From an uncultured Flavobacteriales bacterium (GTDB lineage: Bacteria; Bacteroidota; Bacteroidia; Flavobacteriales_G; Salibacteraceae), in the NCBI GenBank assembly GCA_937899835.1, contig CALCCE010000252.1:1-64000 (forward strand): 64,000 nucleotides of DNA, read 5' to 3'. The notes beneath the pieces were generated by a model. It did no database searches, was not told the DNA's origin, and was given only the letters and a program-made list of their open reading frames with translations. The position numbers were made by a program, and so were the translations under genes. This document shows positions 1 to 64,000 of this stretch, piece by piece (within the stretch, counting starts at the first letter, position 1; every line of letters begins with the position of its first letter).

Positions 1-1075
1 GGCTCAGGAACAAAGCAATTCCTACCAATGCATCTCTTCCGTAGTGCAATTCAGGGTAAATGACTCCCCCATTGCCTTCTCCACCAATCACGGAGCCGGA
101 AAGTTTCATCATTTCTACCACGTTTACCTCACCCACTGCTGAGGCATGGTGTTGAAAGCCGTGTTTTTCAGTAACGTCTCGCAAGGCCCGAGTAGAAGAC
201 AAATTAGAGGTCGTATCTCCTTTGCTGTGTTTTAACACATAATCGGCAACTGCTACCAAGGTGTACTCTTCTCCAAACATTTCACCGTCTTCGCTCACCA
301 TCGCCAACCGGTCTACATCAGGATCGACCACGATGCCTAAGTGTGCCTTGTTTTTCACCACCGCATTGGAAATTTCGGTGAGGTTTTCGGGCAAGGGTTC
401 AGGGTTGTGTGGAAAATGGCCGGTGGGTTCGCAATAGAGTTCTGTGATTTCGCTAACGCCAAGTTGGCGCAACAATTCGGGTACAAAAACGCCCCCAGAA
501 GAGTTGACACAGTCAATAACCACTTTGAAATTGGCCTTGCGAATGGCTTCTGCGTCCACTAACGGCAGCGCCAATACCTGATCGATGTGCTTTTGCAAAT
601 ACGTATCGTCCGCAGTGTAGCTGCCAAGTTTGCCAACTTCGGCAAACTCAAATGCCTCATCTTCTGCCAGTTTCAATACTTCAGCACCATCATCGGCAGA
701 AATAAATTCTCCTTTGTGATTGAGCAATTTCAGCGCATTCCACTGTTTCGGGTTGTGGCTGGCAGTAAGAATAATACCACCGTTGGCATTTTCTTCGGGT
801 ACTGCTACTTCCACGGTTGGCGTGGTAGACAATCCGAGGTCGATGACGTGAATGCCAAGTCCTTGTAGGGTGCCAACCACCAGATTGCGAACCATTTCAC
901 CAGAAATTCTGGCGTCTCTTCCTATCACCACTTTTACCTCAGTTGCTTCGGTATGTTTGATGATCCATGTACCGTATGCTGCGGTAAACTTAACTACATC
1001 GAGGGGGCTGAGCCCTTCTCCCGGTTGTCCTCCAATGGTACCGCGGATGCCCGAAATAGACTTTATTAATGCCAT
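1..1075 (-). CDS. glmM: Phosphoglucosamine/phosphomannomutase, 3' end cut by window edge
   Basis: Alpha-D-phosphohexomutase family enzyme, most likely converting glucosamine-6-phosphate to glucosamine-1-phosphate for UDP-GlcNAc and peptidoglycan synthesis in the cytosol. The first 358 codons are present and the rest lies beyond the left edge. The N-terminus has the family SGIRGT motif, the phospho-serine loop reads TASHNP (bases about 751-770) and the metal loop reads DPDVDR (about 311-330). The start at 1075 is the only ATG before the conserved SGIRGT motif and lies about 25 bases from a perfect -7 box. Family membership is clear; choosing glucosamine over mannose or glucose as substrate is inference. 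Confidence 0.87.
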   Translation of the reverse strand, partial: MALIKSISGIRGTIGGQPGEGLSPLDVVKFTAAYGTWIIKHTEATEVKVVIGRDARISGEMVRNLVVGTLQGLGIHVIDLGLSTTPTVEVAVPEENANGGIILTASHNPKQWNALKLLNHKGEFISADDGAEVLKLAEDEAFEFAEVGKLGSYTADDTYLQKHIDQVLALPLVDAEAIRKANFKVVIDCVNSSGGVFVPELLRQLGVSEITELYCEPTGHFPHNPEPLPENLTEISNAVVKNKAHLGIVVDPDVDRLAMVSEDGEMFGEEYTLVAVADYVLKHSKGDTTSNLSSTRALRDVTEKHGFQHHASAVGEVNVVEMMKLSGSVIGGEGNGGVIYPELHYGRDALVGIALFLS

Positions 1076-1099
1076 ATAAATAAGGGTAGAAACCGGCTA

Positions 1100-1107
1100 C
1101 AAATATA
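1100..1107 (-). promoter_or_regulatory. Putative -7 box for glmM
   Basis: On the minus strand this reads TATATTTG, a perfect match to the Bacteroidota -7 consensus TAnnTTTG. It predicts a leader of roughly 20 bases before the ATG at 1075. No clear TTTG lies at the -33 distance. Confidence 0.5.
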
Positions 1108-1237
1108 GATGAATCCCCACTATTGCCGGGGTTTGCGGGTGCGCTTGCGTGCGGATACTTTTCAACAGTAGTTACTCGAAAAAAAGATATGGTGAAAAAC
1201 AGGCAATAAAGGGCTCACAGTGCCTTTAAAGAGCTTT

Positions 1238-2011
1238 TTATTTGAATTCGATTCCAACTGGACAATGATCCGATCCCATAATTTCATTCTCGATGAATGC
1301 TGTTTTTATCCGGTCTTTTAAGGTATCACTCACCAAAAAGTAATCGATCCGCCAACCAATGTTGCGTGCACGAGCGCCTGCACGGAAGCTCCACCAGCTG
1401 TATTTTACGGTTTCAGGATGCAGATGACGAAAAGAATCAATCAGGCCAGCATTAACGAAATTGTCCATTCCGTCAATTTCTGTTTGTGTATATCCTGCCG
1501 ACTTGTTGTAATTGGGTTTGGGACGTGCCAGGTCGATGTCACGATGCGCCACATTGAAATCGCCACACACCACAATTGGTTTTTCTTGTTCCAGTTGCTT
1601 CAGGTAATTTAAGAAGGCGGCATCCCAGGTTTTTCGGTAATCTAAACGGGCCAGCTCCTGGCCTGCGTTGGGCACGTAGACGTTCACTACAAAGTGGTCT
1701 TCAAACTCTACTGCAATAACACGTCCTTCGTTGTCGTGTTCTTCTACTTCAATGCCGTATCGTACACTCAATGGTTCGATTTTGGAGAGAATCGCGGTCC
1801 CCGAATATCCTTTTCGTTCAGCAGAACAAACAGAAATGTGAAATTGGTCGTTGATGGGTTCCAAAGTTTTGAGTACGATTTCATCGTGGCCTTTGGTCTC
1901 CTGCAAACACAGCACATCGGGCTGCATCTCTTTTATAATGTCGAACAGCCCTTTTTTTACGGAAGCCCTCACCCCGTTTACGTTCCAGGAAATGTATTTT
2001 ACAGCACTCAT
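1238..2011 (-). CDS. xth: Exodeoxyribonuclease III
   Basis: AP endonuclease and 3'-5' exonuclease of the EEP (exonuclease-endonuclease-phosphatase) superfamily, acting in base-excision repair of abasic sites and blocked 3' ends. The 257-residue length is normal for the family. Visible motifs in order are WNVNGVRA near the N-terminus, LQETK with the metal-binding Glu, GDFNVAHRDIDL in the middle, WRIDY, and the C-terminal SDHCPV with catalytic Asp-His. It lies 79 bases downstream of the sensor kinase gene on the same strand, but has its own candidate promoter. Confidence 0.95.
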   Translation of the reverse strand: MSAVKYISWNVNGVRASVKKGLFDIIKEMQPDVLCLQETKGHDEIVLKTLEPINDQFHISVCSAERKGYSGTAILSKIEPLSVRYGIEVEEHDNEGRVIAVEFEDHFVVNVYVPNAGQELARLDYRKTWDAAFLNYLKQLEQEKPIVVCGDFNVAHRDIDLARPKPNYNKSAGYTQTEIDGMDNFVNAGLIDSFRHLHPETVKYSWWSFRAGARARNIGWRIDYFLVSDTLKDRIKTAFIENEIMGSDHCPVGIEFK

Positions 2012-2039
2012 GGCGCAGAAGTAGTTGTTGATAAGGTGG

Positions 2040-2047
2040 CAAAACTA
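2040..2047 (-). promoter_or_regulatory. Putative -7 box for xth
   Basis: The minus strand reads TAGTTTTG, a perfect TAnnTTTG, about 29 bases from the xth start. No convincing -33 element is visible at normal spacing. Confidence 0.45.
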
Positions 2048-2090
2048 CTTAATTCCGTTTCCAGCACCGGAGCGGTAATCCAGAATTTAA

Positions 2091-4211
2091 TCAACCTGCG
2101 CTGATCTCTTGAGGCGAATTGTCTGCCGGGCTCTGTTGCTCCGATTTCATGGAGAACTCGCCATTGGCCTTGGGGAAACGAAGCCGAAAGGTACTGCCCT
2201 CTCCTAAGGAACTTTCAACGGTTACCTTTCCGCCCATGTGTTCCACCAAAAGCTTTACAATGGACAATCCCAATCCAGTTGAACTTTCTCCGGCGGTGGG
2301 CCTGGCGCTTAATTTGCTGTATTTATCAAACAGTTTTTTCTGCTCTTCGACATCAATACCCGGGCCTTGGTCGATTACACTGATTTCCCAGGAGCTTGTG
2401 GTCCCATCTACGGCCACCCAAACCTCTTTACCTGCAGGTGAAAACTTAAGCGCATTGCTAATCAAATTATCCACCATACGGGTAAGCAGCAATTTATCGG
2501 TCATTGCTTCGTAGCTGCCACCCGAAGATTGAAAATGGAGGGCAATGGATTTGTCGGATGCGTGTTTCTGATGACCCTGAACAATTTTTTCTACTAATTT
2601 TTGAATGACCAACGGTTTCCAGTTGATGTCAATTCCATTGGCTTCAAATACCGTGAGGCTGGTCAGGTCGGTAATCAGCTGGTTGCCACTTTGGGTCAAA
2701 TCATTGATGCGTTGAATGATTTCCTTGTTTTCGAGCGTTTGTTCCTGATTAAAGCCTAAGATATCGGTAAGGCCCCTGATTTTACTTAAGGGGGCACGCA
2801 AGTCGTGGGCCACTACTCCCATCATGTGATGTTGGTCGTTGTACAGCTCTTTTAGCCGGAGGTTACGCTGTAGCACCTCTTGACTTTTCTCTTCAATTTG
2901 CTGGTTTTTCTGGGCCAGGAGCGTTCCGTTTTCGGCGATAATTCGGTTTTTCTCCTCCAACAGGCTTTGCCGTTCCCGCAATTGTGCGTTTACTACTTTC
3001 CTGATCCGGTTGGCCCTCACGACCCACAGAAGGAGCACCGTTAATACGATCAAACCTCCAACCAACAAGGTCAACCATCGGTTCTTTTCACTAATTTCTA
3101 AGCTTTTTAGGGCTTCCTGGTGCTTTAATTGAATGTTTTCCTGTTCTTTTTCGGCTACTTTGAATTTCTGCTCCAGCGTGTTTAACTCCAGGCGGTTTTC
3201 TTCATTCATGATTTGGGAAACCAAATCGGAGTATTGGTGAGAATACTCCATGGCGGTTTTGTAATCCCCTTTGTGCTCATATATCTCTACCAGCCTTCCA
3301 AAGGCATTGCGTTGGTCGATCTTACTCTCTATTTCACGGCCCACCTCCAAGGTTTTTAAAGCGTATGCTTCGGCTTTTTCGAGGCTGTCCAATTCTACAT
3401 AGATCGTGGCAATGGAGTTATAAGCGATAGCTACATACAATTTGTTGCCGCTTTTTTCAAAGTAATCACTGGCCTCCATGAGGTGGGCAAGTGCTTCTTG
3501 CCGGTTGCCAATTTTGTTCTTTACCAAGGCCAGATTTCCCAAAACGAAAGCGATGCCTCTATCGTAACCAGCCTCCTGATACAGCTCCATGGCTTGATTC
3601 AAATACGGAATAGAGGCTTGATATTGGTTTACAAAGGCTACTGAATCACTCTCCACATCCATTAGGTAATTGCCGTACTCGATGTGATAAGAGGCCAGGT
3701 TATTTACGCTGTTGCCCCGATCGCGTGGTGTCCCAAATTCATCGGTGAGGGCTTTGGCTTTTTGGTAATACTCCAGTGCCTGGGGAAAACTGTTGCGTTG
3801 CTGGTATACCTGAGCAATGTTGTGATAAGTACGTGGCAAATGCTCCTTGTCATTAACAGAGACGAGGTATTCGACTACCCTGTGGTGATAATACAAAGCC
3901 GAATCATGTTGACTGCGGTCCATGTAATAAATGCCCATCAGTGCTTCGATCCTTCGATACTTATCTTCTAAATCTTTTTGCCTGGCAAACCTCAGTACAC
4001 GAAGAATGGACTTTTTGGCGAGTTCCGGATCACTGTAGAGTTGCTCATAGGCCAACTCGGCCATGACATCCGCCCGGGTGGTATCGGGCAGCGTACCTTG
4101 CAGTACTTTTTTTAAGCTATCTTGAATGGTAATCGACTGGTTGGCCGAAACAATCAATGACTGCATCAGCAACAACAGTACGATCACCAATGAATGAGGG
4201 GCAGGTTTCAT
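2091..4211 (-). CDS. TPR-repeat membrane sensor histidine kinase
   Basis: Hybrid-free sensor kinase of 706 residues. In order: signal peptide (about 1-24), tetratricopeptide repeats in the periplasmic part (about 40-330), a coiled coil, one membrane helix (about 378-398), a second coiled coil, a HisKA domain with phospho-acceptor His at about residue 469 in the motif HDLRAPLSK, and a HATPase_c domain with N box NLISNALKFS, G1 DQGPGI and G2 STGLGLSI. The TPR-TM-HisKA layout is common in Bacteroidota. A polar tail of about 25 residues follows the catalytic domain. No response regulator is adjacent, so its partner is unknown. Confidence 0.92.
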   Translation of the reverse strand: MKPAPHSLVIVLLLLMQSLIVSANQSITIQDSLKKVLQGTLPDTTRADVMAELAYEQLYSDPELAKKSILRVLRFARQKDLEDKYRRIEALMGIYYMDRSQHDSALYYHHRVVEYLVSVNDKEHLPRTYHNIAQVYQQRNSFPQALEYYQKAKALTDEFGTPRDRGNSVNNLASYHIEYGNYLMDVESDSVAFVNQYQASIPYLNQAMELYQEAGYDRGIAFVLGNLALVKNKIGNRQEALAHLMEASDYFEKSGNKLYVAIAYNSIATIYVELDSLEKAEAYALKTLEVGREIESKIDQRNAFGRLVEIYEHKGDYKTAMEYSHQYSDLVSQIMNEENRLELNTLEQKFKVAEKEQENIQLKHQEALKSLEISEKNRWLTLLVGGLIVLTVLLLWVVRANRIRKVVNAQLRERQSLLEEKNRIIAENGTLLAQKNQQIEEKSQEVLQRNLRLKELYNDQHHMMGVVAHDLRAPLSKIRGLTDILGFNQEQTLENKEIIQRINDLTQSGNQLITDLTSLTVFEANGIDINWKPLVIQKLVEKIVQGHQKHASDKSIALHFQSSGGSYEAMTDKLLLTRMVDNLISNALKFSPAGKEVWVAVDGTTSSWEISVIDQGPGIDVEEQKKLFDKYSKLSARPTAGESSTGLGLSIVKLLVEHMGGKVTVESSLGEGSTFRLRFPKANGEFSMKSEQQSPADNSPQEISAG

Positions 4212-4278
4212 CAGTGAATGCCGATTACTGCGTTCGTAAGCCTTTTAGTTGAATACAATTGGCTTAGCATGAGTAATT

Positions 4279-4286
4279 CAAAGATA
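4279..4286 (-). promoter_or_regulatory. Putative -7 box for the TPR kinase
   Basis: The minus strand reads TATCTTTG, a perfect TAnnTTTG, giving a leader of about 60 bases before the ATG at 4211. It lies in the divergent region shared with the rhodanese gene. Confidence 0.45.
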
Positions 4287-4343
4287 ACAATACCGCGAAC
4301 AAGTTGAATTAGTTACAACTTTAAGGCATTAAAGTGCAATCAG

Positions 4344-4763
4344 ATGTTTAACAAAGTGCTTCAATTCCTCCCTAAACGCTGCATCCTACCACTCTTTTGG
4401 AGCGCATGCTTGTGGGTTTTCGTTATAGGCTGTCATCCCAAAGAATACAAAGCACTGGCGCCTCAGGCCTATAAAAAGGCCCTTCAGAGCGATAGCAACT
4501 GTGTTCTGATTGATGTCAGAACCCGCCTCGAATATCGGGAGGGGCATTTGAAAGGGGCCATCAACATTCCATACTCGGGCCCGGGATACGGTCATAAGGT
4601 AGATTCGCTGGACACCAACTTGCAGGTATTTGTTTACTGCGCCACCGCACATCGAAGTCCGATGGTGGTGCGAAGTTTAAGACGGCGTGGCTTCACACAC
4701 GTTTTTGATTTGAAAGGAGGATATACAGCCTGGCGAAAAAAGCAACTGCCTTACACCCGATAG
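4344..4763 (+). CDS. Rhodanese-domain protein, probable lipoprotein
   Basis: Single rhodanese domain protein of 139 residues, exported by a hydrophobic N-terminal segment ending in VIGC, which fits a lipobox. The domain shows the VLIDVRTRLEYREGHLKGAINIP core and the active-site loop YCATAHRS with the catalytic Cys, then the closing GGYTAWR motif. The loop suggests sulfurtransferase or thiol chemistry in the periplasm, substrate unknown. It is divergent from the TPR kinase with 132 bases between the starts. Confidence 0.85.
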   Translation: MFNKVLQFLPKRCILPLFWSACLWVFVIGCHPKEYKALAPQAYKKALQSDSNCVLIDVRTRLEYREGHLKGAINIPYSGPGYGHKVDSLDTNLQVFVYCATAHRSPMVVRSLRRRGFTHVFDLKGGYTAWRKKQLPYTR

Positions 4764-4809
4764 CAACGCAAAGGTCACCTGAGTTACATATCAACCCGAA
4801 AGGCTTGTG

Positions 4810-4817
4810 TAATTTTG
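4810..4817 (+). promoter_or_regulatory. Putative -7 box for the DUF983 operon
   Basis: TAATTTTG is a perfect TAnnTTTG match about 110 bases before the DUF983 start. No good TTTG is found at -33, so this is a weak call. Confidence 0.3.
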
Positions 4818-4924
4818 TATTCAGAAGGAGTTGGCTGCCATCATCCATCTCTTGTTCGTTCTTTACCACGCCATCGAAACCCATCTTTATTGCTACACTT
4901 TCAAAGGTGAATTGAACATCTATC

Positions 4925-5353
4925 ATGAGAATAATTCCGAAAGGTATCTTACTTCGCCCCATTCTGCTACACAAATGCCCTAAATGCCACGAAGGCGACT
5001 TGTTTACGCACCCTAACCCCTTTCACATCAACGGGTATTTTGATCAACCAGAACTTTGCCACCATTGTGGTCAAAAGTTCGAAATAGAACCGGGCTTCTA
5101 CTACGGAGCCATGTACGTTAATTACGGTGCTTCGATTGCTATTTCGGTAGCGGTATTCGTTGCCATGTATGTTTTAGGCTCCCCATGGGAACCGATCGAT
5201 TACATTGTTGGTGTGGGGCTTGCGCTGTTTTTAATGTCACCTTATACCTTTCGATCCGGAAGGTCTATTTGGCTTACCATTTTCGTCCCTTACGAATCAA
5301 ATCCAGAAAAATGGCCAAAGAATTCAGCTAAAAAAGTGGAACAACCCAAATAA
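4925..5353 (+). CDS. DUF983 family membrane protein
   Basis: Small membrane protein of 142 residues with the DUF983 pattern: an N-terminal zinc-ribbon-like pair of CxxC motifs (KCPKCHEGDLF and LCHHCGQ), then FYYGAMYVNYGASIA and two membrane helices (about 65-85 and 90-110), ending in a basic tail. Function of the family is unknown. It is first in a tight three-gene unit with two very small proteins (gaps of 9 bases and a TTGA overlap). Confidence 0.85.
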   Translation: MRIIPKGILLRPILLHKCPKCHEGDLFTHPNPFHINGYFDQPELCHHCGQKFEIEPGFYYGAMYVNYGASIAISVAVFVAMYVLGSPWEPIDYIVGVGLALFLMSPYTFRSGRSIWLTIFVPYESNPEKWPKNSAKKVEQPK

Positions 5354-5362
5354 AAAACACGC

Positions 5363-5548
5363 ATGAGTTTAAAGGTTAGTCCAGCACAGTTTGAGGCCAT
5401 AGCGAAAGAAATCCATAGCGAAACCAGCCCGGTTGGCATTGATGCGAAAAAGACCCACATCCTTATTTTGCAAAAATTGTTGGACATGGAAGCGCAACTG
5501 GCTGACTTGAAGCATGAATTGGAGCACTTGAAGTCAAAGAAATCTTGA
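5363..5548 (+). CDS. Small coiled-coil hypothetical protein
   Basis: A 61-residue charged soluble protein. The C-terminal half (about 35-61) looks like a short coiled coil with leucines at heptad spacing. It starts 9 bases after DUF983 and its stop overlaps the next start as TTGA, which supports real translation. I do not recognise a family. Confidence 0.65.
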   Translation: MSLKVSPAQFEAIAKEIHSETSPVGIDAKKTHILILQKLLDMEAQLADLKHELEHLKSKKS

Positions 5549-5772
5549 AAGCCTTTTTACTGGCACCGCGGACCTGGCTTTTGATCAGTGCAACCCTGGG
5601 CCTGGCTCCTTTTGTACCCGAACCGCACCTTTGGGGGAAATTGAAGTGGTTGGCCGGAGGTGCAGTTGGAATGACAGCAGCAGATTGGTTCGACCTTTGC
5701 TTTCATGGTTTGCCATGGGTGATGCTTTTCATTACAGGACTTATACTAGTCCGTAAAAAGGCGGTTGGTTAG
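5545..5772 (+). CDS. Small two-helix membrane protein
   Basis: A 75-residue protein read from a TTG start that overlaps the preceding stop (TTGA). It begins with a short helix ending in TLGLAPFVPEPHLWGK, then a Gly-rich turn, GMTAADWFDLCFHGLPW and a second helix with a basic end. Small proteins of this pattern recur in Bacteroidota genomes, often with a vague transporter name; I would not assign a function. Third gene of the DUF983 unit. Confidence 0.65.
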   Translation: MKAFLLAPRTWLLISATLGLAPFVPEPHLWGKLKWLAGGAVGMTAADWFDLCFHGLPWVMLFITGLILVRKKAVG

Positions 5773-5896
5773 CCTGAACTTTCTTCCCCAGCTTTCCTAT
5801 TTTTTTCCTAATTGAGATCGGTTTCCTCACCAAAGTGGCAATATTAACCGAACTCAAGAGTTGGAAAGAAAGAAAAAAAATGTGAACATTTGTAGG

Positions 5897-5924
5897 CTTG
5901 CCACCGTATTTGTACGGTAGCAAG
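5897..5924. repeat. Inverted repeat, 12-bp arms
   Basis: CTTGCCACCGTA, a TTTG loop, then TACGGTAGCAAG: 12-bp arms with one mismatch. It sits between the DUF983 unit and the promoter at 5973-6001. No T-run follows, so it is either a terminator without a U-tract or a protein-binding site. Confidence 0.6.
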
Positions 5925-5972
5925 TTGCTTCTAAAATTTGCACTTCTTCCTGTCCCGGTATGTGCCTTTCGC

Positions 5973-6001
5973 TTTGGCGAAAGACTGAAAAATTATGTTT
6001 G
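5973..6001 (+). promoter_or_regulatory. Strong Bacteroidota promoter for the LytS-type kinase
   Basis: TTTG at 5973-5976, 17 bases, then TATGTTTG at 5994-6001: both elements match consensus with normal spacing. Transcription should begin near 6006-6008. An in-frame ATG at 5995 lies inside the -7 box and so cannot be the start of the protein. Confidence 0.7.
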
Positions 6002-6054
6002 GGTTTTACCCATTCACAATTCGATTTGGAAACGAACAAACACACATACCAACT

Positions 6055-6675
6055 ATGTTTCTTGCCCAAGAATATGCACCAAGGCCAGAAGAAGACGCTT
6101 CCTCTACTTTGCCTTTAGAATCGTTGCAACAAGTCGCCGATCCTCACTTTCTCCACAATTGCCTGGATTCTTTGTACCAGCTCATTCAAAAAGATCAGGT
6201 TGCCGCTTCTACTTACATGGAGCGCTTGAGCCAACTGCATGCTTATGTACTCGAACATTTTGCTAAACCTACCGTAGCGATGCGAGAAGAGTTGGCCTTC
6301 ATTAGGTCGTATTACGAACTCAATCGACTTCGTTTTGGCAACCACCTACAGCTAAAAATCATGATTCCGGAGAAGTACCATCAGTTAGAGGTTCCTCCCA
6401 TGTCTTTGCAGTTGTTGTTAGAGAATTCGATCAAACACAATCGAATTTCAGCCGAACATCCCTTGGTAGTAACCATGGTTTACTCTCCTAAAACAGCAGA
6501 GTTGGTAGTTGCCAATAACCTGCAGGAATTACCCTCTGGTCCAAGGTCGGCCTCTACAGGTGTGGGCCATTGGTTGCTTACTGAAAGGTATAAAATGGCG
6601 GGAAAGACTGCGCCAAGGATTAGCAGAACAGAACATCGCTACGAAGTCCGCTTGCCGCTTTTAAAAAGGGCTTGA
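6055..6675 (+). CDS. LytS/His_kinase-type sensor kinase, no sensor domain
   Basis: A 206-residue soluble protein made only of a LytS-like (PF06580-type) kinase core. The phosphorylation motif reads DPHFLHNCLDSLYQL with His about residue 31, where family members usually have NPHFLFN. The ATP-binding N box reads PPMSLQLLLENSIKHN and the C-terminal G region reads GVGHWLLTERY. No membrane helix or sensor domain is present, and no LytTR response regulator is adjacent. The start at 6055 is chosen because the promoter at 5973-6001 overlaps the longer alternative. It converges with the FIST-linked kinase. Confidence 0.82.
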   Translation: MFLAQEYAPRPEEDASSTLPLESLQQVADPHFLHNCLDSLYQLIQKDQVAASTYMERLSQLHAYVLEHFAKPTVAMREELAFIRSYYELNRLRFGNHLQLKIMIPEKYHQLEVPPMSLQLLLENSIKHNRISAEHPLVVTMVYSPKTAELVVANNLQELPSGPRSASTGVGHWLLTERYKMAGKTAPRISRTEHRYEVRLPLLKRA

Positions 6676-6684
6676 GCAAGTAAA

Positions 6685-8196
6685 TTATGCCGGTGCTCCT
6701 GATAATTCTATCGAGTTGGTTTCGGCATTTTCATCTTTACCCAAATGGGCAGATATGGTGAAGTAGAAAGTACTGCCTTGGTTGGCAACAGATTCTACCC
6801 AAACCTTGCCTTTGTGCAACTCCACGATTTTTTTGACAATACTCAGGCCTATTCCTGTGCTTTCGGTTTGATCGCGCACTTCTAAGGTTTGGAAGATTTT
6901 AAATATGCGGTCAAAGTGTTCCTTAGAAATTCCGATTCCGTTGTCCGAAACAGAAAATTGCCAATGGTTGTCCAATTGTTGATGTCGAATCGTCACCTTC
7001 AAGCTATCAGCATTGCTGTATTTCACTGCGTTGCTTAGTAGGTTGAGAAACAATTGCTCCACCTTCAAAGGCTGACACATCAAAGTGGGCAATTGTCCTT
7101 CGATTTTGATGCCTTTATGGACTTCTGAGGCAAAACTATGCCCAATCAAATGTGTGATCAATTGATGGAGGTCTGTCGGTTGGAAGGCTTCATTGGCATG
7201 CCCCAATCGGGCATAGTTGAGCATCCCATCAATGAAATTGTACATCCGGTGTACTCGTGACTCTAAAAGCCGCAGTTTGTCTTTTCCTTCTTCATCAAAA
7301 AGATGGCGGTAATCTGCTCCTAACCAATTGACCAAAGATCCGATGGCACGTAGTGGTGACTTTAAATCGTGAGAAGTTACGTAGGCAAAGTCTCGCAATT
7401 CCCGGTTAGCCACCTCCAAGCGATCTACCAGCTGTGTTTGCCTCAACTCAATTTCTTTACGTTCTGTAATGTCCTTGGTAAATACGGATACACCGATGAT
7501 GTTCTTATGGGAGAAAACCGGATATAGAATGGTATCTAAATAGATATTTCGCCCTTCATAGCACAAAGATTGTTCAAAGCGATTGGATTTGCCACGAAGC
7601 GCGTCATCCAACATTGGTTTCCAATAACCGTAAGCATCGGATGGAAGCAGTTTTTCGAGGGTAGTACCAAATTTGGGTATGGTCTGCGAATACACCATAC
7701 TAAAGAATAGTTTTGCCCTTGAATTGGCAGTCTTGAGCCGTAGTTCCTTGTCGAAAGAAAGGATTCCGTCATTGGTATTTTCGATAACCGACGACAGGTG
7801 CGACTCCGATTCTAACAACCCTCTTTCTGCCCGTTTTCTTAAAACCACCTCTGATTTAAACAGCTCGGCAATTCCTAATAAATCGTTGGGGTTGTGCCCT
7901 TGGAGGCTATTCTGTTCCGCTGTAGTATCTTCCTGGAGTGAGGTAAATGCCTCCCTCAAAGCATCCAAAACTTGCTGGTTTTGTTCGGCTTGTTCCCGAA
8001 GTTGTAAGTTGGAGGCAAATAGCTCTTCCGAACTGATGTCCATGGCTCGCTCTAAAAGTGCGCGATCAGAGTCGGAATGGTAGTAAGACTCACTAATGGC
8101 GGTCAACAATTTGTCGAGTTGAGGGTCATCCGTATTGCCTTGCAGGTATTTCCGAAGTTGCCTTTTCAATAAAGGATGGATGGCTTTTTCGCTCAT
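6685..8196 (-). CDS. PAS-domain sensor histidine kinase, partner of FIST protein
   Basis: Soluble histidine kinase of 503 residues. N-terminal region (1-125) is helical with a coiled coil, a PAS domain with PAC end (about 125-255, closing with the DITERK motif), HisKA with phospho-acceptor His at about 276 in HDLKSPLRAI, and HATPase_c with NLLSNAVKYS, DNGIGI and STGIGLSI. No membrane segment. The ATG at 8196 overlaps the FIST stop as ATGA, which fixes this start over a longer one and implies translational coupling. The FIST protein is thus the likely input, since FIST domains usually occur fused to or beside kinases and cyclases. Confidence 0.92.
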   Translation of the reverse strand: MSEKAIHPLLKRQLRKYLQGNTDDPQLDKLLTAISESYYHSDSDRALLERAMDISSEELFASNLQLREQAEQNQQVLDALREAFTSLQEDTTAEQNSLQGHNPNDLLGIAELFKSEVVLRKRAERGLLESESHLSSVIENTNDGILSFDKELRLKTANSRAKLFFSMVYSQTIPKFGTTLEKLLPSDAYGYWKPMLDDALRGKSNRFEQSLCYEGRNIYLDTILYPVFSHKNIIGVSVFTKDITERKEIELRQTQLVDRLEVANRELRDFAYVTSHDLKSPLRAIGSLVNWLGADYRHLFDEEGKDKLRLLESRVHRMYNFIDGMLNYARLGHANEAFQPTDLHQLITHLIGHSFASEVHKGIKIEGQLPTLMCQPLKVEQLFLNLLSNAVKYSNADSLKVTIRHQQLDNHWQFSVSDNGIGISKEHFDRIFKIFQTLEVRDQTESTGIGLSIVKKIVELHKGKVWVESVANQGSTFYFTISAHLGKDENAETNSIELSGAPA

Positions 8197-9317
8197 ACCT
8201 CTTTCAACGTGGTAATGGTCATCGTTTGGTTGTGAAGGCCACACTTTCCAGTGGAAATCAATGGTGAAATTTCACCGTATGAATAAAACCCTGAGATGCG
8301 GGTGGTTTTCCCCAAAATGTCTTTAACGCCTTCTACTTCTTCCTCTACCCGTTGCCCTAAAACAAGTTTTCGGCCAACACAACTAATCAGTAAGGCAAAC
8401 TCAGGAGCATCGTCGATTGTAAGGCTTTGATCAGCAGCTCCAATAGCCCCGTCAACTAAGCGATCGAAATTGGCTTTCATAAAACGTGCCCTACTCCCTT
8501 CTGGTAAATCACCGGCAAAGGTCATTGTTTTTGCCTCCTCATCAATGGAAAGAATGGTGCGAACTAAGGGCTCCGAATTGGATTCGGTTCGAATGCTTAA
8601 GGGGAACCGCAAAGCTGCTCCGGGCAAAAACTTGGCTTCTTCGCCTAAGTATCGTTTGTAAATATCCAAGGCGTTTTGGCCGTCCAATTCAAACAATACG
8701 TTATTTACGGATTTTGTAATGATCCGTTCCGGTCCAAATGGGTCCCACCCTCCTTTTGAACCATGACCAATTTTAATGGAGTTTCCATAAAAGCCTATGC
8801 CTACCAATTGTCCTGAGCGGGGTGCTTGATTGAGGCCAATCAGGGTTTTCGTAAAAGCATCGCCATCACCGGCTAAGCCGCCAGAAACAGGAATATGATC
8901 GGGAACTTTCGCCGACAGTCCGGCTGCAAGCTCACTACCATTTACCTCCTGGCCATCTGCCAATACTACGATACCTGCGAGGCCATCGGTTTGCATCAAA
9001 ACTTCGGCAATCTTGGCTCCCGCTTCCCGGCTACTCAGCTCGGGAGCTTTTTCCAGGTGTATAACCTGAATTTTAGTCCGGTCAAATTTTAGTCCGGTTA
9101 CAACAATTGAATCATCCAAAACGGTTTCATCAATGATTTCGCCGGCAGTACTGCACATGACCAAATGCGCAGAAGGGTGGTTTTCCCTCAACTGGTTATA
9201 ATGACTGGCATCTTCCAGTAGTTGTCGGTTTCCAAAGGCGAGCACTAAATCGGGCGATAGGTTTTGCTCTGTGGGCGCACCTGATTGGGTATCTAGTCGG
9301 TATTGAATTATCTCCAT
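8193..9317 (-). CDS. FIST domain sensory protein (FIST_N and FIST_C)
   Basis: 374 residues covering both halves of a FIST domain, a small-molecule sensor family proposed to bind amino-acid-like ligands. Typical points are MCSTAGEI in the N part, GGLAGDGDAF and GQLVGIGFYG in the middle, and C-terminal FYSYGEISPLI followed by LHNQTMTITTL. No signal peptide or membrane segment, so it works in the cytosol. It is the first gene of a two-gene operon with the PAS kinase, with ATGA overlap, and has its own promoter at 9402-9433. Confidence 0.93.
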   Translation of the reverse strand: MEIIQYRLDTQSGAPTEQNLSPDLVLAFGNRQLLEDASHYNQLRENHPSAHLVMCSTAGEIIDETVLDDSIVVTGLKFDRTKIQVIHLEKAPELSSREAGAKIAEVLMQTDGLAGIVVLADGQEVNGSELAAGLSAKVPDHIPVSGGLAGDGDAFTKTLIGLNQAPRSGQLVGIGFYGNSIKIGHGSKGGWDPFGPERIITKSVNNVLFELDGQNALDIYKRYLGEEAKFLPGAALRFPLSIRTESNSEPLVRTILSIDEEAKTMTFAGDLPEGSRARFMKANFDRLVDGAIGAADQSLTIDDAPEFALLISCVGRKLVLGQRVEEEVEGVKDILGKTTRISGFYSYGEISPLISTGKCGLHNQTMTITTLKEV

Positions 9318-9401
9318 GAAACGAGAGTGAACATTTAAAGCAAAAGCGATTCTACGTTTTTATTTTTATTTTGGTTCCACCCCAATAAATTGAAACCGCT
9401 T

Positions 9402-9433
9402 CAAACATAGTGTTTAATACCTTTCTCCTCAAA
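9402..9433 (-). promoter_or_regulatory. Promoter for the FIST-kinase operon
   Basis: On the minus strand TTTG (9430-9433) is followed after 20 bases by TATGTTTG (9402-9409), a perfect -7 box. The leader would be about 80 bases. The element overlaps the start of the oppositely directed gene at 9410, so the two units may interfere. Confidence 0.55.
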
Positions 9434-10594
9434 AAAGCTGTTATGATGCTTTTTGGCATTTCCATGTACTTTTCCATGGTAGGCCAAACACCACTTTGGA
9501 CTCCCGCAACACTTTTCACCTGGGAAGGAGACAGCCTTCGGGGATATCTGCGCAACGCTTCCAATTGCTTTCCGGAAGCTACTATAAAATGGTATCCCGG
9601 ACGATCCAAAGAATTTATTGAAGTACAAGTGGACAGCATTCAAAAATTAGGATTGCCCAATGGAAAAACTTTTGTTCCACTACCGGGACTCAATAATTCT
9701 AAAGGACTCTACGAACGAATCGCCTCTGGCGGGGCACAACTCTACCGAGACAATTGCTCCAAAGCTCCACAATATGTGATCGTTACACCCGAGCAAAAAA
9801 CGGTACTCGTAAAAAAATCCAACTTTCAAGGGGTTGTCATTGCACTCAATAATGAATGTTTAGGTGGCCGACTCCCTGGCACTTATCGTTTAGAAGAGGA
9901 ATCGATGGTGGAGTTGTTGACGCATTATTTGCAGTGCCGGGACAAGCCCCACAGCTTAGTCACCACCAAAGACAAAAGCCCGTTCGGCTTTTGGGGGCTT
10001 GGCCTACGCTCACACCATATTTTAAACTACGAGTTGATTACCAACCAGTGTTTGCAGTGTGAAGTTGACATGACACTCAAAGGAGGAGCCGGCCTTTTTG
10101 GCTTCTACCAATTTGGTCGTCAAAATCTTGGTGTGCGGGCCGAGGTGGGCATTGACCGTCGATCTTTGCACTATAACTACCGTGATTCTCTGGGTACGGT
10201 CTTTGGCACTCCGTTGATCGATGGCAACTCATCGGAAGTCTTGCAACAGAATGTGCTGAATTTCCAAGTTTTAGGCCGCCAGTACTGGCAGGGACTTGGG
10301 GTTCCGAGTTTTGTTTCGTTTGGTTTGGGTTATGGTTTTTCTTTTGCTGACGAGGCAGGCCTTGAATTGTATTCGAAGCGCTATAGCCCATACACCATCA
10401 ATGCTCGATTCAGGGAGTTACAAGTTGTGGGCGAATTGGGTATACTTCCCTTTCCTTTGTTTGCCCCAATCGCCCTTTCTGCCCGGTACCAGTTTTCCAA
10501 TTATCAAACAGAATCGGAAAGCATTCTGATTACGCATCGTTTTTCAACCCTTCAGTTGGTGGCCAGTTATCGATTTGATCGAAGGGGTTTCTGA
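9410..10594 (+). CDS. Secreted protein, probable outer-membrane beta-barrel
   Basis: 394 residues with a signal peptide (charged n-region with KK, then a hydrophobic stretch ending at MVGQ). The first half (25-190) is a soluble domain of unknown type with several Cys residues. The second half (about 195-394) has alternating hydrophobic strands, Gly and aromatic residues and ends in ASYRFDRRGF, which looks like a membrane barrel. The GTG at 9410 gives the better signal peptide; ATG at 9443 is the alternative. No family recognised. It lies 128 bases before a TonB receptor on the same strand. Confidence 0.75.
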   Translation: MFNTFLLKKAVMMLFGISMYFSMVGQTPLWTPATLFTWEGDSLRGYLRNASNCFPEATIKWYPGRSKEFIEVQVDSIQKLGLPNGKTFVPLPGLNNSKGLYERIASGGAQLYRDNCSKAPQYVIVTPEQKTVLVKKSNFQGVVIALNNECLGGRLPGTYRLEEESMVELLTHYLQCRDKPHSLVTTKDKSPFGFWGLGLRSHHILNYELITNQCLQCEVDMTLKGGAGLFGFYQFGRQNLGVRAEVGIDRRSLHYNYRDSLGTVFGTPLIDGNSSEVLQQNVLNFQVLGRQYWQGLGVPSFVSFGLGYGFSFADEAGLELYSKRYSPYTINARFRELQVVGELGILPFPLFAPIALSARYQFSNYQTESESILITHRFSTLQLVASYRFDRRGF

Positions 10595-10722
10595 CAAATT
10601 TTAGAAAGTTTAGGCAGGTGCAACTATTGGTTGCCATAATAGTCTTTGGGTAAATAGCGTTAGAGAAATTCCAACTCCTCTTTCTTTCTTGTTTTATCTA
10701 TTTCGAAAACTGTAGCCTTTTC

Positions 10723-13035
10723 ATGCTTCTTCGGATTACACTATTTGGTTTCTTTTTACTGCCATTTGTTCCTGTTTTCAGTCAATCGTTTACCGTAAGC
10801 GGTAACGTAAAAGACGGTGAAAGTGGAGAGCAACTGATGCTTGCTACCATACGGGTTAAGGGTACCTCTTTGGGAGTTACCTCCAACGAATATGGTTTTT
10901 TCTCCCTGGTGATTCCGGAAGGCACCCTCAATGGGGAGACTTTCACTCTGGAAATTGCCTTTGTGGGATATGAGGTACAATCTTTAACACTCCCGGTTGG
11001 CACCAACCAAAGCCTGAAGGTGCAACTCGAAGCGAATGTTAACCAATTGAAACAGGTAGAAATCTCTGCCGAACAATCCCGACAGCAGGAAGAAGTGCAA
11101 TCGACTCAGATGAGTGCGATTCACCTGCCAATAAAACAAATTGCCTACGTTCCTTCCCTGGGTGGAGAAACCGACATTATTAAAGTGATGCAATTGATGC
11201 CGGGGGTAGCCAGAGGAACTGAAGGAACCACCGGGATGTTTGTTCGTGGTGGCGATGCCGATCAGAATTTGGTATTGCTGGATGAGGCAACCGTGTATAA
11301 TGTCGGCCATTTATTTGGTTTTTTCTCGGTATTCAACTCCGATGCGATCAAAGACATGACCATGATCAAAGGCGGGTTCCCAGGTCAATACGGTGGACGA
11401 CTTTCCTCCATTCTGGACATCCGCATGAAAGATGGCCACGCGAATAAATTTCACGGAAGCGGTGGTGTAGGCTTGCTTTCTTCCCGACTCACTCTGGAAG
11501 GTCCAATTGTAAAAAACAAGGCTTCTTTTTTGGTTTCCGGCCGCCGAACCTACATCGATCAGGTTTTTCGAAGGGTGGGTGTCAACATTCCTTATTATTT
11601 CTACGACCTGAACCTGAAGTTCAATTACAGTTTGAGTGAGAAAGACCGCTTTTACTACAGTGGCTACATTGGAGATGATGTATTGAAAATCAGTGAGGCT
11701 GCCGAACCCGGTGAAGAGGACGGCCTGGGCTTTCGTTTTGGTTTTAACCTGGGCAATAAGACCCATTCGCTGCGTTGGAACCACGTTTACAACGATCGGC
11801 TTTTCTCCAATCTCTCCCTCATTACCACCAATTTTTCTTACTCCATCAATGGAGCTTTTGACAACAATAACCTGCTGATCCGTTCGAAAATCCGAGACAT
11901 CGGTGGCAAGATGGACTACCAGTTTTTCCGCAACAGTGGGCATACCATACGTTTTGGAGGACAGTTCATTGACCACCAATTCAACCCTAACGTGGTGAAT
12001 ACTCAAGGAGACATTACCGAAGTTTTGGAAAGTAGCTCTGGCAGACGAATCGGTTTTCAGGAAATGGCAATTTATGGTCACAGTGATCAAGAAATATGGG
12101 GGCCTAACCTGAAGTTGAATTATGGACTTCGCATTTCGGGATCAACCGTCAACGGTAAGTTTTATGGAGGCATTGAGCCTCGTACTTCGATCCGCTATTC
12201 CATGGGCCCGAATCGTTCTGTCAAGGCCAGTTACGCTCGAATGAAGCAGTACATGCACCGGGTTTCGAGTTCAACCATCGCCCTACCGACCGACCTTTGG
12301 TATCCGGTTACAGATCAGGTGAAACCGCAATCTTCCGATCAGGTGGCCTTGGGTTACAACCATTACCTGCCGAAACTGAAAACTACCTTTTCGATAGAGA
12401 GCTACTACAAGTGGATGAATAACTTGATTGAATACCGTGAAGGTGCTAACCTGATTCTAAACAATGAGTTTGAAAACGAATTGGTGCAAGGCAAAGGAGA
12501 CGCTTACGGTTTTGAATTTTTATTGAAACGTGATGAAGGCCGGCTCAATGGATGGGTTGGTTACACGCTCTCTTGGGCTACCCGTGATTTTGACGAATTA
12601 AATAACGGTGAAAGGTTTTTTGCCAAATACGATCGGCGACATGATTTATCGATTGTTGCCAATTATGACCTCAGCAAGCGCATTACTATTTCTGCGGTTT
12701 GGGTGTACGCTACCGGATCTCGCTTTACAGCCCAAACGGGACAATACCTTATGCCCAATCCTACTCTTACCGGTGTAGAGGCCATTCCGATTTATACCGA
12801 TCGCAATGCGGTTGCCATGAGCGCTTCGCACCGCTTGGATGTCAACGTGGTGCTAAAACCGAAAAAAGAACGTAAATGGCATGGCGAGTGGCATTTTGGA
12901 TGCTACAACCTCTACAATCGGGCTACTCCCTACCGGATTGAAATCGTGGCAAACGACAATTCTCTGGGCTATAACTATCAACAACCAGGCTTGTTTGGCT
13001 TCTTACCTTCCATCGCCTATAATTTCCGATTCTAA
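10723..13035 (+). CDS. TonB-dependent receptor with CarboxypepD_reg-like domain
   Basis: Outer-membrane active transporter of 770 residues. In order: signal peptide (1-21), carboxypeptidase-regulatory-like domain (about 23-108, with GNVKDGESGEQL and NEYGFFSL), TonB plug (about 125-235, with MPGV, GMFVRGGDADQNLVLLDE and PGQYGGRLSSILDIRMKDG) and a 22-strand-type barrel ending in aromatic YNFRF. Substrate is unknown. The stop overlaps the next start as TAATG, tying it to the DUF4249 lipoprotein. It is paralogous in layout to the receptor at 15590-17944. Confidence 0.95.
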   Translation: MLLRITLFGFFLLPFVPVFSQSFTVSGNVKDGESGEQLMLATIRVKGTSLGVTSNEYGFFSLVIPEGTLNGETFTLEIAFVGYEVQSLTLPVGTNQSLKVQLEANVNQLKQVEISAEQSRQQEEVQSTQMSAIHLPIKQIAYVPSLGGETDIIKVMQLMPGVARGTEGTTGMFVRGGDADQNLVLLDEATVYNVGHLFGFFSVFNSDAIKDMTMIKGGFPGQYGGRLSSILDIRMKDGHANKFHGSGGVGLLSSRLTLEGPIVKNKASFLVSGRRTYIDQVFRRVGVNIPYYFYDLNLKFNYSLSEKDRFYYSGYIGDDVLKISEAAEPGEEDGLGFRFGFNLGNKTHSLRWNHVYNDRLFSNLSLITTNFSYSINGAFDNNNLLIRSKIRDIGGKMDYQFFRNSGHTIRFGGQFIDHQFNPNVVNTQGDITEVLESSSGRRIGFQEMAIYGHSDQEIWGPNLKLNYGLRISGSTVNGKFYGGIEPRTSIRYSMGPNRSVKASYARMKQYMHRVSSSTIALPTDLWYPVTDQVKPQSSDQVALGYNHYLPKLKTTFSIESYYKWMNNLIEYREGANLILNNEFENELVQGKGDAYGFEFLLKRDEGRLNGWVGYTLSWATRDFDELNNGERFFAKYDRRHDLSIVANYDLSKRITISAVWVYATGSRFTAQTGQYLMPNPTLTGVEAIPIYTDRNAVAMSASHRLDVNVVLKPKKERKWHGEWHFGCYNLYNRATPYRIEIVANDNSLGYNYQQPGLFGFLPSIAYNFRF

Positions 13036-13916
13036 TGAGGCTTCGATTTATAATTTCTTCCCTTTGTTGCGCAGCTCTTTTAGTTGCGTGTCAACCCGAA
13101 CCACTTGCTTTGAAGCTAAATGAGCCTCCCCCTAAATTGGTCATTGCTTCACAAGCTGCCCCAGGGCAGGTTTTGGTGGTGACAGTTAGCAAGAGTTTTT
13201 CAGCGTTAGAATACAACGAACAAGAGGTTGACGAGGAAGACTCCACCAATGTGGACAATACCCAGGAGATCAATGCACTACTGAATCAATTCTTAGTGTC
13301 CAATGCCTTGGTAACGGTGACCTTTGACGGCCGAACGGAAACCCTTACTCAAGTAGAAAAGGGAATTTATGCGAGTTTGAACATTAACCAAAACCCAGGG
13401 ACGGAATACGAGCTTCGAGTCATTGATCAAGCGAGTGGCTTAGAGGTTACTTCAAGGGCCACTTTTTTGGAAAGAGCCCGATTCGAGTCGGTGGAGGCCC
13501 GCCGAAAAGAAGAAGTCGGTACGGAGTTGGTAGAAGTGACTTATGCTTTTGAAGATGAACCTGGCCCAAACTGGTATGTATTGACCTTTTATTCAGAAGA
13601 CCCGGAAGAACCTGAGTTTACTTCCTTGCAATATCAGACCGGAAGAACAGAAGTTGTGTTGATTGCCGACAACGGAGGAAATGAAGGCATCATTTCGGGA
13701 ACCGAAAAACTTTATCAATGGGAGCAAGATTCGATGGCGGTTTCGGTGAGCAACATTAGCCAGGAGTATTACAATTACCTCCAACAATGGAAAAAGCGCA
13801 ACAATAGCCCTGGGGACCTTTTGAGTGAGCCTGTTACCTTGCCTACGAACATCAGGAACGGCTACGGTTTTTTCACTACTCATTATCCTGATGTACGGGT
13901 TTTATCGTTAAAATAG
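13035..13916 (+). CDS. DUF4249 family outer-membrane lipoprotein
   Basis: 293-residue lipoprotein with signal peptide ending in the lipobox LLVAC, followed by a beta-rich extracellular domain typical of DUF4249, a family found next to TonB receptors. It probably covers the receptor at the cell surface in a SusD-like or substrate-handling role, but this is inference from position. Start overlaps the receptor stop by one base (TAATG). An acidic patch lies near residues 60-75. Confidence 0.85.
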   Translation: MRLRFIISSLCCAALLVACQPEPLALKLNEPPPKLVIASQAAPGQVLVVTVSKSFSALEYNEQEVDEEDSTNVDNTQEINALLNQFLVSNALVTVTFDGRTETLTQVEKGIYASLNINQNPGTEYELRVIDQASGLEVTSRATFLERARFESVEARRKEEVGTELVEVTYAFEDEPGPNWYVLTFYSEDPEEPEFTSLQYQTGRTEVVLIADNGGNEGIISGTEKLYQWEQDSMAVSVSNISQEYYNYLQQWKKRNNSPGDLLSEPVTLPTNIRNGYGFFTTHYPDVRVLSLK

Positions 13917-13961
13917 GCACTTCTTGCTAAGAAAGGCAGGCTGCATTTTCTTTTTTGGGAT

Positions 13962-13969
13962 TACTTTTG
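13962..13969 (+). promoter_or_regulatory. Perfect -7 box just before 13975
   Basis: TACTTTTG matches TAnnTTTG exactly and ends only 5 bases before the ATG at 13975, so a transcript from it would have no leader. No -33 match is seen. Read-through from the receptor operon is the alternative. Confidence 0.3.
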
Positions 13970-13974
13970 TTCTT

Positions 13975-14574
13975 ATGGACAGCCCCGATATCTTCTTTGT
14001 CTCCGAATTTTCCGACATACCCCCTGTTTTTCATTCTGATCTGACCCAGGCTCCCTTTGAAAACTGTGTGCTTTGTGAACAGTTCCTATTGAAGGATGGA
14101 ACTCCTTATGTAATTGAGAAGGCTTTCAAACGGAACTTGAAATTGCAGATTACCAACACCTTGTTTGAGTATGCCATTTGCATGGATTGTGTAGAGAAAA
14201 TGCGTGAAGTAATTTCCAAAGAATCTGCCATTGCGATGGAGAAATACATGGCCGAACGGGTAGATTTGGCCAAACGCAGGCAAGAGTTGATTGCAGCAAA
14301 GGATTTCACCATAGAATCGTGGCTGGGCAAGTGCATCATCACCGAAAAGCCCATGGAGACTTTGTCTGAGTATCAAATCAGTTGCCAATGTGATGGTAGC
14401 AGCATGTTGTACACTTTTCTTCCCTACATGATCAGTGAAGAGGCCATTTTAGAGCTGGTGGAAAATATTTCCGAAAAGACGAAAGATGAGCTGGATGGTT
14501 TCAGAGATACGTTTTTAGGTCCCTCCCCCGAAATTCAGGACCTTCTTCCCGACCGTCCTTTGGTGTTGATATAG
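13975..14574 (+). CDS. Hypothetical protein with paired CxxC motifs
   Basis: 199-residue soluble protein. Two CxxC motifs, CVLC and CMDC, are about 50 residues apart in the first third and could form a zinc-binding treble-clef or ribbon. Two more Cys (CQC) occur near residue 137. The rest is helical and acidic. An in-frame TTG at 13924 would add a hydrophobic segment, which I judge less likely. It starts 58 bases after DUF4249 and ends at a strong terminator. No family recognised. Confidence 0.7.
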   Translation: MDSPDIFFVSEFSDIPPVFHSDLTQAPFENCVLCEQFLLKDGTPYVIEKAFKRNLKLQITNTLFEYAICMDCVEKMREVISKESAIAMEKYMAERVDLAKRRQELIAAKDFTIESWLGKCIITEKPMETLSEYQISCQCDGSSMLYTFLPYMISEEAILELVENISEKTKDELDGFRDTFLGPSPEIQDLLPDRPLVLI

Positions 14575-14610
14575 CTCTCAGGATAACGCCTTCATATACC
14601 GATAGAAATC

Positions 14611-14649
14611 AACAAGGGCCACTTCCCATTAGGAGCGGCCCTTGTTTTT
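14611..14649. terminator. Intrinsic terminator between convergent units
   Basis: AACAAGGGCC, a 16-base loop, then GGCCCTTGTT followed by more T. The 10-bp arms are perfect. It works in the plus direction and, because an A-run precedes it, partly in the minus direction, separating the two facing TonB modules. Confidence 0.85.
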
Positions 14650-14672
14650 ATAGTATAGATGCGTGCTGAACT

Positions 14673-15590
14673 TTATTGCCCTGCAATAGCAGTTCCGGAA
14701 GAAACAGCCGAAACACTAAACCAACCCACTGCCTTTACATCGGAGTTCGGGTCAGCGTTCACAATGTTGGTGCGAATGTTGGCCGCTGGAGTAGCAAAGA
14801 GCCCGTTGTTGGTAAGCTGAGAGGCAAGTTCACCTAAAAACGACCAAGTAGGCTCTGTTATAGCCCAAAGTTCCACCCGGACTTCATCACCCAATTTATA
14901 GGGATCACTGTCATCGTTGATCAAAAACTCACGGATGGGAATGATGAATAGAAACCCATCGGCTCCATTGCTTCCAAAGGCACCATCTACGGAAACATTG
15001 ATCGCGGTTGGATCGTCAAAAAAGACACCGTTCCGGTAAGTTCTAATCCAGTAGTAGTCTTCTCGGTTAGGCAAATCGAAAGCGAAAAAGGTAGCATAGT
15101 AACCCTCCTCCTCGCCGAACTCTTCTTCCCGGAATTCAACGGTGACAGAATCGAGGGTTGGAACCGGGTTTACAGTGGAACTCGCTTCAAATGTGTTGCC
15201 GTTGTGGGTAACACTTAAGGTATAAGTGCGCCCTACCTCTCCAAAATTGGTGTCGGCAGTATCGGGCTCCCAAATGTAATTCCCCTGACCTTCAGGCGCA
15301 GCCTGAAAGTCGTATACTTTTCCTAAGTCATCGGTAATGCGCACGGTAGCACCGTCTGCAAAACGCTGTGTAGTATTGTCGAAATAAGGAGTGGTTTCGG
15401 TTAAAACGATCCGCTTCTCGCCTGATTCATCGGTGAGAAAAGCATCTACTGCGAGTTGAACAGTTCCTTCGTCCAAATCCACATCGATGGGATCTTCACA
15501 AGAGGTGATTGCCGGGCCCAAAAGGACGCATCCTACCATCACCCAAATTGTACGGAGATTTTGAAATGGCATTTTCATGGTGAATGGCAT
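14673..15590 (-). CDS. DUF4249 family outer-membrane lipoprotein
   Basis: 305-residue lipoprotein with lipobox AITSC near residue 31 and a beta-rich DUF4249 domain with the early DEGTVQLAVDAFLTDE pattern (family members begin with a strand ending in a hydrophobic VxA repeat). Its ATG overlaps the stop of the TonB receptor at 15590 as TAATG, the same arrangement as the module at 13035. An ATG at 15578 is a possible alternative start. Confidence 0.87.
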   Translation of the reverse strand: MPFTMKMPFQNLRTIWVMVGCVLLGPAITSCEDPIDVDLDEGTVQLAVDAFLTDESGEKRIVLTETTPYFDNTTQRFADGATVRITDDLGKVYDFQAAPEGQGNYIWEPDTADTNFGEVGRTYTLSVTHNGNTFEASSTVNPVPTLDSVTVEFREEEFGEEEGYYATFFAFDLPNREDYYWIRTYRNGVFFDDPTAINVSVDGAFGSNGADGFLFIIPIREFLINDDSDPYKLGDEVRVELWAITEPTWSFLGELASQLTNNGLFATPAANIRTNIVNADPNSDVKAVGWFSVSAVSSGTAIAGQ

Positions 15591-17944
15591 TAAAATTTGA
15601 AGTTATAGGCGACCGATGGAACAAAGTTGCCCACAATGGCCAGGCGAATGGCTTCGGTATTTTGGGGGATGTCTGGATTTTCCTGGAAGTAGACCGAAAA
15701 AGCATTTCGGCGGTTGTAAGCATTGTATACCGAGAACACCCATTCTCCAAACCACTTCCGATTTTCTTTTTCCTTAGGAGATAGGGTGGCCGAAACATCT
15801 AATCGGTGAAAGTCTGGAATGCGGTAGTTGTTTCTCCTTTCTTCTGAGTTGTGCGGAGCTACCCAACCTTGAATGTTGAACCGGTTGGTGGGGAAAGTAC
15901 CTGGCGTACCAGTGCTGTACACAAAGTTGGCCGAAAAGCTCCAACGAGGATTCACCTGGTAAGAGGCTACCACAGAAAGGTTGTGCGTGCGGTCAAAACG
16001 GGTGGGGAACCATTCGCTTCGATTAATACCATCTACCTGACGTTCGGTACGGGCCAAAGTATAGCTGATCCATCCGGTGAAATCTCCTTTTGCTTTTTTG
16101 ATGTAAAACTCAGCTCCGTAGGCACGCCCATCGCCGAACAACAGTTGGGTTTCGTAAAACTCATTGAGAATCAAATCGGCATTATTGATGTACTCCACCT
16201 GGTTTTGAAAGTCTTTGTAGTATACCTCTACCGAGGTTTCAAAGGTGCTTTCCTTGAAGTTACGGAAGTATCCCAACGCATACTGATCGGCAATTTGTGG
16301 CTTCACGTTGTTGGTACTCGGTGACCACACATCGATAGGCGTGGAAGCCGCAGTGTTGGAAAGCAGGTGTAAGTATTGCGCCATTCGGTTGTAGCTGGCC
16401 TTGATAGAGCTGGTCTCTGTCAACTCATACTTAATGGCCAGCCGAGGCTCAAAGTTGGCGTATTGCTCTACTGTTTCCCACTGATCATATCGCTGAGAGC
16501 TAACCACAGTCCGTTCAACACCTGGTGTGGTGTCATTTAGTGTGTAGGCGTTTCCCTCGCCCAAATATTGATATATGGAGTAGCGCAATCCATATTGCAA
16601 GGCAATGCGTGGTCCAATTTTTTGCTCATTGGCCACAAAAATGGCGCTCTCCGCTGCCTTCTGATCTTCTAAGCTGATGTCGTTGGCATCGCCTCCGCTA
16701 TTGAAACTGGCATTACCCGGTTTAAAGTCGAACAGAATGGTTTGGGCTCCGAAGGTCAAGGTGTTTTTCGGATTGATGTAATAAGTGAACTCTGGTTTTA
16801 AACTGTAGTTGATGACATTTGACTGCCAATTGAATCCATCTTGGTTATCCCCTACTCCAAACTCGTAATCGTACTTGGAGTAAATGGCGGTCATGTTCAT
16901 GAACACCTTGTCATTAAAGATGTGGTTCCAACGAGCAGAGGCCGTTTGATTGCCCCAATCGAATTGAAAATCACCTGTTCCAAATACATCCTTTCCCAGG
17001 TAGCCGCTAAGGAAGAAGCGGTTTTTATCGTTGAGCTTGTAGTTGACCTTAGCAGTGAGGTCGTAGAAGAAAAACTTGGAATCAGAAAGGTCGTCGTTCA
17101 AAAATGGCCGGGCGAGAACATCGGCATAAGAACGGCGGCCTGCAATCACAAAAGACGCTTTATCTTTTTTAATGGGCCCTTCCAAGGTTAAACGGCTAAA
17201 GATGAGCCCTAAACCACCGGAACCCGCAAATTTCTTCTGGTTTCCTTCCTTCATCCGAACGTCCAAAATGGAAGAAAGCCGTCCACCGTATTGCGCAGGA
17301 ATTCCGCCTTTGATCAGTTTTACATTTTTCACGGCATCAGGGTTGAACACCGAGAAGAAGCCGAAAAGGTGCGATGAGTTGTACACCGGTGCTTCATCTA
17401 ATAAAATAAGGTTTTGATCAACTCCGCCACCGCGAACGTTGAACCCTGAGGCTCCTTCGCCCACCGTGCTTACTCCGGGAAGTAATTGAACACTTCGAAT
17501 AACGTCTACCTCCCCCATAAGAGCGGGAATCTTTTTGATGGTCGAAATCTCCATTTTGTTGACACTCATCTCAACGTTCTTAACGTTGGCGTCAGCCTGT
17601 TCGCCGGTTATGACCACTTCTTCTAATACCTTAGAGTTGGTTGGCAATTCGATGTCGAACTTGGTATTTTCAGTGAGGTCAATTTGCTTTTCTACATCTT
17701 GAAATCCAACGTAAGAAAACTTGAGGTTGTAGCTCCCATTGGGGAGGGTGAGGGAGAAGAAACCGTAGACATTGGTTACCGTACCGGTTCCCAACTCTTT
17801 TACGAATACCGTGGCACCGATGAGTTCTTCTCCAGTTTCACCGTCTTTAATATAACCACTGATGGTCGATTTCTCCTGCGAAAGGGCTATAGAAGGGAAA
17901 AATAGCCCCAGTATCAATCCCAGGATTAGGATGTAGCGGATCAT
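15590..17944 (-). CDS. TonB-dependent receptor with CarboxypepD_reg-like domain
   Basis: 784-residue outer-membrane receptor. Signal peptide (1-22), CarboxypepD_reg-like domain (about 25-110, GYIKDGETGEELIGATVFVK), plug (about 120-240, SVQLLPGVSTVGEGASGFNVRGG split over the plug core, then PAQYGGRLSSILDVRMKEG) and barrel ending in aromatic YNFKF. No substrate can be named. It is the first gene of a receptor/DUF4249 operon facing the similar operon at 10723-13916. Confidence 0.95.
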   Translation of the reverse strand: MIRYILILGLILGLFFPSIALSQEKSTISGYIKDGETGEELIGATVFVKELGTGTVTNVYGFFSLTLPNGSYNLKFSYVGFQDVEKQIDLTENTKFDIELPTNSKVLEEVVITGEQADANVKNVEMSVNKMEISTIKKIPALMGEVDVIRSVQLLPGVSTVGEGASGFNVRGGGVDQNLILLDEAPVYNSSHLFGFFSVFNPDAVKNVKLIKGGIPAQYGGRLSSILDVRMKEGNQKKFAGSGGLGLIFSRLTLEGPIKKDKASFVIAGRRSYADVLARPFLNDDLSDSKFFFYDLTAKVNYKLNDKNRFFLSGYLGKDVFGTGDFQFDWGNQTASARWNHIFNDKVFMNMTAIYSKYDYEFGVGDNQDGFNWQSNVINYSLKPEFTYYINPKNTLTFGAQTILFDFKPGNASFNSGGDANDISLEDQKAAESAIFVANEQKIGPRIALQYGLRYSIYQYLGEGNAYTLNDTTPGVERTVVSSQRYDQWETVEQYANFEPRLAIKYELTETSSIKASYNRMAQYLHLLSNTAASTPIDVWSPSTNNVKPQIADQYALGYFRNFKESTFETSVEVYYKDFQNQVEYINNADLILNEFYETQLLFGDGRAYGAEFYIKKAKGDFTGWISYTLARTERQVDGINRSEWFPTRFDRTHNLSVVASYQVNPRWSFSANFVYSTGTPGTFPTNRFNIQGWVAPHNSEERRNNYRIPDFHRLDVSATLSPKEKENRKWFGEWVFSVYNAYNRRNAFSVYFQENPDIPQNTEAIRLAIVGNFVPSVAYNFKF

Positions 17945-17970
17945 TGATTGAGGTTTGATAAATAATGGTG

Positions 17971-18000
17971 CAAAATTCCACTTTTTTTCAGGATCGCAAG
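17971..18000 (-). promoter_or_regulatory. Putative promoter for the minus-strand TonB operon
   Basis: On the minus strand CTTG (17997-18000), 18 bases, then GAATTTTG (17971-17978), each one base off consensus. Leader about 30 bases to the ATG at 17944. Confidence 0.45.
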
Positions 18001-18072
18001 TTAACTTTAGTTAATTATTGACGAAGGTGCAACACACCTCTACGATTTCCCGAAATACGTCGACAATTGCGC

Positions 18073-19320
18073 CTATTCAGTTTTTAGAGCAATAACCGGT
18101 CGCAAGCGTGCCGCTTGGTAGGCAGGATACAAGCCGGCAAGCCCTCCAGCGGTAATGAGGGCAATGAGACAAATTATTGCGAGTTGAAAGTCGACTTCAG
18201 GATTAGAGAAAAACTCGCTGCTTCCCCCCTCTCCGGCGATTAAGCTGGCGATGATTTCCCAGAGTACAGTCCCCGACAAGAGGCCTAAGTAGCCAGGAAA
18301 CAGGGTTAAAATCACTGCCTCAGTTAACACCATTCGAATCACTCGCAACGGACTTGCTCCTAGTGCTTTCCGAATGCCAAGTTCTTTACTCCGTTCCTTT
18401 ACAGTAATCAACATGATGTTGCCCACTCCCACCGCACCCGCACCGAGGGTTCCCAAGCTTACCATCAAGCTGAAGAGGTAGATGCCATTAAAAAGTTTTT
18501 GAAATTGACTGAACTCTTCTTCGATGTTAGCGGTTCCCAAACTACCAAAATCGTCGGGAGCAACTTGGTGCTTGCGCTTCAATAGGTGGCATACCTTGCG
18601 TTCCACTTCAGCTGCTTTTACTTCAGGTTGTGGTAGCAAGGCAAACATTCGTACTCGGTTGGGTTGATTGAAGCAATGCTGTAAAGTGGTTCGAGGAATA
18701 AATACGGTTTGCTCCTGATTGGCTCCCTCCTCACCTACGCTATAACTTTCAAAGGTTCCAATTACCATGAACCACACCCCGTTGATGCTGATGTATTTGC
18801 CAACCGGTGAGTTTCCCAAACCAAATAAGACTTCACTTACCCGAGAGCCAATTACCGTTACTTTGCGTTTTTGAAGAATATCGGTTTGATTTAAAAACCT
18901 GCCAGACAATTGTTTAACAGGAAGCACCTGGAGTATTTCCGGCACTTCTCCGTTCACTTCAAAACTTGCTTCTTCTCTTCCATGCTTCAGCACCGCTCGC
19001 CCTTCCAATTGATTTTTCGGAGCTACCACTCTAACTTCTTTTATCTCCCGCCGAATGTCCTCTAAATCGGTATCGGTAAAATGAATCGCCCTTCCTGGCT
19101 GAAACCCTCGGTAGGGAACGGTGGTAGCTTGCGGCCACACAAATACAGTATTCTTAGCTACATTCCAATTGCTGGTAACGCCATTGTAAAGCCCATTTCC
19201 ACCTCCCATGAGCATCACCAGCATAAAAACGCCCCAAAACACTCCAAAGGCAGTTAAGAAGGTTCTCAGTTTATGCTTTTGCCACGTTTGAAAAAGCTCT
19301 CGCCAACGGTCCACGTCCAT
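18073..19320 (-). CDS. ABC transporter permease, MacB/FtsX type
   Basis: 415-residue permease with four membrane helices in the MacB pattern: one near residue 20-45, a large periplasmic MacB_PCD domain (about 60-260), then three helices in the FtsX domain (about 285-310, 330-355, 375-400). The conserved KERSKELGIRKALGASP motif precedes the second helix. It starts 3 bases after the paralogous permease at 19324-20583. No ATPase gene is nearby in the window, so the ATP-binding partner is encoded elsewhere. Confidence 0.9.
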   Translation of the reverse strand: MDVDRWRELFQTWQKHKLRTFLTAFGVFWGVFMLVMLMGGGNGLYNGVTSNWNVAKNTVFVWPQATTVPYRGFQPGRAIHFTDTDLEDIRREIKEVRVVAPKNQLEGRAVLKHGREEASFEVNGEVPEILQVLPVKQLSGRFLNQTDILQKRKVTVIGSRVSEVLFGLGNSPVGKYISINGVWFMVIGTFESYSVGEEGANQEQTVFIPRTTLQHCFNQPNRVRMFALLPQPEVKAAEVERKVCHLLKRKHQVAPDDFGSLGTANIEEEFSQFQKLFNGIYLFSLMVSLGTLGAGAVGVGNIMLITVKERSKELGIRKALGASPLRVIRMVLTEAVILTLFPGYLGLLSGTVLWEIIASLIAGEGGSSEFFSNPEVDFQLAIICLIALITAGGLAGLYPAYQAARLRPVIALKTE

Positions 19321-19323
19321 AAC

Positions 19324-20583
19324 TTATGTTCTTGAAGTAAGCGCTTCTACCGGTCGGATTTGTGCTGCTTTGCGAGCTGGGATCAAAGCGGATAAGGTTC
19401 CGGCAAGTACCAAAACGAGGGTAGCCGTAAATACTACTGAAAGGTGGATTTCAGGGGTGTCAAAGAAACCAAAGTCGATCTCAAAGTTCTCCATGGCATA
19501 GGTAACCAACTCCAATATCACCGTCCCTAAAACAATTCCTGCATATCCTGCTGCCAGGGTCAAGACCAAAGATTCCAGAAGAATTTGGCGGATAATCATC
19601 CAAGGGGTGGCTCCAATAGATTTTCGAATTCCGATTTCACGCTTCCGATCGTTCACCACAACAATCATGATATTGCTCACCCCAACGGTTCCTGCGGTTA
19701 AAGTTCCAATACCAACTATCCAAAGAAAAAAGCGAAAACCAGCAAAAAAGCCCATCCAACGTTTGTACTCTTCTTCTTTGTTAAAAATGAATAGGGCTTC
19801 CTCGTCACCACTTTCGTAGCGCAGTCTACGGCTAAAAAATTTTCTTACTCCTGCCTCCACTTCACTGGCCGGTACTCCTGGTTGAGCAGTAACCGCCATG
19901 ATGTCTACTGTTTTGCTGTGATTAAAAACCTCTTGAAAAGTTTGAAAGGGAATCCAAACTACTTCGTAACCAGCATTGACATCTCCACCATCATCGTAAA
20001 TACCAACTACCCGAAAGGAGACCCCATTGATCAATATGTACTGGCCTAATGGTTCTTCTTCAGGTTCAAAAAATAGACTGGCTACCCGTTGACCAATAGT
20101 AGCCACCTTTCTACTGCCCTCCTCATCCTTGGGATTTAGTTTCCGACCTCGTGTGACTTCTTGTAAATCGATTTCAAAATAATCATCGGTCGTTCCAAAC
20201 ACAGTGTATCGCCCGAAGTGATTTTTTCGTGAAACCAAGTAGTTACCCGAAAGGTTGTTGCGCGCTACAGCCAGATCAATACCTTGAACAACCTGGTGCA
20301 TTTCTTCCACGTGTTCCTGATAGACCGTAATAGTTCGACCAGCTGGCAGACCTTCAAAACCAATGGAGGTTGCACCTGGAAACATCCAAAGACTGTTGGT
20401 TGCTCGTCCTTTGTATTGTTTCAAAACGGCTTTTTCTAAACCACGGCCAACGCCAAGCAAGACCATAAGAATTAAGATGCCCCAGAAAACACCAAACCCG
20501 GTTAAGAAAGACCGAAGTTTGTTTTTCTGAAGGGTATGAAAAATCTCTTGCCAGGAATCGTTGACAAATAGAAGCTTGACCAT
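19324..20583 (-). CDS. ABC transporter permease, MacB/FtsX type
   Basis: Paralogue of the permease at 18073-19320: one N-terminal helix (KLRSFLTGFGVFWGILILMV), MacB periplasmic domain, then FtsX helices with NDRKREIGIRKSIGATPWM and ending in PARKAAQIRPVEAL. The ATG at 20583 (419 residues) fits better than one at 20643, whose extra residues are not typical. It ends 108 bases from the Lrp-type regulator gene. Likely an efflux or lipoprotein-export permease pair; substrate unknown. Confidence 0.9.
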   Translation of the reverse strand: MVKLLFVNDSWQEIFHTLQKNKLRSFLTGFGVFWGILILMVLLGVGRGLEKAVLKQYKGRATNSLWMFPGATSIGFEGLPAGRTITVYQEHVEEMHQVVQGIDLAVARNNLSGNYLVSRKNHFGRYTVFGTTDDYFEIDLQEVTRGRKLNPKDEEGSRKVATIGQRVASLFFEPEEEPLGQYILINGVSFRVVGIYDDGGDVNAGYEVVWIPFQTFQEVFNHSKTVDIMAVTAQPGVPASEVEAGVRKFFSRRLRYESGDEEALFIFNKEEEYKRWMGFFAGFRFFLWIVGIGTLTAGTVGVSNIMIVVVNDRKREIGIRKSIGATPWMIIRQILLESLVLTLAAGYAGIVLGTVILELVTYAMENFEIDFGFFDTPEIHLSVVFTATLVLVLAGTLSALIPARKAAQIRPVEALTSRT

Positions 20584-20690
20584 TTCGGCCAATGTTAGGG
20601 AATCAAAGCAGGCGTGGTTGCAACAATTGAGTGAAGTGTACAAATCACACTGTGAAATGACGGAGGCAAATGGTGAAACACCAAGAGACC

Positions 20691-21164
20691 TTATAGCTCT
20701 AAAATCTGCCTTAATAAACGGTCTTTGCTATTGAAGCTCTCTTCCAAAGAAATCGTACTGTCGGTTCGGAGTACCCCGGGAATGCGGTTGATTTGGTCGA
20801 TAACTGAACGTGCATGTCGGGTATCGCGACAGAGAATTTTACAGAAGATGCTGAAGCCGCCAGTAGGCAGATGCGCCAAAGTGATTTCTGGAATACTCTC
20901 TAAAATCGTGGTGATATCGCTCCACTGAGAAGTTTCGTGGGTAATGATTCCAACATAACCGGTGAATCCATATCCTAACAAGGAGTAGTCTATCAGTAAG
21001 TTCGTTCCTTTAATCAGGCCTGCATTCTCCATTTTTTTAACCCTTCCCTGCACAGTTCCCGGAGAAACGATGAGCTTTTTAGCGATTTCTGCGAACGGGA
21101 TACGAGCATCTTTCATTAGGTAACTCAGTATTTCCCGGTCTAATTTGTCGATTTGGTATTTCAT
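20691..21164 (-). CDS. Lrp/AsnC family transcriptional regulator
   Basis: 157-residue regulator with N-terminal winged HTH (LDREILSYLMKDAR, AEIAKKL, SPGTVQGRVKKMENAG) and C-terminal RAM ligand-binding domain (GYVGI, HLPTGGFSIFCKI, IPGVLRTDSTI). The ATG at 21164 matches the family start, MKYQIDKLD; an ATG at 21182 would add six residues. It probably binds an amino acid and regulates itself through the inverted repeat at 21206-21242. The downstream permease pair is a possible target. Confidence 0.92.
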   Translation of the reverse strand: MKYQIDKLDREILSYLMKDARIPFAEIAKKLIVSPGTVQGRVKKMENAGLIKGTNLLIDYSLLGYGFTGYVGIITHETSQWSDITTILESIPEITLAHLPTGGFSIFCKILCRDTRHARSVIDQINRIPGVLRTDSTISLEESFNSKDRLLRQILEL

Positions 21165-21205
21165 TAGAAGATATATCCTCAAAAAATATTGAATCAGTAG
21201 AATTC

Positions 21206-21242
21206 AACAGTAAAAAATCTTGATTGAGCAAAAATTACTGTT
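21206..21242. promoter_or_regulatory. Inverted repeat upstream of the Lrp-type regulator
   Basis: AACAGTAA (21206-21213) and TTACTGTT (21235-21242) form perfect 8-bp arms 21 bases apart, centred about 60 bases upstream of the regulator start. Position and A/T-rich spacer fit an Lrp-type autoregulatory site. Function is inferred. Confidence 0.5.
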
Positions 21243-21603
21243 TTCCTCATCAAAGATGATAAAATTTGGCACTTAGTGTTATATTTACACCACCAAAACG
21301 TAGTGATGAATTTCAGGTTAGTAAAATGAAATTTGAATGACGCTGTTTTCTTCCACTCCAAGTTCATTTCCCGACGGGGCGTCTGAAGGAGATTGCAAAT
21401 GAGTTGGTTTGAAAGTTATTGTCGGAGCCAAAGTAAATTGAACAACAGCGAATCAGCATAACCTTGCTTTTTCCAAGAGAAAGAAACGGGAACGGGGAAA
21501 CCCAACTCGCTGAACATGAAATTTTTGCAACGACTGCAATGCAGATTAATCATTAGGACCTGCCTGATGTTCATCCCACGTTTGATTTATATGGAATTAA
21601 AAT

Positions 21604-21667
21604 TCCAACCAGCCGGACTTAACATCCATTGTTTTTCCTGGGTCCGGGTGTAAACCGGCTGGTTGGA
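21604..21667. repeat. Hairpin with perfect 13-bp arms
   Basis: TCCAACCAGCCGG (21604-21616) and CCGGCTGGTTGGA (21655-21667), perfect arms around a 38-base loop. On the minus strand the right arm is followed by AATTTTAATT, so it could also act as a minus-strand terminator for distant transcripts. Confidence 0.75.
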
Positions 21668-21689
21668 TCTTTATACGTTCTTAAGAAAT

Positions 21690-21776
21690 TTTGCCTGCGC
21701 GAAGAAAGCCGCAACCACCCGATATTCAGCACTTTTCTGTCCGCTTGGTGTTTCGAGTGGTTTCTTCCCGGGCAAA
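21690..21776. repeat. Compound hairpin with three stacked stems
   Basis: TTTGCC (21690-21695) pairs with GGCAAA (21771-21776), GAAGAAA (21701-21707) with TTTCTTC (21761-21767), and CCAC (21715-21718) with GTGG (21757-21760). Internal loops of 5x3 and a 7-base bulge separate the stems. Confidence 0.6.
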
Positions 21777-21841
21777 CTTATTAAAGATACCCAATGGCTT
21801 CTGTTTTGATTTAAGCGATCAGAGGTCGGGATTAGCGTGAG

Positions 21842-21875
21842 AAAGGTCAGTTGTTTATACAAGTGACCTTTTTTT
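21842..21875 (+). terminator. Strong intrinsic terminator
   Basis: AAAGGTCA (21842-21849) pairs with TGACCTTT (21864-21871), enclosing a TTGT/ACAA inner stem, followed by a T-run to 21875. It overlaps the stop codon of the convergent gene at 21874. The T-run shows it stops a plus-strand transcript from the gene-free stretch. Confidence 0.88.
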
Positions 21876-22338
21876 ATGCCCTTACCAGATCAGGGAGCCA
21901 GGCCTTTGTGAAAAAATGTTGGACCCTCTTCCACTCTTCTTTAGTGGCAAAGAAATGGTAATGTTCTTCGGTAATGGTTTTCAACCACCACTGGCCTTCC
22001 ACCTGCACATCCAAGTCATCAGGAGTTTTGTAAAGGGTTTCGAGCCGTAGTTCTTCTACCTCCAACTTATTAAAAACCAATCCGTACACACTCGTGTTCA
22101 CGTTTAGACGTAAGATCAACCCTTTGGGCAGCACTTGAAGGTTTACCCTTTCGGCGGCTGAGAATCGCTTTTTCAATTGATCGAGCCCATCATGGCCGCT
22201 TTGATACCTAAGTCGTGGAGAGCCACTCCCGCCCATTTTAAGGTTGGCGACAAAGCCGAAAGGCTTACCAACAATGCCTCTGATCTCTTCTTTGGTCTTA
22301 CGATCGTTGTGGCTGAGGTTGTATAGTTTTCGCTGCAT
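21874..22338 (-). CDS. Hypothetical protein
   Basis: 154-residue soluble protein of mixed charge, no signal peptide or membrane helix, no motif I recognise. The N-terminal 30 residues are basic; the centre alternates strands (LQVLPKGLILRLNVN, VYGLVF) and the end is rich in Trp and aromatic residues. Start at 22338 is preferred because a -7-like box (GATTTTTG, 22351-22358 on the minus strand) lies just upstream; ATG at 22353 would fall inside it. It is divergent from the glycosylase gene with about 55 bases between starts. Confidence 0.72.
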   Translation of the reverse strand: MQRKLYNLSHNDRKTKEEIRGIVGKPFGFVANLKMGGSGSPRLRYQSGHDGLDQLKKRFSAAERVNLQVLPKGLILRLNVNTSVYGLVFNKLEVEELRLETLYKTPDDLDVQVEGQWWLKTITEEHYHFFATKEEWKRVQHFFTKAWLPDLVRA

Positions 22339-22392
22339 CTCCCCTAACAACAAAAATCATTTTGCTTTGTTGGAAAACACAAAGTCTAAAGC

Positions 22393-23175
22393 ATGCCAGA
22401 ATTACCTGAAGTTGAAATCTTTCGCCGGTACTTTGAACGCACCTCTCTGCAGCAATCGGTAACCCAAATTGATTTTTTAGATGATAAGGTATTGTCTACC
22501 GATGCAGCGGAAATTGAATCGGCCCTGGTCAATCATACGTTCTTTGCCACCACACGTATTGGCAAATATCTTTTTGCCCAAATCGACTCAGGAAAGTTTC
22601 TATTGTTTCACTTTGGCATGACGGGCTCTCTGAGCTACTACCAAGCCTCCATCGACCCTCCTAAATTCAGTAGGCTAATCATCCAATTCGATACCGGCTA
22701 TCATCTGGCCTTTGTTTGCCCAAGAAAATTTGGAAGAATAGAATTGGTCACCAACCTCAAGGAATACCAGGGCAAGAAAAAGTTAGGCCCTGACTTTTTG
22801 ACCATCGATAAAAATGGGTTTAAAACAGCCATTCAAAAAAGGATGACCAAAATAAAACCGGCTCTATTGGAGCAAAAACATTTTGCAGGAATTGGCAATT
22901 GGATTGCGGATGAAATGCTTTTTCAGGCTAAAATTCACCCTGAAAGGCTATGCAAGTCTCTTACTAATCGCGACTTGAACCTGTTGTTTAACTCCGGCAT
23001 ACAAACCATCGAAGAAGCCATTGCTCACGACACTCATTACGGAAGCTTTCCGGATTTTATGTTCGTCAACCACCGAAAAGAAGGGGCCAAATGTCCACGG
23101 TGCGGTGCCGAAGTAATCCGCATGGTAGTCGGCGGACGCGGAACCTTTATCTGCACCAAAGAGCAAAGGGCTTAG
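22393..23175 (+). CDS. Formamidopyrimidine-DNA glycosylase family protein (Fpg/Nei), altered zinc finger
   Basis: 260-residue DNA glycosylase/AP lyase for oxidised bases. The catalytic N-terminus reads PELPEVE (Pro2 after Met removal, Glu3), followed by RIGKYLF with the conserved Lys, HFGMTGSL, and the helix-two-turn-helix region GIGNWIADEMLFQA. The C-terminal zinc finger has Cys234, Cys237 and Cys254 but the position of the fourth ligand is Glu257 (ICTKEQRA), so one zinc ligand is missing. Stop codons overlap those of the convergent zinc-finger gene (23172-23175). Confidence 0.92.
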   Translation: MPELPEVEIFRRYFERTSLQQSVTQIDFLDDKVLSTDAAEIESALVNHTFFATTRIGKYLFAQIDSGKFLLFHFGMTGSLSYYQASIDPPKFSRLIIQFDTGYHLAFVCPRKFGRIELVTNLKEYQGKKKLGPDFLTIDKNGFKTAIQKRMTKIKPALLEQKHFAGIGNWIADEMLFQAKIHPERLCKSLTNRDLNLLFNSGIQTIEEAIAHDTHYGSFPDFMFVNHRKEGAKCPRCGAEVIRMVVGGRGTFICTKEQRA

Positions 23176-23531
23176 ATTTTCGGCTCCTTTACCACCAAGG
23201 CATAAAAGTCGTTACCAATCTCAACATATCCTTGATCGTAACAGAAATAGTAGGTTTTTCCTGCCTTGGTAATGTGGGTGTGGGTAAAAAACTTAAAGTG
23301 AAACCCGCGGGTGGTAAGTCGGTCTTTGTGGACCCTGGAAGTTCCGCTGGGGTTTAGGCCAAACAAGATATTTCGGTTTTTTCTAAGTCGATTGTTGATG
23401 GTTCGAACGGTGTTGTTTGCCTCCCGCTTCAACTGGTTGTTGTAGGCATTTCTACATTGGTCAGAACAGAATTTTTTGTCGATCCTACCGAACAAAACTC
23501 CTTTACATTCAAGGCATTTACGCTCTTCCAT
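23172..23531 (-). CDS. Small zinc-finger-like protein
   Basis: 119 residues. The N-terminus holds CLECKGVLFG and KKFCSDQCRNAYNN, two Cys pairs that resemble a treble-clef zinc finger. The middle is Arg/Asn rich (helix NNRLRKNRNIL), and the rest is a beta-rich domain with aromatic residues. Role unknown; Cys-rich plus basic segment suggests nucleic-acid contact. It is divergent from ssb and shares the palindrome-rich region at 23563-23611. Confidence 0.75.
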   Translation of the reverse strand: MEERKCLECKGVLFGRIDKKFCSDQCRNAYNNQLKREANNTVRTINNRLRKNRNILFGLNPSGTSRVHKDRLTTRGFHFKFFTHTHITKAGKTYYFCYDQGYVEIGNDFYALVVKEPKI

Positions 23532-23562
23532 TTTTGCATATTTATCTGAAAGGTACGCATTT

Positions 23563-23611
23563 ACCCGTGTTTAAACGTTTACAAACGAAAGATAAACGGG
23601 TATAACCGTTT
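23563..23611. promoter_or_regulatory. Cluster of palindromes between divergent genes
   Basis: Perfect 8-bp palindrome GTTTAAAC (23569-23576), CGTTT-AC-AAACG (23576-23587), and AAACGG-6-CCGTTT (23594-23611); in addition ACCCG at 23563 pairs with CGGGT at 23597. All carry the AAACG/CGTTT core, as expected for a repeated binding site of one regulator, about 32-78 bases from the zinc-finger start and 96-144 from ssb. Confidence 0.6.
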
Positions 23612-23640
23612 AATAACCGAATAAACAGTGGGAGTGATAG

Positions 23641-23648
23641 CACCTTTG
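23641..23648 (+). promoter_or_regulatory. Putative -7 box for ssb
   Basis: CACCTTTG matches TAnnTTTG at 7 of 8 positions. The leader would be about 55-60 bases. The last palindrome ends 30 bases upstream, at an operator or activator distance. Confidence 0.4.
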
Positions 23649-23682
23649 TGAAGTGGTTATTTGATAGCCAAGTTCGAAACGT

Positions 23683-23706
23683 ATGAAGAACGCAAAACCA
23701 ACTTAA
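23683..23706 (+). CDS. Seven-residue leader ORF before ssb
   Basis: ATG, six sense codons (MKNAKPT) and TAA, with the stop directly touching the ssb ATG at 23707. This could couple ssb translation to ribosomes ending the leader. Expression is unproven; the ORF may be incidental. Confidence 0.3.
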   Translation: MKNAKPT

Positions 23707-24072
23707 ATGATGATTGATATGAAGATGTTGAAGAACCATGTGCAGTTGATAGGAAATGTAGGGGCAGATCCGGAAATCCGGAAAGTTGGAAAGGGGGTTC
23801 CCATGATCCGTTTTTCATTGGCAACCACCGAATTCTCAAAAAATGCAAATGGTGAGCGCGTTTCACACACTGAGTGGCACCAGGTGGTGGCCTGGAATCA
23901 GTTAGCTGAAATCGTGGAGAGGCTGTGTGTAAAGGGTTCGGAGGTTGCCGTTTCGGGGAAAATCAGGTATCGATCCTATACCGACAGGGAAGGGAGAGAA
24001 CGTACTTCTACAGACATTGTAGCAGACGAGATACATGTTTTTCAGCCACGCCGTGAGCCAGTAGCGGTTTGA
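23707..24072 (+). CDS. ssb: Single-stranded DNA-binding protein, short form
   Basis: 121-residue OB-fold SSB. Conserved points: LIGNVGADPEIR, IRFSLATTE, THTEWHQVV-like segment HTEWHQVVAWN, GSEVAVSGKIRYRSY and the closing TDIVADEIHVF. It ends shortly after the OB fold and lacks the acidic DDxPF-type tail that binds partner proteins in housekeeping SSB. ATGs at 23719 and 23725 are plausible starts too. It is followed by a strong terminator, so it is a one-gene unit. Confidence 0.9.
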   Translation: MMIDMKMLKNHVQLIGNVGADPEIRKVGKGVPMIRFSLATTEFSKNANGERVSHTEWHQVVAWNQLAEIVERLCVKGSEVAVSGKIRYRSYTDREGRERTSTDIVADEIHVFQPRREPVAV

Positions 24073-24099
24073 GCATTTAATTCGCTTCAGGCTGACGAG

Positions 24100-24135
24100 A
24101 GGCCGCTGTTCCCCCCATGGGTTCAGCGGCCTTTT
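24100..24135 (+). terminator. Intrinsic terminator of ssb
   Basis: AGGCCGCTG (24100-24108) and CAGCGGCCT (24124-24132), perfect 9-bp stem with a 15-base loop and a TTTT run, 28 bases after the ssb stop. Confidence 0.9.
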
Positions 24136-24149
24136 AATATTCTTAAAGT

Positions 24150-24426
24150 GGCTGAGCAGGAATACCTAAAGGCTCCATGCCCAGCCAAGGCAACACCGTG
24201 ACTGATCTATGGCTTAAGACGGAAACAACCCAGCAACGATGCCACCCAATATGGGATAGACAAAGCCAATTATTGCCCGAAAAGCCGGACAATGTCAAAA
24301 CTGGGGTAAAAATGCCGCCTCAAATGGCGGGTTTGGAAATAGGACTTTAGAACATAAATGGTGAGTGTCCTAATCGTTGTTCGGATATACGAAAGTTGTA
24401 GGAAATTGTTCCTACAAAGACAACGA
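24150..24426. ncRNA. Structured gene-free segment, candidate RNA
   Basis: No protein gene fits. Pairings by eye: GGCTG (24150-24154) with CAGCC (24182-24186) extended by GCA/TGC across one mismatch; CCCA-ATA-TGGG (24245-24255); CCGCC/GGCGG (24315-24330); TAGGAC/GTCCTA (24340-24372); and a three-way arrangement where TCGTTG (24374-24379) pairs with CAACGA (24421-24426) around TTCG-6-CGAA (24380-24393) and a perfect 9-bp TTGTAGGAA-ATTG-TTCCTACAA hairpin (24396-24417). The strand is open. It could be an RNA gene or a long 3' region of the sigma operon. Confidence 0.35.
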
Positions 24427-24459
24427 ATTGATGCGGTCGTCGGACGTAATAGAAATGGA

Positions 24460-24723
24460 CTAAGAGATGGAGGACTGAATCTTTGAGCTTACCAGAAGGT
24501 CCTCTTTAATTGCCGAAATTGGAAGAATCTGCAATATTTCTAAGCCCAGGATGCCTTGGTGGCGATACTGCATAAACAGGTCGGTGAAAACGACATTGGA
24601 ATCGTTGGAGGTGGTATGGCAAAGGTGAAATTCTTCTTTTATTCCGATGGTTTCGCCAGATATCATTTGAGCAAGGACAACTCTGTACTCTACTCTAAAT
24701 CTGTTTTCACGCAATGCTACCAT
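24460..24723 (-). CDS. Small hypothetical protein, third gene of sigma operon
   Basis: 87 residues, starting 2 bases after the stop of the small membrane protein at 24726, which supports real translation. No signal peptide or motif recognised; the sequence is of ordinary composition. The gene would end 34 bases before the structured segment at 24374-24426. Confidence 0.45.
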   Translation of the reverse strand: MVALRENRFRVEYRVVLAQMISGETIGIKEEFHLCHTTSNDSNVVFTDLFMQYRHQGILGLEILQILPISAIKEDLLVSSKIQSSIS

Positions 24724-24725
24724 AA

Positions 24726-25094
24726 TTATGGATTGCTTATAGTTTCACTTTCCGGCGGTTTTTCTTTCTGACTACAGTGCATTTCCCAATGCTGCTTCCA
24801 CTTCTCTCTTTTTTCAGGCGGCATCTTTTCGAGTTTGGCCTCCCACTTTTTTCTCCAATATGCTTTTTTTTGGCCTTGTTCTTTCGGTGTCAATTTCCAA
24901 AAGGAGGACCAACTCCCAACCAATAGGCGACTAAGAAGAAGGAGTCCCAAGGCTTGCATCCAGTTTATGCGAGGGCTTTCAAACAAATCGGGCATCAACC
25001 AATTCCAAAGATGCATGACAAGCCAACTGAGCAGCCCAAAGGAAAGGGTCAAAAAAACTAAGGCTTTGAGGCACTTTTTAATCCACCACTCCAT
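24726..25094 (-). CDS. Small membrane protein next to ECF sigma factor
   Basis: 122 residues with two membrane helices (about 9-30 and 44-62) and a charged, Lys/Glu/Trp-rich cytosolic tail (70-115) with an amphipathic KLEKMPPEKREKWKQHW segment. Bacteroidota genomes often place a protein of this type directly after an RpoE-like sigma gene. It may regulate the sigma factor, but this is inference. It starts 12 bases after the sigma stop. Confidence 0.75.
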   Translation of the reverse strand: MEWWIKKCLKALVFLTLSFGLLSWLVMHLWNWLMPDLFESPRINWMQALGLLLLSRLLVGSWSSFWKLTPKEQGQKKAYWRKKWEAKLEKMPPEKREKWKQHWEMHCSQKEKPPESETISNP

Positions 25095-25106
25095 TCACCA
25101 ACGTCT

Positions 25107-25703
25107 TTATTCAACAATCAACTCTTGGTATAATTCATCAAGGCGTTCGCGGAGTGCCAAAACTGCATATCGCTTTCTTGAAAGCATCGTATTGATTGAA
25201 AGCCCTGTTTCAGCGGCCATCTCTTTGAAGGACTTATCTTCAAATTCATGCCAGATCAACACCTGTTTTTGCGTTTCTGGTAAGGCATCAATGGCATTTT
25301 GTAGTTCTTCCCAAATTATTTTTCTGGCCAAGACCTGATCCGGACTTTGACTCAAATCTGGGAGAATATCAATTAAGGTGGGAATTTCATCCTGCTCGCC
25401 AGTGTTGGTCCTACGGAGTTGACGCGAAATGGGAGTTGGCTTTTTCTTGCGGTACAGGTCGGTAATCTTATTCCGTGCCACGGCAAACATCCAGGCGGTT
25501 ACCCGCTCAATCGAGTCCATTGCACGGTAGCTTTCTACCAATTGAGAAAAAACATCTTGGAGTATATCTTCGGCGTCTTCGGGATTCGAAACTCTTCTTC
25601 GGATAAAATCCAATAGTCGGTTTCCTTCTCGCTTTACCGTTTCTTGAATTTCCCGGTTTTGTTGGGTGGTCATGTAACCCGATATAGGCACTGCTTCTTT
25701 CAT
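25107..25703 (-). CDS. ECF-type RNA polymerase sigma factor
   Basis: 198-residue group IV sigma factor with region 2 (PEDAEDILQDVFSQL, then WMFAVARNKITDLYRKKK) and region 4 (DALPETQKQVLIWHEFEDKSFKEMA and the HTH GLSINTMLSRKRYAV). It directs a specific promoter set, most likely in an envelope response. Followed by a small membrane protein and a small hypothetical in one operon. ATG at 25673 is an alternative start. Confidence 0.93.
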   Translation of the reverse strand: MKEAVPISGYMTTQQNREIQETVKREGNRLLDFIRRRVSNPEDAEDILQDVFSQLVESYRAMDSIERVTAWMFAVARNKITDLYRKKKPTPISRQLRRTNTGEQDEIPTLIDILPDLSQSPDQVLARKIIWEELQNAIDALPETQKQVLIWHEFEDKSFKEMAAETGLSINTMLSRKRYAVLALRERLDELYQELIVE

Positions 25704-25962
25704 AGCTTAATGGTAGAGACGGCCAAGAGGTATAAATATTTTACGCTCAATCAATTCTTTTCAAGAAGCTCATTTTCAATTTTTTACACGCTCTAAATTA
25801 AGGTTTTTTCGCATATTGGTTGCCTCAGTTATCTACACTACCCTGCAATGGTGCTAAATCACAGCCAGATTCAACCTACAAAGCAGCCCCTTCGAATTGA
25901 ATCGGAGGGGCCACTTCTTGGATCAGTACAGTGAAAGGCTCCTTAACCTGTGTATTTAATAC
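25704..25962. other. Intergenic region with two inverted repeats
   Basis: No gene seen. GCCCCTTCG (25886-25894) and CGGAGGGGC (25903-25911) form a hairpin with one G-T pair; no T-run follows. AGTACAGT (25925-25932) and ACTGTACT (25965-25972) are perfect 8-bp arms 32 bases apart that include the stop codon of the PA14 gene. Confidence 0.5.
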
Positions 25963-27552
25963 TTACTGTACTAACAATTTTTTGGACTGTTCTCCATTGT
26001 CGGTCACCACTCGAATGAAATAGGCTCCAGATGGCAAATTACCAATCGCTACCTCTAATGACAGGTTTTCAAAGTCCGCGGAGTTCCATTGTTGTAAAAC
26101 ATTTCCTTGAAAACTGATCAAGCTTATTTGCTTTATAGTGGTGGCTCCATTCACTTTTATAGTTACAAAATCCCGAGCTGGATTGGGAAATAAGTCCACT
26201 TTCAAATCTTCTTCCAATATTCCAATCGCAGTGCTTTTACCCGGTTCATTTTCCCCCACTGCCGCAGGTGTTTTTCTTCCCTTATTGTCTTCCCCTTTGC
26301 CAATCATACTTTCGGGTTGGTTGTCGTTCATCTCTCGGGTGGTGCCCTGATCTTCTTCTTCAGTGTTGGTTTGACGCATCAGTGCATTTGCGGCTACGTC
26401 CTCCTCTTCTTCAACTATTGAAGTTTGATTCTCTTCCAACTCTTCTTCTGCTACCAGAGGTTTCTCTATCCATACTTCGGGGATTTCTGGATAGAGGTAA
26501 ATCTGAGGAATGATGGTTTCAAAACTTCCTTCAAAGGACCATTTCAATTTTGCGGTAGCGTCAAAGTCCTGTTGGTAAAAGTCGATGCTGATCGGATAGA
26601 ACTTTCCCTTTTCCAGGTAGACCCAACTTGAAAAGGCGTTGGGCAGCTGTCCTCTCCACTCGTTCAATAATTTTTTGTTGCCCAATTGCAACCGTACCCC
26701 ATCATCTGCTGCAAAAGTGATGCGGTATTTTCCGCTTTCAGGCGCACGCAAAAAACCTTTCCACCGCACAGAGAAGTTTTCTGACTGCACACCGGCGATT
26801 GGTGATTCGTAATCCCAATAGTGATCTACAACTGGCTCAACAATTCTAACTACCGGACTTTGAAACCCTTGTTCTTTGTAATAACTGGCATACAGCCCTT
26901 TACCACCCTCTACTTCTCCTTCAACTTCATTGTACGCAAGGCCCTTAACTACTTTTTCCTTGGTTCCATAAGTACCGTAATTTTCAATATCCAACAGGTA
27001 ATCCATTCCTGTTTCTTCGATGGTTGAAAACAAAAACTGCTGCTGAATAACCTCTAAACGCTTAGCCCCTGGACGTTTCCAACTTAGGCGTGCTACACCA
27101 TCCCATTCTCCTTGAAAGTATTCAGCTTTTATTTCATAGAAATTACCTGACTTGAGATTCAATTGAACCGTATAATCAGTAGCAGGTTGTTCATACCACG
27201 CATCGATTAACAATTGATCATTGACCCAAAACCGAACTCCATCATCAGCGGTAAAGGTTATTGAGTACGTGCCATTATCTGGAGCCAACAAATAACCATA
27301 CCAACGTGCCTGAAAGTTGGTTCCTTTTATTCCTCGAATTGGTCCCTCCTCCCCATTGGTTTCAAAATCAATGGTGGGGTCAATGGTTGATTGAGGCTTT
27401 CGCGTAAAAGCGTCTCCTGGATAGTAAAAAGCGCGTAAGCCATCTCCTTGTGCTGCGGGGTTGGCGGCAGGCATACCAATGAGTTCTGAAGTTCGGGCCA
27501 ACCCTGCCAGGGAAATTCCAATTCCGAGAAGCAAAGTCAATGTTTTTTTCAT
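25963..27552 (-). CDS. Secreted double-PA14 protein with T9SS sorting domain
   Basis: 529 residues: signal peptide (1-19), two PA14 domains (about 37-160 and 215-345), an acidic low-complexity linker rich in Glu (about 370-440), and a type A T9SS C-terminal domain (about 455-529) with LFPNPARDFVTIKV and LPSGAYFIRVVTDNG. PA14 domains bind sugars in several families, so surface glycan binding is likely. Both copies contain ADDGVRF/ADDGVRL and a Trp-rich strand (FQARWYGYL, FSVRWKGFL). Exported and anchored by the T9SS, whose machinery is not in this window. Confidence 0.9.
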   Translation of the reverse strand: MKKTLTLLLGIGISLAGLARTSELIGMPAANPAAQGDGLRAFYYPGDAFTRKPQSTIDPTIDFETNGEEGPIRGIKGTNFQARWYGYLLAPDNGTYSITFTADDGVRFWVNDQLLIDAWYEQPATDYTVQLNLKSGNFYEIKAEYFQGEWDGVARLSWKRPGAKRLEVIQQQFLFSTIEETGMDYLLDIENYGTYGTKEKVVKGLAYNEVEGEVEGGKGLYASYYKEQGFQSPVVRIVEPVVDHYWDYESPIAGVQSENFSVRWKGFLRAPESGKYRITFAADDGVRLQLGNKKLLNEWRGQLPNAFSSWVYLEKGKFYPISIDFYQQDFDATAKLKWSFEGSFETIIPQIYLYPEIPEVWIEKPLVAEEELEENQTSIVEEEEDVAANALMRQTNTEEEDQGTTREMNDNQPESMIGKGEDNKGRKTPAAVGENEPGKSTAIGILEEDLKVDLFPNPARDFVTIKVNGATTIKQISLISFQGNVLQQWNSADFENLSLEVAIGNLPSGAYFIRVVTDNGEQSKKLLVQ

Positions 27553-27717
27553 GGCATCGTTTTTTTGAAGTGCAAAACGAATTTATGGTAGGGCAATGCC
27601 GTGTTGTTCGCTTTTTTTGGTGAATTGCAGGATGCGTTACTTGAGTTGTCTTTTCATTCCAGTGAGATGATGAGGGCTTGAGACAAAAACTTAAATTGGC
27701 CGCAAAGCCTCTAAATC

Positions 27718-28425
27718 ATGCGAAAAGTAGTACCCAGCTTTCTCACTTCTATGAACTTATTAGCTGGCTTTTGGGCCTTGTTGGCCGACGATCCTTCGAC
27801 GAGCTTCTGGCTGGTTTGCATAGGTATAGGCTTCGATTTCGTCGATGGCTTATCGGCACGCTTACTCAAAGTGCCAAGCCTGTTTGGCAAGGAACTCGAT
27901 AGTTTGGCCGATATGGTTTCTTTTGGTGTTGTTCCGGGTTACCTGTATTCACATCACGTATTCTTTCATCAAGGCCCCGAGTTTCCTGCCATTCCTGAAT
28001 TACTGGTCTGTTCTCTTATGCCGGTGTGTGCGGGTTTGAGGTTGGCAAAATTCAATGTGGGACAATCCAAATTCAAAGGCTTTAGCGGATTACCCTCCTC
28101 TGCAGCCGCATTGATGATCATTTCTATTCCATTTTTGGCGCATCAAGCAAATTATGCCTGGCTGGAACAGCTGCTGGAAGAGAATTTTTGGGTAAAAATG
28201 GGCCTACCTGTGGTTATGAGCTTATTGATGGTACTCCCAATAGAGATGTTCTCCTTCAAACACTTAAAAGAGGGATGGAAAGCCAACTGGCTACAGCTCG
28301 CCTACTTGCTTATGGTAATCGTTTTGAGCATTTTTGGTGGCTTCCTGATGCTTCCAGGAAGCATATTGCTCTATATTTTAATCTCAGTGCTCCTCTTTGT
28401 CGGACGTAAAATTTTCCAAGAATAG
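27718..28425 (+). CDS. pssA: CDP-diacylglycerol-serine O-phosphatidyltransferase
   Basis: 235-residue membrane enzyme of the CDP-alcohol phosphatidyltransferase family making phosphatidylserine for phosphatidylethanolamine synthesis. The signature DGLSARLLKVPSLFGKELD continues to the final Asp of DSLAD, with exact spacing D-G-x2-A-R-x8-G-x3-D-x3-D starting at Asp43. About seven membrane helices follow. It is divergent from the PA14 gene and 101 bases before the ATPase gene. Confidence 0.94.
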   Translation: MRKVVPSFLTSMNLLAGFWALLADDPSTSFWLVCIGIGFDFVDGLSARLLKVPSLFGKELDSLADMVSFGVVPGYLYSHHVFFHQGPEFPAIPELLVCSLMPVCAGLRLAKFNVGQSKFKGFSGLPSSAAALMIISIPFLAHQANYAWLEQLLEENFWVKMGLPVVMSLLMVLPIEMFSFKHLKEGWKANWLQLAYLLMVIVLSIFGGFLMLPGSILLYILISVLLFVGRKIFQE

Positions 28426-28451
28426 CCCTCCCCGACAACTCAACAAAGAAG

Positions 28452-28482
28452 TTTGCGACCATTAGGGAAATTCGTATTTTTC
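28452..28482 (+). promoter_or_regulatory. Promoter for the P-loop ATPase gene
   Basis: TTTG (28452-28455), 19 bases, TATTTTTC (28475-28482, 7 of 8 to consensus). Start of transcription about 28488, giving a leader of about 40 bases before the ATG at 28527. Confidence 0.55.
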
Positions 28483-28526
28483 ACCTCTGCCTGCCACCAT
28501 TGGGCATTTTAACCCCTTTATCTAAA

Positions 28527-30050
28527 ATGAACCTTCCTGGCCTCAATCACCCATTTGGTGAGGAATGTTGTGAATACGAAATTGAAGTATTGCAACAGAA
28601 CTACTCCTCGTACTACTTTAATGAAGCACCTTTCAACCGAGATGCTCTGGAAACCAGCACCTACTTGATTGTTGGTCGCAGAGGTACCGGAAAATCATCC
28701 CTTGCTGAATATTTCAAGTTTCAGCGCGAACTCAAAAACGCCTATTGCATTGACGTTGATGAACCAAGTGTTTATCAAAAAATTCTCACTGAAGTGAGTA
28801 AAATGGCAGGCGCATCGCCGGAACTGGCACGCCTGAAGTTAGTTAAGGTATGGGAGTTTGTGCTTTGGTCTCTGATTTTTCATCGATATAAGTCAGAGAG
28901 TGAGGCAGCCAAAGCGGCTAGTCTATTGGCCCTACCCAAAGGGCCATCAAAGATGATCAGCATCCTGCTCAAATCCTTGTTGAATAAATTTCTTCAGGAT
29001 GAAGGAGAGCTTAGCGATGAGTTGGAACAATTCGTTTCATCGGATTTGATGATAAAAGCTCGGGAGGAGGTACTTACTATTGCTAGAAATAAGCCCGTTA
29101 TCATTGCCATAGATACCCTTGAGCGCCACGATTTGGATGATTTGCCAATGCTACAGGCCATTTCTGCATTGATTCAATGTGCAAGTCAATTGAATGTAAA
29201 GTATGCTTTTCGTGGCATTCACATCAAAGCATTTATCCCGGCAGAGGTATTTCCATTTATCGCAGAATCTGGTGTGGCCAACACGGCTAAGTTTATTCGG
29301 GAGCCCGTTTTCTTGAATTGGCGCCCCAAAGATTTGGTCAAACTGGTTTCCTGGCGCTATTTCCTGTATTTAAACAATCGGAATTTACTCCCTCAAAAGA
29401 ATCAACAGATCAATTGGAACAGCTTCAAAGATGTTCATCAGAAAATTTGGATCCCTCATTTTGGAGAAGAGCAAAAAAACCATTTGGGACGGTTCGAAAA
29501 GACGTTTCCTTACGTGTTGCGCCATACTCAAATGCGGCCAAGGCAATTGGTTATCATCTTGAATAAGATCGCCCGACTGAGCAAACGTCAAGGTGGTTTC
29601 CCGTTTTTCGATCAGGAAATGATCCGACAAGGAATTCTGGAGGCCGAAATGGAATTGGCTACCGAGGTCATCAACTCTTACTCGCGTATATATCCAGGAC
29701 TTCCTCGTATCCTGGATGCAATTCGAGGTTTTCCTACGGTTTTTAAAGGCAATCAATTGGATCGGTATGCGCCACGTACCAAGTCCGCTTGGATCAAAGG
29801 AAACTATTCTACTTACCGCTTTAAGCAGATATTATCGGAGCTGGGCATTGTAGGAGAATTAAGGCATTGGGATGAAAGGACACACATCCTTTCGGCAGAT
29901 TTTGAATACCATCGGAGAGATCGTTTGGTATTGAACAGTGATAGCTACTATGTGCTCCATCCGATGTTTAGCCAGAAGCTCCAAATCAGCAATGAAAAAT
30001 CGGTCATGGTCTATCCATTTCCAGATCATCCGGATTTTGGTGAAATGTAG
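28527..30050 (+). CDS. P-loop ATPase, Sll1717-like
   Basis: 507-residue soluble ATPase. Walker A is GRRGTGKSS with Lys56, and Walker B is VIIAID with Asp196. The layout (short N-terminus, NTPase core, then an Arg/Gln segment RPRQLVIILNK and a winged-helix-like C-terminus ending at the stop) resembles the P-loop ATPases of the Sll1717 type, some of which lie in defence-like settings. The ATG at 28527 is preferred over a TTG at 28500. A terminator at 30123 separates it from the XRE gene. Function unproven. Confidence 0.8.
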   Translation: MNLPGLNHPFGEECCEYEIEVLQQNYSSYYFNEAPFNRDALETSTYLIVGRRGTGKSSLAEYFKFQRELKNAYCIDVDEPSVYQKILTEVSKMAGASPELARLKLVKVWEFVLWSLIFHRYKSESEAAKAASLLALPKGPSKMISILLKSLLNKFLQDEGELSDELEQFVSSDLMIKAREEVLTIARNKPVIIAIDTLERHDLDDLPMLQAISALIQCASQLNVKYAFRGIHIKAFIPAEVFPFIAESGVANTAKFIREPVFLNWRPKDLVKLVSWRYFLYLNNRNLLPQKNQQINWNSFKDVHQKIWIPHFGEEQKNHLGRFEKTFPYVLRHTQMRPRQLVIILNKIARLSKRQGGFPFFDQEMIRQGILEAEMELATEVINSYSRIYPGLPRILDAIRGFPTVFKGNQLDRYAPRTKSAWIKGNYSTYRFKQILSELGIVGELRHWDERTHILSADFEYHRRDRLVLNSDSYYVLHPMFSQKLQISNEKSVMVYPFPDHPDFGEM

Positions 30051-30122
30051 GCGGTTTAAGACCAACACAAACCACCATCTTAAAATCTATCAAATATCAC
30101 CTTTTCAGCTATTTACGACATT

Positions 30123-30161
30123 CATCTGAACTAAAATTGAAATCTTTTCAGATGATTTTTT
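30123..30161 (+). terminator. Intrinsic terminator after the ATPase gene
   Basis: CATCTGAA (30123-30130) and TTCAGATG (30147-30154), perfect 8-bp arms, followed by ATTTTTT. It isolates the ATPase transcript from the XRE gene. Confidence 0.75.
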
Positions 30162-30186
30162 GTTACTTCTGAAGCAACATTCACTT

Positions 30187-30202
30187 CAATTGTATACAAT
30201 TG
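30187..30202. promoter_or_regulatory. Perfect 16-bp palindrome, likely operator
   Basis: CAATTGTATACAATTG reads the same on both strands. It lies 58 bases before the -7 box of the XRE regulator and 70 before its start, the usual place for an autoregulatory site of an XRE protein. Confidence 0.6.
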
Positions 30203-30259
30203 TAACATCAACAATGATTCGAAGGCTCTAAATGTCGCTCAGTTAATCGTTGAATTAGT

Positions 30260-30267
30260 TACATTTG
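30260..30267 (+). promoter_or_regulatory. Perfect -7 box for the XRE gene
   Basis: TACATTTG matches TAnnTTTG and ends 4 bases before the ATG at 30272. A transcript would start at or within a base or two of the ATG, so leaderless. No TTTG is present at -33 spacing. Confidence 0.5.
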
Positions 30268-30271
30268 TACC

Positions 30272-30751
30272 ATGCCTACTAAGCTAAATGACCGCATTCA
30301 GATGGTCATGCATTTCAAACAGCTCAACGCCACTCAATTTGCTGAAGCAATTGGAGTACAACGCTCCAATGTTTCTCACATATTATCCGGTAGAAATAAG
30401 CCCAGCCTTGATTTTATTCATAAAGTATCCACTGCTTTCCCAGAAATTGATTTGCATTGGCTTATCCACAATAAAGGGACATATCCGCAAGCACCACCTT
30501 CAGCACTACCCTCTTCGGTTAAGCATTCAGCACCATCAAAAGCAACTGCTGAGGAGGAAGACCATCTCAAATCAGGCACAATTGTAACATCTGAGAAAAA
30601 GACACCTGAACATCATAATTCAAGCGGAACATCAGAGAAAGCTCACTCAGAGGAAATAAATACTTCCAGAGCATTGAGTCGGATAATTTTAATCTACACC
30701 GACGGCACTTTCGAAGAATTGAAGCCTACTGCTCCCCTACCTTTCACCTAA
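30272..30751 (+). CDS. XRE-family HTH regulator
   Basis: 159 residues. N-terminal Cro/C1-type HTH (about 5-55) with TQFAEAIGVQRSNVSHILSGRNKPS, a pattern common in Bacteroidota. The middle is a Ser/Pro/Glu-rich linker (about 75-130) and the end has a short strand motif (RIILIYTDGTFEEL) seen in related regulators. The palindrome at 30187 is a likely target. It sits alone after the ATPase gene, with a terminator between. Confidence 0.88.
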   Translation: MPTKLNDRIQMVMHFKQLNATQFAEAIGVQRSNVSHILSGRNKPSLDFIHKVSTAFPEIDLHWLIHNKGTYPQAPPSALPSSVKHSAPSKATAEEEDHLKSGTIVTSEKKTPEHHNSSGTSEKAHSEEINTSRALSRIILIYTDGTFEELKPTAPLPFT

Positions 30752-30783
30752 ACTGCTAAAGAAAGTAGCGGGTTAGACCTTGC

Positions 30784-31269
30784 TCAGGTTCTGGGAATAG
30801 AAAACTCATAGGATGGAGCAGAAAGTGCTCCCGTATTCGTGAGGTTATCGTCAGGAACGCTAAATACAAATGCTTTGTACTCAATTCCGGGCCGCACAGG
30901 GTCTCCTTCGTTGTCGAAAACAATGGTATTGATCGGTACTTGATAAGAGCCTTGTCCAGACCGTACTTTTAGAAAGCAACCGTCACCCAATTCTTTCGCC
31001 TTGGTGGAGTTGAAGCTGAGTGACAACACCGATTTAACCAGCACCACCCTGTATTCCCTAACTCCATAGGGGCGAAAACCGCTTTCGAATTGGATGGCTA
31101 TTGTTTTATCCTGGTCTTTCGCATGAATGCTTGGTACATTGGCGGGACTTGCTGTAACGATCTGACTCTTGGTAAATTGAGAAGCGGTGTCCTCTTTCGT
31201 ACAAGAGACGAACAGGCTGGTAGCAACACAAATTGCTGCTACTGCCAGAATGCGTTTGGAATTTGGCAT
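30784..31269 (-). CDS. Small lipoprotein of unknown function
   Basis: 161 residues with signal peptide and lipobox LFVSC at about residues 19-23, followed by a beta-rich domain. No known domain recognised. It converges with the XRE gene and is followed upstream by a 362-base gap. Confidence 0.75.
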   Translation of the reverse strand: MPNSKRILAVAAICVATSLFVSCTKEDTASQFTKSQIVTASPANVPSIHAKDQDKTIAIQFESGFRPYGVREYRVVLVKSVLSLSFNSTKAKELGDGCFLKVRSGQGSYQVPINTIVFDNEGDPVRPGIEYKAFVFSVPDDNLTNTGALSAPSYEFSIPRT

Positions 31270-31631
31270 TTTTTATATGGGGCTTGGGGTTAAAAAGCAA
31301 AACGAAAAGGTTGGTGAGCAGTGTTAGATATGCACATTTTCTACCAGTTTTTTGGGCGTGTTTGGATGTCCCACCAGCATGAGAACATTTTTAACTTTAA
31401 TCAAACGGCGTCTTTTAGACTTGGGGTATCACCGTGGCGGATAGTAAGCTATCCTGGTAGGCTTGAGCCAAAACAAAAACGAATTTTGTTCCAACTACTT
31501 GTATCAAAATTCAGAAAAAAAGTTAACTCAACCTGACGTGATCGGAATAAATCCTGACGAATTGCAAAACAATAACCTCAAGACAACAAGAAGCAGAAAT
31601 AGCTTAGCAAAAGGCAAACCTTGGATTTACG
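31270..31631. other. Intergenic region, no gene seen
   Basis: Holds a possible -7 box for the lipoprotein gene (CAAAACGA at 31298-31305, minus strand TCGTTTTG, 7 of 8). A small hairpin GGATAG/CTATCC occurs at 31439-31454. No plausible ORF or RNA motif otherwise. Confidence 0.4.
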
Positions 31632-34600
31632 CTACTCCCAGGAGTAAGACTTGAATTTTACCCGATCGATGAACTGTGATCGCTTACCTGGTTTTTTAAG
31701 CAAGGTTTTGTGCCCTACACTAGATTTTAATCCGCTAAAGGCGGTATATGCCCAATAATTGAAGATCGAACGACTGGCACGGCGTTCGAAATATATATTA
31801 CCGGTGCGCGGAAAGATATAATTAGGGTTGGCGGTGTTGACTACAAAAGAATTGGCAAAGGCAGATCCTACACTGCGCTTAAAGCCCGGTTTGTCTTTGT
31901 TGGGGTCAATCAGGTTTACTTTGAGATTGCGGTAATACAAACGCATCCTACCGATGGCAAAGTCATCATTCGCCGTAACATTAAAATCCATTGATTTGAT
32001 CCTGCCCTTTTTAATCTTCACGAAAGCAAGGTTCTCCATCATCGGGTTGAAGTGTACGAGGTCCATAGGGCCCAATTGTGCCTTATAGGTGTAGGCATTG
32101 TTGGCACTCCCAAGGTCGAAATCGAAGGTAGCCATCAACAACCCCTGACCCATTACGTAAGCCTTGGCATTTAGTCGGCTCAAACCACCAGCGTTGAGAT
32201 AGGCTGTGTCATTGGTAAGGGAATAGAACTTGGCATTCATGCCACTGAAGTAAATAATTCCGGCTTGAGGAGCTCCAACTGCATGTTCTTCGTACTGTGC
32301 ATACGATCGTTTAAGGCTAACCGAGTCTAACCATACCTCGTATTCCAATTCCTTGAGCAGTTGCTGAGGAAGTTTGGGTCGTTGATTTTTGGGCATTGGA
32401 AAGCGCTTATCGCGAAATACTTCGATTCGCATGCTATCCAACACCAATTCAGAAGCACGTAAGCGTTTATCGTAGAAGAGACCATCGAAGTCAAGGTCGA
32501 CTAGCTCAGCTTGTTCTGTAGTTAGGTTTATCCAATCCGTTTGTTGGAAAAATTGTGGTGCAAAATCGTATTTGGCAGTTGCTGGAACCAAAGCCACCTG
32601 ACTGGCCTTTAATCGCCTTGCATTGGTGGACCAGTGTAAGTCGCCAAGCTGAATCTCGTAGTTACCATCAGCAACAGGCAATCGGTAATTTTGCATGCCT
32701 ATGTTCCAATCATCTGCAAACAAGGGCCTTTCCACTTCCCTGTTGGCGTTTGAATCGAGCATAAAGTTGATGACTTCTCCTTCCAACTCTGGCAAACACT
32801 GGGTGCCCAAATCGGCAAAACCATTCGAAAAACGAATCTTGCCTAAGTTGTATTCTTCAAAGAAATTCATCAACCCGTTTCTAATGGAATCTATTGAAAG
32901 ACCATCAGAAGACTGCACAGCTACCGGAGCGGATGGCCTCCTAACTTCGACTTGAGGGCTTTCTACTTCTATAGAGTCGACAATCAGCCTTTTATCTAAA
33001 ATTGCTTCCCGGAGTTGAATTCCCTCCACGTTGAGTTCAGGAACAAATACATTAACCAGGTTTTTTTGAATGGAATCTGGGTAAAGGCGACTCCAATCTT
33101 CGATTTCAGGTTTGGGATGAATGTGCAGGTTGGTAGCTCCCAGACCTCCAAATTCAGTAGAGAGCCGGATTTCATCGGCCTCTAACAAGTGAATGCTATC
33201 TGCCAATTGGTTTTGATAATCCCGTATCCTCAAATCTATGTTTTTAGCAAAGAAGAAGCGGCTGGTGTCCAATGCCGTGCTGGAATCAATATAAATCTGA
33301 CGTGCTAACACCGAAATATCTCCCAATGAAGTGGTCGTGATGTTGTCTTTATTGATGCGTAACAAATCAATGCTGCCCTCCGCCAACTCAATGGTGTCGA
33401 TGGCGATATTTTCAAAAGAGCCTTCAAGAAACTGTCGATACAAGCTATCTACTTCTAATTGTGGTCGATTTTCGCTGAGTTTCTGCTCTTGATTGCTCAA
33501 CATGAGGTTGATTTCGGGCCTTTCGATCATTACCTTAGAAACTTCCACTTCCCGGTCGCGGTAAGCCCTCATAATGTCAATACCCTCCAACCTGAAACCG
33601 GGCAACTCCATTTCAGCTACGTTGCGTTCCCCCAAATTGCGGTATTTGGCAATCGGCCTAAGGTCTACTCTACCCGCTTGAATGGTTTTACCATCCTGCG
33701 AAATCAACAGTTTTTTAAAAAGTAAGCGGTGACGTCCCCGATCCAGCAACACTCCATAACCTCCGGCCCGAAGGTCCACATCAGATGCAGCAAACAACAA
33801 CTCATTTTCTTTCAAACTCAAGGTATCGAGACTTAAATCCCGAACGCACAAATAGATTTTCTCTCCGTTTATTCCTGGAATGGTATCCTGCCAATGGCTA
33901 AACAAATCAATGTTGGCACTATCTACCTCTAAATCTGCAATGGCCAGGTTGGAAATGTAGTTGGCCACCAAAGGCACCCGCAACCGCTTTTGGAGCATCT
34001 CAGAGAGCTTTGGACTTTCCAGCGGCTGTAGTCCTCCACGAACCACTACTGATGGATATTCAAAACGTACCAGGTCCATGTTGAAGGCTTGCTCGTAATA
34101 GGCTTCCCGGTAATCGAATTCATCGATGCGGAGCTTTCTCAATTGCAGGTCTAAGGTGCCATGGTCGGGATCAGGAGGGAGCGAATCGTTGAGCAATTCT
34201 GGCAATGGTGCCAATTGGAATGCATCTGCCTGAAAACGCCCACCTCTGGAATCTGCCATCAGATTGTCAAGGTTAAGCTGGTGAATGCTGTCTGCCAACA
34301 ATAACCGCCCCTGCCCTGCACGCACTTTAAAGGCATCGGAATAAAAGAGCGCTTCCTTGTCAAAATAACTCCTATCGTCCAACTGAAATCGATCCAAGTC
34401 AATGTGGATTCGATTCATCGCCATGTTGCGAACTTTAGAAGGACCGGTGGCTTCAAAGCGAATCTGACCATCATTGAGGTCGACTTTTTGAAACTTCACC
34501 GAGCTAAAGGTGCCTTCAATAAGAGGATACAGGTTGCGGATGTCCAACTCATTGAGCCTGGGTATTGAATCAGATCGGTGCACCACCACAAGTTTTGGGC

Positions 34601-36071
34601 TGTTGAGCTCTAATTCTTTGGCCAAAATCAAACCGTCGTTGTACCATTCCCAGAGGTTGACCTCGGTAGTTCGACAATCGGGTACAGAAATGCGGAAGAG
34701 GTTGTTGGAGGAAGTGCGCATGGCCGCAAACTGCCGGCTGCTCACCCGCGGAACGACCGATAAATTCGTCCCTGTAATTTCTCTTTTAGTCGTGGAAAAG
34801 ATCAATTCTTCTGCCGCAAATCGGTGAAGACCATCTGGAAGATCACGCTCAAAATCATTGATGACTAAATCCACATTATCCGAAAAAAGCTGCCTTGCTC
34901 TGGCAGCATTTGCATTGCTGTCTATTCGAAAACCCTGTGCCAACACGACAAAATCTTCCAATCGAATGTGTTTGGATGGCGGTGTTCCAGCTGGCTGCCA
35001 ACTAAAACCCATATTGTTGAACATCATTCGTTCGATTTCAACCGATCGCAGGTAGCGCTCAATGGCCTTATTGGGATCAACTGGCACGGCCTGAGCATTC
35101 ACCGCTGGTTCTGATCCATTCCAGCGGCCGCTTCCTGAACTCACCTCCAGGTTTTCTACCTTAAGGTGCCGATTGAGGTAGAGCTCCGCCAAATCTACGC
35201 CCATCAACGTAATGTCTTTCAGTTGAACAAAGCTGCTGTCCGTCAAGCTTTCAGGAGCCCACTTCACACCCCAGAATTCGATTTTATTTTCTGGATATCC
35301 CAACCAGAACTGTTCTACCTCCAATGTTTGCCTGCACGAATCGAGGAGTAAACGGTTGTTTCGAACGTCAACTTCAAAACTTTCAAAATCGAAAGGTACC
35401 GGTTGGTCAGCCACATGGTTAGAATCGATGCGCACTTCTTCCATAACCAGGTTGAAGTTATTGAGCGCTATACCTGGTAACGAATCTTTTCCTGCTTGTT
35501 TGACCCAAATCTTACCTTTCCGCAAAGCAAACTCCCCTACCGATACTTCCTTCAGGTAATTGGAAATGACTGGGAAGAGTCCTGGAATTTGGAAAAGGTC
35601 GTACCGATTGAGCGTATCCTGAGCCACGGGTTGTAAGAAGACCGTAAGTTCCGGACGTTGCAGATGAATGTGTTTGAGCCGAAGTTTTTGAGTGAAATAA
35701 AAGCGACTCACTCCTTCATCAACCAATTCCAAAGAAGGAAAGTATACTTCAGCAACGGCATCAGGAGCCTCACCAAGGGCCCGAAGCTCTTCCAACCGCA
35801 AAGAATCGGGGCTGATTTTTACCTCAGATAGGTAGAGTTTTTTATTGGCCAGGTCGAGCTGAATGCTATCATATTCTAAATGATACACCCGGTTGCTGTT
35901 TTCTTCCACCGCAGTTTTAAGCACCGAACCGATGATGGCATCAGAAAAGAAAAGGAAGACGAGTTGGAGTGAAACCAGCAAGAGAAGCACCCCAAGTAGG
36001 ATGCCGAGTAACCACCGGAGACCTTTTTTCCAGCGGGTAGGTTTCTTTGCTTCGGGGGCTTTCTGCTCCAT
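31632..36071 (-). CDS. Giant membrane-anchored protein, AsmA-like
   Basis: 1479 residues with a basic N-terminus and one membrane helix (about 20-48), then an extended beta-rich region without Cys-rich or enzymatic motifs. Repeating short strands with L-x-L-x and V-x-V patterns, frequent LRLEEL-like turns and periodic Asp/Ser suggest an AsmA/TamB-like elongated protein of the periplasm, a group proposed to move lipids or aid outer-membrane assembly. No alignment was made, so the family is inference. Divergent from PhoD with 196 bases between starts. Frame is clean over the full length. Confidence 0.65.
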   Translation of the reverse strand: MEQKAPEAKKPTRWKKGLRWLLGILLGVLLLLVSLQLVFLFFSDAIIGSVLKTAVEENSNRVYHLEYDSIQLDLANKKLYLSEVKISPDSLRLEELRALGEAPDAVAEVYFPSLELVDEGVSRFYFTQKLRLKHIHLQRPELTVFLQPVAQDTLNRYDLFQIPGLFPVISNYLKEVSVGEFALRKGKIWVKQAGKDSLPGIALNNFNLVMEEVRIDSNHVADQPVPFDFESFEVDVRNNRLLLDSCRQTLEVEQFWLGYPENKIEFWGVKWAPESLTDSSFVQLKDITLMGVDLAELYLNRHLKVENLEVSSGSGRWNGSEPAVNAQAVPVDPNKAIERYLRSVEIERMMFNNMGFSWQPAGTPPSKHIRLEDFVVLAQGFRIDSNANAARARQLFSDNVDLVINDFERDLPDGLHRFAAEELIFSTTKREITGTNLSVVPRVSSRQFAAMRTSSNNLFRISVPDCRTTEVNLWEWYNDGLILAKELELNSPKLVVVHRSDSIPRLNELDIRNLYPLIEGTFSSVKFQKVDLNDGQIRFEATGPSKVRNMAMNRIHIDLDRFQLDDRSYFDKEALFYSDAFKVRAGQGRLLLADSIHQLNLDNLMADSRGGRFQADAFQLAPLPELLNDSLPPDPDHGTLDLQLRKLRIDEFDYREAYYEQAFNMDLVRFEYPSVVVRGGLQPLESPKLSEMLQKRLRVPLVANYISNLAIADLEVDSANIDLFSHWQDTIPGINGEKIYLCVRDLSLDTLSLKENELLFAASDVDLRAGGYGVLLDRGRHRLLFKKLLISQDGKTIQAGRVDLRPIAKYRNLGERNVAEMELPGFRLEGIDIMRAYRDREVEVSKVMIERPEINLMLSNQEQKLSENRPQLEVDSLYRQFLEGSFENIAIDTIELAEGSIDLLRINKDNITTTSLGDISVLARQIYIDSSTALDTSRFFFAKNIDLRIRDYQNQLADSIHLLEADEIRLSTEFGGLGATNLHIHPKPEIEDWSRLYPDSIQKNLVNVFVPELNVEGIQLREAILDKRLIVDSIEVESPQVEVRRPSAPVAVQSSDGLSIDSIRNGLMNFFEEYNLGKIRFSNGFADLGTQCLPELEGEVINFMLDSNANREVERPLFADDWNIGMQNYRLPVADGNYEIQLGDLHWSTNARRLKASQVALVPATAKYDFAPQFFQQTDWINLTTEQAELVDLDFDGLFYDKRLRASELVLDSMRIEVFRDKRFPMPKNQRPKLPQQLLKELEYEVWLDSVSLKRSYAQYEEHAVGAPQAGIIYFSGMNAKFYSLTNDTAYLNAGGLSRLNAKAYVMGQGLLMATFDFDLGSANNAYTYKAQLGPMDLVHFNPMMENLAFVKIKKGRIKSMDFNVTANDDFAIGRMRLYYRNLKVNLIDPNKDKPGFKRSVGSAFANSFVVNTANPNYIFPRTGNIYFERRASRSIFNYWAYTAFSGLKSSVGHKTLLKKPGKRSQFIDRVKFKSYSWE

Positions 36072-36103
36072 CGTTTACCCGCTTTAAACGGGCAGTAAAA
36101 CTA

Positions 36104-36133
36104 CAAAACTCTTTATTATAGAAGCTTTTCAAT
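36104..36133 (-). promoter_or_regulatory. Putative promoter for the AsmA-like gene
   Basis: On the minus strand ATTG (36130-36133), 18 bases, then GAGTTTTG (36104-36111), each one base off consensus. The leader would be about 27 bases before the ATG at 36071. Confidence 0.4.
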
Positions 36134-36161
36134 TTTAAAGGATAAAAACCGACCTGTGAAC

Positions 36162-36177
36162 AGGGGTAAAAACCCCT
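36162..36177. repeat. Hairpin between divergent genes
   Basis: AGGGGT-AAAA-ACCCCT, perfect 6-bp arms with a 4-base loop in the region between the AsmA-like and PhoD genes. Purpose unknown. Confidence 0.5.
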
Positions 36178-36267
36178 TGATTGGCTCACCAACAATAAAC
36201 TTTTGGTAACTCAGTGGGCAGCTCTTTCCTAGTAAGAATGGTTATTTTCGCCAAAAATTGGTCCACA

Positions 36268-37596
36268 ATGCGCGTCATTCTTCTTTCCTGGTTTATGTTT
36301 TCGATTTCACTGTTCGTAGCGGCCCAACATCCCTTGTTGCAATCTGGCCCAATGAATGGATACTCCGAAATGCGTGAGGTATTGGTTTGGGTACAAACCA
36401 AACAACCGGCTGCGGTTCAGTTGGTTTATTGGCTACCCGCAACCCCCGAAAGCACATTTAAATCAGCAACCGTGAATACGCTATCGCCAACCGCATTTAC
36501 GGCAAAACTTATTGCAGATCAGGTAGAACCTGGTAATCGCTACAATTACGCCCTAGAGATTGATGGTGAACGGGTGAAACTGCCCTACTCCTGCTCATTT
36601 GAATCGCAACCCTTGTGGCAACACCGTACCGACCCGCCTGCCTTTACCTGTGCCTTGGGAAGCTGTTCTTATATTAACGAGGAGCCCTACGACCGTCCTG
36701 GGAAAGGGTATGGTGGTGATTACCAAATCTTTGAGTCGATTCATAAGAAATCGCCCAATCTTATGCTGTGGATGGGCGACAACATTTACTTCCGAGAGGC
36801 CGACTGGTATTCAAGAACCGGAATGGTAAAACGATACACGCATACCCGCTCGACCAAGGAAATGCAACCATTACTGGCCAGTACGCACCATTTCGCAGTT
36901 TGGGACGACCACGATTTTGGTCCTAACAATTCGAACCGAAGCTTTATTCGGAAAGACCTCAGCTACGAAATTTTCAAATTGTTTTGGGGCAATCCTACTT
37001 TCGGAGTGGACCATCAGGGAGGAGTCACCAGCCAATTTTTATATTACGACATTGAATTTTTCTTGTTGGACAACCGCTACTTCAGAACCCCCAACCGGAG
37101 AACTACGGTGGAGAAAACCATTTTGGGGCAGCATCAAATCGAATGGTTGATCGATGCGCTTAAAACTTCCCGATCACCCTTTAAAATGGTAGTTATTGGT
37201 GGCCAATTCTTGAACAGTGAAGCGGTGGCAGAAAACTATGCCAACCTCAAGGAGGAGCGTCAAATGATCTTGGATCGGATCAAAGAAGAGCAGATTCATG
37301 GGGTAATTTTCCTCACCGGCGACCGGCACCATAGTGAGTTGAGCAAGTTGAGTTTGGAGGAGGGATTGCCAGTGTATGACCTTACTGTATCTCCACTGAC
37401 CGCAGGTTCTAATACTGCAGAAAGATTGGCCAATGAACCCAATGCCAACCGAGTGGAGGGAACACTGGTAACGCAGCGCAATTTTGGATTGCTATCTTTT
37501 TCAGGTCCTTTTCGCGACCGAAAAATGTTGATGGAAGTATTCGACTCTAATGGCGAACTTCTTTGGAAACGGGAGGTAAGTGAGAAAGAAATGTAG
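36268..37596 (+). CDS. PhoD-like metallophosphatase
   Basis: 442 residues: signal peptide (about 1-20, ending in AAQ), Fn3-like N-terminal domain (about 25-115), and a metallophosphatase core with metal-binding motifs WMGDN, WDDHDFGPNN, and TGDRHHSEL, as in alkaline phosphatase D. The enzyme would cleave phosphoesters outside the inner membrane. The ATG at 36268 begins the signal peptide; longer in-frame starts (36214, 36241) are less likely. Confidence 0.9.
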   Translation: MRVILLSWFMFSISLFVAAQHPLLQSGPMNGYSEMREVLVWVQTKQPAAVQLVYWLPATPESTFKSATVNTLSPTAFTAKLIADQVEPGNRYNYALEIDGERVKLPYSCSFESQPLWQHRTDPPAFTCALGSCSYINEEPYDRPGKGYGGDYQIFESIHKKSPNLMLWMGDNIYFREADWYSRTGMVKRYTHTRSTKEMQPLLASTHHFAVWDDHDFGPNNSNRSFIRKDLSYEIFKLFWGNPTFGVDHQGGVTSQFLYYDIEFFLLDNRYFRTPNRRTTVEKTILGQHQIEWLIDALKTSRSPFKMVVIGGQFLNSEAVAENYANLKEERQMILDRIKEEQIHGVIFLTGDRHHSELSKLSLEEGLPVYDLTVSPLTAGSNTAERLANEPNANRVEGTLVTQRNFGLLSFSGPFRDRKMLMEVFDSNGELLWKREVSEKEM

Positions 37597-37684
37597 CTTT
37601 CTTGGGTCAAGAGCTTTCACTTACCCAGAATGACGGAAGGCTTAGAAATGGCCTAATCCATAGATGCAAACACAAAAGAGGTAA

Positions 37685-38107
37685 CTATTCCTGCTTGGGT
37701 AAATCCTCAGAAACAGAATCCACTATCTCTTCGTCGGTTTCGGCCTCTACCGAAACCAGTCCTTCCGACTCTTCGGCGTCATATACTACCGATTCCGCAT
37801 TGGAATGCTCTGTATGGTTGGTTGTAAAGTCGGGAGGAGCCGGTGGCAACACCTCGACATTTGCCTGGATTTCCAGCTTTTGGTAATGTCCTCCAAGTTC
37901 TACAATAGCATGATATTCCCCGTCACGGTAAATTTCAAACTGTTGTGGTGATTCTTCTCGATGACCACCACGATACTGATAGGATTGCCCTTCTCGGTAC
38001 CTGTTCAATTGCTTGGTATCCAAAAGCATAACTCGTGTAGGCAGGCTAAAATGAAGGAGTAATCGCTCACCTTTTCGAGCTTTAATGGGACAGCGTAGAT
38101 ACTTCAT
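37685..38107 (-). CDS. DUF1883 domain protein with acidic tail
   Basis: 140 residues. The N-terminal 75 residues fit DUF1883: basic start, VMLLD, the central YREGQSYQYRGG motif and HAIVELGGH. The C-terminal part (about 85-140) is acidic and repetitive in Glu, Ser and Val, so probably unfolded. Cytosolic; function unknown. Its 5' region has competing inverted repeats (38182-38240). Confidence 0.78.
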   Translation of the reverse strand: MKYLRCPIKARKGERLLLHFSLPTRVMLLDTKQLNRYREGQSYQYRGGHREESPQQFEIYRDGEYHAIVELGGHYQKLEIQANVEVLPPAPPDFTTNHTEHSNAESVVYDAEESEGLVSVEAETDEEIVDSVSEDLPKQE

Positions 38108-38181
38108 GAATGAATTTGATTCTAATTAGGCTATTGCCAATTTAGGTAAAATCAGATAAGATTGCAATGCGTAAAAAGCCG

Positions 38182-38240
38182 TTTTATTTGGCAACAACCC
38201 ATAACCGCTCAAAAACGCCAAATAAAATTTTGCGTTTGGC
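38182..38240. promoter_or_regulatory. Overlapping inverted repeats upstream of DUF1883
   Basis: TTTTATTTGGC (38182-38192) and GCCAAATAAAA (38217-38227) are perfect 11-bp arms. The same right arm also overlaps AAACGC (38213-38218), which pairs with GCGTTT (38232-38237), and GCCAAA, which pairs with TTTGGC (38235-38240). The two hairpins exclude each other. On the minus strand they would lie in the leader if transcription starts near 38255 (box TAATTTTC). Confidence 0.5.
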
Positions 38241-38383
38241 TAAAAAATCAAAACAAAAGAAAATTAACTTGTAAATAGGCCATTGGAATAGGGTGACCGA
38301 CCTAATTAAATGGGAGTAAAAGGATCAAAAGCGCACTTTAGAAACGCTTCCACCACTAAAATTTTAGACTTCTCGATGGTGAC

Positions 38384-39184
38384 TTATTGGCCTACCGGAG
38401 TTCCGTCAGCGTTCCACTCTTGTACCGATCCAGAGACTACTTTACCGTTTTCGTACCGAAAAGTAGTTTTTAGCTGCCCATTCTCGTGCCACCACTGCCA
38501 CTCTCCAACGGGCACATCCGATTCATAGTGCATTTGATAAATCAATTGACCATTGGGGTACCATTCTTTCCAGGTACCGTCTTTTATGCCTTGTCTACTG
38601 CAATCGGCCCCAGTGTAATTTTCGGTTTTTACAGTAGTTCCCTGTTCACTGTATTCGGTCCACTTCAAATAATAACAGGAACTGTCCGCATAAAGTCGTT
38701 CGAAAGATTGATGATTGCCTGGTCGATCGATTCTAAACCAATCGGTGCCGTTTACCAAAGTGCCTTTATGATAGGTTTTCTCTAAGGGTCTTCCGGCCTC
38801 AGTAAAGTATTTAAAATGGCCGTGCAAGTGCCCCTGCATGGTGACAAATTCTCCTTTAAGTTGCTGATTAGGGTACCACTCCCTGGAACGAAACGTGGTA
38901 GAATCGGTAGGCAGAAAAGACCGTTCCCACATTTTCAATCCTGGTGCAAACATGTAATAAGCGGTTTCGTAAGTTTTTCTTCCTTTTTTAAAAACCTGAA
39001 GTAGCCGGAGGTTTCCATTAGGGTACCATTGATAAGCCTGGCCGTCCATAAGGCCGTCTACAAATGTTGTCTTCGACTTAAGCTGTCCGCCATCATAATA
39101 GGTAGCATGTTCCTTTTTTTCCTGGGCATTCAACATCCCATTTGAAAAAAGCAGCATCAGCAAAATCAACCGGGATGGCATCAT
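38384..39184 (-). CDS. YwqK/MORN-like repeat protein, secreted
   Basis: 266 residues, signal peptide (about 1-20, ending NAQ), then repeats of the YwqK/MORN type: YYDGGQLKSKTTFVDG, QWYPNGNLRL, EWYPNQQLKGEF, EWYPNGQLIYQ, WWHENGQLKTTF, EWNADG. Such repeats appear as antitoxin-like or surface proteins in Bacteroidota. The ATG at 39184 overlaps the preceding stop as ATGA, fixing the start and coupling translation. Confidence 0.87.
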   Translation of the reverse strand: MMPSRLILLMLLFSNGMLNAQEKKEHATYYDGGQLKSKTTFVDGLMDGQAYQWYPNGNLRLLQVFKKGRKTYETAYYMFAPGLKMWERSFLPTDSTTFRSREWYPNQQLKGEFVTMQGHLHGHFKYFTEAGRPLEKTYHKGTLVNGTDWFRIDRPGNHQSFERLYADSSCYYLKWTEYSEQGTTVKTENYTGADCSRQGIKDGTWKEWYPNGQLIYQMHYESDVPVGEWQWWHENGQLKTTFRYENGKVVSGSVQEWNADGTPVGQ

Positions 39185-40656
39185 ACCTTTTGCAGGCGTT
39201 TCAAAAAGAAAATCTCTGATCGTTGCCCCTTTTGGCGCCCAGGTTTGGTTTGGATTCCCCAACTCAACCAATAAGTTCCAAACCAATGAGCCGAATCGAA
39301 AATGGCGCCCACTTCGTTTTGATTAAGCGGATAGGGTGAAAATTGCAAGGGGTCGGACCGAAATGCTCTTGTTCTTACCGAATCGATGTTGAGCACCACA
39401 ATCCGGTTGCCGGAAGGAAACTCCAATTGCAATTTTTCCTGCAATTCGCGAACATGCACCCGATGGCGCAGGCTGATGCTTTTTGAGCTTTCCATAGGCA
39501 AAATGTAGTGCCACAAAAGTTGGCCCTTCTGATCGATACTTGCGACCAACGTATGTGTAAAACGATAGCCATCAAATATCTCACGAGTAGCCACCACTGG
39601 TTGACCATTGGCTCCGGTAGCCATGTAGGTTTCGGTGCGATAGGTTCGGTGATAAGCTTCGGCAATAATCACCCATTGTCCTTGGTAATCCTTGATGGGA
39701 TGGAGCAAGAATTGATGCCGGTCAGAAAGGGGTTCTCGCAAATTGGGAGGCTCATTGGGATCTTGACGTGCTTTTAGTGCTTCCTGGCGATTGTTCATTG
39801 GCGTACGGCCCAATTCTTTCAGAGGATAATACTCCATAAAATCCACTGACTCTTGTTGAATACCAGCCAAAAACAACCCTTTCACAGCCTTGGAACGGGG
39901 TTCGCTCCAGGTTCCGAAAAGCAACTCACGGCCGTCTTCTACCCGGTGTACCGACCCGGTGTGCAAACTGTGCTCATCATCATCGTTGGCAAAGGTGATT
40001 TCACCTAAACTTTTTCCGTTGGGTCCAAACTGCAACACTTTTAAATGACAGGCATTTTGATGGCACTGCCGTACAAAGCCTCTTACCCGTTGTTGGCTGG
40101 TATCGGCTCTCAGCCCTTCCAGGCTTTGATTTTTTCCTACTCCTGGTAGTTGTACTTGCTGGCGCTTATTTTCAGGATCAATCACTGCCAGAAAGGGAGT
40201 TTTCTTAAAGGCGCCACCCAAATACACCATACCATTCATCACCTGCATGCTTTCAATGGCTGCCCCAGGAATCAAGTTTCCTTGATGCTTTTGCACTTCC
40301 TGAGACAGGTGATTGGCATAAATTAAGGTATAGCTTCCTTTGCGTTCATCCCGAAACAACAAGGCTACACCCTGATGATCTTGTTCCCACTTGGAAAATT
40401 TTTGCCGATTGGGAACATTGGTTTCTGTTTTCCAGGATTCTTCCAGATTCGCATTAAAGCCAGTAATTTCCCAAACCTGTCGTCGAGAGCTTTTGCGCGA
40501 ATTGTGGGCTGAAAGTAACACCCCTTTGGTGCCCATAGTAGCTACTACCCAGGTCTGGTAACCACTGGTTGAGAACTCTACAAAAGTAGAATCGGAGGAT
40601 TGTGTATACCCCGTCAAAGAGGTAAACAGAATAATAATGGGTAGAAGCAGGCGCAT
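39181..40656 (-). CDS. Secreted hypothetical protein
   Basis: 491 residues with a signal peptide (MRLLLPIIILFTSL...YTQ). The rest resembles a large beta-rich, possibly propeller-like, extracellular protein with no recognised motif. The ATG at 40656 is chosen because a -7 box ends at 40682; an ATG at 40677 would be at the transcription start. First gene of a two-gene operon with the YwqK protein. Confidence 0.75.
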   Translation of the reverse strand: MRLLLPIIILFTSLTGYTQSSDSTFVEFSTSGYQTWVVATMGTKGVLLSAHNSRKSSRRQVWEITGFNANLEESWKTETNVPNRQKFSKWEQDHQGVALLFRDERKGSYTLIYANHLSQEVQKHQGNLIPGAAIESMQVMNGMVYLGGAFKKTPFLAVIDPENKRQQVQLPGVGKNQSLEGLRADTSQQRVRGFVRQCHQNACHLKVLQFGPNGKSLGEITFANDDDEHSLHTGSVHRVEDGRELLFGTWSEPRSKAVKGLFLAGIQQESVDFMEYYPLKELGRTPMNNRQEALKARQDPNEPPNLREPLSDRHQFLLHPIKDYQGQWVIIAEAYHRTYRTETYMATGANGQPVVATREIFDGYRFTHTLVASIDQKGQLLWHYILPMESSKSISLRHRVHVRELQEKLQLEFPSGNRIVVLNIDSVRTRAFRSDPLQFSPYPLNQNEVGAIFDSAHWFGTYWLSWGIQTKPGRQKGQRSEIFFLKRLQKV

Positions 40657-40681
40657 ATGAAAGCGGAAAATTTCCACTTAA

Positions 40682-40713
40682 CAAAGGTAGCGGCCAACCT
40701 CCACCCTACCAAA
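40682..40713 (-). promoter_or_regulatory. Promoter for the secreted YwqK operon
   Basis: On the minus strand TTTG (40710-40713), 20 bases, then TACCTTTG (40682-40689), a perfect -7 box. Confidence 0.6.
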
Positions 40714-40743
40714 ATAGCTTTCCGTTTGTTTGAAATGCAACAA

Positions 40744-41655
40744 TCAGTGGCGAACAATTAACTTTTCAACCACCGGTAAATATCCCGTCTCTTTCCAACG
40801 AAGGAAGTAGATACCTGACGGTAAATCTGCTAAGGACAAAGGAATGGTAGATTCGGAAATTGGGGTCGCCCAAACCTCCTTCCCCAACACATTGTGTAAT
40901 TGAAGTGTTCCAGCTGCCTCTTGAGGAACAGTTATCGTAACCTCATCGTTTGCCGGATTAGGAAATACTTGCAATTCGCTTTCGACAATGGTTTCGGCCA
41001 CTGAGGTAACCGATGAATCCAGGGCCAGTCCATCAATTTGCAAGACACTGTTGTTGGCGGCATTGGCCGAGTCGCTGGATAAAATGTGAACCACCAGAGA
41101 GTCTGGTGTAGTGCCGGGAAGCAAGGTTTGCAGGACCAGAGAAAAAGTGGTGAAATTGGCGGTTGGGCCCAAGGTAACTTTACCATAGGCTACCGTATCG
41201 GACACTTGCGTTGCTGTGTTCCACTTCTTCGTCCAAACCTCTACAAGGGCAACATCGCCGGCTTGACCGGCAGTGTATTGATACATTCCGGTTAGGCCCG
41301 TAGCGGCTCCGGTATAGGGAGTTCCAGCATCGTGTAAGGTTGGTGAATACTGACTAAAATTTAAACCTGTGGTTCCGTTGACCAACACCGCAGGTGCTAC
41401 ATCACCAAATATGCCAATGGTTCGCATTTCAGCCACAAACATACCGTCAGGGGCATTGCCTTCCTGACGAACACCCGCAGCAATAAATTCTGTAGTTGCA
41501 TTGCTCGTGGTCCAATCGGTTGGAAACATCCAATCAAAGGGAGGTGCCTGGCCCGAAGGGCTCCAATTTTCAAAGCTTGGATTAAGAAGGTTTTGCCCTA
41601 ATCCCTGAAATGCAATGAGCGTTAAAAAGAGGGTTGTTGAGAAGATCAGTCGCAT
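40744..41655 (-). CDS. Secreted T9SS cargo protein
   Basis: 303 residues: signal peptide (1-20), a beta-sandwich-like domain starting NLLNPSFENW, which is a carbohydrate-binding-module style opening, and a T9SS type A sorting domain (about 230-303) with QVFPNPANDEVTITV and LPSGIYFLRWKETG. The first domain is not assigned further. Its 3' end is within 84 bases of the secreted operon promoter. Confidence 0.87.
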   Translation of the reverse strand: MRLIFSTTLFLTLIAFQGLGQNLLNPSFENWSPSGQAPPFDWMFPTDWTTSNATTEFIAAGVRQEGNAPDGMFVAEMRTIGIFGDVAPAVLVNGTTGLNFSQYSPTLHDAGTPYTGAATGLTGMYQYTAGQAGDVALVEVWTKKWNTATQVSDTVAYGKVTLGPTANFTTFSLVLQTLLPGTTPDSLVVHILSSDSANAANNSVLQIDGLALDSSVTSVAETIVESELQVFPNPANDEVTITVPQEAAGTLQLHNVLGKEVWATPISESTIPLSLADLPSGIYFLRWKETGYLPVVEKLIVRH

Positions 41656-41739
41656 TCTATTTCGTTGTTGTTGTTAACAATGAAGGATGAATGCGGAGTA
41701 AAAAGGGTTGCACCGCCACCATAGGTCTCGGCAATCTTT

Positions 41740-42099
41740 CTATACTAAAGGGATAGCGTCACGGCTCCCGTTGAGCAGGTTGGGCTTTCCGTTCATTGGA
41801 GGACCATCTGCCCCCATGGTAATGGTTGTTCCAAGTACGTCATTCTGATTTTTGTCCGTACCTACCAATATCAATTGCCGATGACCTTCTTGATCTTGTG
41901 CATAGTAAATCCTGATACCTACTACAGCAGGTTGCCTCAGTATTTTCAACAGTTTTTCAGTTCCAAAAAAACTGGCTCTAATATGCTCTGGATTAACTAT
42001 TCGGAAATTCTCGGTCCACTCGGCAGCCAAACGAGGATCTACCTCGGTGCCTTCGGTTCCTTCAAATGTCATTTGAATAAAAGGGTTATGTCGATTCAA
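41740..42099 (-). CDS. Small hypothetical protein
   Basis: 119 residues, soluble, without signal peptide. A conserved-looking segment AVVGIRIYYAQDQEGHRQLI and VGTDKNQNDVL, followed by a Gly/Asp/Pro-rich end. Small proteins of this pattern occur in Bacteroidota, function unknown. ATG at residue 10 is an alternative start. Lies between the T9SS cargo and TraB genes on the same strand. Confidence 0.7.
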   Translation of the reverse strand: MNRHNPFIQMTFEGTEGTEVDPRLAAEWTENFRIVNPEHIRASFFGTEKLLKILRQPAVVGIRIYYAQDQEGHRQLILVGTDKNQNDVLGTTITMGADGPPMNGKPNLLNGSRDAIPLV

Positions 42100-42146
42100 T
42101 CCTTAGAACATGAGCGTTCTTTCGGACATCTCTAAGATAAGCAGAA

Positions 42147-45100
42147 TTAATAGCCCCTGGAAGGTTCTGCTGCATTTTCGGCTGCTTCCAACAAATAAGG
42201 GTTGTCTGGCTTGTACAAATACCTGCGAATGTGCTCCTCACCTGAATACGCATCCCACTCGTCTTCAAGACGAAATACATTTACTTCATTCCAGTCCAGT
42301 GCTGTTATGTCACTGGTGTTGAAAGAAATGGCCCAGGATGCCGTATCCTCGTCTCTCCACCAAGAGTAGTGCACTTCAAAAACATAAAAAGTGCCTGCAG
42401 TATCTCCATCCTGATAGGCAACTACCTCTGTTAACTCCGACTTTTTAATGTTGTAGTCTTCATCCAGTTGTGCTGTGAGGTAACTTTTAGCCAACATCTC
42501 CATGGTCAACATACTTTTGGGTAGTTCCTCCAACCTTCCGGCTCTATGCATGCGTCTTACCAACCATTGACGAGAAATATCATTGGCAGCGATGTTTTTC
42601 AAGCGCTTCTTATCATAGGATTTACCCATTTCTATCAAGCAAAGAATAGCGGAGGTTGCTAACCAGCTGTTGCTGTCTGCTACCAGAGCTTCCACCTTCT
42701 GCACAAGTGATTTTTCTGGTGCCAGGAATGCAACAAAATTCAAAGTATGGGCGAGACTGGAATTTCGATCGTACGACTCGCAAGTATCACGATAATAGAG
42801 CTCCCAATCCAAATGTTGTAACCAATCATTTTCATGGGCCAAAATAGAATCTTTCCCTATAAGATTGCTGTCTATCAGCATTTGGATACGCCTAAGAACA
42901 GGTTCTGACAGATCAGGATTTGGCAATAAATTCACCAAATCTGTAAAATGCCGCTCATAAACCTCAGTATTGTTCCAATATTGGTTCACCAACCAATAGT
43001 AAGAGGTAGAATGACGGTTGGAAACAGTACGCAAGGCAGTGTCGGTCAACAACTGCTCAAATACAAATTTGGTAAACACTGGTTCATCTACATCTCCCAT
43101 CAGGCTCAACACCTTCCTGCGAACGGCCGCATCAGGAAAAGAAGGATAGAGCGGCATCAGAAAACCAGCTAAGTCGCTATCATTGAGAACACTACTCTTT
43201 TTAAGCAACATCTGCAGAATTTGCCAATCCTCGGAAGAATCGGTTGGAAAAGTGTCTATAATTGCTTCGGTTAACCGTTCAAAATGCGTGGAATCGAAGG
43301 GGTAATCATCTAAATATCTCAGCGCTTTTTTTACAGAATCTGCGTCATCTACCTTTAGGGTTGCCATCAACAACTCGTAAGGATCGTCATAAGGATTCCC
43401 TGAATCGGGCACTAAAATTTCAAATTCATCGAAAAAAGGATCGTTGCCGGGGCCATCCAATTCAGCTTTTCGCCCTTCAGTAGTTAGAATAAACACCCGG
43501 TCGCCTTGCTGGATAAATCCCAAACGTTGATAGTATTCTTCGTTTCTGGTTTTGAGCCAGTATTGTTTGCCCTCCCTTCCTTGTACGATCCAAGGGCTTT
43601 CCTCCATCACCGAATCCTGGTAGCTTAGCTCTTGGTTGAGAAAAGTTTGGTAAAGCAAGCTATCGCTTGAATAATAGTTGGCCGAATCGATGGCCTCTAC
43701 CTCTACCCAAAATTTGCGAAAGGTGAGACTATCCCGGCAGGTACAATCGTATTCCTCTAATAGGCTGGTATCAGCGATTTCCGATTCTTTAGAACTGCTG
43801 TACCAGGTATAGTTATAGTTTCTTTTGTTGTTTTTAATAGTGACTGAATCGCAAGGAAAAACAGTTTTGTAATGTCCACGTTTGGGCTGAAAGGGCCTCC
43901 AAGTAATGTTGGATGCTGAATGAAATTTTAGTGAGTTAAAAAAACGCATGGCATCCGTTGAGTCCTTTTCATGGACACCCGCTGCTAAGTAATAAGTGCG
44001 ATTTCCATGAATCACCTCTCGGATCATCTGCGCACCAAAATGATCTTCTACCCAGGCCGACATACTGGGTGTTCCCTGAGTTCGCACCGCGTAAGAGTAT
44101 TTTAATTTATCGCCAAAGGCACTATTCAGGTCGTCGTCCAATAGCCTTAGTTCGGTGGAATAGTGGTCGTGTTTTTGTCTTTGATCTACATCCAAAGCTG
44201 CTACCATAAAGGGCAAACCCGTGACCGGATCGATGCTGCGAAAGGCTTGGTAAGGCCTTTCTTCCCAGGCATACTCCATGGGTTGCGTTGGTGCATAGCG
44301 TTGAGGAATGCCTGGCATTTCAACGGAAATCAACTCCTCAGGCACCGAAAAACGTTGCCATTGGCTTTCAGGATCTTTGTATTGAAGAGAATTGAAGAAT
44401 TGGGCCACATCCTTCCGGTGAAAATTACGCTGCTGGGCTTTCACTACTAATACCACCCACCGATGGTCTTGGACGATGATGCGTTGAATTATCGATCCTT
44501 TTTCGGTCTCCAGTAAATTTTCGCGTACCCTTCTGCCCTCCCATTCCAAATCTCGGCTTCGCAATTTCTCACCGGGGGCGTATTCAATAAGCAGAGAAGC
44601 AAGGCTGTCTAACCTGCTGGAATCAAGTCCACTGTCGTTATTTTCTTCTACTGGCACTCCAAAAGCATAGTAGTAAATCCCAGTCCCAATATCCGGGTAT
44701 AAAAAAACCTGACCTGGAATGCCCATATGATGGTAAGCCACTGGCGGATAAGGCACTTCGAAACTCGCAGCAAAACCAGGAAGTTCCACACGGGTCCAGT
44801 TGTGGTCTTTTCTAGCAAGGGAAGCGGGTTCCTTCAAACCGCTTTTTGGGGCAACAATTGGGGTCACCAGGTAACCTTTATCGGCCAACAACTCAATGAG
44901 CCCGGAGTCTCCTGGCAGGTGGCCACAACCCACCGCTACAAAAGTAGATTGATCGTGCATGATGCTGTCAAGGCGATCGGCCATGCGCACATTTCGGTCG
45001 GTGAGCAAAACCCGGTAGAAGCCTTCGGTATAAACATCTGAAGAACGCTCCTCGATAGTACCAATATCTGCCTCCTGGTAAAGCCCCAACAAATCGCGAT

Positions 45101-45671
45101 AGCGAATCATACCCAATAATTTGGGCAAGCTTCCAAAGAGGTTTTGAAGTTGAACCGTTGCCCCATTGAAATCGTCAATGTCCCACTGCTCTTTGAAATG
45201 CTCTACGCCTATCACTTTTCTACCTGTACGTCGACCGACATGGTAAAAGTAGCCATCGAGAAAGGTAGGCCGGGGATTTTGCTCATCATCAAAACGGTGG
45301 TTGAACAGCAGCAAACTCCATGGAGCTTGCCGGATAAATGCTTCTACATTAAATGTTAAATCACCTGGTAAACTGTTGTTACCTGAAGCATTGATGGCCA
45401 GAGCGAAATGGGACCGATAAGCTGAATCTGGATGCAACTCTAAGGCTACCTCTTCGCATTCTTCTAACTTAGCATAAACGGAATCGTTGAAGTCATACAC
45501 TCGCTCGTCACGCAAGTGCATCGTACCATACAGATAAGAAGGTTTTTTGAGGCCTTTACCTGATACTTTCCACAACAAAGTTTTGTGGGTATTCCAAACC
45601 TGGGCAGTAATTGGGGTTAGCCAGCAGGAAGCAAGCAGGACGACCAGCCCTATTTTGCTAAGTCTTTTCAC
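42147..45671 (-). CDS. TraB/GumN domain protein with repeats, secreted
   Basis: 1174 residues from a GTG start at 45671. Signal peptide to about residue 24, TraB/GumN domain (about 25-290) with YGTMHLRD and the closing AVGCGHLPGDSG, then two copies of a beta-rich repeat (about 300-435 and 440-570) that both end in FFNSL motifs, then an alpha-helical region with HEAT-like spacing. TraB/GumN proteins are metalloprotease-like or polysaccharide-related. The extension beyond the TraB domain is unusual. The ATG at 45713 is rejected because a -7 box (45682-45689) lies after it. Confidence 0.82.
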   Translation of the reverse strand: MKRLSKIGLVVLLASCWLTPITAQVWNTHKTLLWKVSGKGLKKPSYLYGTMHLRDERVYDFNDSVYAKLEECEEVALELHPDSAYRSHFALAINASGNNSLPGDLTFNVEAFIRQAPWSLLLFNHRFDDEQNPRPTFLDGYFYHVGRRTGRKVIGVEHFKEQWDIDDFNGATVQLQNLFGSLPKLLGMIRYRDLLGLYQEADIGTIEERSSDVYTEGFYRVLLTDRNVRMADRLDSIMHDQSTFVAVGCGHLPGDSGLIELLADKGYLVTPIVAPKSGLKEPASLARKDHNWTRVELPGFAASFEVPYPPVAYHHMGIPGQVFLYPDIGTGIYYYAFGVPVEENNDSGLDSSRLDSLASLLIEYAPGEKLRSRDLEWEGRRVRENLLETEKGSIIQRIIVQDHRWVVLVVKAQQRNFHRKDVAQFFNSLQYKDPESQWQRFSVPEELISVEMPGIPQRYAPTQPMEYAWEERPYQAFRSIDPVTGLPFMVAALDVDQRQKHDHYSTELRLLDDDLNSAFGDKLKYSYAVRTQGTPSMSAWVEDHFGAQMIREVIHGNRTYYLAAGVHEKDSTDAMRFFNSLKFHSASNITWRPFQPKRGHYKTVFPCDSVTIKNNKRNYNYTWYSSSKESEIADTSLLEEYDCTCRDSLTFRKFWVEVEAIDSANYYSSDSLLYQTFLNQELSYQDSVMEESPWIVQGREGKQYWLKTRNEEYYQRLGFIQQGDRVFILTTEGRKAELDGPGNDPFFDEFEILVPDSGNPYDDPYELLMATLKVDDADSVKKALRYLDDYPFDSTHFERLTEAIIDTFPTDSSEDWQILQMLLKKSSVLNDSDLAGFLMPLYPSFPDAAVRRKVLSLMGDVDEPVFTKFVFEQLLTDTALRTVSNRHSTSYYWLVNQYWNNTEVYERHFTDLVNLLPNPDLSEPVLRRIQMLIDSNLIGKDSILAHENDWLQHLDWELYYRDTCESYDRNSSLAHTLNFVAFLAPEKSLVQKVEALVADSNSWLATSAILCLIEMGKSYDKKRLKNIAANDISRQWLVRRMHRAGRLEELPKSMLTMEMLAKSYLTAQLDEDYNIKKSELTEVVAYQDGDTAGTFYVFEVHYSWWRDEDTASWAISFNTSDITALDWNEVNVFRLEDEWDAYSGEEHIRRYLYKPDNPYLLEAAENAAEPSRGY

Positions 45672-45681
45672 ATACACTACC

Positions 45682-45689
45682 CAAAGATA
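45682..45689 (-). promoter_or_regulatory. Perfect -7 box inside the long TraB reading frame
   Basis: The minus strand reads TATCTTTG, a perfect TAnnTTTG. It lies downstream of the ATG at 45713 and only about 10 bases from GTG codons at 45671-45677, supporting the shorter protein. Confidence 0.55.
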
Positions 45690-45713
45690 CTTTATGCAAA
45701 GCGGAACAACCAC

Positions 45714-46079
45714 ATGAAAACCGGCCTTATCCTGTCGAAGAGCCCAAAAGCAATTGGAGCCGAAAACCCGCTCATGTAGTAAAAGAGTATGTTTCGTCTT
45801 CGCATAGTGGGTGGTAATAGAGCGGTCAACATGGTTTTCTTTTAATCATTGAGGGAGAATCGAAAGCACAATTGGGGGGAGATGGAAGAAGAAGGCAGCC
45901 GACTTGGAAGAAGTACCAGAAATAATTATTGCGGTTAAAATAATATCATAATCACCTTACTTTCAATTGGTTAAAACCATTTTATCATCTCTCCTGACCC
46001 TGCTACACGAAAAAAATCAAGAATCGGATGTAACTTAATCAGACCTTGGCGACACCTACTGAAAAGGAACGGTTTCCTA
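45714..46079. other. Divergent intergenic region, no gene seen
   Basis: Separates the TraB gene and the sigma factor. A small arm TGGTT-AA-AACCA occurs about 45969-45980. No -7 box matches consensus for the sigma gene, and no RNA motif recognised. Confidence 0.4.
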
Positions 46080-46601
46080 ATGCCTGAATCTACACCCAAA
46101 CAATCGCAAGAGCGTTTTCTTCAACTCTACCAACCGGTTCATGAATCGTTGTTGCGCTTTTGTGAAGCAATGACCCGGCATCCGGAACTGGCGAAAGAAC
46201 TGGTGAGTGAAGTAGTATTGGAAGCCTTGGAGAACTTGCACAAACTTCGAGACGAAGCAGCCTTTCTGGGATTTCTTTTTGGCATCGCGCGCAATTGTCA
46301 TCGAAGAAAGTTTCGCAGAAAAGCGAGAGAAACCGATTTACCGGATCAGGTGTTGCACCGAGCGGATCAGAATCCTGGTCCGGAGCGGTCTGCCGAGGTG
46401 GCTTTGCTGTATGAAGCCCTTGCCAAATTACCTGAAAAACAACAAGAAGCCCTCTTACTCTTCGAAGTATCCGGCTTTTCGTTGGAAGAAATCCGCAAAA
46501 TTCAAGGCGGTTCGCTCTCTGGGGTGAAACTGCGGCTGAAACGCGGACGCGAAAAATTGAAAAAACTTCTCGGGCTATTGGAGCCTGCCACAACTGGATA
46601 A
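46080..46601 (+). CDS. ECF-type RNA polymerase sigma factor
   Basis: 173 residues with sigma region 2 (ELAKELVSEVVLEALENL, then FLFGIARNCHRRKFRRK) and region 4 (AKLPEKQQEALLLFEVSGFSLEEIRKI, HTH GGSLSGVKLRLKRGREKL). Likely envelope-stress type. Directly followed at a 2-base gap by the membrane-anchored coiled-coil protein. Confidence 0.92.
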   Translation: MPESTPKQSQERFLQLYQPVHESLLRFCEAMTRHPELAKELVSEVVLEALENLHKLRDEAAFLGFLFGIARNCHRRKFRRKARETDLPDQVLHRADQNPGPERSAEVALLYEALAKLPEKQQEALLLFEVSGFSLEEIRKIQGGSLSGVKLRLKRGREKLKKLLGLLEPATTG

Positions 46602-46603
46602 TC

Positions 46604-48184
46604 ATGAATCAGGACCTGAACAGCTATTTTAAGGAGTTACGCTCCTCGCTGGAAGCGGATATGCCTTTCGAAGAAGTGAAAGGCTTGGTTCAAAACCATC
46701 CGATCGGCAAAGCACCTATTCCCAAGGGCAAAACCTTTTTAAACGGCACAACGATGACCATCACCTCGCTTTCTGTAATTACTGGCGCTACCCTGCTATG
46801 GTTAGCAACCGGTAGTAGCACTCAACCAGAAGCGCAAAATAGTTCTATTTCAGCGCCATCAAAAGTAAAAGTGGAAACGCACCATACGGCGGAAACCCCG
46901 ACCTTGGAAGCTTCTGAACAGCCTTCGGAAACCAAATTTAAAAATCTCAAAAACAGCACACTACATCAAGAAACAAAAGTCACTATTGAAGACGTGATAG
47001 CATTGGACTCTTTGCCTGTACCGGTTGCTGTTCCCACTCCTCAAAAACAGGAAATATCTTCTCCTTTAAAAAAATATGCCACCCAAAAAGACACTCAGCC
47101 TACGGGTGATACGAGAGTGACTTGGGGCACAAAAACCGATGATCCACCCCGGCCAATTATGGCTCAAACCAATACTCCCTATTCTTCAAGTCAACTGCTA
47201 CCTGAACCCCAGTCCCCCCAATTCAGCCTAAGGGAAGCGAGTAATATGGATGATCCTGACCCGGAAACAGAAAATGCGAAGGTATTTCTAATCAAAGCAA
47301 CCGACACAAAAGAAAAGTTGGATGAAATTCAAAAAGCCTTGGAGAACGAGGGCTTCAAAGCCAACATTAAGGGGACTTTCCGAAATGGTACCTTGACCGC
47401 CTTAAAAGGCCAGGTGAAGAAAAACAAATCGAACACCAGTTTTGTAGTTACCGATTTCGAACGGGTGGAGATCACCGTGAAGATGAATAAGAAAGGAGAA
47501 CTATTGGGAGTAGACATTGCCTCTGACGACGATATCGGTTACTTAAGAAAAATTGAAAACCAGAGTTACAGTCAAAATCAAGCTCCTGCTCCTCCTCCGT
47601 CGGCTATTCCTCCGCCTCCGGTAGGCTTTTCACCATCAACCGAAGAGGAACTTCGACAACATCGGGAAGCCATGGAAAATGAGGCGCAGGTACTGGCAGA
47701 AGAGGCTCGGGCCATTGCAGCAGAGCTGCGCGCTACCATGGAAGATGCCTCTGCAACAGCAGCTAAGGAAGCGCATGTTTTGCGCATAGAAGCGCAAGCG
47801 GATGCCTTGGAAGCCAAAGCTGACCTTTTGGAAGAAAGTATTGAAATGATGGAGGCGAAAAAAGTGATGGAAGAAGAGCGGATTCGCCTGCTGGAAGAAG
47901 AAATTGAATTGCTCCGAAAAGAGGTAAAAACCTTGAGAGCAGAAAAAGATGAGGCGAAAGACTCAGCAACAGCAGAAAAAATTCAAGTTCAAATTGAGGC
48001 CGTTGAACGTCAGATCGAGCTTCGACGAAATACCCGTGAAGAAATGCGCAGTAAAGCCACTGAACAGCGGAACCAAATGCAAGAAAAGCGAAGTGTCATT
48101 TTGGAGCAAACCAGAGCCATCCGGCAACAAGCAAGAGAACTGCGCAAAGAAGCCTGTGCCGCCAAGTGCAGCGATCAGCACTAA
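46604..48184 (+). CDS. Membrane-anchored coiled-coil protein, possible anti-sigma factor
   Basis: 526 residues starting 2 bases after the sigma stop. N-terminal cytosolic segment (about 1-50), one membrane helix (about 55-72), a Pro/Thr/Ser-rich periplasmic segment (about 80-215), a small folded-looking domain (about 220-305), and a long coiled coil (about 345-510) very rich in Glu, Ala and Lys. Position and membrane helix fit an anti-sigma regulator, but no anti-sigma motif is visible, so this is inference. Confidence 0.75.
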   Translation: MNQDLNSYFKELRSSLEADMPFEEVKGLVQNHPIGKAPIPKGKTFLNGTTMTITSLSVITGATLLWLATGSSTQPEAQNSSISAPSKVKVETHHTAETPTLEASEQPSETKFKNLKNSTLHQETKVTIEDVIALDSLPVPVAVPTPQKQEISSPLKKYATQKDTQPTGDTRVTWGTKTDDPPRPIMAQTNTPYSSSQLLPEPQSPQFSLREASNMDDPDPETENAKVFLIKATDTKEKLDEIQKALENEGFKANIKGTFRNGTLTALKGQVKKNKSNTSFVVTDFERVEITVKMNKKGELLGVDIASDDDIGYLRKIENQSYSQNQAPAPPPSAIPPPPVGFSPSTEEELRQHREAMENEAQVLAEEARAIAAELRATMEDASATAAKEAHVLRIEAQADALEAKADLLEESIEMMEAKKVMEEERIRLLEEEIELLRKEVKTLRAEKDEAKDSATAEKIQVQIEAVERQIELRRNTREEMRSKATEQRNQMQEKRSVILEQTRAIRQQARELRKEACAAKCSDQH

Positions 48185-48292
48185 TTGGACTTTAATCGCA
48201 CCGTGAGACACCGTTTCTCCCAATAATTCCTTTAAAATATAGGCCTCAAACCATCTGCTCTTTGAGGGCATGTGTCTGAGAAGCCAATTGCT

Positions 48293-48300
48293 TAGATTTG
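48293..48300 (+). promoter_or_regulatory. Putative -7 box for the DPP4-type peptidase
   Basis: TAGATTTG is a perfect match. The leader would be about 22 bases before the ATG at 48327. No clean -33 element. Confidence 0.5.
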
Positions 48301-48326
48301 CGCCTTCGGATCAAACTATTCCAACC

Positions 48327-50486
48327 ATGCGCCTATCTACTGTTGTTTCGTTTGCATTAGCTTTCTTCCTGCTGTTTGGAGCACAAGCCCAAAACAAGGA
48401 GTTTACACTTGAAGAGTCGGTACTCAAACGCTTCTCCACTTTTTACCCTGAAACAGTACGTGGATTTCAATGGATTCCCGGGGCCAATGCCTACAGCATG
48501 CCCGAAAAAGAGGGCGAGAAAAATTGGTTGACCAAAGTGGACCTCAAAACAGGGGCATCCACCCGGCTTTTCACGCTACAGGAGTTCAACGCCCTCAACT
48601 TTGAAAAGGATAATACCCAACAGAGTTCTAATGGTCGCATCACTTGGGAAGATGCCAATACTTTTCGGTTTCAACTTGGCAATGGTATTTATCGTTGCAA
48701 CCTCTCCGACCGTAAGGCAAAGAAAATAGTAGCTACCGAGCAAGGAGCGGGCAACTTTGATTGGGAAGCCAAGAGCAATAACCTCGCTTTCACTATCGAC
48801 AATGGCTTATTTCTCAGCCGTAGTACACCACAAGCCATTGAGCAAGTGGCTGGTGACGGCCTCGAAGGTATTGTGTACGGACAGGCAGTGCACCGTTTTG
48901 AATTCGGCATAAGCAAAGGCACATTTTGGTCGCCCAAAGGGCAGTACCTCGCCTTCTACCGCAAAGACGAAACCATGGTGACCGATTATCCCTTGGTCAA
49001 CATTGGTGATCGACCGGCTTCGGCCAACATCATCAAATATCCCATGGCAGGCATGCCCAGCCATCATGTAAAGGTGGGCATCTATGATGTAACCAATAAG
49101 AAAGTAGTCTACATTAAAACTACTGGAGATAAAGAGCAATACCACACCAACATAAGCTGGAGCCCCGATGAGAAGTACGTTTACATGGCCATGCTCAACC
49201 GTGACCAAAACCGCCTGTCGTTCAACCGCTACCTGGCCGCTACCGGCGAATTGGATAAAACACTCTTCACCGAAAGTGACGATAATTATGTAGAACCCCT
49301 ACACCCTGCTATTTTTCTGAAGAACAAGCCCAACGAATTTTTGTGGATGAGCCAGCGCGATGGTTTCATGCAAGTATTTCACTACAATACCGCTGGCAAA
49401 CTGCTGGGCAAACTCACCCCCGGAGAATGGGACATAATTGATTTTGTAGGCTTCAGTGCCGATGGCAATACCGCTTATTGGACCGGAACCGGTGAAAACC
49501 CAACCGAACAACACCTTTTTAGCATTGCGCTGGGGAGCAAAAAAATAAAGCAACTTACTACAGAAGCGGGTGTGCACCGCATTAGCCTTTCGCCCGACGG
49601 CAACTACCTACTGGACAATTTTAGCAACCTAACGACCCCCAGGGTGCTCCGCGTGCTGGATACCAAAGGCAAGGTGGTGCGGGAATTGGTAAAAGCCGCC
49701 AATCCCATGGATGGCTATCAGGTAGGAACCACAGAACTCATGACCCTTGAAGCTAAAGATGGTACGAGCTTGCATGCCCGAATGATCAAGCCTGCGAATT
49801 TTGATGCTGGCAAAAAGTATCCAGTGTTAGTGTATGTCTATGGTGGGCCGCATGCACAACTGGTCACCAACTCCTGGATGGGAGGTGCCCCCTTGTGGAT
49901 GCATTGGATGGCCAACCAAGGTTACCTGGTGTTTACGGTGGACAACCGTGGAAGTGACCATCGAGGTGTTGCCTTCGAACAAGCGGTTTTTCGCAACCTG
50001 GGTCAGGTAGAAATGCAAGACCAACTCACCGGAGTGGAATACCTGCGTAGATTACCCTATGTGGATGGTGATCGACTGGCAGTGCACGGCTGGAGCTTTG
50101 GCGGTTTTATGACCACCAGCCTAATGCTACACCATCCTGGCACCTTTACCACTGGAGTGGCTGGTGGTCCGGTAATCGATTGGAAATACTATGAAGTAAT
50201 GTACACCGAGCGCTACATGGATTCACCAGAATCCAATCCAGAAGGCTACGCTAAGGCTAATTTATTGGACAAAGTAGCTCAACTCGATGGTTCGTTGTTT
50301 CTGATCCACGGCACCGTAGATGATGTTGTAGTTTGGCAACATAGCCTTGATTTTGTCAAATGTTGTGTTGACAACGGAGTACAAATTGACTACTTTGTAT
50401 ATCCGGGTCATCCCCACAATGTGGTTGGAAAAGACCGCGCGCACTTGATGCGCAAAGTGCTGGAATACATTCTGGCCAACAATTGA
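48327..50486 (+). CDS. DPP4-type S9B prolyl peptidase
   Basis: 719 residues: signal peptide (about 1-24, ending AQA), N-terminal propeller (about 25-460), and an alpha/beta-hydrolase domain. The nucleophile motif is GWSFGGF with Ser590, Asp is in GTVDDVV (about Asp665), and the C-terminal His is in the RAHLM motif (about 706). It removes N-terminal X-Pro dipeptides in the periplasm. The Glu motif RFEFGI has only one clear Glu of the pair known from DPP4. ATG at 48327 starts the signal peptide; 48270 is an alternative. Confidence 0.92.
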   Translation: MRLSTVVSFALAFFLLFGAQAQNKEFTLEESVLKRFSTFYPETVRGFQWIPGANAYSMPEKEGEKNWLTKVDLKTGASTRLFTLQEFNALNFEKDNTQQSSNGRITWEDANTFRFQLGNGIYRCNLSDRKAKKIVATEQGAGNFDWEAKSNNLAFTIDNGLFLSRSTPQAIEQVAGDGLEGIVYGQAVHRFEFGISKGTFWSPKGQYLAFYRKDETMVTDYPLVNIGDRPASANIIKYPMAGMPSHHVKVGIYDVTNKKVVYIKTTGDKEQYHTNISWSPDEKYVYMAMLNRDQNRLSFNRYLAATGELDKTLFTESDDNYVEPLHPAIFLKNKPNEFLWMSQRDGFMQVFHYNTAGKLLGKLTPGEWDIIDFVGFSADGNTAYWTGTGENPTEQHLFSIALGSKKIKQLTTEAGVHRISLSPDGNYLLDNFSNLTTPRVLRVLDTKGKVVRELVKAANPMDGYQVGTTELMTLEAKDGTSLHARMIKPANFDAGKKYPVLVYVYGGPHAQLVTNSWMGGAPLWMHWMANQGYLVFTVDNRGSDHRGVAFEQAVFRNLGQVEMQDQLTGVEYLRRLPYVDGDRLAVHGWSFGGFMTTSLMLHHPGTFTTGVAGGPVIDWKYYEVMYTERYMDSPESNPEGYAKANLLDKVAQLDGSLFLIHGTVDDVVVWQHSLDFVKCCVDNGVQIDYFVYPGHPHNVVGKDRAHLMRKVLEYILANN

Positions 50487-50585
50487 TGCAATGCTTAGGA
50501 ATCCCGGATGGTATCCATTCCTGAGCGACCTGAAAATACTATAATGGCCTTCAGCACAGTTTACGATAAGATTTCAGCGTTTCGT

Positions 50586-51701
50586 ATGTTCCGATTGTTG
50601 TTGGTCTTTTTCTTTTTCAATGGGATGTTCTTTTTTCCCGGGCAGGCTCAAAAAAAGGTGCTGCTCGAGAAATTCAGTTCTTCCTGGTGCGGCACGTGCC
50701 CTGCAGCCAACCTCGAAATCGACACCTTATTGCTGAAGCACCCCGAAAACCTAATTGTAGTGGTGCATCATTCCGGTTTTTGGTCCGACTCTATGACGAT
50801 CAAAGAAAGCACCCTGTTGGCACAGGAATTTACCATCGGCACTCCAACCGGAATGGTAGACCGGTACCCTTTCGGCGGCAACCGGGTGGTATCGCTGGCT
50901 GGTAGTTGGGAGTCGCGTGTGGAACGTCAATTGGATACCTTGTCTTACATCCAGCTGGACATACAGCCGGAATACGACCCCAGTAATCGCTTGCTGAAAG
51001 TTAAGGTAGCCACACAAGTAGCAACCGCTCCCCCACCAGGTGATTTTCGCTTGCATGTTTACCTTACCGAAAATGGAGTAACCGGAAGCGGTATTGGCTA
51101 CGACCAGCAAAACTATTACAGTAGCACCCACACTGGCACTGGTGGCCCCAATCATCCGCTTTATGCCTTGCCACATCCCATTCCAAACTACGTTCACAAC
51201 CATGTGATGCGGGTTGCTTTAACTGACTTTTGGGGTATTCAAGGAGCATTTGCCGATGCTCCTCAACCGGGAGATCAATGGAGCAGGACCTTTGAATATG
51301 AGGTAGATCCCAAGTTCAATCCTTCCAACATGGAAGTAGTAGCTTTTGTAAGCTATCACAATGGCCCGGACCGGCTGCAACGCTCCGTGGTGAATGCCAA
51401 CGCGGAGGAAGTTTGGGACGGCATATCTGTACCCGTTTCGAGTGATGCTTACCACCTCCAAACCGATCCCATCTTGCAAACGGTGGCCTTGCAAGCTGCA
51501 ATTACCAGCGATAGAAGTCTGGAAGCCAGTTGGTATTCGGTAGACGGTAAACTATTGAGTAGCCAAGCCTTACGCTTACCAGCGGGGAACACCACTACTC
51601 AGTTGACCCTGCCACCAACCGCCAATGGAGTCTATGTGCTCTATTTGAGCGATGGTTTTCAAGAAGTGCGGTTTCGCACCGCTCTGTTTTCAAGGTATTA
51701 G
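50586..51701 (+). CDS. Omp28-like secreted thioredoxin-fold protein
   Basis: 371 residues with a signal peptide (MFRLLLVFFFFNGMFFF...AQA). After it comes KKVLLEKFSSSWCGTCPAAN, the redox Cys35/Cys38 motif of the Omp28 type, with a thioredoxin-like domain (about 25-150) and a beta-rich domain following (about 160-290). The C-terminal 80 residues resemble a T9SS sorting domain (YVLYLSDGFQEVRF) without the FPNP motif. Redox role or surface display is likely. Convergent stop overlaps by 4 bases. Confidence 0.82.
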   Translation: MFRLLLVFFFFNGMFFFPGQAQKKVLLEKFSSSWCGTCPAANLEIDTLLLKHPENLIVVVHHSGFWSDSMTIKESTLLAQEFTIGTPTGMVDRYPFGGNRVVSLAGSWESRVERQLDTLSYIQLDIQPEYDPSNRLLKVKVATQVATAPPPGDFRLHVYLTENGVTGSGIGYDQQNYYSSTHTGTGGPNHPLYALPHPIPNYVHNHVMRVALTDFWGIQGAFADAPQPGDQWSRTFEYEVDPKFNPSNMEVVAFVSYHNGPDRLQRSVVNANAEEVWDGISVPVSSDAYHLQTDPILQTVALQAAITSDRSLEASWYSVDGKLLSSQALRLPAGNTTTQLTLPPTANGVYVLYLSDGFQEVRFRTALFSRY

Positions 51702-52933
51702 TATTGTGGCAGTATTTTAAGCCACTCCAGCACCCCTTCTCCGGCTTTCCATTCGGCCATGATGAGTTCTGAATCGATGAACTTGCGGTAGAGCAACTCG
51801 CCGGTTGGGATGCGCACCACTTGTACCATATCGTTAAATACCAGCAAAGCAAAATTACGACCAGGGCCGATGTAAACATCCTTTGCGCCAGTGGTCCGTT
51901 CTATCAGGTTGAAGTTTACAGGACATTCGTTATAGGCCAAATGACTTGGTTTTAAGGGGCCGCAATCCACCTCAACCGTCAATTCGTGGTCAAGTGATTC
52001 TTTGTACTCTGCCGGTGTATGCGCCCTTACCTTGAGATGTACTCTGCCTTCATGATGGTACAAGACCAAATCAGGCAAGTTGGGGTCTACCTGATATACC
52101 GAGGAGGAGCTGCCAATGGCCTTACCTTTATAAGAAGCAAGGTTGAATGCACCTACGTAAGTCGGTGGGCGATGTGAATCGATGAACCTACCTTCCACTC
52201 CACGGAAATACAACTCCCTGCGGATGCTGTCCCATTGAGACGGCCCAAAATAATTTTCGAAGTTCATGGCACGCATGGCCGATTTGGCATTGGCGCCCGC
52301 TTCTACCGTATCGGCACGCATGGGGATCACCCCAAAAGGACGGGTATACATGCCATCGAAGTTATACCCACGAGACCCACCCATATAGCCATTGCCATGG
52401 GCGCGAATGGTAACCAGCCCTGGACTCAGCCAGGTAATGCCAAAATATTCTTCCTCGTACCATTCCCGACAAGGTCCACAATAAGGTACTGCATCGCGGT
52501 GATTGCCATCCAATACCCTTTCTACCAACCCTTCCGGTCGCGGTTCTACAATCAAATCTTCGATAAAGCTTTCTACCCGCACTCGCTGATTTTGCCCCAC
52601 CGTATCGAGCCGATAATGGGTTTCACCAATGCGTTGTATGAAGTACCACCGATCAGGTTGTGGCGTGGCCAGGTATCCCATTTCCACGGGCTTCTGCATG
52701 GTGGTCCCATCAAAATGCAATAACAAGGATCGGTAGCTTTGATTCTCACGCCAAGAAATCAGCAAGGCTTCTGGTTGATGGCTGGCCTTGAGTCGGCTAA
52801 AAGTGGAAGGGTAACTCTCCGGAACCTGGGCCGAACTTTCCAAAGAAATAGCAATTAATACTATCCAGTAGAGTATTTTGCCTAACCCATTGACAGAAAT
52901 AACATCGGATTTATACCTGCTAAATGCAATCAT
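51698..52933 (-). CDS. Secreted hypothetical protein
   Basis: 411 residues with a signal peptide (hydrophobic 18-36, ending SSAQ). The body is beta-rich with a CGPC motif (about 154-157) and Trp/Tyr-rich segments. No family recognised. Its stop overlaps that of the Omp28-like gene. A -7-like box (TAATATTG, 52968-52975 minus) gives a leader of about 29 bases. Confidence 0.72.
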   Translation of the reverse strand: MIAFSRYKSDVISVNGLGKILYWIVLIAISLESSAQVPESYPSTFSRLKASHQPEALLISWRENQSYRSLLLHFDGTTMQKPVEMGYLATPQPDRWYFIQRIGETHYRLDTVGQNQRVRVESFIEDLIVEPRPEGLVERVLDGNHRDAVPYCGPCREWYEEEYFGITWLSPGLVTIRAHGNGYMGGSRGYNFDGMYTRPFGVIPMRADTVEAGANAKSAMRAMNFENYFGPSQWDSIRRELYFRGVEGRFIDSHRPPTYVGAFNLASYKGKAIGSSSSVYQVDPNLPDLVLYHHEGRVHLKVRAHTPAEYKESLDHELTVEVDCGPLKPSHLAYNECPVNFNLIERTTGAKDVYIGPGRNFALLVFNDMVQVVRIPTGELLYRKFIDSELIMAEWKAGEGVLEWLKILPQY

Positions 52934-53074
52934 CGATGGTAAAAAAATCGTCGTGCCCAGAGAGCGGCAATATTAAACTAATTGCCTGAAAACTCCCTGC
53001 TTGCTGTAACGATTTCAACCTTCGAACGTCTTACGGAAAATAAACCAACTAATCTACCCATCAGTAAGTTTCGC

Positions 53075-55540
53075 ATGTTAAAATCGTTTCGCCTGTTTTC
53101 GCCCAACTATTTTCTATTTCTACTTCAATTTTTCTTTTCCGCACTCCTACTCCTTCACACTGCAACTACAGTAGGACAGCATACCGTCTCTGGCCGGGTG
53201 CTTGATGCCAACAACAGCCATGCACTGGCTTTTGTGCATGTTACGGCCAATGGAGAGTCGGTAAACGGAACGACCACCAACATCGATGGTTATTTCAAAA
53301 TTGCGCTCTCCCGCCCGATTACCTCGCTTGATTTTAGTTATTTGGGCTACGCACCTTTCCACCTCGAATTGACCGGGCAATCGCCCACAGATCAGGAGTT
53401 AATAATCAACTTGACGCCCACCAGCTTTCAGTTGAAAGAGGTATCCATTACCCCACAAGAAAATCCAGCCATCGCCCTCATGGCCCGAGTGATTGCCAAC
53501 AAAAAACGTAACCACCCGGAGAAGCTCCCCGAGTTTCAGTACCAATCTTACAACAAGATTTCTTACAGCCTGAACCGACAAGATAGCATTGCGAAAGCTT
53601 TTCAATCACTGGTTCAGCCCAACGGGCGGCTCTCCTTGTTTATGATGGAATCAACCACAAAACGTAAATTCCGAGCACCTGATCAAAGCGAGGAAATAGT
53701 TTTGGGCACCAAGGTGTCGGGACTCCAACATCCCACCTTTGCCACTTTAGCGACTGATTTTCAACCTTTCTCCTTTTACGATGAATTGATTGTGATTGCA
53801 GATAATCACTACCTCAACCCCATTTGCAACGGTTGCCTCAACAAGTATAGTTACGAGTTGCAGGATACTTTGTATGTGCAAGATTCATCCTCTGGTGGTA
53901 TTGATACTACCTATCTGGTTTCCTTTGTACCGCAAAAGGGTAAAAATTTCGATGGTTTAAAAGGAGTCCTATATATCAATACCCGGCAGTATGCTCTGCA
54001 GAATGTATTGGCTCAGCCAGCGCGCAAGGGCCTCATCGACATTCGTATCCGACAACAGTATCAGTGGGTAGCTTCCAGGCAATGGTTTCCTGAAGAATTG
54101 GAATTTGAAATTGTAGTTGAAAACTATCCCACTAAGGGTGCTGATCTGCGCATCGACGGTAAAAGTTACCTCTATGAGGTGCAACTGGAGCCCAAGCTGC
54201 GCAACCGCGACTTTAGAATTGAAGCAGTTTCTTTCGCCGATTCGGCGAATTTGCGGTCTAACGCTTACTGGGAAAATCAGCGCCCCGCTTCTTTGAATGA
54301 ATTTGAAGAAGCTACCTACACGGTAATGGACAGCGTAGGAAATAGCATTCACCTCGATCGAAAAATGTTTTGGCTTGAAAGTTTAACCCGAGGACGGTTT
54401 CCGATTTCGGTGGTAGACCTGGACCTCACCCAGACCTTGAAGTTCAACCGGTATGAGGGTACCCGATGGGGGCTTGGAGTGGTCACCAATAAAAAATTAT
54501 GGAAGCCTATGGAGCTGGGTGGCTTCTTCGGATACGGCAGCCGTGACAAACGCTGGAAATGGGGCGGAGACCTCGATTTCATGCTTTGGGAATACCGGGA
54601 ACTAAAAATTGGAGGGTATTACCACTACGATGTACTCGAAACCGGGCATCGTGGCCTAAGTTCCAATGCAGGAGCAGCCTTTAACCTACGCGACTACATG
54701 GCCGCACAAATGGACCGCGTAGAACGCTTTGGAGGGCATCTTGGCTTTCGGGCCTTTCGCTATGCCAAAGTGGATTTGGAACTGGAACAGTCGGATTATC
54801 GACCTTTGTACAACTATCGATTTGCAGGTCCCGAACCGGATTTCACCAACGACTACACCATAGCCCAAGCTAGCATTAAGGTACGTTATGCTTACCGTGA
54901 AAAGTTGATTCAAAGCTTCAACCAGCGCATTTCGCAAGGCTCGGACTATCCGGTAATTTCGGTTGGTTATACCCGTGGCTGGTCCGGTTTGATGGATGGT
55001 GAGATTGACCTGCAGCGGGTGGAAGCCGCATTGGATTATGATTTTGCAAGCAAACAATTGGGCATCACCTCCATAAGAGTTGAAAGTGGGTATACGGAGG
55101 GAGATTTGCCTTATGGCCAGCTATTTACAGGAGAAGGGGCCGACGACGATCGATTGGCCTATGTGGTCAATAATCATTTTCAAACCATGGAACCCTATGC
55201 ATTCCTTTCCGATCGCTATGCCCGTATCTTCATCAGTCATAATTTTCAGCACCTGCTGTTTCGTGAGGAAGCATTTGCCCCTCAATTGATTTTGAAGCAA
55301 CACATGGGGATTGGCGATTTGCAAACCGCTCAGTTTCACGATGAAGTGGATTTCGAAACTATGAAACACGGCTACTTTGAAACTGGATTGGTGTTGAACG
55401 AACTGTTTCGCTACAAATACCTCGACCTGCTTTACGGTGGTTTCGGTGTGGGTTTGTTTTATCGGTATGGAGCGTATGCTACCGATGATCCAGGAGAAAA
55501 TCTTGCTTTCAAGCTCTCTTTCACAGTGAGCACCAATTAG
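53075..55540 (+). CDS. DUF5686 family outer-membrane protein with CarboxypepD_reg-like domain
   Basis: 821 residues: signal peptide (about 1-35, ending VGQ), CarboxypepD_reg-like domain (about 36-120, TVSGRVLDANNSHALAFVHV), then a long DUF5686 region with a beta-barrel-like C-terminal half ending in KLSFTVSTN. Two Cys (CNGC) occur near residue 255. DUF5686 proteins are common Bacteroidota outer-membrane proteins of unknown role. ATG at 53075 starts the signal peptide. Convergent with the small membrane protein, 2-base gap. Confidence 0.87.
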   Translation: MLKSFRLFSPNYFLFLLQFFFSALLLLHTATTVGQHTVSGRVLDANNSHALAFVHVTANGESVNGTTTNIDGYFKIALSRPITSLDFSYLGYAPFHLELTGQSPTDQELIINLTPTSFQLKEVSITPQENPAIALMARVIANKKRNHPEKLPEFQYQSYNKISYSLNRQDSIAKAFQSLVQPNGRLSLFMMESTTKRKFRAPDQSEEIVLGTKVSGLQHPTFATLATDFQPFSFYDELIVIADNHYLNPICNGCLNKYSYELQDTLYVQDSSSGGIDTTYLVSFVPQKGKNFDGLKGVLYINTRQYALQNVLAQPARKGLIDIRIRQQYQWVASRQWFPEELEFEIVVENYPTKGADLRIDGKSYLYEVQLEPKLRNRDFRIEAVSFADSANLRSNAYWENQRPASLNEFEEATYTVMDSVGNSIHLDRKMFWLESLTRGRFPISVVDLDLTQTLKFNRYEGTRWGLGVVTNKKLWKPMELGGFFGYGSRDKRWKWGGDLDFMLWEYRELKIGGYYHYDVLETGHRGLSSNAGAAFNLRDYMAAQMDRVERFGGHLGFRAFRYAKVDLELEQSDYRPLYNYRFAGPEPDFTNDYTIAQASIKVRYAYREKLIQSFNQRISQGSDYPVISVGYTRGWSGLMDGEIDLQRVEAALDYDFASKQLGITSIRVESGYTEGDLPYGQLFTGEGADDDRLAYVVNNHFQTMEPYAFLSDRYARIFISHNFQHLLFREEAFAPQLILKQHMGIGDLQTAQFHDEVDFETMKHGYFETGLVLNELFRYKYLDLLYGGFGVGLFYRYGAYATDDPGENLAFKLSFTVSTN

Positions 55541-55542
55541 CC

Positions 55543-55851
55543 TTAAGACAAAAAGACATCGTCCAACGTTTTAGGTCCGACGGCTGTTGAGCCAGGTTTC
55601 CAGTGCAAAAAGGCATAGCGCAGGAAAGTGAGGCCCGAAATGAGTAAGACCATAATGGCGAAGAGCCCAACTGGGTTCCCTGAATGATCAGCGCTATTAC
55701 CCGCTATATTTTGCCAACCAACCGATAGGTAGCGATCGCTCCATATCCAGGAGCTCGCCGGATAAAGCATTCCCAACAGGCCCAAGCCCATCAGTAGTTG
55801 AAACGAAAATGCCCACCAATTTATACTGCAGTTTTGTTTTTTTGAATACAT
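55543..55851 (-). CDS. Small membrane protein
   Basis: 102 residues with two membrane helices (about 12-30 and 62-82), a Trp-rich loop between, and a polar C-terminus. No family recognised. Its stop lies 2 bases from the DUF5686 stop. Confidence 0.65.
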   Translation of the reverse strand: MYSKKQNCSINWWAFSFQLLMGLGLLGMLYPASSWIWSDRYLSVGWQNIAGNSADHSGNPVGLFAIMVLLISGLTFLRYAFLHWKPGSTAVGPKTLDDVFLS

Positions 55852-56280
55852 GTAGATTGTCTTTTTCAGACAGTGCCCTAATGCAATGGGTTTGCTGCCA
55901 TTTGATCCGCCTCCGGGGAACGAGGAAGCTTAAATCTCTGTATTAAAATGGATATCACAAGGGGCTATCTTCCTTTTTTCACCCTGTCCGGAAATGAAAT
56001 ATCCAAGGTGCTACTTTGACTCACCTTCTCCCCTTTCCTGAAAACCAATTGCTTATTCTAACCGAATCGATGAGAAAAAAAATTTGGTTCACACAGCAGC
56101 AAAAACTTTGCAAAGGACCAGATATTAGCACCATTCCATTCGTTTTTAACAACCCGACAAACGATCAACTGCTGAAGCAATCTAACAACCGTGGGCTTTT
56201 TAAAAGTTCTTTGCCTAAGGTATACGGCATCCTAAAATCACTCGTTTAGGTGAACCTAACCCCAGTTTGCGAAATCAAAT
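55852..56280. other. Intergenic region, no gene seen
   Basis: Holds TGTCT-TTTTC-AGACA (about 55857-55871). A reading frame at 56016-56249 begins with TTG and has no signal, spacing or composition to support it. No RNA motif recognised. Confidence 0.4.
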
Positions 56281-56288
56281 TATCTTTG
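56281..56288 (+). promoter_or_regulatory. Perfect -7 box for the BatA gene
   Basis: TATCTTTG ends 7 bases before the ATG at 56296, so the transcript would be leaderless or nearly so. A TTTG at 56266-56269 is too near for a -33 element. Confidence 0.5.
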
Positions 56289-56295
56289 CGCCTCA

Positions 56296-58362
56296 ATGAG
56301 CTTTATCTATCCGGAGTTCTTATTTGCACTTGCTGCGATTTCGGTCCCCATCCTCATTCATTTGTTTAATTTCAGACGCTTTAAGCGCGTCTACTTTACC
56401 AATGTTCGTTTCCTGAAAGAAGTAAAACAGGAAACCCGTTCGCGTTCCCGGCTGAAACACCTGCTGGTGCTCCTGAGCCGAATTTTGGTTCTTACCTTTT
56501 TGGTTCTTGCTTTTGCCCAACCGTTTATTCCGGCAGAAGACCAACCCACTACTGGCAATAAGCGTTCGGTGAGTGTATACCTGGACAACTCTTTCAGTAT
56601 GAACGGTGTGAATGCTGAAGACCGCACCTTGCTCGAAGTAGGCCGGCAATATGCTTACGAGATTGGCAATGCCTACGCAGCTACCGATGAATTTCAATTG
56701 CTGACCAACGCTTTTGAAGGTCGGCACCAACGACTGGTCAATCAGGAAGATTTTATCGAACTCTCAGACGAAGTGACCTCCGGGCCGGAAGTACGCAACC
56801 TTTCCGAAGTGCTTTCACGGCAACAAAACTTACTTAACGAGAGCGGAGAAGGCAAACAAACCCTCTTTTTAATATCTGACTTTCAACGTTCCATCACCGA
56901 CCTTGACACCTGGAGCAACGATACCAACTACGCGGTAAGGCTTATTCCGTTAACACCAACCGCCACCGGAAATGTATACATCGACTCTTGTTGGTTCGAA
57001 AACCCCATTCGCCAACTCAACAAGGCCGATGAATTGAAAGTGCGCTTGGTGAACACCTCCGATCGGACCCTGGAAAATGTACCCATTAAGCTACTGCTCA
57101 ACGGCACTCAGAAGTCCCTGGCCAGCGTAACCTTAGCGCCACAATCTACCATAGATACCGCTCTGGTTTACACCGCCAACCAAAGTGGTATTCAAGATGT
57201 GGAAGTGGTGATTACTGATTATCCGGTCACGTTTGACGACCATTTTTACTTGTCGTATCCTATTGCATCGAAAAGTGCGGTACTGCACATCAGTGGTGAT
57301 ACAGCAGCTGACCGGATTGGTCCGGTTTTTCGGCCCAACGACTATTTCCAATACCAGCTGGTTGGCGAATCTGGGCTCAACTACGCCAGTCTTGATCAAA
57401 ACGACCTCATTCTTATTTCAGGTCTGAGGTCCATTTCCTCGGGTTTGAGTCAGGAGCTCAATAAGTTCATCGACAACGGAGGTAGCGTACTCGCCTTTCC
57501 GTGCGATCGCATTGAACTGGACAGCTGGAATCGTTTTTTGACATCGCTTCGGGCCGATACTTACCGCCCAATGGACACGGCCAAGACCCGAGTAGCTACC
57601 ATCGATCAGCAACATCCTTTGTACGAAGGTGTTTTTGAGTCGCTCGACGACCGTAACCTGGATATGCCAGTGGTTCTCAAACAGTATGGCCTCACCAGTG
57701 AAATCAAAACTAATCGTGAAACGTTGCTGGGTCTTCAGAATGGCTCAGCTTTCCTGAGTCGGTATTCCTTCGGGAAAGGCCAGCTGTATCTATGTACTGT
57801 AGCTCCGGATGATGCCTATGGAAACTTTTGGCGCCACGCCTTTTTCCTGCCAACGCTTTATCAAATGGCCTTCTTCGCTCAATCCACTCCTACACCTTAT
57901 TACACCATTGGAGAAGAAGCCACGCTGGAGCTCAACCGTTTTTCGGGAGTTGGCGATCAACCATTTCATTTGGAATCAGCAGGCGCTGAACTCGACTTGA
58001 TTCCAGCTCACCGCAGCATCAACGGCAAGCCCACCATTTTTTTAGGAAATTCCAGCACTGGCCCAGGCATTAATTCAGCTGGCAATTACCGGCTCACATA
58101 TGACAACCGAGAGTTGGCTGGTGTTGCTTTCAATTATGCCCGCAAAGAGTCGGAATTGAGCACCTACACCGCCACCGAATTAAAGACTGCTTTAGCCGAT
58201 CGTGGTTTAGATCAATACGCTGTCATTGAAAGCGATTACAGCACTTTGTCCAACACCCTGAACACCATCAGCCAGGGACGCAGTTTTTGGGAGTGGTGTT
58301 TGGTGGCGGCATTGTTTTTCCTTTTGGTTGAAGTAGCCCTTCTAAGGCTCTGGAAAAATTGA
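56296..58362 (+). CDS. BatA-type protein with VWA-like region
   Basis: 688 residues. N-terminal BatA domain with two membrane segments (about 5-25 and 55-75) and the motif IPILIHLFNFRRFKRVYFTNVRFL near the start, then a VWA-like region (about 92-200, YLDNSFSMNG), beta-rich repeats, and a C-terminal membrane helix (about 663-684). BatA proteins belong to aerotolerance operons in Bacteroidota. Its stop overlaps a TTG (TTGA) of the dihydroorotase frame. Confidence 0.9.
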   Translation: MSFIYPEFLFALAAISVPILIHLFNFRRFKRVYFTNVRFLKEVKQETRSRSRLKHLLVLLSRILVLTFLVLAFAQPFIPAEDQPTTGNKRSVSVYLDNSFSMNGVNAEDRTLLEVGRQYAYEIGNAYAATDEFQLLTNAFEGRHQRLVNQEDFIELSDEVTSGPEVRNLSEVLSRQQNLLNESGEGKQTLFLISDFQRSITDLDTWSNDTNYAVRLIPLTPTATGNVYIDSCWFENPIRQLNKADELKVRLVNTSDRTLENVPIKLLLNGTQKSLASVTLAPQSTIDTALVYTANQSGIQDVEVVITDYPVTFDDHFYLSYPIASKSAVLHISGDTAADRIGPVFRPNDYFQYQLVGESGLNYASLDQNDLILISGLRSISSGLSQELNKFIDNGGSVLAFPCDRIELDSWNRFLTSLRADTYRPMDTAKTRVATIDQQHPLYEGVFESLDDRNLDMPVVLKQYGLTSEIKTNRETLLGLQNGSAFLSRYSFGKGQLYLCTVAPDDAYGNFWRHAFFLPTLYQMAFFAQSTPTPYYTIGEEATLELNRFSGVGDQPFHLESAGAELDLIPAHRSINGKPTIFLGNSSTGPGINSAGNYRLTYDNRELAGVAFNYARKESELSTYTATELKTALADRGLDQYAVIESDYSTLSNTLNTISQGRSFWEWCLVAALFFLLVEVALLRLWKN

Positions 58363-58379
58363 CTTTAAGTTCATTCACA

Positions 58380-59648
58380 ATGGAATCATTGCTCCTTCGT
58401 TCAGCACAAATTATTGATCCAAGGTCGGCCCATAATGGCACCACCACCGATGTTTTGATTCGCGGTGGCAAAATTTTGGAAATAGGCCAAAACTTAAGTG
58501 CTGATGGAGTGCAGGAAGTACATTCCAATCACCTGTGTGTTTCTCCCGGATGGCTGGACTTACAGGCAAATTTTAACGACCCTGGATTCGAGCACCGCGA
58601 AACGCTTGAAAGTGGGCGCCTTGCTGCTGCCCGAGGTGGATATACTGCTGTGGCAGTCATGCCGTCTACCGATCCGGTAATTGATTCAAAATCTTCGGTA
58701 GAGTATATCTTAAACCGTAGCGCTACGGGTCCGGTAGAGTTGCTGCCGATTGGCGCTTTGTCTGAAGGTCGCAAAGGTCTTGATATTGCTGGCATGTATG
58801 ACATGCATATGGCAGGTGCAGTTGCCTTTTCTGATGACCAAAAACCAGTGAGTAATGCCGGCCTATTGCTGCTAGCTTTGCAGTACGTTAAACCCTTCGA
58901 CGGATTGGTCGTTCACTTTCCACACGATGTTAGCATTGCAGGTGACGGCAAAATGAACGAAAGCCCCATGAGTACTCAATTGGGTATGAAGGGCATTCCG
59001 GCACTTGCTGAAGAGTTAATGGTGGAACGGGATCTTTCGTTGGTCAACTACGCAGGAGCCCAACTCCACTTCGGAACGATTTCTACCCAGGGCAGCGTTC
59101 AGCGCATTCGCGAAGCCCAACAAAAAGGAGCCAGGATCAGTGCAGGGGTCACGCCATATCACCTGGTGTTGACCGACGAGGTCTTGAAAGATTTCGACAC
59201 CAATTACAAGGTGCTTCCCCCATTGCGCAGAGAAGACGACCGGGAAGCCTTACTGGCTGGAGTAGTAGACGGAACCATTCAGGTGATTTGCACGGATCAT
59301 CGGCCGCGCGAGATCGAGACCAAACAATGCGAATTTGATCATGCTGCTTTTGGCATGATTGGCTTGGAAAGTACCTATGCCCTACTCAATACCCATCTGA
59401 GAGATCGTATCCCTGCAGAACGCTTGGTAGAGATGCTGTCCCTCAACCCCAGGCAACTGGTAAAACAACCCGTAGAGGTTATTGAAGAAGGCAGTGTAGC
59501 CAACCTCACCCTCTTCGACCCAAGCTTAGATTGGGTGTATGCTCAATCTGATCAAGCATCACTTGCTACGAATAGTCCTTTTTATGGCGCTGTTTTTACG
59601 GGCAAGGTGATCGGTGTCTTCAACCGAGGCATGTTTTTCGCTTCCTAA
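58380..59648 (+). CDS. Dihydroorotase-like protein without HxH motif
   Basis: 422 residues of the amidohydrolase superfamily, dihydroorotase class I. The usual PGxIDxHxHxRxPG segment reads PGWLDLQANFNDPG, with Gln62 and Asn64 replacing the two metal-binding His. The later CTDHRPRE motif is kept. Flavobacterial homologues I recall also lack the pair, so it may be a lineage form that is inactive or assists aspartate transcarbamoylase, as proposed for non-catalytic PyrC proteins elsewhere. The ATG at 58380 is preferred over the overlapping TTG at 58359. Follows BatA by 17 bases. Confidence 0.85.
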   Translation: MESLLLRSAQIIDPRSAHNGTTTDVLIRGGKILEIGQNLSADGVQEVHSNHLCVSPGWLDLQANFNDPGFEHRETLESGRLAAARGGYTAVAVMPSTDPVIDSKSSVEYILNRSATGPVELLPIGALSEGRKGLDIAGMYDMHMAGAVAFSDDQKPVSNAGLLLLALQYVKPFDGLVVHFPHDVSIAGDGKMNESPMSTQLGMKGIPALAEELMVERDLSLVNYAGAQLHFGTISTQGSVQRIREAQQKGARISAGVTPYHLVLTDEVLKDFDTNYKVLPPLRREDDREALLAGVVDGTIQVICTDHRPREIETKQCEFDHAAFGMIGLESTYALLNTHLRDRIPAERLVEMLSLNPRQLVKQPVEVIEEGSVANLTLFDPSLDWVYAQSDQASLATNSPFYGAVFTGKVIGVFNRGMFFAS

Positions 59649-60287
59649 TTCCTATCACTTTTTGCGGTTCCCTCAAGGAATCTGTCGTTCCCTCATTTCG
59701 TTTGTATCCTCTTTCCCTGGATACTTATTTTGGTAATGGCCATTGACGCATGGTGTTATTGATTGTTGATTTTGTATTGATCCGTTGATCATAGACGCTA
59801 TAGAAACTGCGGTTGTTGATGCTTGGTGTTGCCTAGTGGGGGGTGATATGGAGTGGAGTCAGTCGCAGTTTTTTCTACTGGTCATCGCTAATAGCATGTC
59901 ATAGGTTCTTAGAAAACAACCATTGGTTTAAGAAAAGCCGCTGTTCACTCAATGAACCTATTTTAGACTTGCAATTAAAGGGAAAAGAAGTGAACTTAGT
60001 TGAGAAGCAAATTCTACCCGGCCCCAGTATCCGCAAAGAATTTGTGCACAGTGCTGGAAGCATTTTCCAGATGGGTCTCACCAATCAAGGCCTCCATTTG
60101 TGGAAATGAAAATCCACAACATATACTTGTTTCATCGATAAAATTCGATGCCTGTATCGGTTTGTTTTCAAGCCCAAACACGTAATCGGATTCGTTCGTA
60201 AAAATTTACCCTGCGTTGGTACATCTTTTCTTTAAAGAGACCAATAAAAAGCTGAATTTGTTAATCAAGTTTAGCTGGAATTCGGAT
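59649..60287. other. Long intergenic region, no gene seen
   Basis: A possible weak terminator of the dihydroorotase unit lies at 59704-59728 (GTATCC/GGATAC arms, then TTATTTT). A reading frame at 59843-60109 starts with GTG and lacks any supporting signal; its last 45 codons look protein-like and could be a gene remnant. TTGAT repeats occur around 59758-59790. Confidence 0.4.
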
Positions 60288-62693
60288 ATGATTTACTTCA
60301 CGCCTCGCTCAATTATCTGTAGTAGCACTTCCTCGAAAGCGCTTATCTTACGGTTGTTGTTGTTGTTGATTTTGACGGCCTCAGGTACCCTCACCGGTAC
60401 CGCTGGTAATGGAAAAGGCAATGTTAATAACCACATGGACGCCAAGACTTACCGGCATCAATTCCTAACCGCGGTTTGCTACAATGAAGATGGGTTTTAC
60501 GAAGAAGCACTGCCCATATGGAAGCATTTGCTGAAGCAATCCCCCGACAATGCTAACCTCAACTATCAAATTGGGGTTTGCTACCTGCACCTTCCGGAGC
60601 ACCGATCAAAAGCCGAACAGTTTTTAATAAAAGCCATTCAAAGTACTGATGGCAGCTATTATTACCACCATAAGGAGAACAATGCTCCAGTGGATGCCCT
60701 CTATCAATTGGGCCTCTATTATCACTCAGAAGAACGCTTAACTGAAGCGATCGAATACTATCAACTTTTTCTGGACCGTTCATTTAACCTGCACCAATTA
60801 CGTAAAGAAGCCAAACACGGTATTGAGGCTTGTAACGAGGCCATGCAAAAAATTCAAGATCCTGAAGAAGTGTACTTTGCGTCTTTAGATGGACAGTTAA
60901 ACACGGATTATCCAGAGTATTGTCCTGTATTCTCCGCTACTGGCGACACCCTGTATTTTACCTCCCGTCGGCCTCGAAAAAACCGCGCCAACATTCTTAA
61001 CAAAGACCCTAACGATGGGATGTACTTCGAGAACATCTATCAGGTGGTGCGCAAAAGCAACGGTAAATGGTCGGATGCTGAATTGTTGAATTTTTGCAAC
61101 ACCTACGAACACGAAAGTGTGTCGGCTCTTTCACCAGACGGAAAAACCATGTTTATTAGCCGCTATGGTGGTCGGGTAGCCAACCTTTACAAATGTGTGA
61201 AACGCCGGGGAAAATGGTCGGCTCCGGTAGAAATGGAACAAGGGTTGAATTCCCGTTGGTCCAACGAGACCCACCTAAGCCTCTCGGCCGATGGACAAAC
61301 CGCGTATTTTGTAAGCGATCGTTGGGGCGGTCTTGGTGGGAAAGACATTTACCAAAGCCACCGCAAACCTGACGGTACGTGGACCACTCCTCAAAACTTA
61401 GGTCCGAGTGTCAACACCCCATTCGATGAGGAAAGCCCTTTTCTCGATCCCATCACCGACCGGCTCTATTTTAGTAGCAAAGGGCACAACACCATTGGTG
61501 GATTCGATGTGTTCTACAGCGAACGCGAAACGGTTGGCGCCTGGAAACCCGCCGAAAGTCTCGGCTATCCGGTTAATACCACCGACGATGATGTTTCCTA
61601 CACCATTTCACCCGATCAGGTGCACGCCTGGTACTCCACCACCAAACCTCATGGCCACAAACACCGCCGGAAGGAACTCGTCTCCCTCTCCTGGTCGAAA
61701 CCTGTGGCACGCCCTAAAAGCAATTTATTAGCTCAATTGACCCAAACGCTTTTTCAGGAAGAGGCCATCAACTACTACGAACAGTACCAGGCCCTGCAAC
61801 AAGCACAGCAACAAATGGAGGGATTTCGACAAGCGCTGGCAGAGGTGAAGCCAGAAATGCAGTTGAGTCCCGAAATGCAAAACCAGCTGCAAGAAGTGCC
61901 CCAAACCTTACAAAGCTTGCGGCAGGAGTTAAATGATGAAGCCGATTTTCAAACCCTGCCCGATAAAGTCACCAAAGTGACCGAAACACTGGAAATTATC
62001 AAAGAAGAATTGGTGGGTTTGGTGCACGAGGATCAAATGGATTGGATCGACCGCATCGAAGGGGTGCGCGAAATCGATCGACCGGTGGAACGCGAAGTCC
62101 CCCATCGGGAGATTGTTGAGGTAGAAGTGGAAAAAGAAGTAGTAGTCAAAGAAATTGTAGAAGTGGAGGTGGAAAAAATCATTGAGAAGATCAAACTCAT
62201 TGAACTGGAAACCGAGATTCTGGTGGGTATGATCAGTCGAGAAGATGTACCCTACGTCAACAAGGTGGTGACAGAAGTGGAACCGATCCTCTCCCAACGG
62301 TCGCCTTTCGAAATGATATTTTTTCACCAGCATTTTGGCTTCAACCAACAGGTGATCGACACAACAGACCAGGCTTTTCGTAAGTTCATTGATGATCTTC
62401 AACTGGAAATCACGGCCTTGGATGCTACCGGTTCGGTGAGCATTGCCATTGAATCGAGTGCTTCGACAGTACCTACCCAACGTTATTCGTCCAACGATGA
62501 AATTGCTCATTTACGGGCCTTAAAGGCTTTTGAAACGGTAAAACTTTGCCTGCAAAGGCGTGGTGTCGACACCAGTAAGTTGCTCCTCGCCTACCAGAAT
62601 TCGTGGGTAAAGGGTCCCGAATACCAACCTGGCAGTAACCTGCGGGCCGGTGTTTTTGAGAAATACCAATATGTGAAAATTGCCTTACTCTGA
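60288..62693 (+). CDS. TPR/PD40 envelope protein with OmpA-like C-terminus
   Basis: 801 residues with a hydrophobic N-terminal segment (about 19-35) as signal peptide, TPR repeats (about 45-155), WD40-like PD40 beta-propeller (about 175-440; motifs LYFTSRR, LSPDGKTMFISRYGG, AYFVSDRWGGLGGKDIY, LYFSSKGHNTIGGFDVFYS), a coiled coil with a K/E/V-rich repeat (about 475-645) and a C-terminal OmpA-like segment (about 675-795) that is divergent. This resembles PorE-like proteins of the T9SS, but identity is inference. ATG at 60288 starts the signal peptide. The WD40 gene follows 14 bases later. Confidence 0.82.
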   Translation: MIYFTPRSIICSSTSSKALILRLLLLLILTASGTLTGTAGNGKGNVNNHMDAKTYRHQFLTAVCYNEDGFYEEALPIWKHLLKQSPDNANLNYQIGVCYLHLPEHRSKAEQFLIKAIQSTDGSYYYHHKENNAPVDALYQLGLYYHSEERLTEAIEYYQLFLDRSFNLHQLRKEAKHGIEACNEAMQKIQDPEEVYFASLDGQLNTDYPEYCPVFSATGDTLYFTSRRPRKNRANILNKDPNDGMYFENIYQVVRKSNGKWSDAELLNFCNTYEHESVSALSPDGKTMFISRYGGRVANLYKCVKRRGKWSAPVEMEQGLNSRWSNETHLSLSADGQTAYFVSDRWGGLGGKDIYQSHRKPDGTWTTPQNLGPSVNTPFDEESPFLDPITDRLYFSSKGHNTIGGFDVFYSERETVGAWKPAESLGYPVNTTDDDVSYTISPDQVHAWYSTTKPHGHKHRRKELVSLSWSKPVARPKSNLLAQLTQTLFQEEAINYYEQYQALQQAQQQMEGFRQALAEVKPEMQLSPEMQNQLQEVPQTLQSLRQELNDEADFQTLPDKVTKVTETLEIIKEELVGLVHEDQMDWIDRIEGVREIDRPVEREVPHREIVEVEVEKEVVVKEIVEVEVEKIIEKIKLIELETEILVGMISREDVPYVNKVVTEVEPILSQRSPFEMIFFHQHFGFNQQVIDTTDQAFRKFIDDLQLEITALDATGSVSIAIESSASTVPTQRYSSNDEIAHLRALKAFETVKLCLQRRGVDTSKLLLAYQNSWVKGPEYQPGSNLRAGVFEKYQYVKIALL

Positions 62694-62707
62694 TACTCCC
62701 ACACGCC

Positions 62708-64000
62708 ATGATACGCCCTAACTCTTTCTTATTATTTTTTGGCCTGCTTCTGCTGAGTGCCGCTCCGTTGTTGGGGCAACTGCCCCAGCACGCTTTTAGT
62801 GGCCCGGGGAGTGGCAATCTGATGGCACTTTCCTTCGATCAAAGTGGGGAGCGTTTGCTCACTGGCCGTTCAGGCAACTTTATCGGTATTCGCAATTTGG
62901 CAGCCGACTCTTGGGATGCTCAGCTGAAACCGGGACAAGGTTCGCTTACGGCCATCGCTTTTCACCCCAATCAACCTTTGTTCATAGCGGCCCGCGAAGA
63001 TTTTCGGGTACTGTTTTGGGACTGGCAAACCAACCAAACCCGTTTGCTGCAAGGCGCACGAATGCCCATCAGAAAATTGGCTTTTGACCCCAGTTCCAAC
63101 CTGCTGGTAGGAGGCTATCCCGATGGTCAAGTAGTGTTGTGGGACACCACCAGTGTATTGCCCGTGCGGAAGTGGCTAAGTGGCAACAATCCGGTACACG
63201 ATCTGGTGGTAGCACCCCAGTGCCGCTGGGTAGCGAGCCTCAATGTTTTGGGACAAGTGAAAGTTTGGGATCCCTTCAATCAAAAAACGGTTTTTGAAAT
63301 CGATAACAACAAGGAGGTGGCGGCTTCGATGACCTTGAGTTCCTCCGGCAAAAAGTTGGCCTTGGCCTACCCTTCCGGTAAAATCGAATTGTGGAATACC
63401 GAAAGTTGGAAAAAGGAAAAGACCTTTAAAAACGAGCAGGCGGGTCCTGAGGCATTGTGTTTCGATCCGAGTGGAGAGTGGCTGGCTATAGCAGACAAAC
63501 AAGGTAGCGTAACGGTGTGGAACCTCAACGCTTACAAAATGGTACACCAATTGCCGGTGCGTTCGCATGCTTTGGCTTTTCATCCCAACGGCAGTTCTCT
63601 GAGTACTGCTACCCGTTGGGGGGAAGTTTCGGTTTGGAACCTACAAGCCGACGACCTGGGCACCGGTGGTTTAGAGCTCAGTCTGGAAGGAGCCGAGGGA
63701 GTAGAAATTCTTCCCTTGTACAGCGATCGCTGGAACATGAACTTCTCTTTGAGCAACACGGGCCAACAAACGGCTCGAAAGATTTTGGTTTCTACCAGAA
63801 TTCCACAAATGAACATCGATACCATCTTTTTAGTAGAGAAGATGGCCCCCGGGAGCAGGCGCAGTTTTAACCTCAACTTCCCGATTACTTCTGACCAACC
63901 GCAGATGGCAGTGAAACTCGATATTCGCGCCCGATCGGTCGACAATCAAATCGCGAGTTACCAGCAAAATTTGGTGTTGGACAACATTCAACAAGCGAAT
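62708..64000 (+). CDS. Secreted WD40 repeat protein, 3' end cut by window edge
   Basis: At least 431 codons are open to the right edge. Signal peptide (about 1-23), seven or so WD40-like repeats (about 30-330; VLFWDW, VVLWDT, VKVWDP, IELWNT, VTVWNL, VSVWNL) forming a propeller, then a CARDB-like segment (about 345-420) with SLSNTGQQTARKI. Some Bacteroidota proteins with this layout end in a caspase domain, but that part is outside the window. Starts 14 bases after the TPR/PD40 gene, so one operon. Confidence 0.85.
   Translation, partial: MIRPNSFLLFFGLLLLSAAPLLGQLPQHAFSGPGSGNLMALSFDQSGERLLTGRSGNFIGIRNLAADSWDAQLKPGQGSLTAIAFHPNQPLFIAAREDFRVLFWDWQTNQTRLLQGARMPIRKLAFDPSSNLLVGGYPDGQVVLWDTTSVLPVRKWLSGNNPVHDLVVAPQCRWVASLNVLGQVKVWDPFNQKTVFEIDNNKEVAASMTLSSSGKKLALAYPSGKIELWNTESWKKEKTFKNEQAGPEALCFDPSGEWLAIADKQGSVTVWNLNAYKMVHQLPVRSHALAFHPNGSSLSTATRWGEVSVWNLQADDLGTGGLELSLEGAEGVEILPLYSDRWNMNFSLSNTGQQTARKILVSTRIPQMNIDTIFLVEKMAPGSRRSFNLNFPITSDQPQMAVKLDIRARSVDNQIASYQQNLVLDNIQQAN

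Follow-up and report, generated by a model that had tools for sequence, protein, structure and literature searches.

Introduction

In Bacteroides thetaiotaomicron, dRNA-seq has revealed 49 intergenic small RNAs (sRNAs) with terminators, 27 of which are strain-specific, and northern blotting confirmed nine of the eleven intergenic candidates tested (PMC7366714). The sRNAs of this species have a GC content of about 35%, and Bacteroides possesses no obvious homologue of Hfq or ProQ (PMC7366714). Like trans-acting intergenic sRNAs of the Bacteroidota such as GibS (BTnc035), the candidate described here lies between protein genes in DNA without an ORF of note, carries hairpins in its middle region and has an intrinsic terminator at its end. 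It differs from these RNAs in being known from sequence alone and in having no clear promoter, and a relation to GibS itself is not claimed. In addition, the GC content of the region (40–47% at positions 21300–21870) is higher than that of the B. thetaiotaomicron sRNAs, which counts against an sRNA. The size of 6S RNA, a few hundred bases, would also fit the locus. However, the candidate does not fold into one long hairpin interrupted by a central bubble, and it was not found in related genera, in which 6S RNA should occur. Since the intergenic sRNAs with terminators of B. thetaiotaomicron are often strain-specific, a lineage-specific sRNA is the expected kind of RNA here. We propose, with moderate confidence, that the locus holds a plus-strand intergenic sRNA gene of this lineage, whose putative untranslated transcript would be about 280–590 nt long.

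Results

The window analysed is a stretch of 64,000 nt from an uncultured Flavobacteriales bacterium, whose 6.9-Mb draft genome encodes TonB receptors and MacB-like permeases among its genes and is the only member of its genus among the genomes searched. These genes, together with the TAnnTTTG box enriched in the genome, indicate a member of the Bacteroidota. Within the window, a non-coding gap of 691 nt (21183–21873) is flanked on both sides by minus-strand genes, namely the divergent gene of an Lrp/AsnC-family regulator (20691–21182) and a convergent ORF of 159 aa without a named family (21874–22353), next to which lies a plus-strand formamidopyrimidine-DNA glycosylase gene (22393–23175). 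The 159-aa ORF has no Pfam or NCBIfam match; relatives with 26–32% identity are found in eight other genomes of the family, and together they represent a small uncharacterised protein family. A rough hexamer-based gene caller delimited 406 positive gaps in a 709-kb sample of this genome, and the gap ranks among the eight longest of them. Its first part (21183–21300) is AT-rich (28% GC) and looks like an ordinary Lrp promoter, while the GC content of 21300–21870 is near-genic.

The gap had initially been described as gene-free, and this description holds for both strands: its best six-frame hexamer score is 12.2, compared with a shuffle mean of 13.9, and real gene pieces of 691 nt reach a median of 108 and a minimum of 42. 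A six-frame Pfam search of the gap gave no match, nor did NCBIfam for three of its small ORFs; the plus-3 frame matched no protein in 149 relatives, and the gap matched none in 709 kb of its own genome. The gap may encode a short translated peptide.

On the plus strand, an intrinsic terminator with an interrupted stem and seven T is located at 21839–21875 (stem within 21839–21868, T-run at 21869–21875). The initial annotation had called it a perfect terminator closing a plus-strand transcript; the terminator is indeed there, on that strand, but its stem of 11 bp and 4 bp contains one G/G mismatch. The hairpin folds with a z-score of about −6 to −8, and its T-run shares its last bases with the stop codon of the convergent minus-strand ORF. 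Upstream of the terminator, the nearest gene lies at a distance of 660 nt, on the opposite strand. To place this arrangement, all terminators in 709 kb of this genome were scored, with those having at least six T in eight bases and lying outside genes classed as strong. Behind a co-directional gene, at a median distance of 32 nt, lie 41 of the 43 strong extragenic terminators; the two others are a bidirectional hairpin that also serves an opposite-strand gene and the terminator at 21839–21875. That no plus-strand gene precedes the latter, as initially noted, is thus correct and a rare situation in this genome. At a looser cut-off (five T), seven of 60 terminators are orphans, five of them beside the end of an opposite gene. 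Convergent gene stops that abut the terminator of another gene also occur in this genome (at 2, 5 and 9 nt). In the minus direction, the tail of the hairpin is only TTTCTC and the stem lies about 3 nt past the stop codon of the ORF; on these grounds, and because orphans are so rare, the terminator at 21839–21875 most likely ends a plus-strand transcript.

Elsewhere in the window, a further plus-strand hairpin with six T (31307–31351), upstream of a minus-strand ORF (30784–31269), failed the stricter terminator filter. In a distant relative (L100, 1470–1535), a terminator very similar to ours, AAGGTCAGTTG..CAACTGACCTTTTTT, follows an S-adenosylhomocysteinase-like gene and likewise abuts the end of a convergent ORF; this weak match to the gap was discarded as chance or coding.

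Three hairpins precede the terminator. Stem A (21604–21667) is a perfect 13-bp inverted repeat, TCCAACCAGCCGG/CCGGCTGGTTGGA, around a 38-nt loop that contains an inner 6-bp helix. These arms, reported at the outset, are not a product of chance, as none of 300 shuffles produced such a repeat; in 50 kb of intergenic DNA, stem A is the sole arm of at least 13 bp with a long loop, and its folding z-score is −4.3 to −6.0. Stem B (21690–21776) is a compound hairpin (TTTGCC../..GGCAAA, GAAGAAA/TTTCTTC and CCAC/GTGG), which exists as initially proposed but is of modest strength (z = −2.5 to −2.9). Stem C (21785–21836) is a weak hairpin (z = −1.3 to −1.4) that folds on the plus strand only (−14.0 kcal/mol, versus −6.0 kcal/mol for its complement). 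The folding of stems A and B gives no hint of the strand, whereas that of stem C points to the plus strand, as does that of the whole region (z = −3.9, compared with −2.6 on the minus strand). For 21596–21878 on the plus strand, the z-score is −6.0, or −3.9 without the terminator. Among 44 other long gaps, each represented by one 260-nt segment and just 16 shuffles, the better strand had a mean z-score of −1.75 and a lowest value of −5.33; since six of the 44 reached −4 or lower, structure by itself is not rare in this genome. Long gaps with z-scores of about −5 are L047 1358–2132, L070 8905–9215 and L064 15168–15489, and a 17-bp inverted repeat is present at L064 15234–15277.

The left part of the region (21290–21600) is no more stably folded than shuffled sequence (z = −1.2), and single 120-nt windows within it reach −2.4 at most. 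Two of the four helices listed in the initial annotation are therefore unsupported: GAGTTGG/CCAACTC (21401–21508; 7 bp, about 94 nt apart) is present, but its arms are not paired with each other in the minimum free energy structure of the whole region, and the 4-bp GACG/CGTC (21373–21383), also present, falls in the part that folds at chance level. Non-random structure is limited to about 21596–21875, so that of the structure suggested for a non-coding RNA at 21290–21875 only that of the 3' half is borne out. The candidate RNA is probably this 3' half and not a uniformly structured RNA of 585 nt.

A weak promoter-like site on the plus strand (21256–21285), ATGATA-18-TATATT with TG before the second box, is a tentative transcript start and the only promoter candidate on this strand. 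It also contains TATATTTA, which agrees with the Bacteroidota −7 box TAnnTTTG at five of six fixed positions; promoter-like sites of this kind are no commoner in the gap than in shuffles. The TAnnTTTG box is enriched before genes in this genome (47 versus 23), and the plus strand of the gap (21183–21873) has no full box of this type and no complete sigma-ABfr promoter, which counts against the sRNA reading.

At the DNA level, nothing convincingly resembles the gap elsewhere in its genome, among 100 relatives or among 395 members of the class. Stems A and B were also cast as a covariance model, which finds close relatives only, being built from one sequence; searched against 35 genomes from the family and 295 from the class, it matched no second locus. 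A search by neighbouring genes (the Lrp gene and the 159-aa ORF, GTDB 220 collection) showed the gap to be kept in no relative; in related genomes, the divergent neighbour of the Lrp gene is a different protein gene. The gap has no Rfam match at gathering score, and phages, plasmids and viral contigs contained no match to it. The Rfam and covariance searches suggested with the initial annotation, and the DNA searches, have thus yielded neither a known family nor a homologue, in up to 395 genomes at the DNA level and 295 with the covariance model; this lack of homologues, and hence of covariation, counts against the sRNA reading. Two further weak matches in distant genomes, 23 bases within an ATPase gene (L002) and one in a ribBA gene (L099), were discarded as chance or coding.

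Known RNA and DNA elements were likewise considered. The 6S models RF00013 and RF01685 found no match in the gap or elsewhere in this genome, leaving 6S RNA unsupported as the identity of the gap. As RF00013 found none in any of the 35 family genomes either (E 0.1 or better), its miss in the gap is uninformative; the 6S RNA of this family is either too divergent for RF00013 or missing. An integron attC site, suggested by the terminal GTTGGAT of stem A, was set aside: the opposite box, TTCCAAC, does not fit the attC consensus RYYYAAC, and the arms carry no extrahelical bases. A retron RNA was set aside as well, no adjoining reverse transcriptase gene having been seen.

Discussion

An intergenic sRNA is usually recognised by three features: an orphan terminator, a gap that does not code and, beside the terminator, hairpins that are not random. 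The orphan terminator of the gap and the adjacent non-random structure are best explained by an untranslated plus-strand RNA with its 3' end at 21875, and we infer its transcription from these features. We propose the following hypothetical course of events, in which (i) transcription would start somewhere between about 21285 and 21600; (ii) the polymerase would read stems A, B and C in turn; (iii) it would stop at the T-run of the intrinsic terminator (21869–21875), releasing the untranslated RNA; and (iv) this RNA, protected by its hairpins and terminator, would act in trans as a base-pairing regulator, with unpaired stretches, such as the stem A loop, making contact with target mRNAs. The base-pairing role is probable by analogy with the intergenic sRNA class and does not derive from evidence on the gap sequence.

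The main alternative given in the initial annotation is that the gap is the leftover of a plus-strand gene decayed past recognition, of which the terminator and chance pairing remain. We retain this as a rival, although no coding trace was found, and consider it rather unlikely. The gap is gene-sized and near-genic in GC content from 21300 on; its hexamer score, however, lies at the shuffle mean, and in simulated decay a score as low as this was reached by just 5% of cases at 20% substitutions and by 20% at 40%. The different protein gene beside the Lrp gene in related genomes is consistent with decay, as is a 37-nt stretch (21384–21420) that is 87% like part of the ribBA gene of a distant relative and in which the expected frame is broken; against this, about 0.06 such matches are expected by chance over the genomes searched. 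The lack of Pfam matches in six frames and of protein matches in the relatives or the genome itself also argues against decay, and a strong 13-bp hairpin would be unexpected in decayed coding DNA. Instead, the hairpins could belong to minus-strand RNA: the terminator hairpin would then serve the end of the 159-aa ORF, whose 3' tail, or else a long Lrp leader, would contain stems A and B. Both flanking genes are indeed on the minus strand, the folding of stems A and B is about as good there as on the plus strand, and the hairpin directly follows the stop codon of the ORF. We nevertheless regard this as unlikely, given that the tail on this strand is just TTTCTC, that other strong terminators stand about 30 nt from the stop codon (8 nt for the closest listed), that stops abutting the terminator of another gene are known both here and in L100, and that the AT-rich 21183–21300 resembles an ordinary Lrp promoter.

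It is very unlikely that stem A is a DNA element, either a regulator-binding palindrome or a mobile-element remnant, with no tie to RNA. A repeat of this form, perfect over 13 bp and with a long loop, could also be left by an insertion or mark a paired protein site, but the element is single-copy, with no second blastn match in the genome and the arm pair occurring only here, it is not matched in phages, plasmids or viral contigs, and the orphan terminator would be left unexplained. Highly improbable, finally, is a large (about 585 nt) structured non-coding RNA of a class absent from Rfam and restricted to one Bacteroidota-type genus, perhaps linked to the divergent Lrp/AsnC regulator.

In summary, our analysis points to a plus-strand intergenic sRNA candidate in the gap beside the Lrp/AsnC-family gene. 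Because few strong terminators in this genome lack a co-directional gene, an orphan one can usefully flag transcripts missing from the annotation. If transcribed, the candidate would represent one more lineage-specific sRNA in a phylum in which sRNA regulation is little explored.
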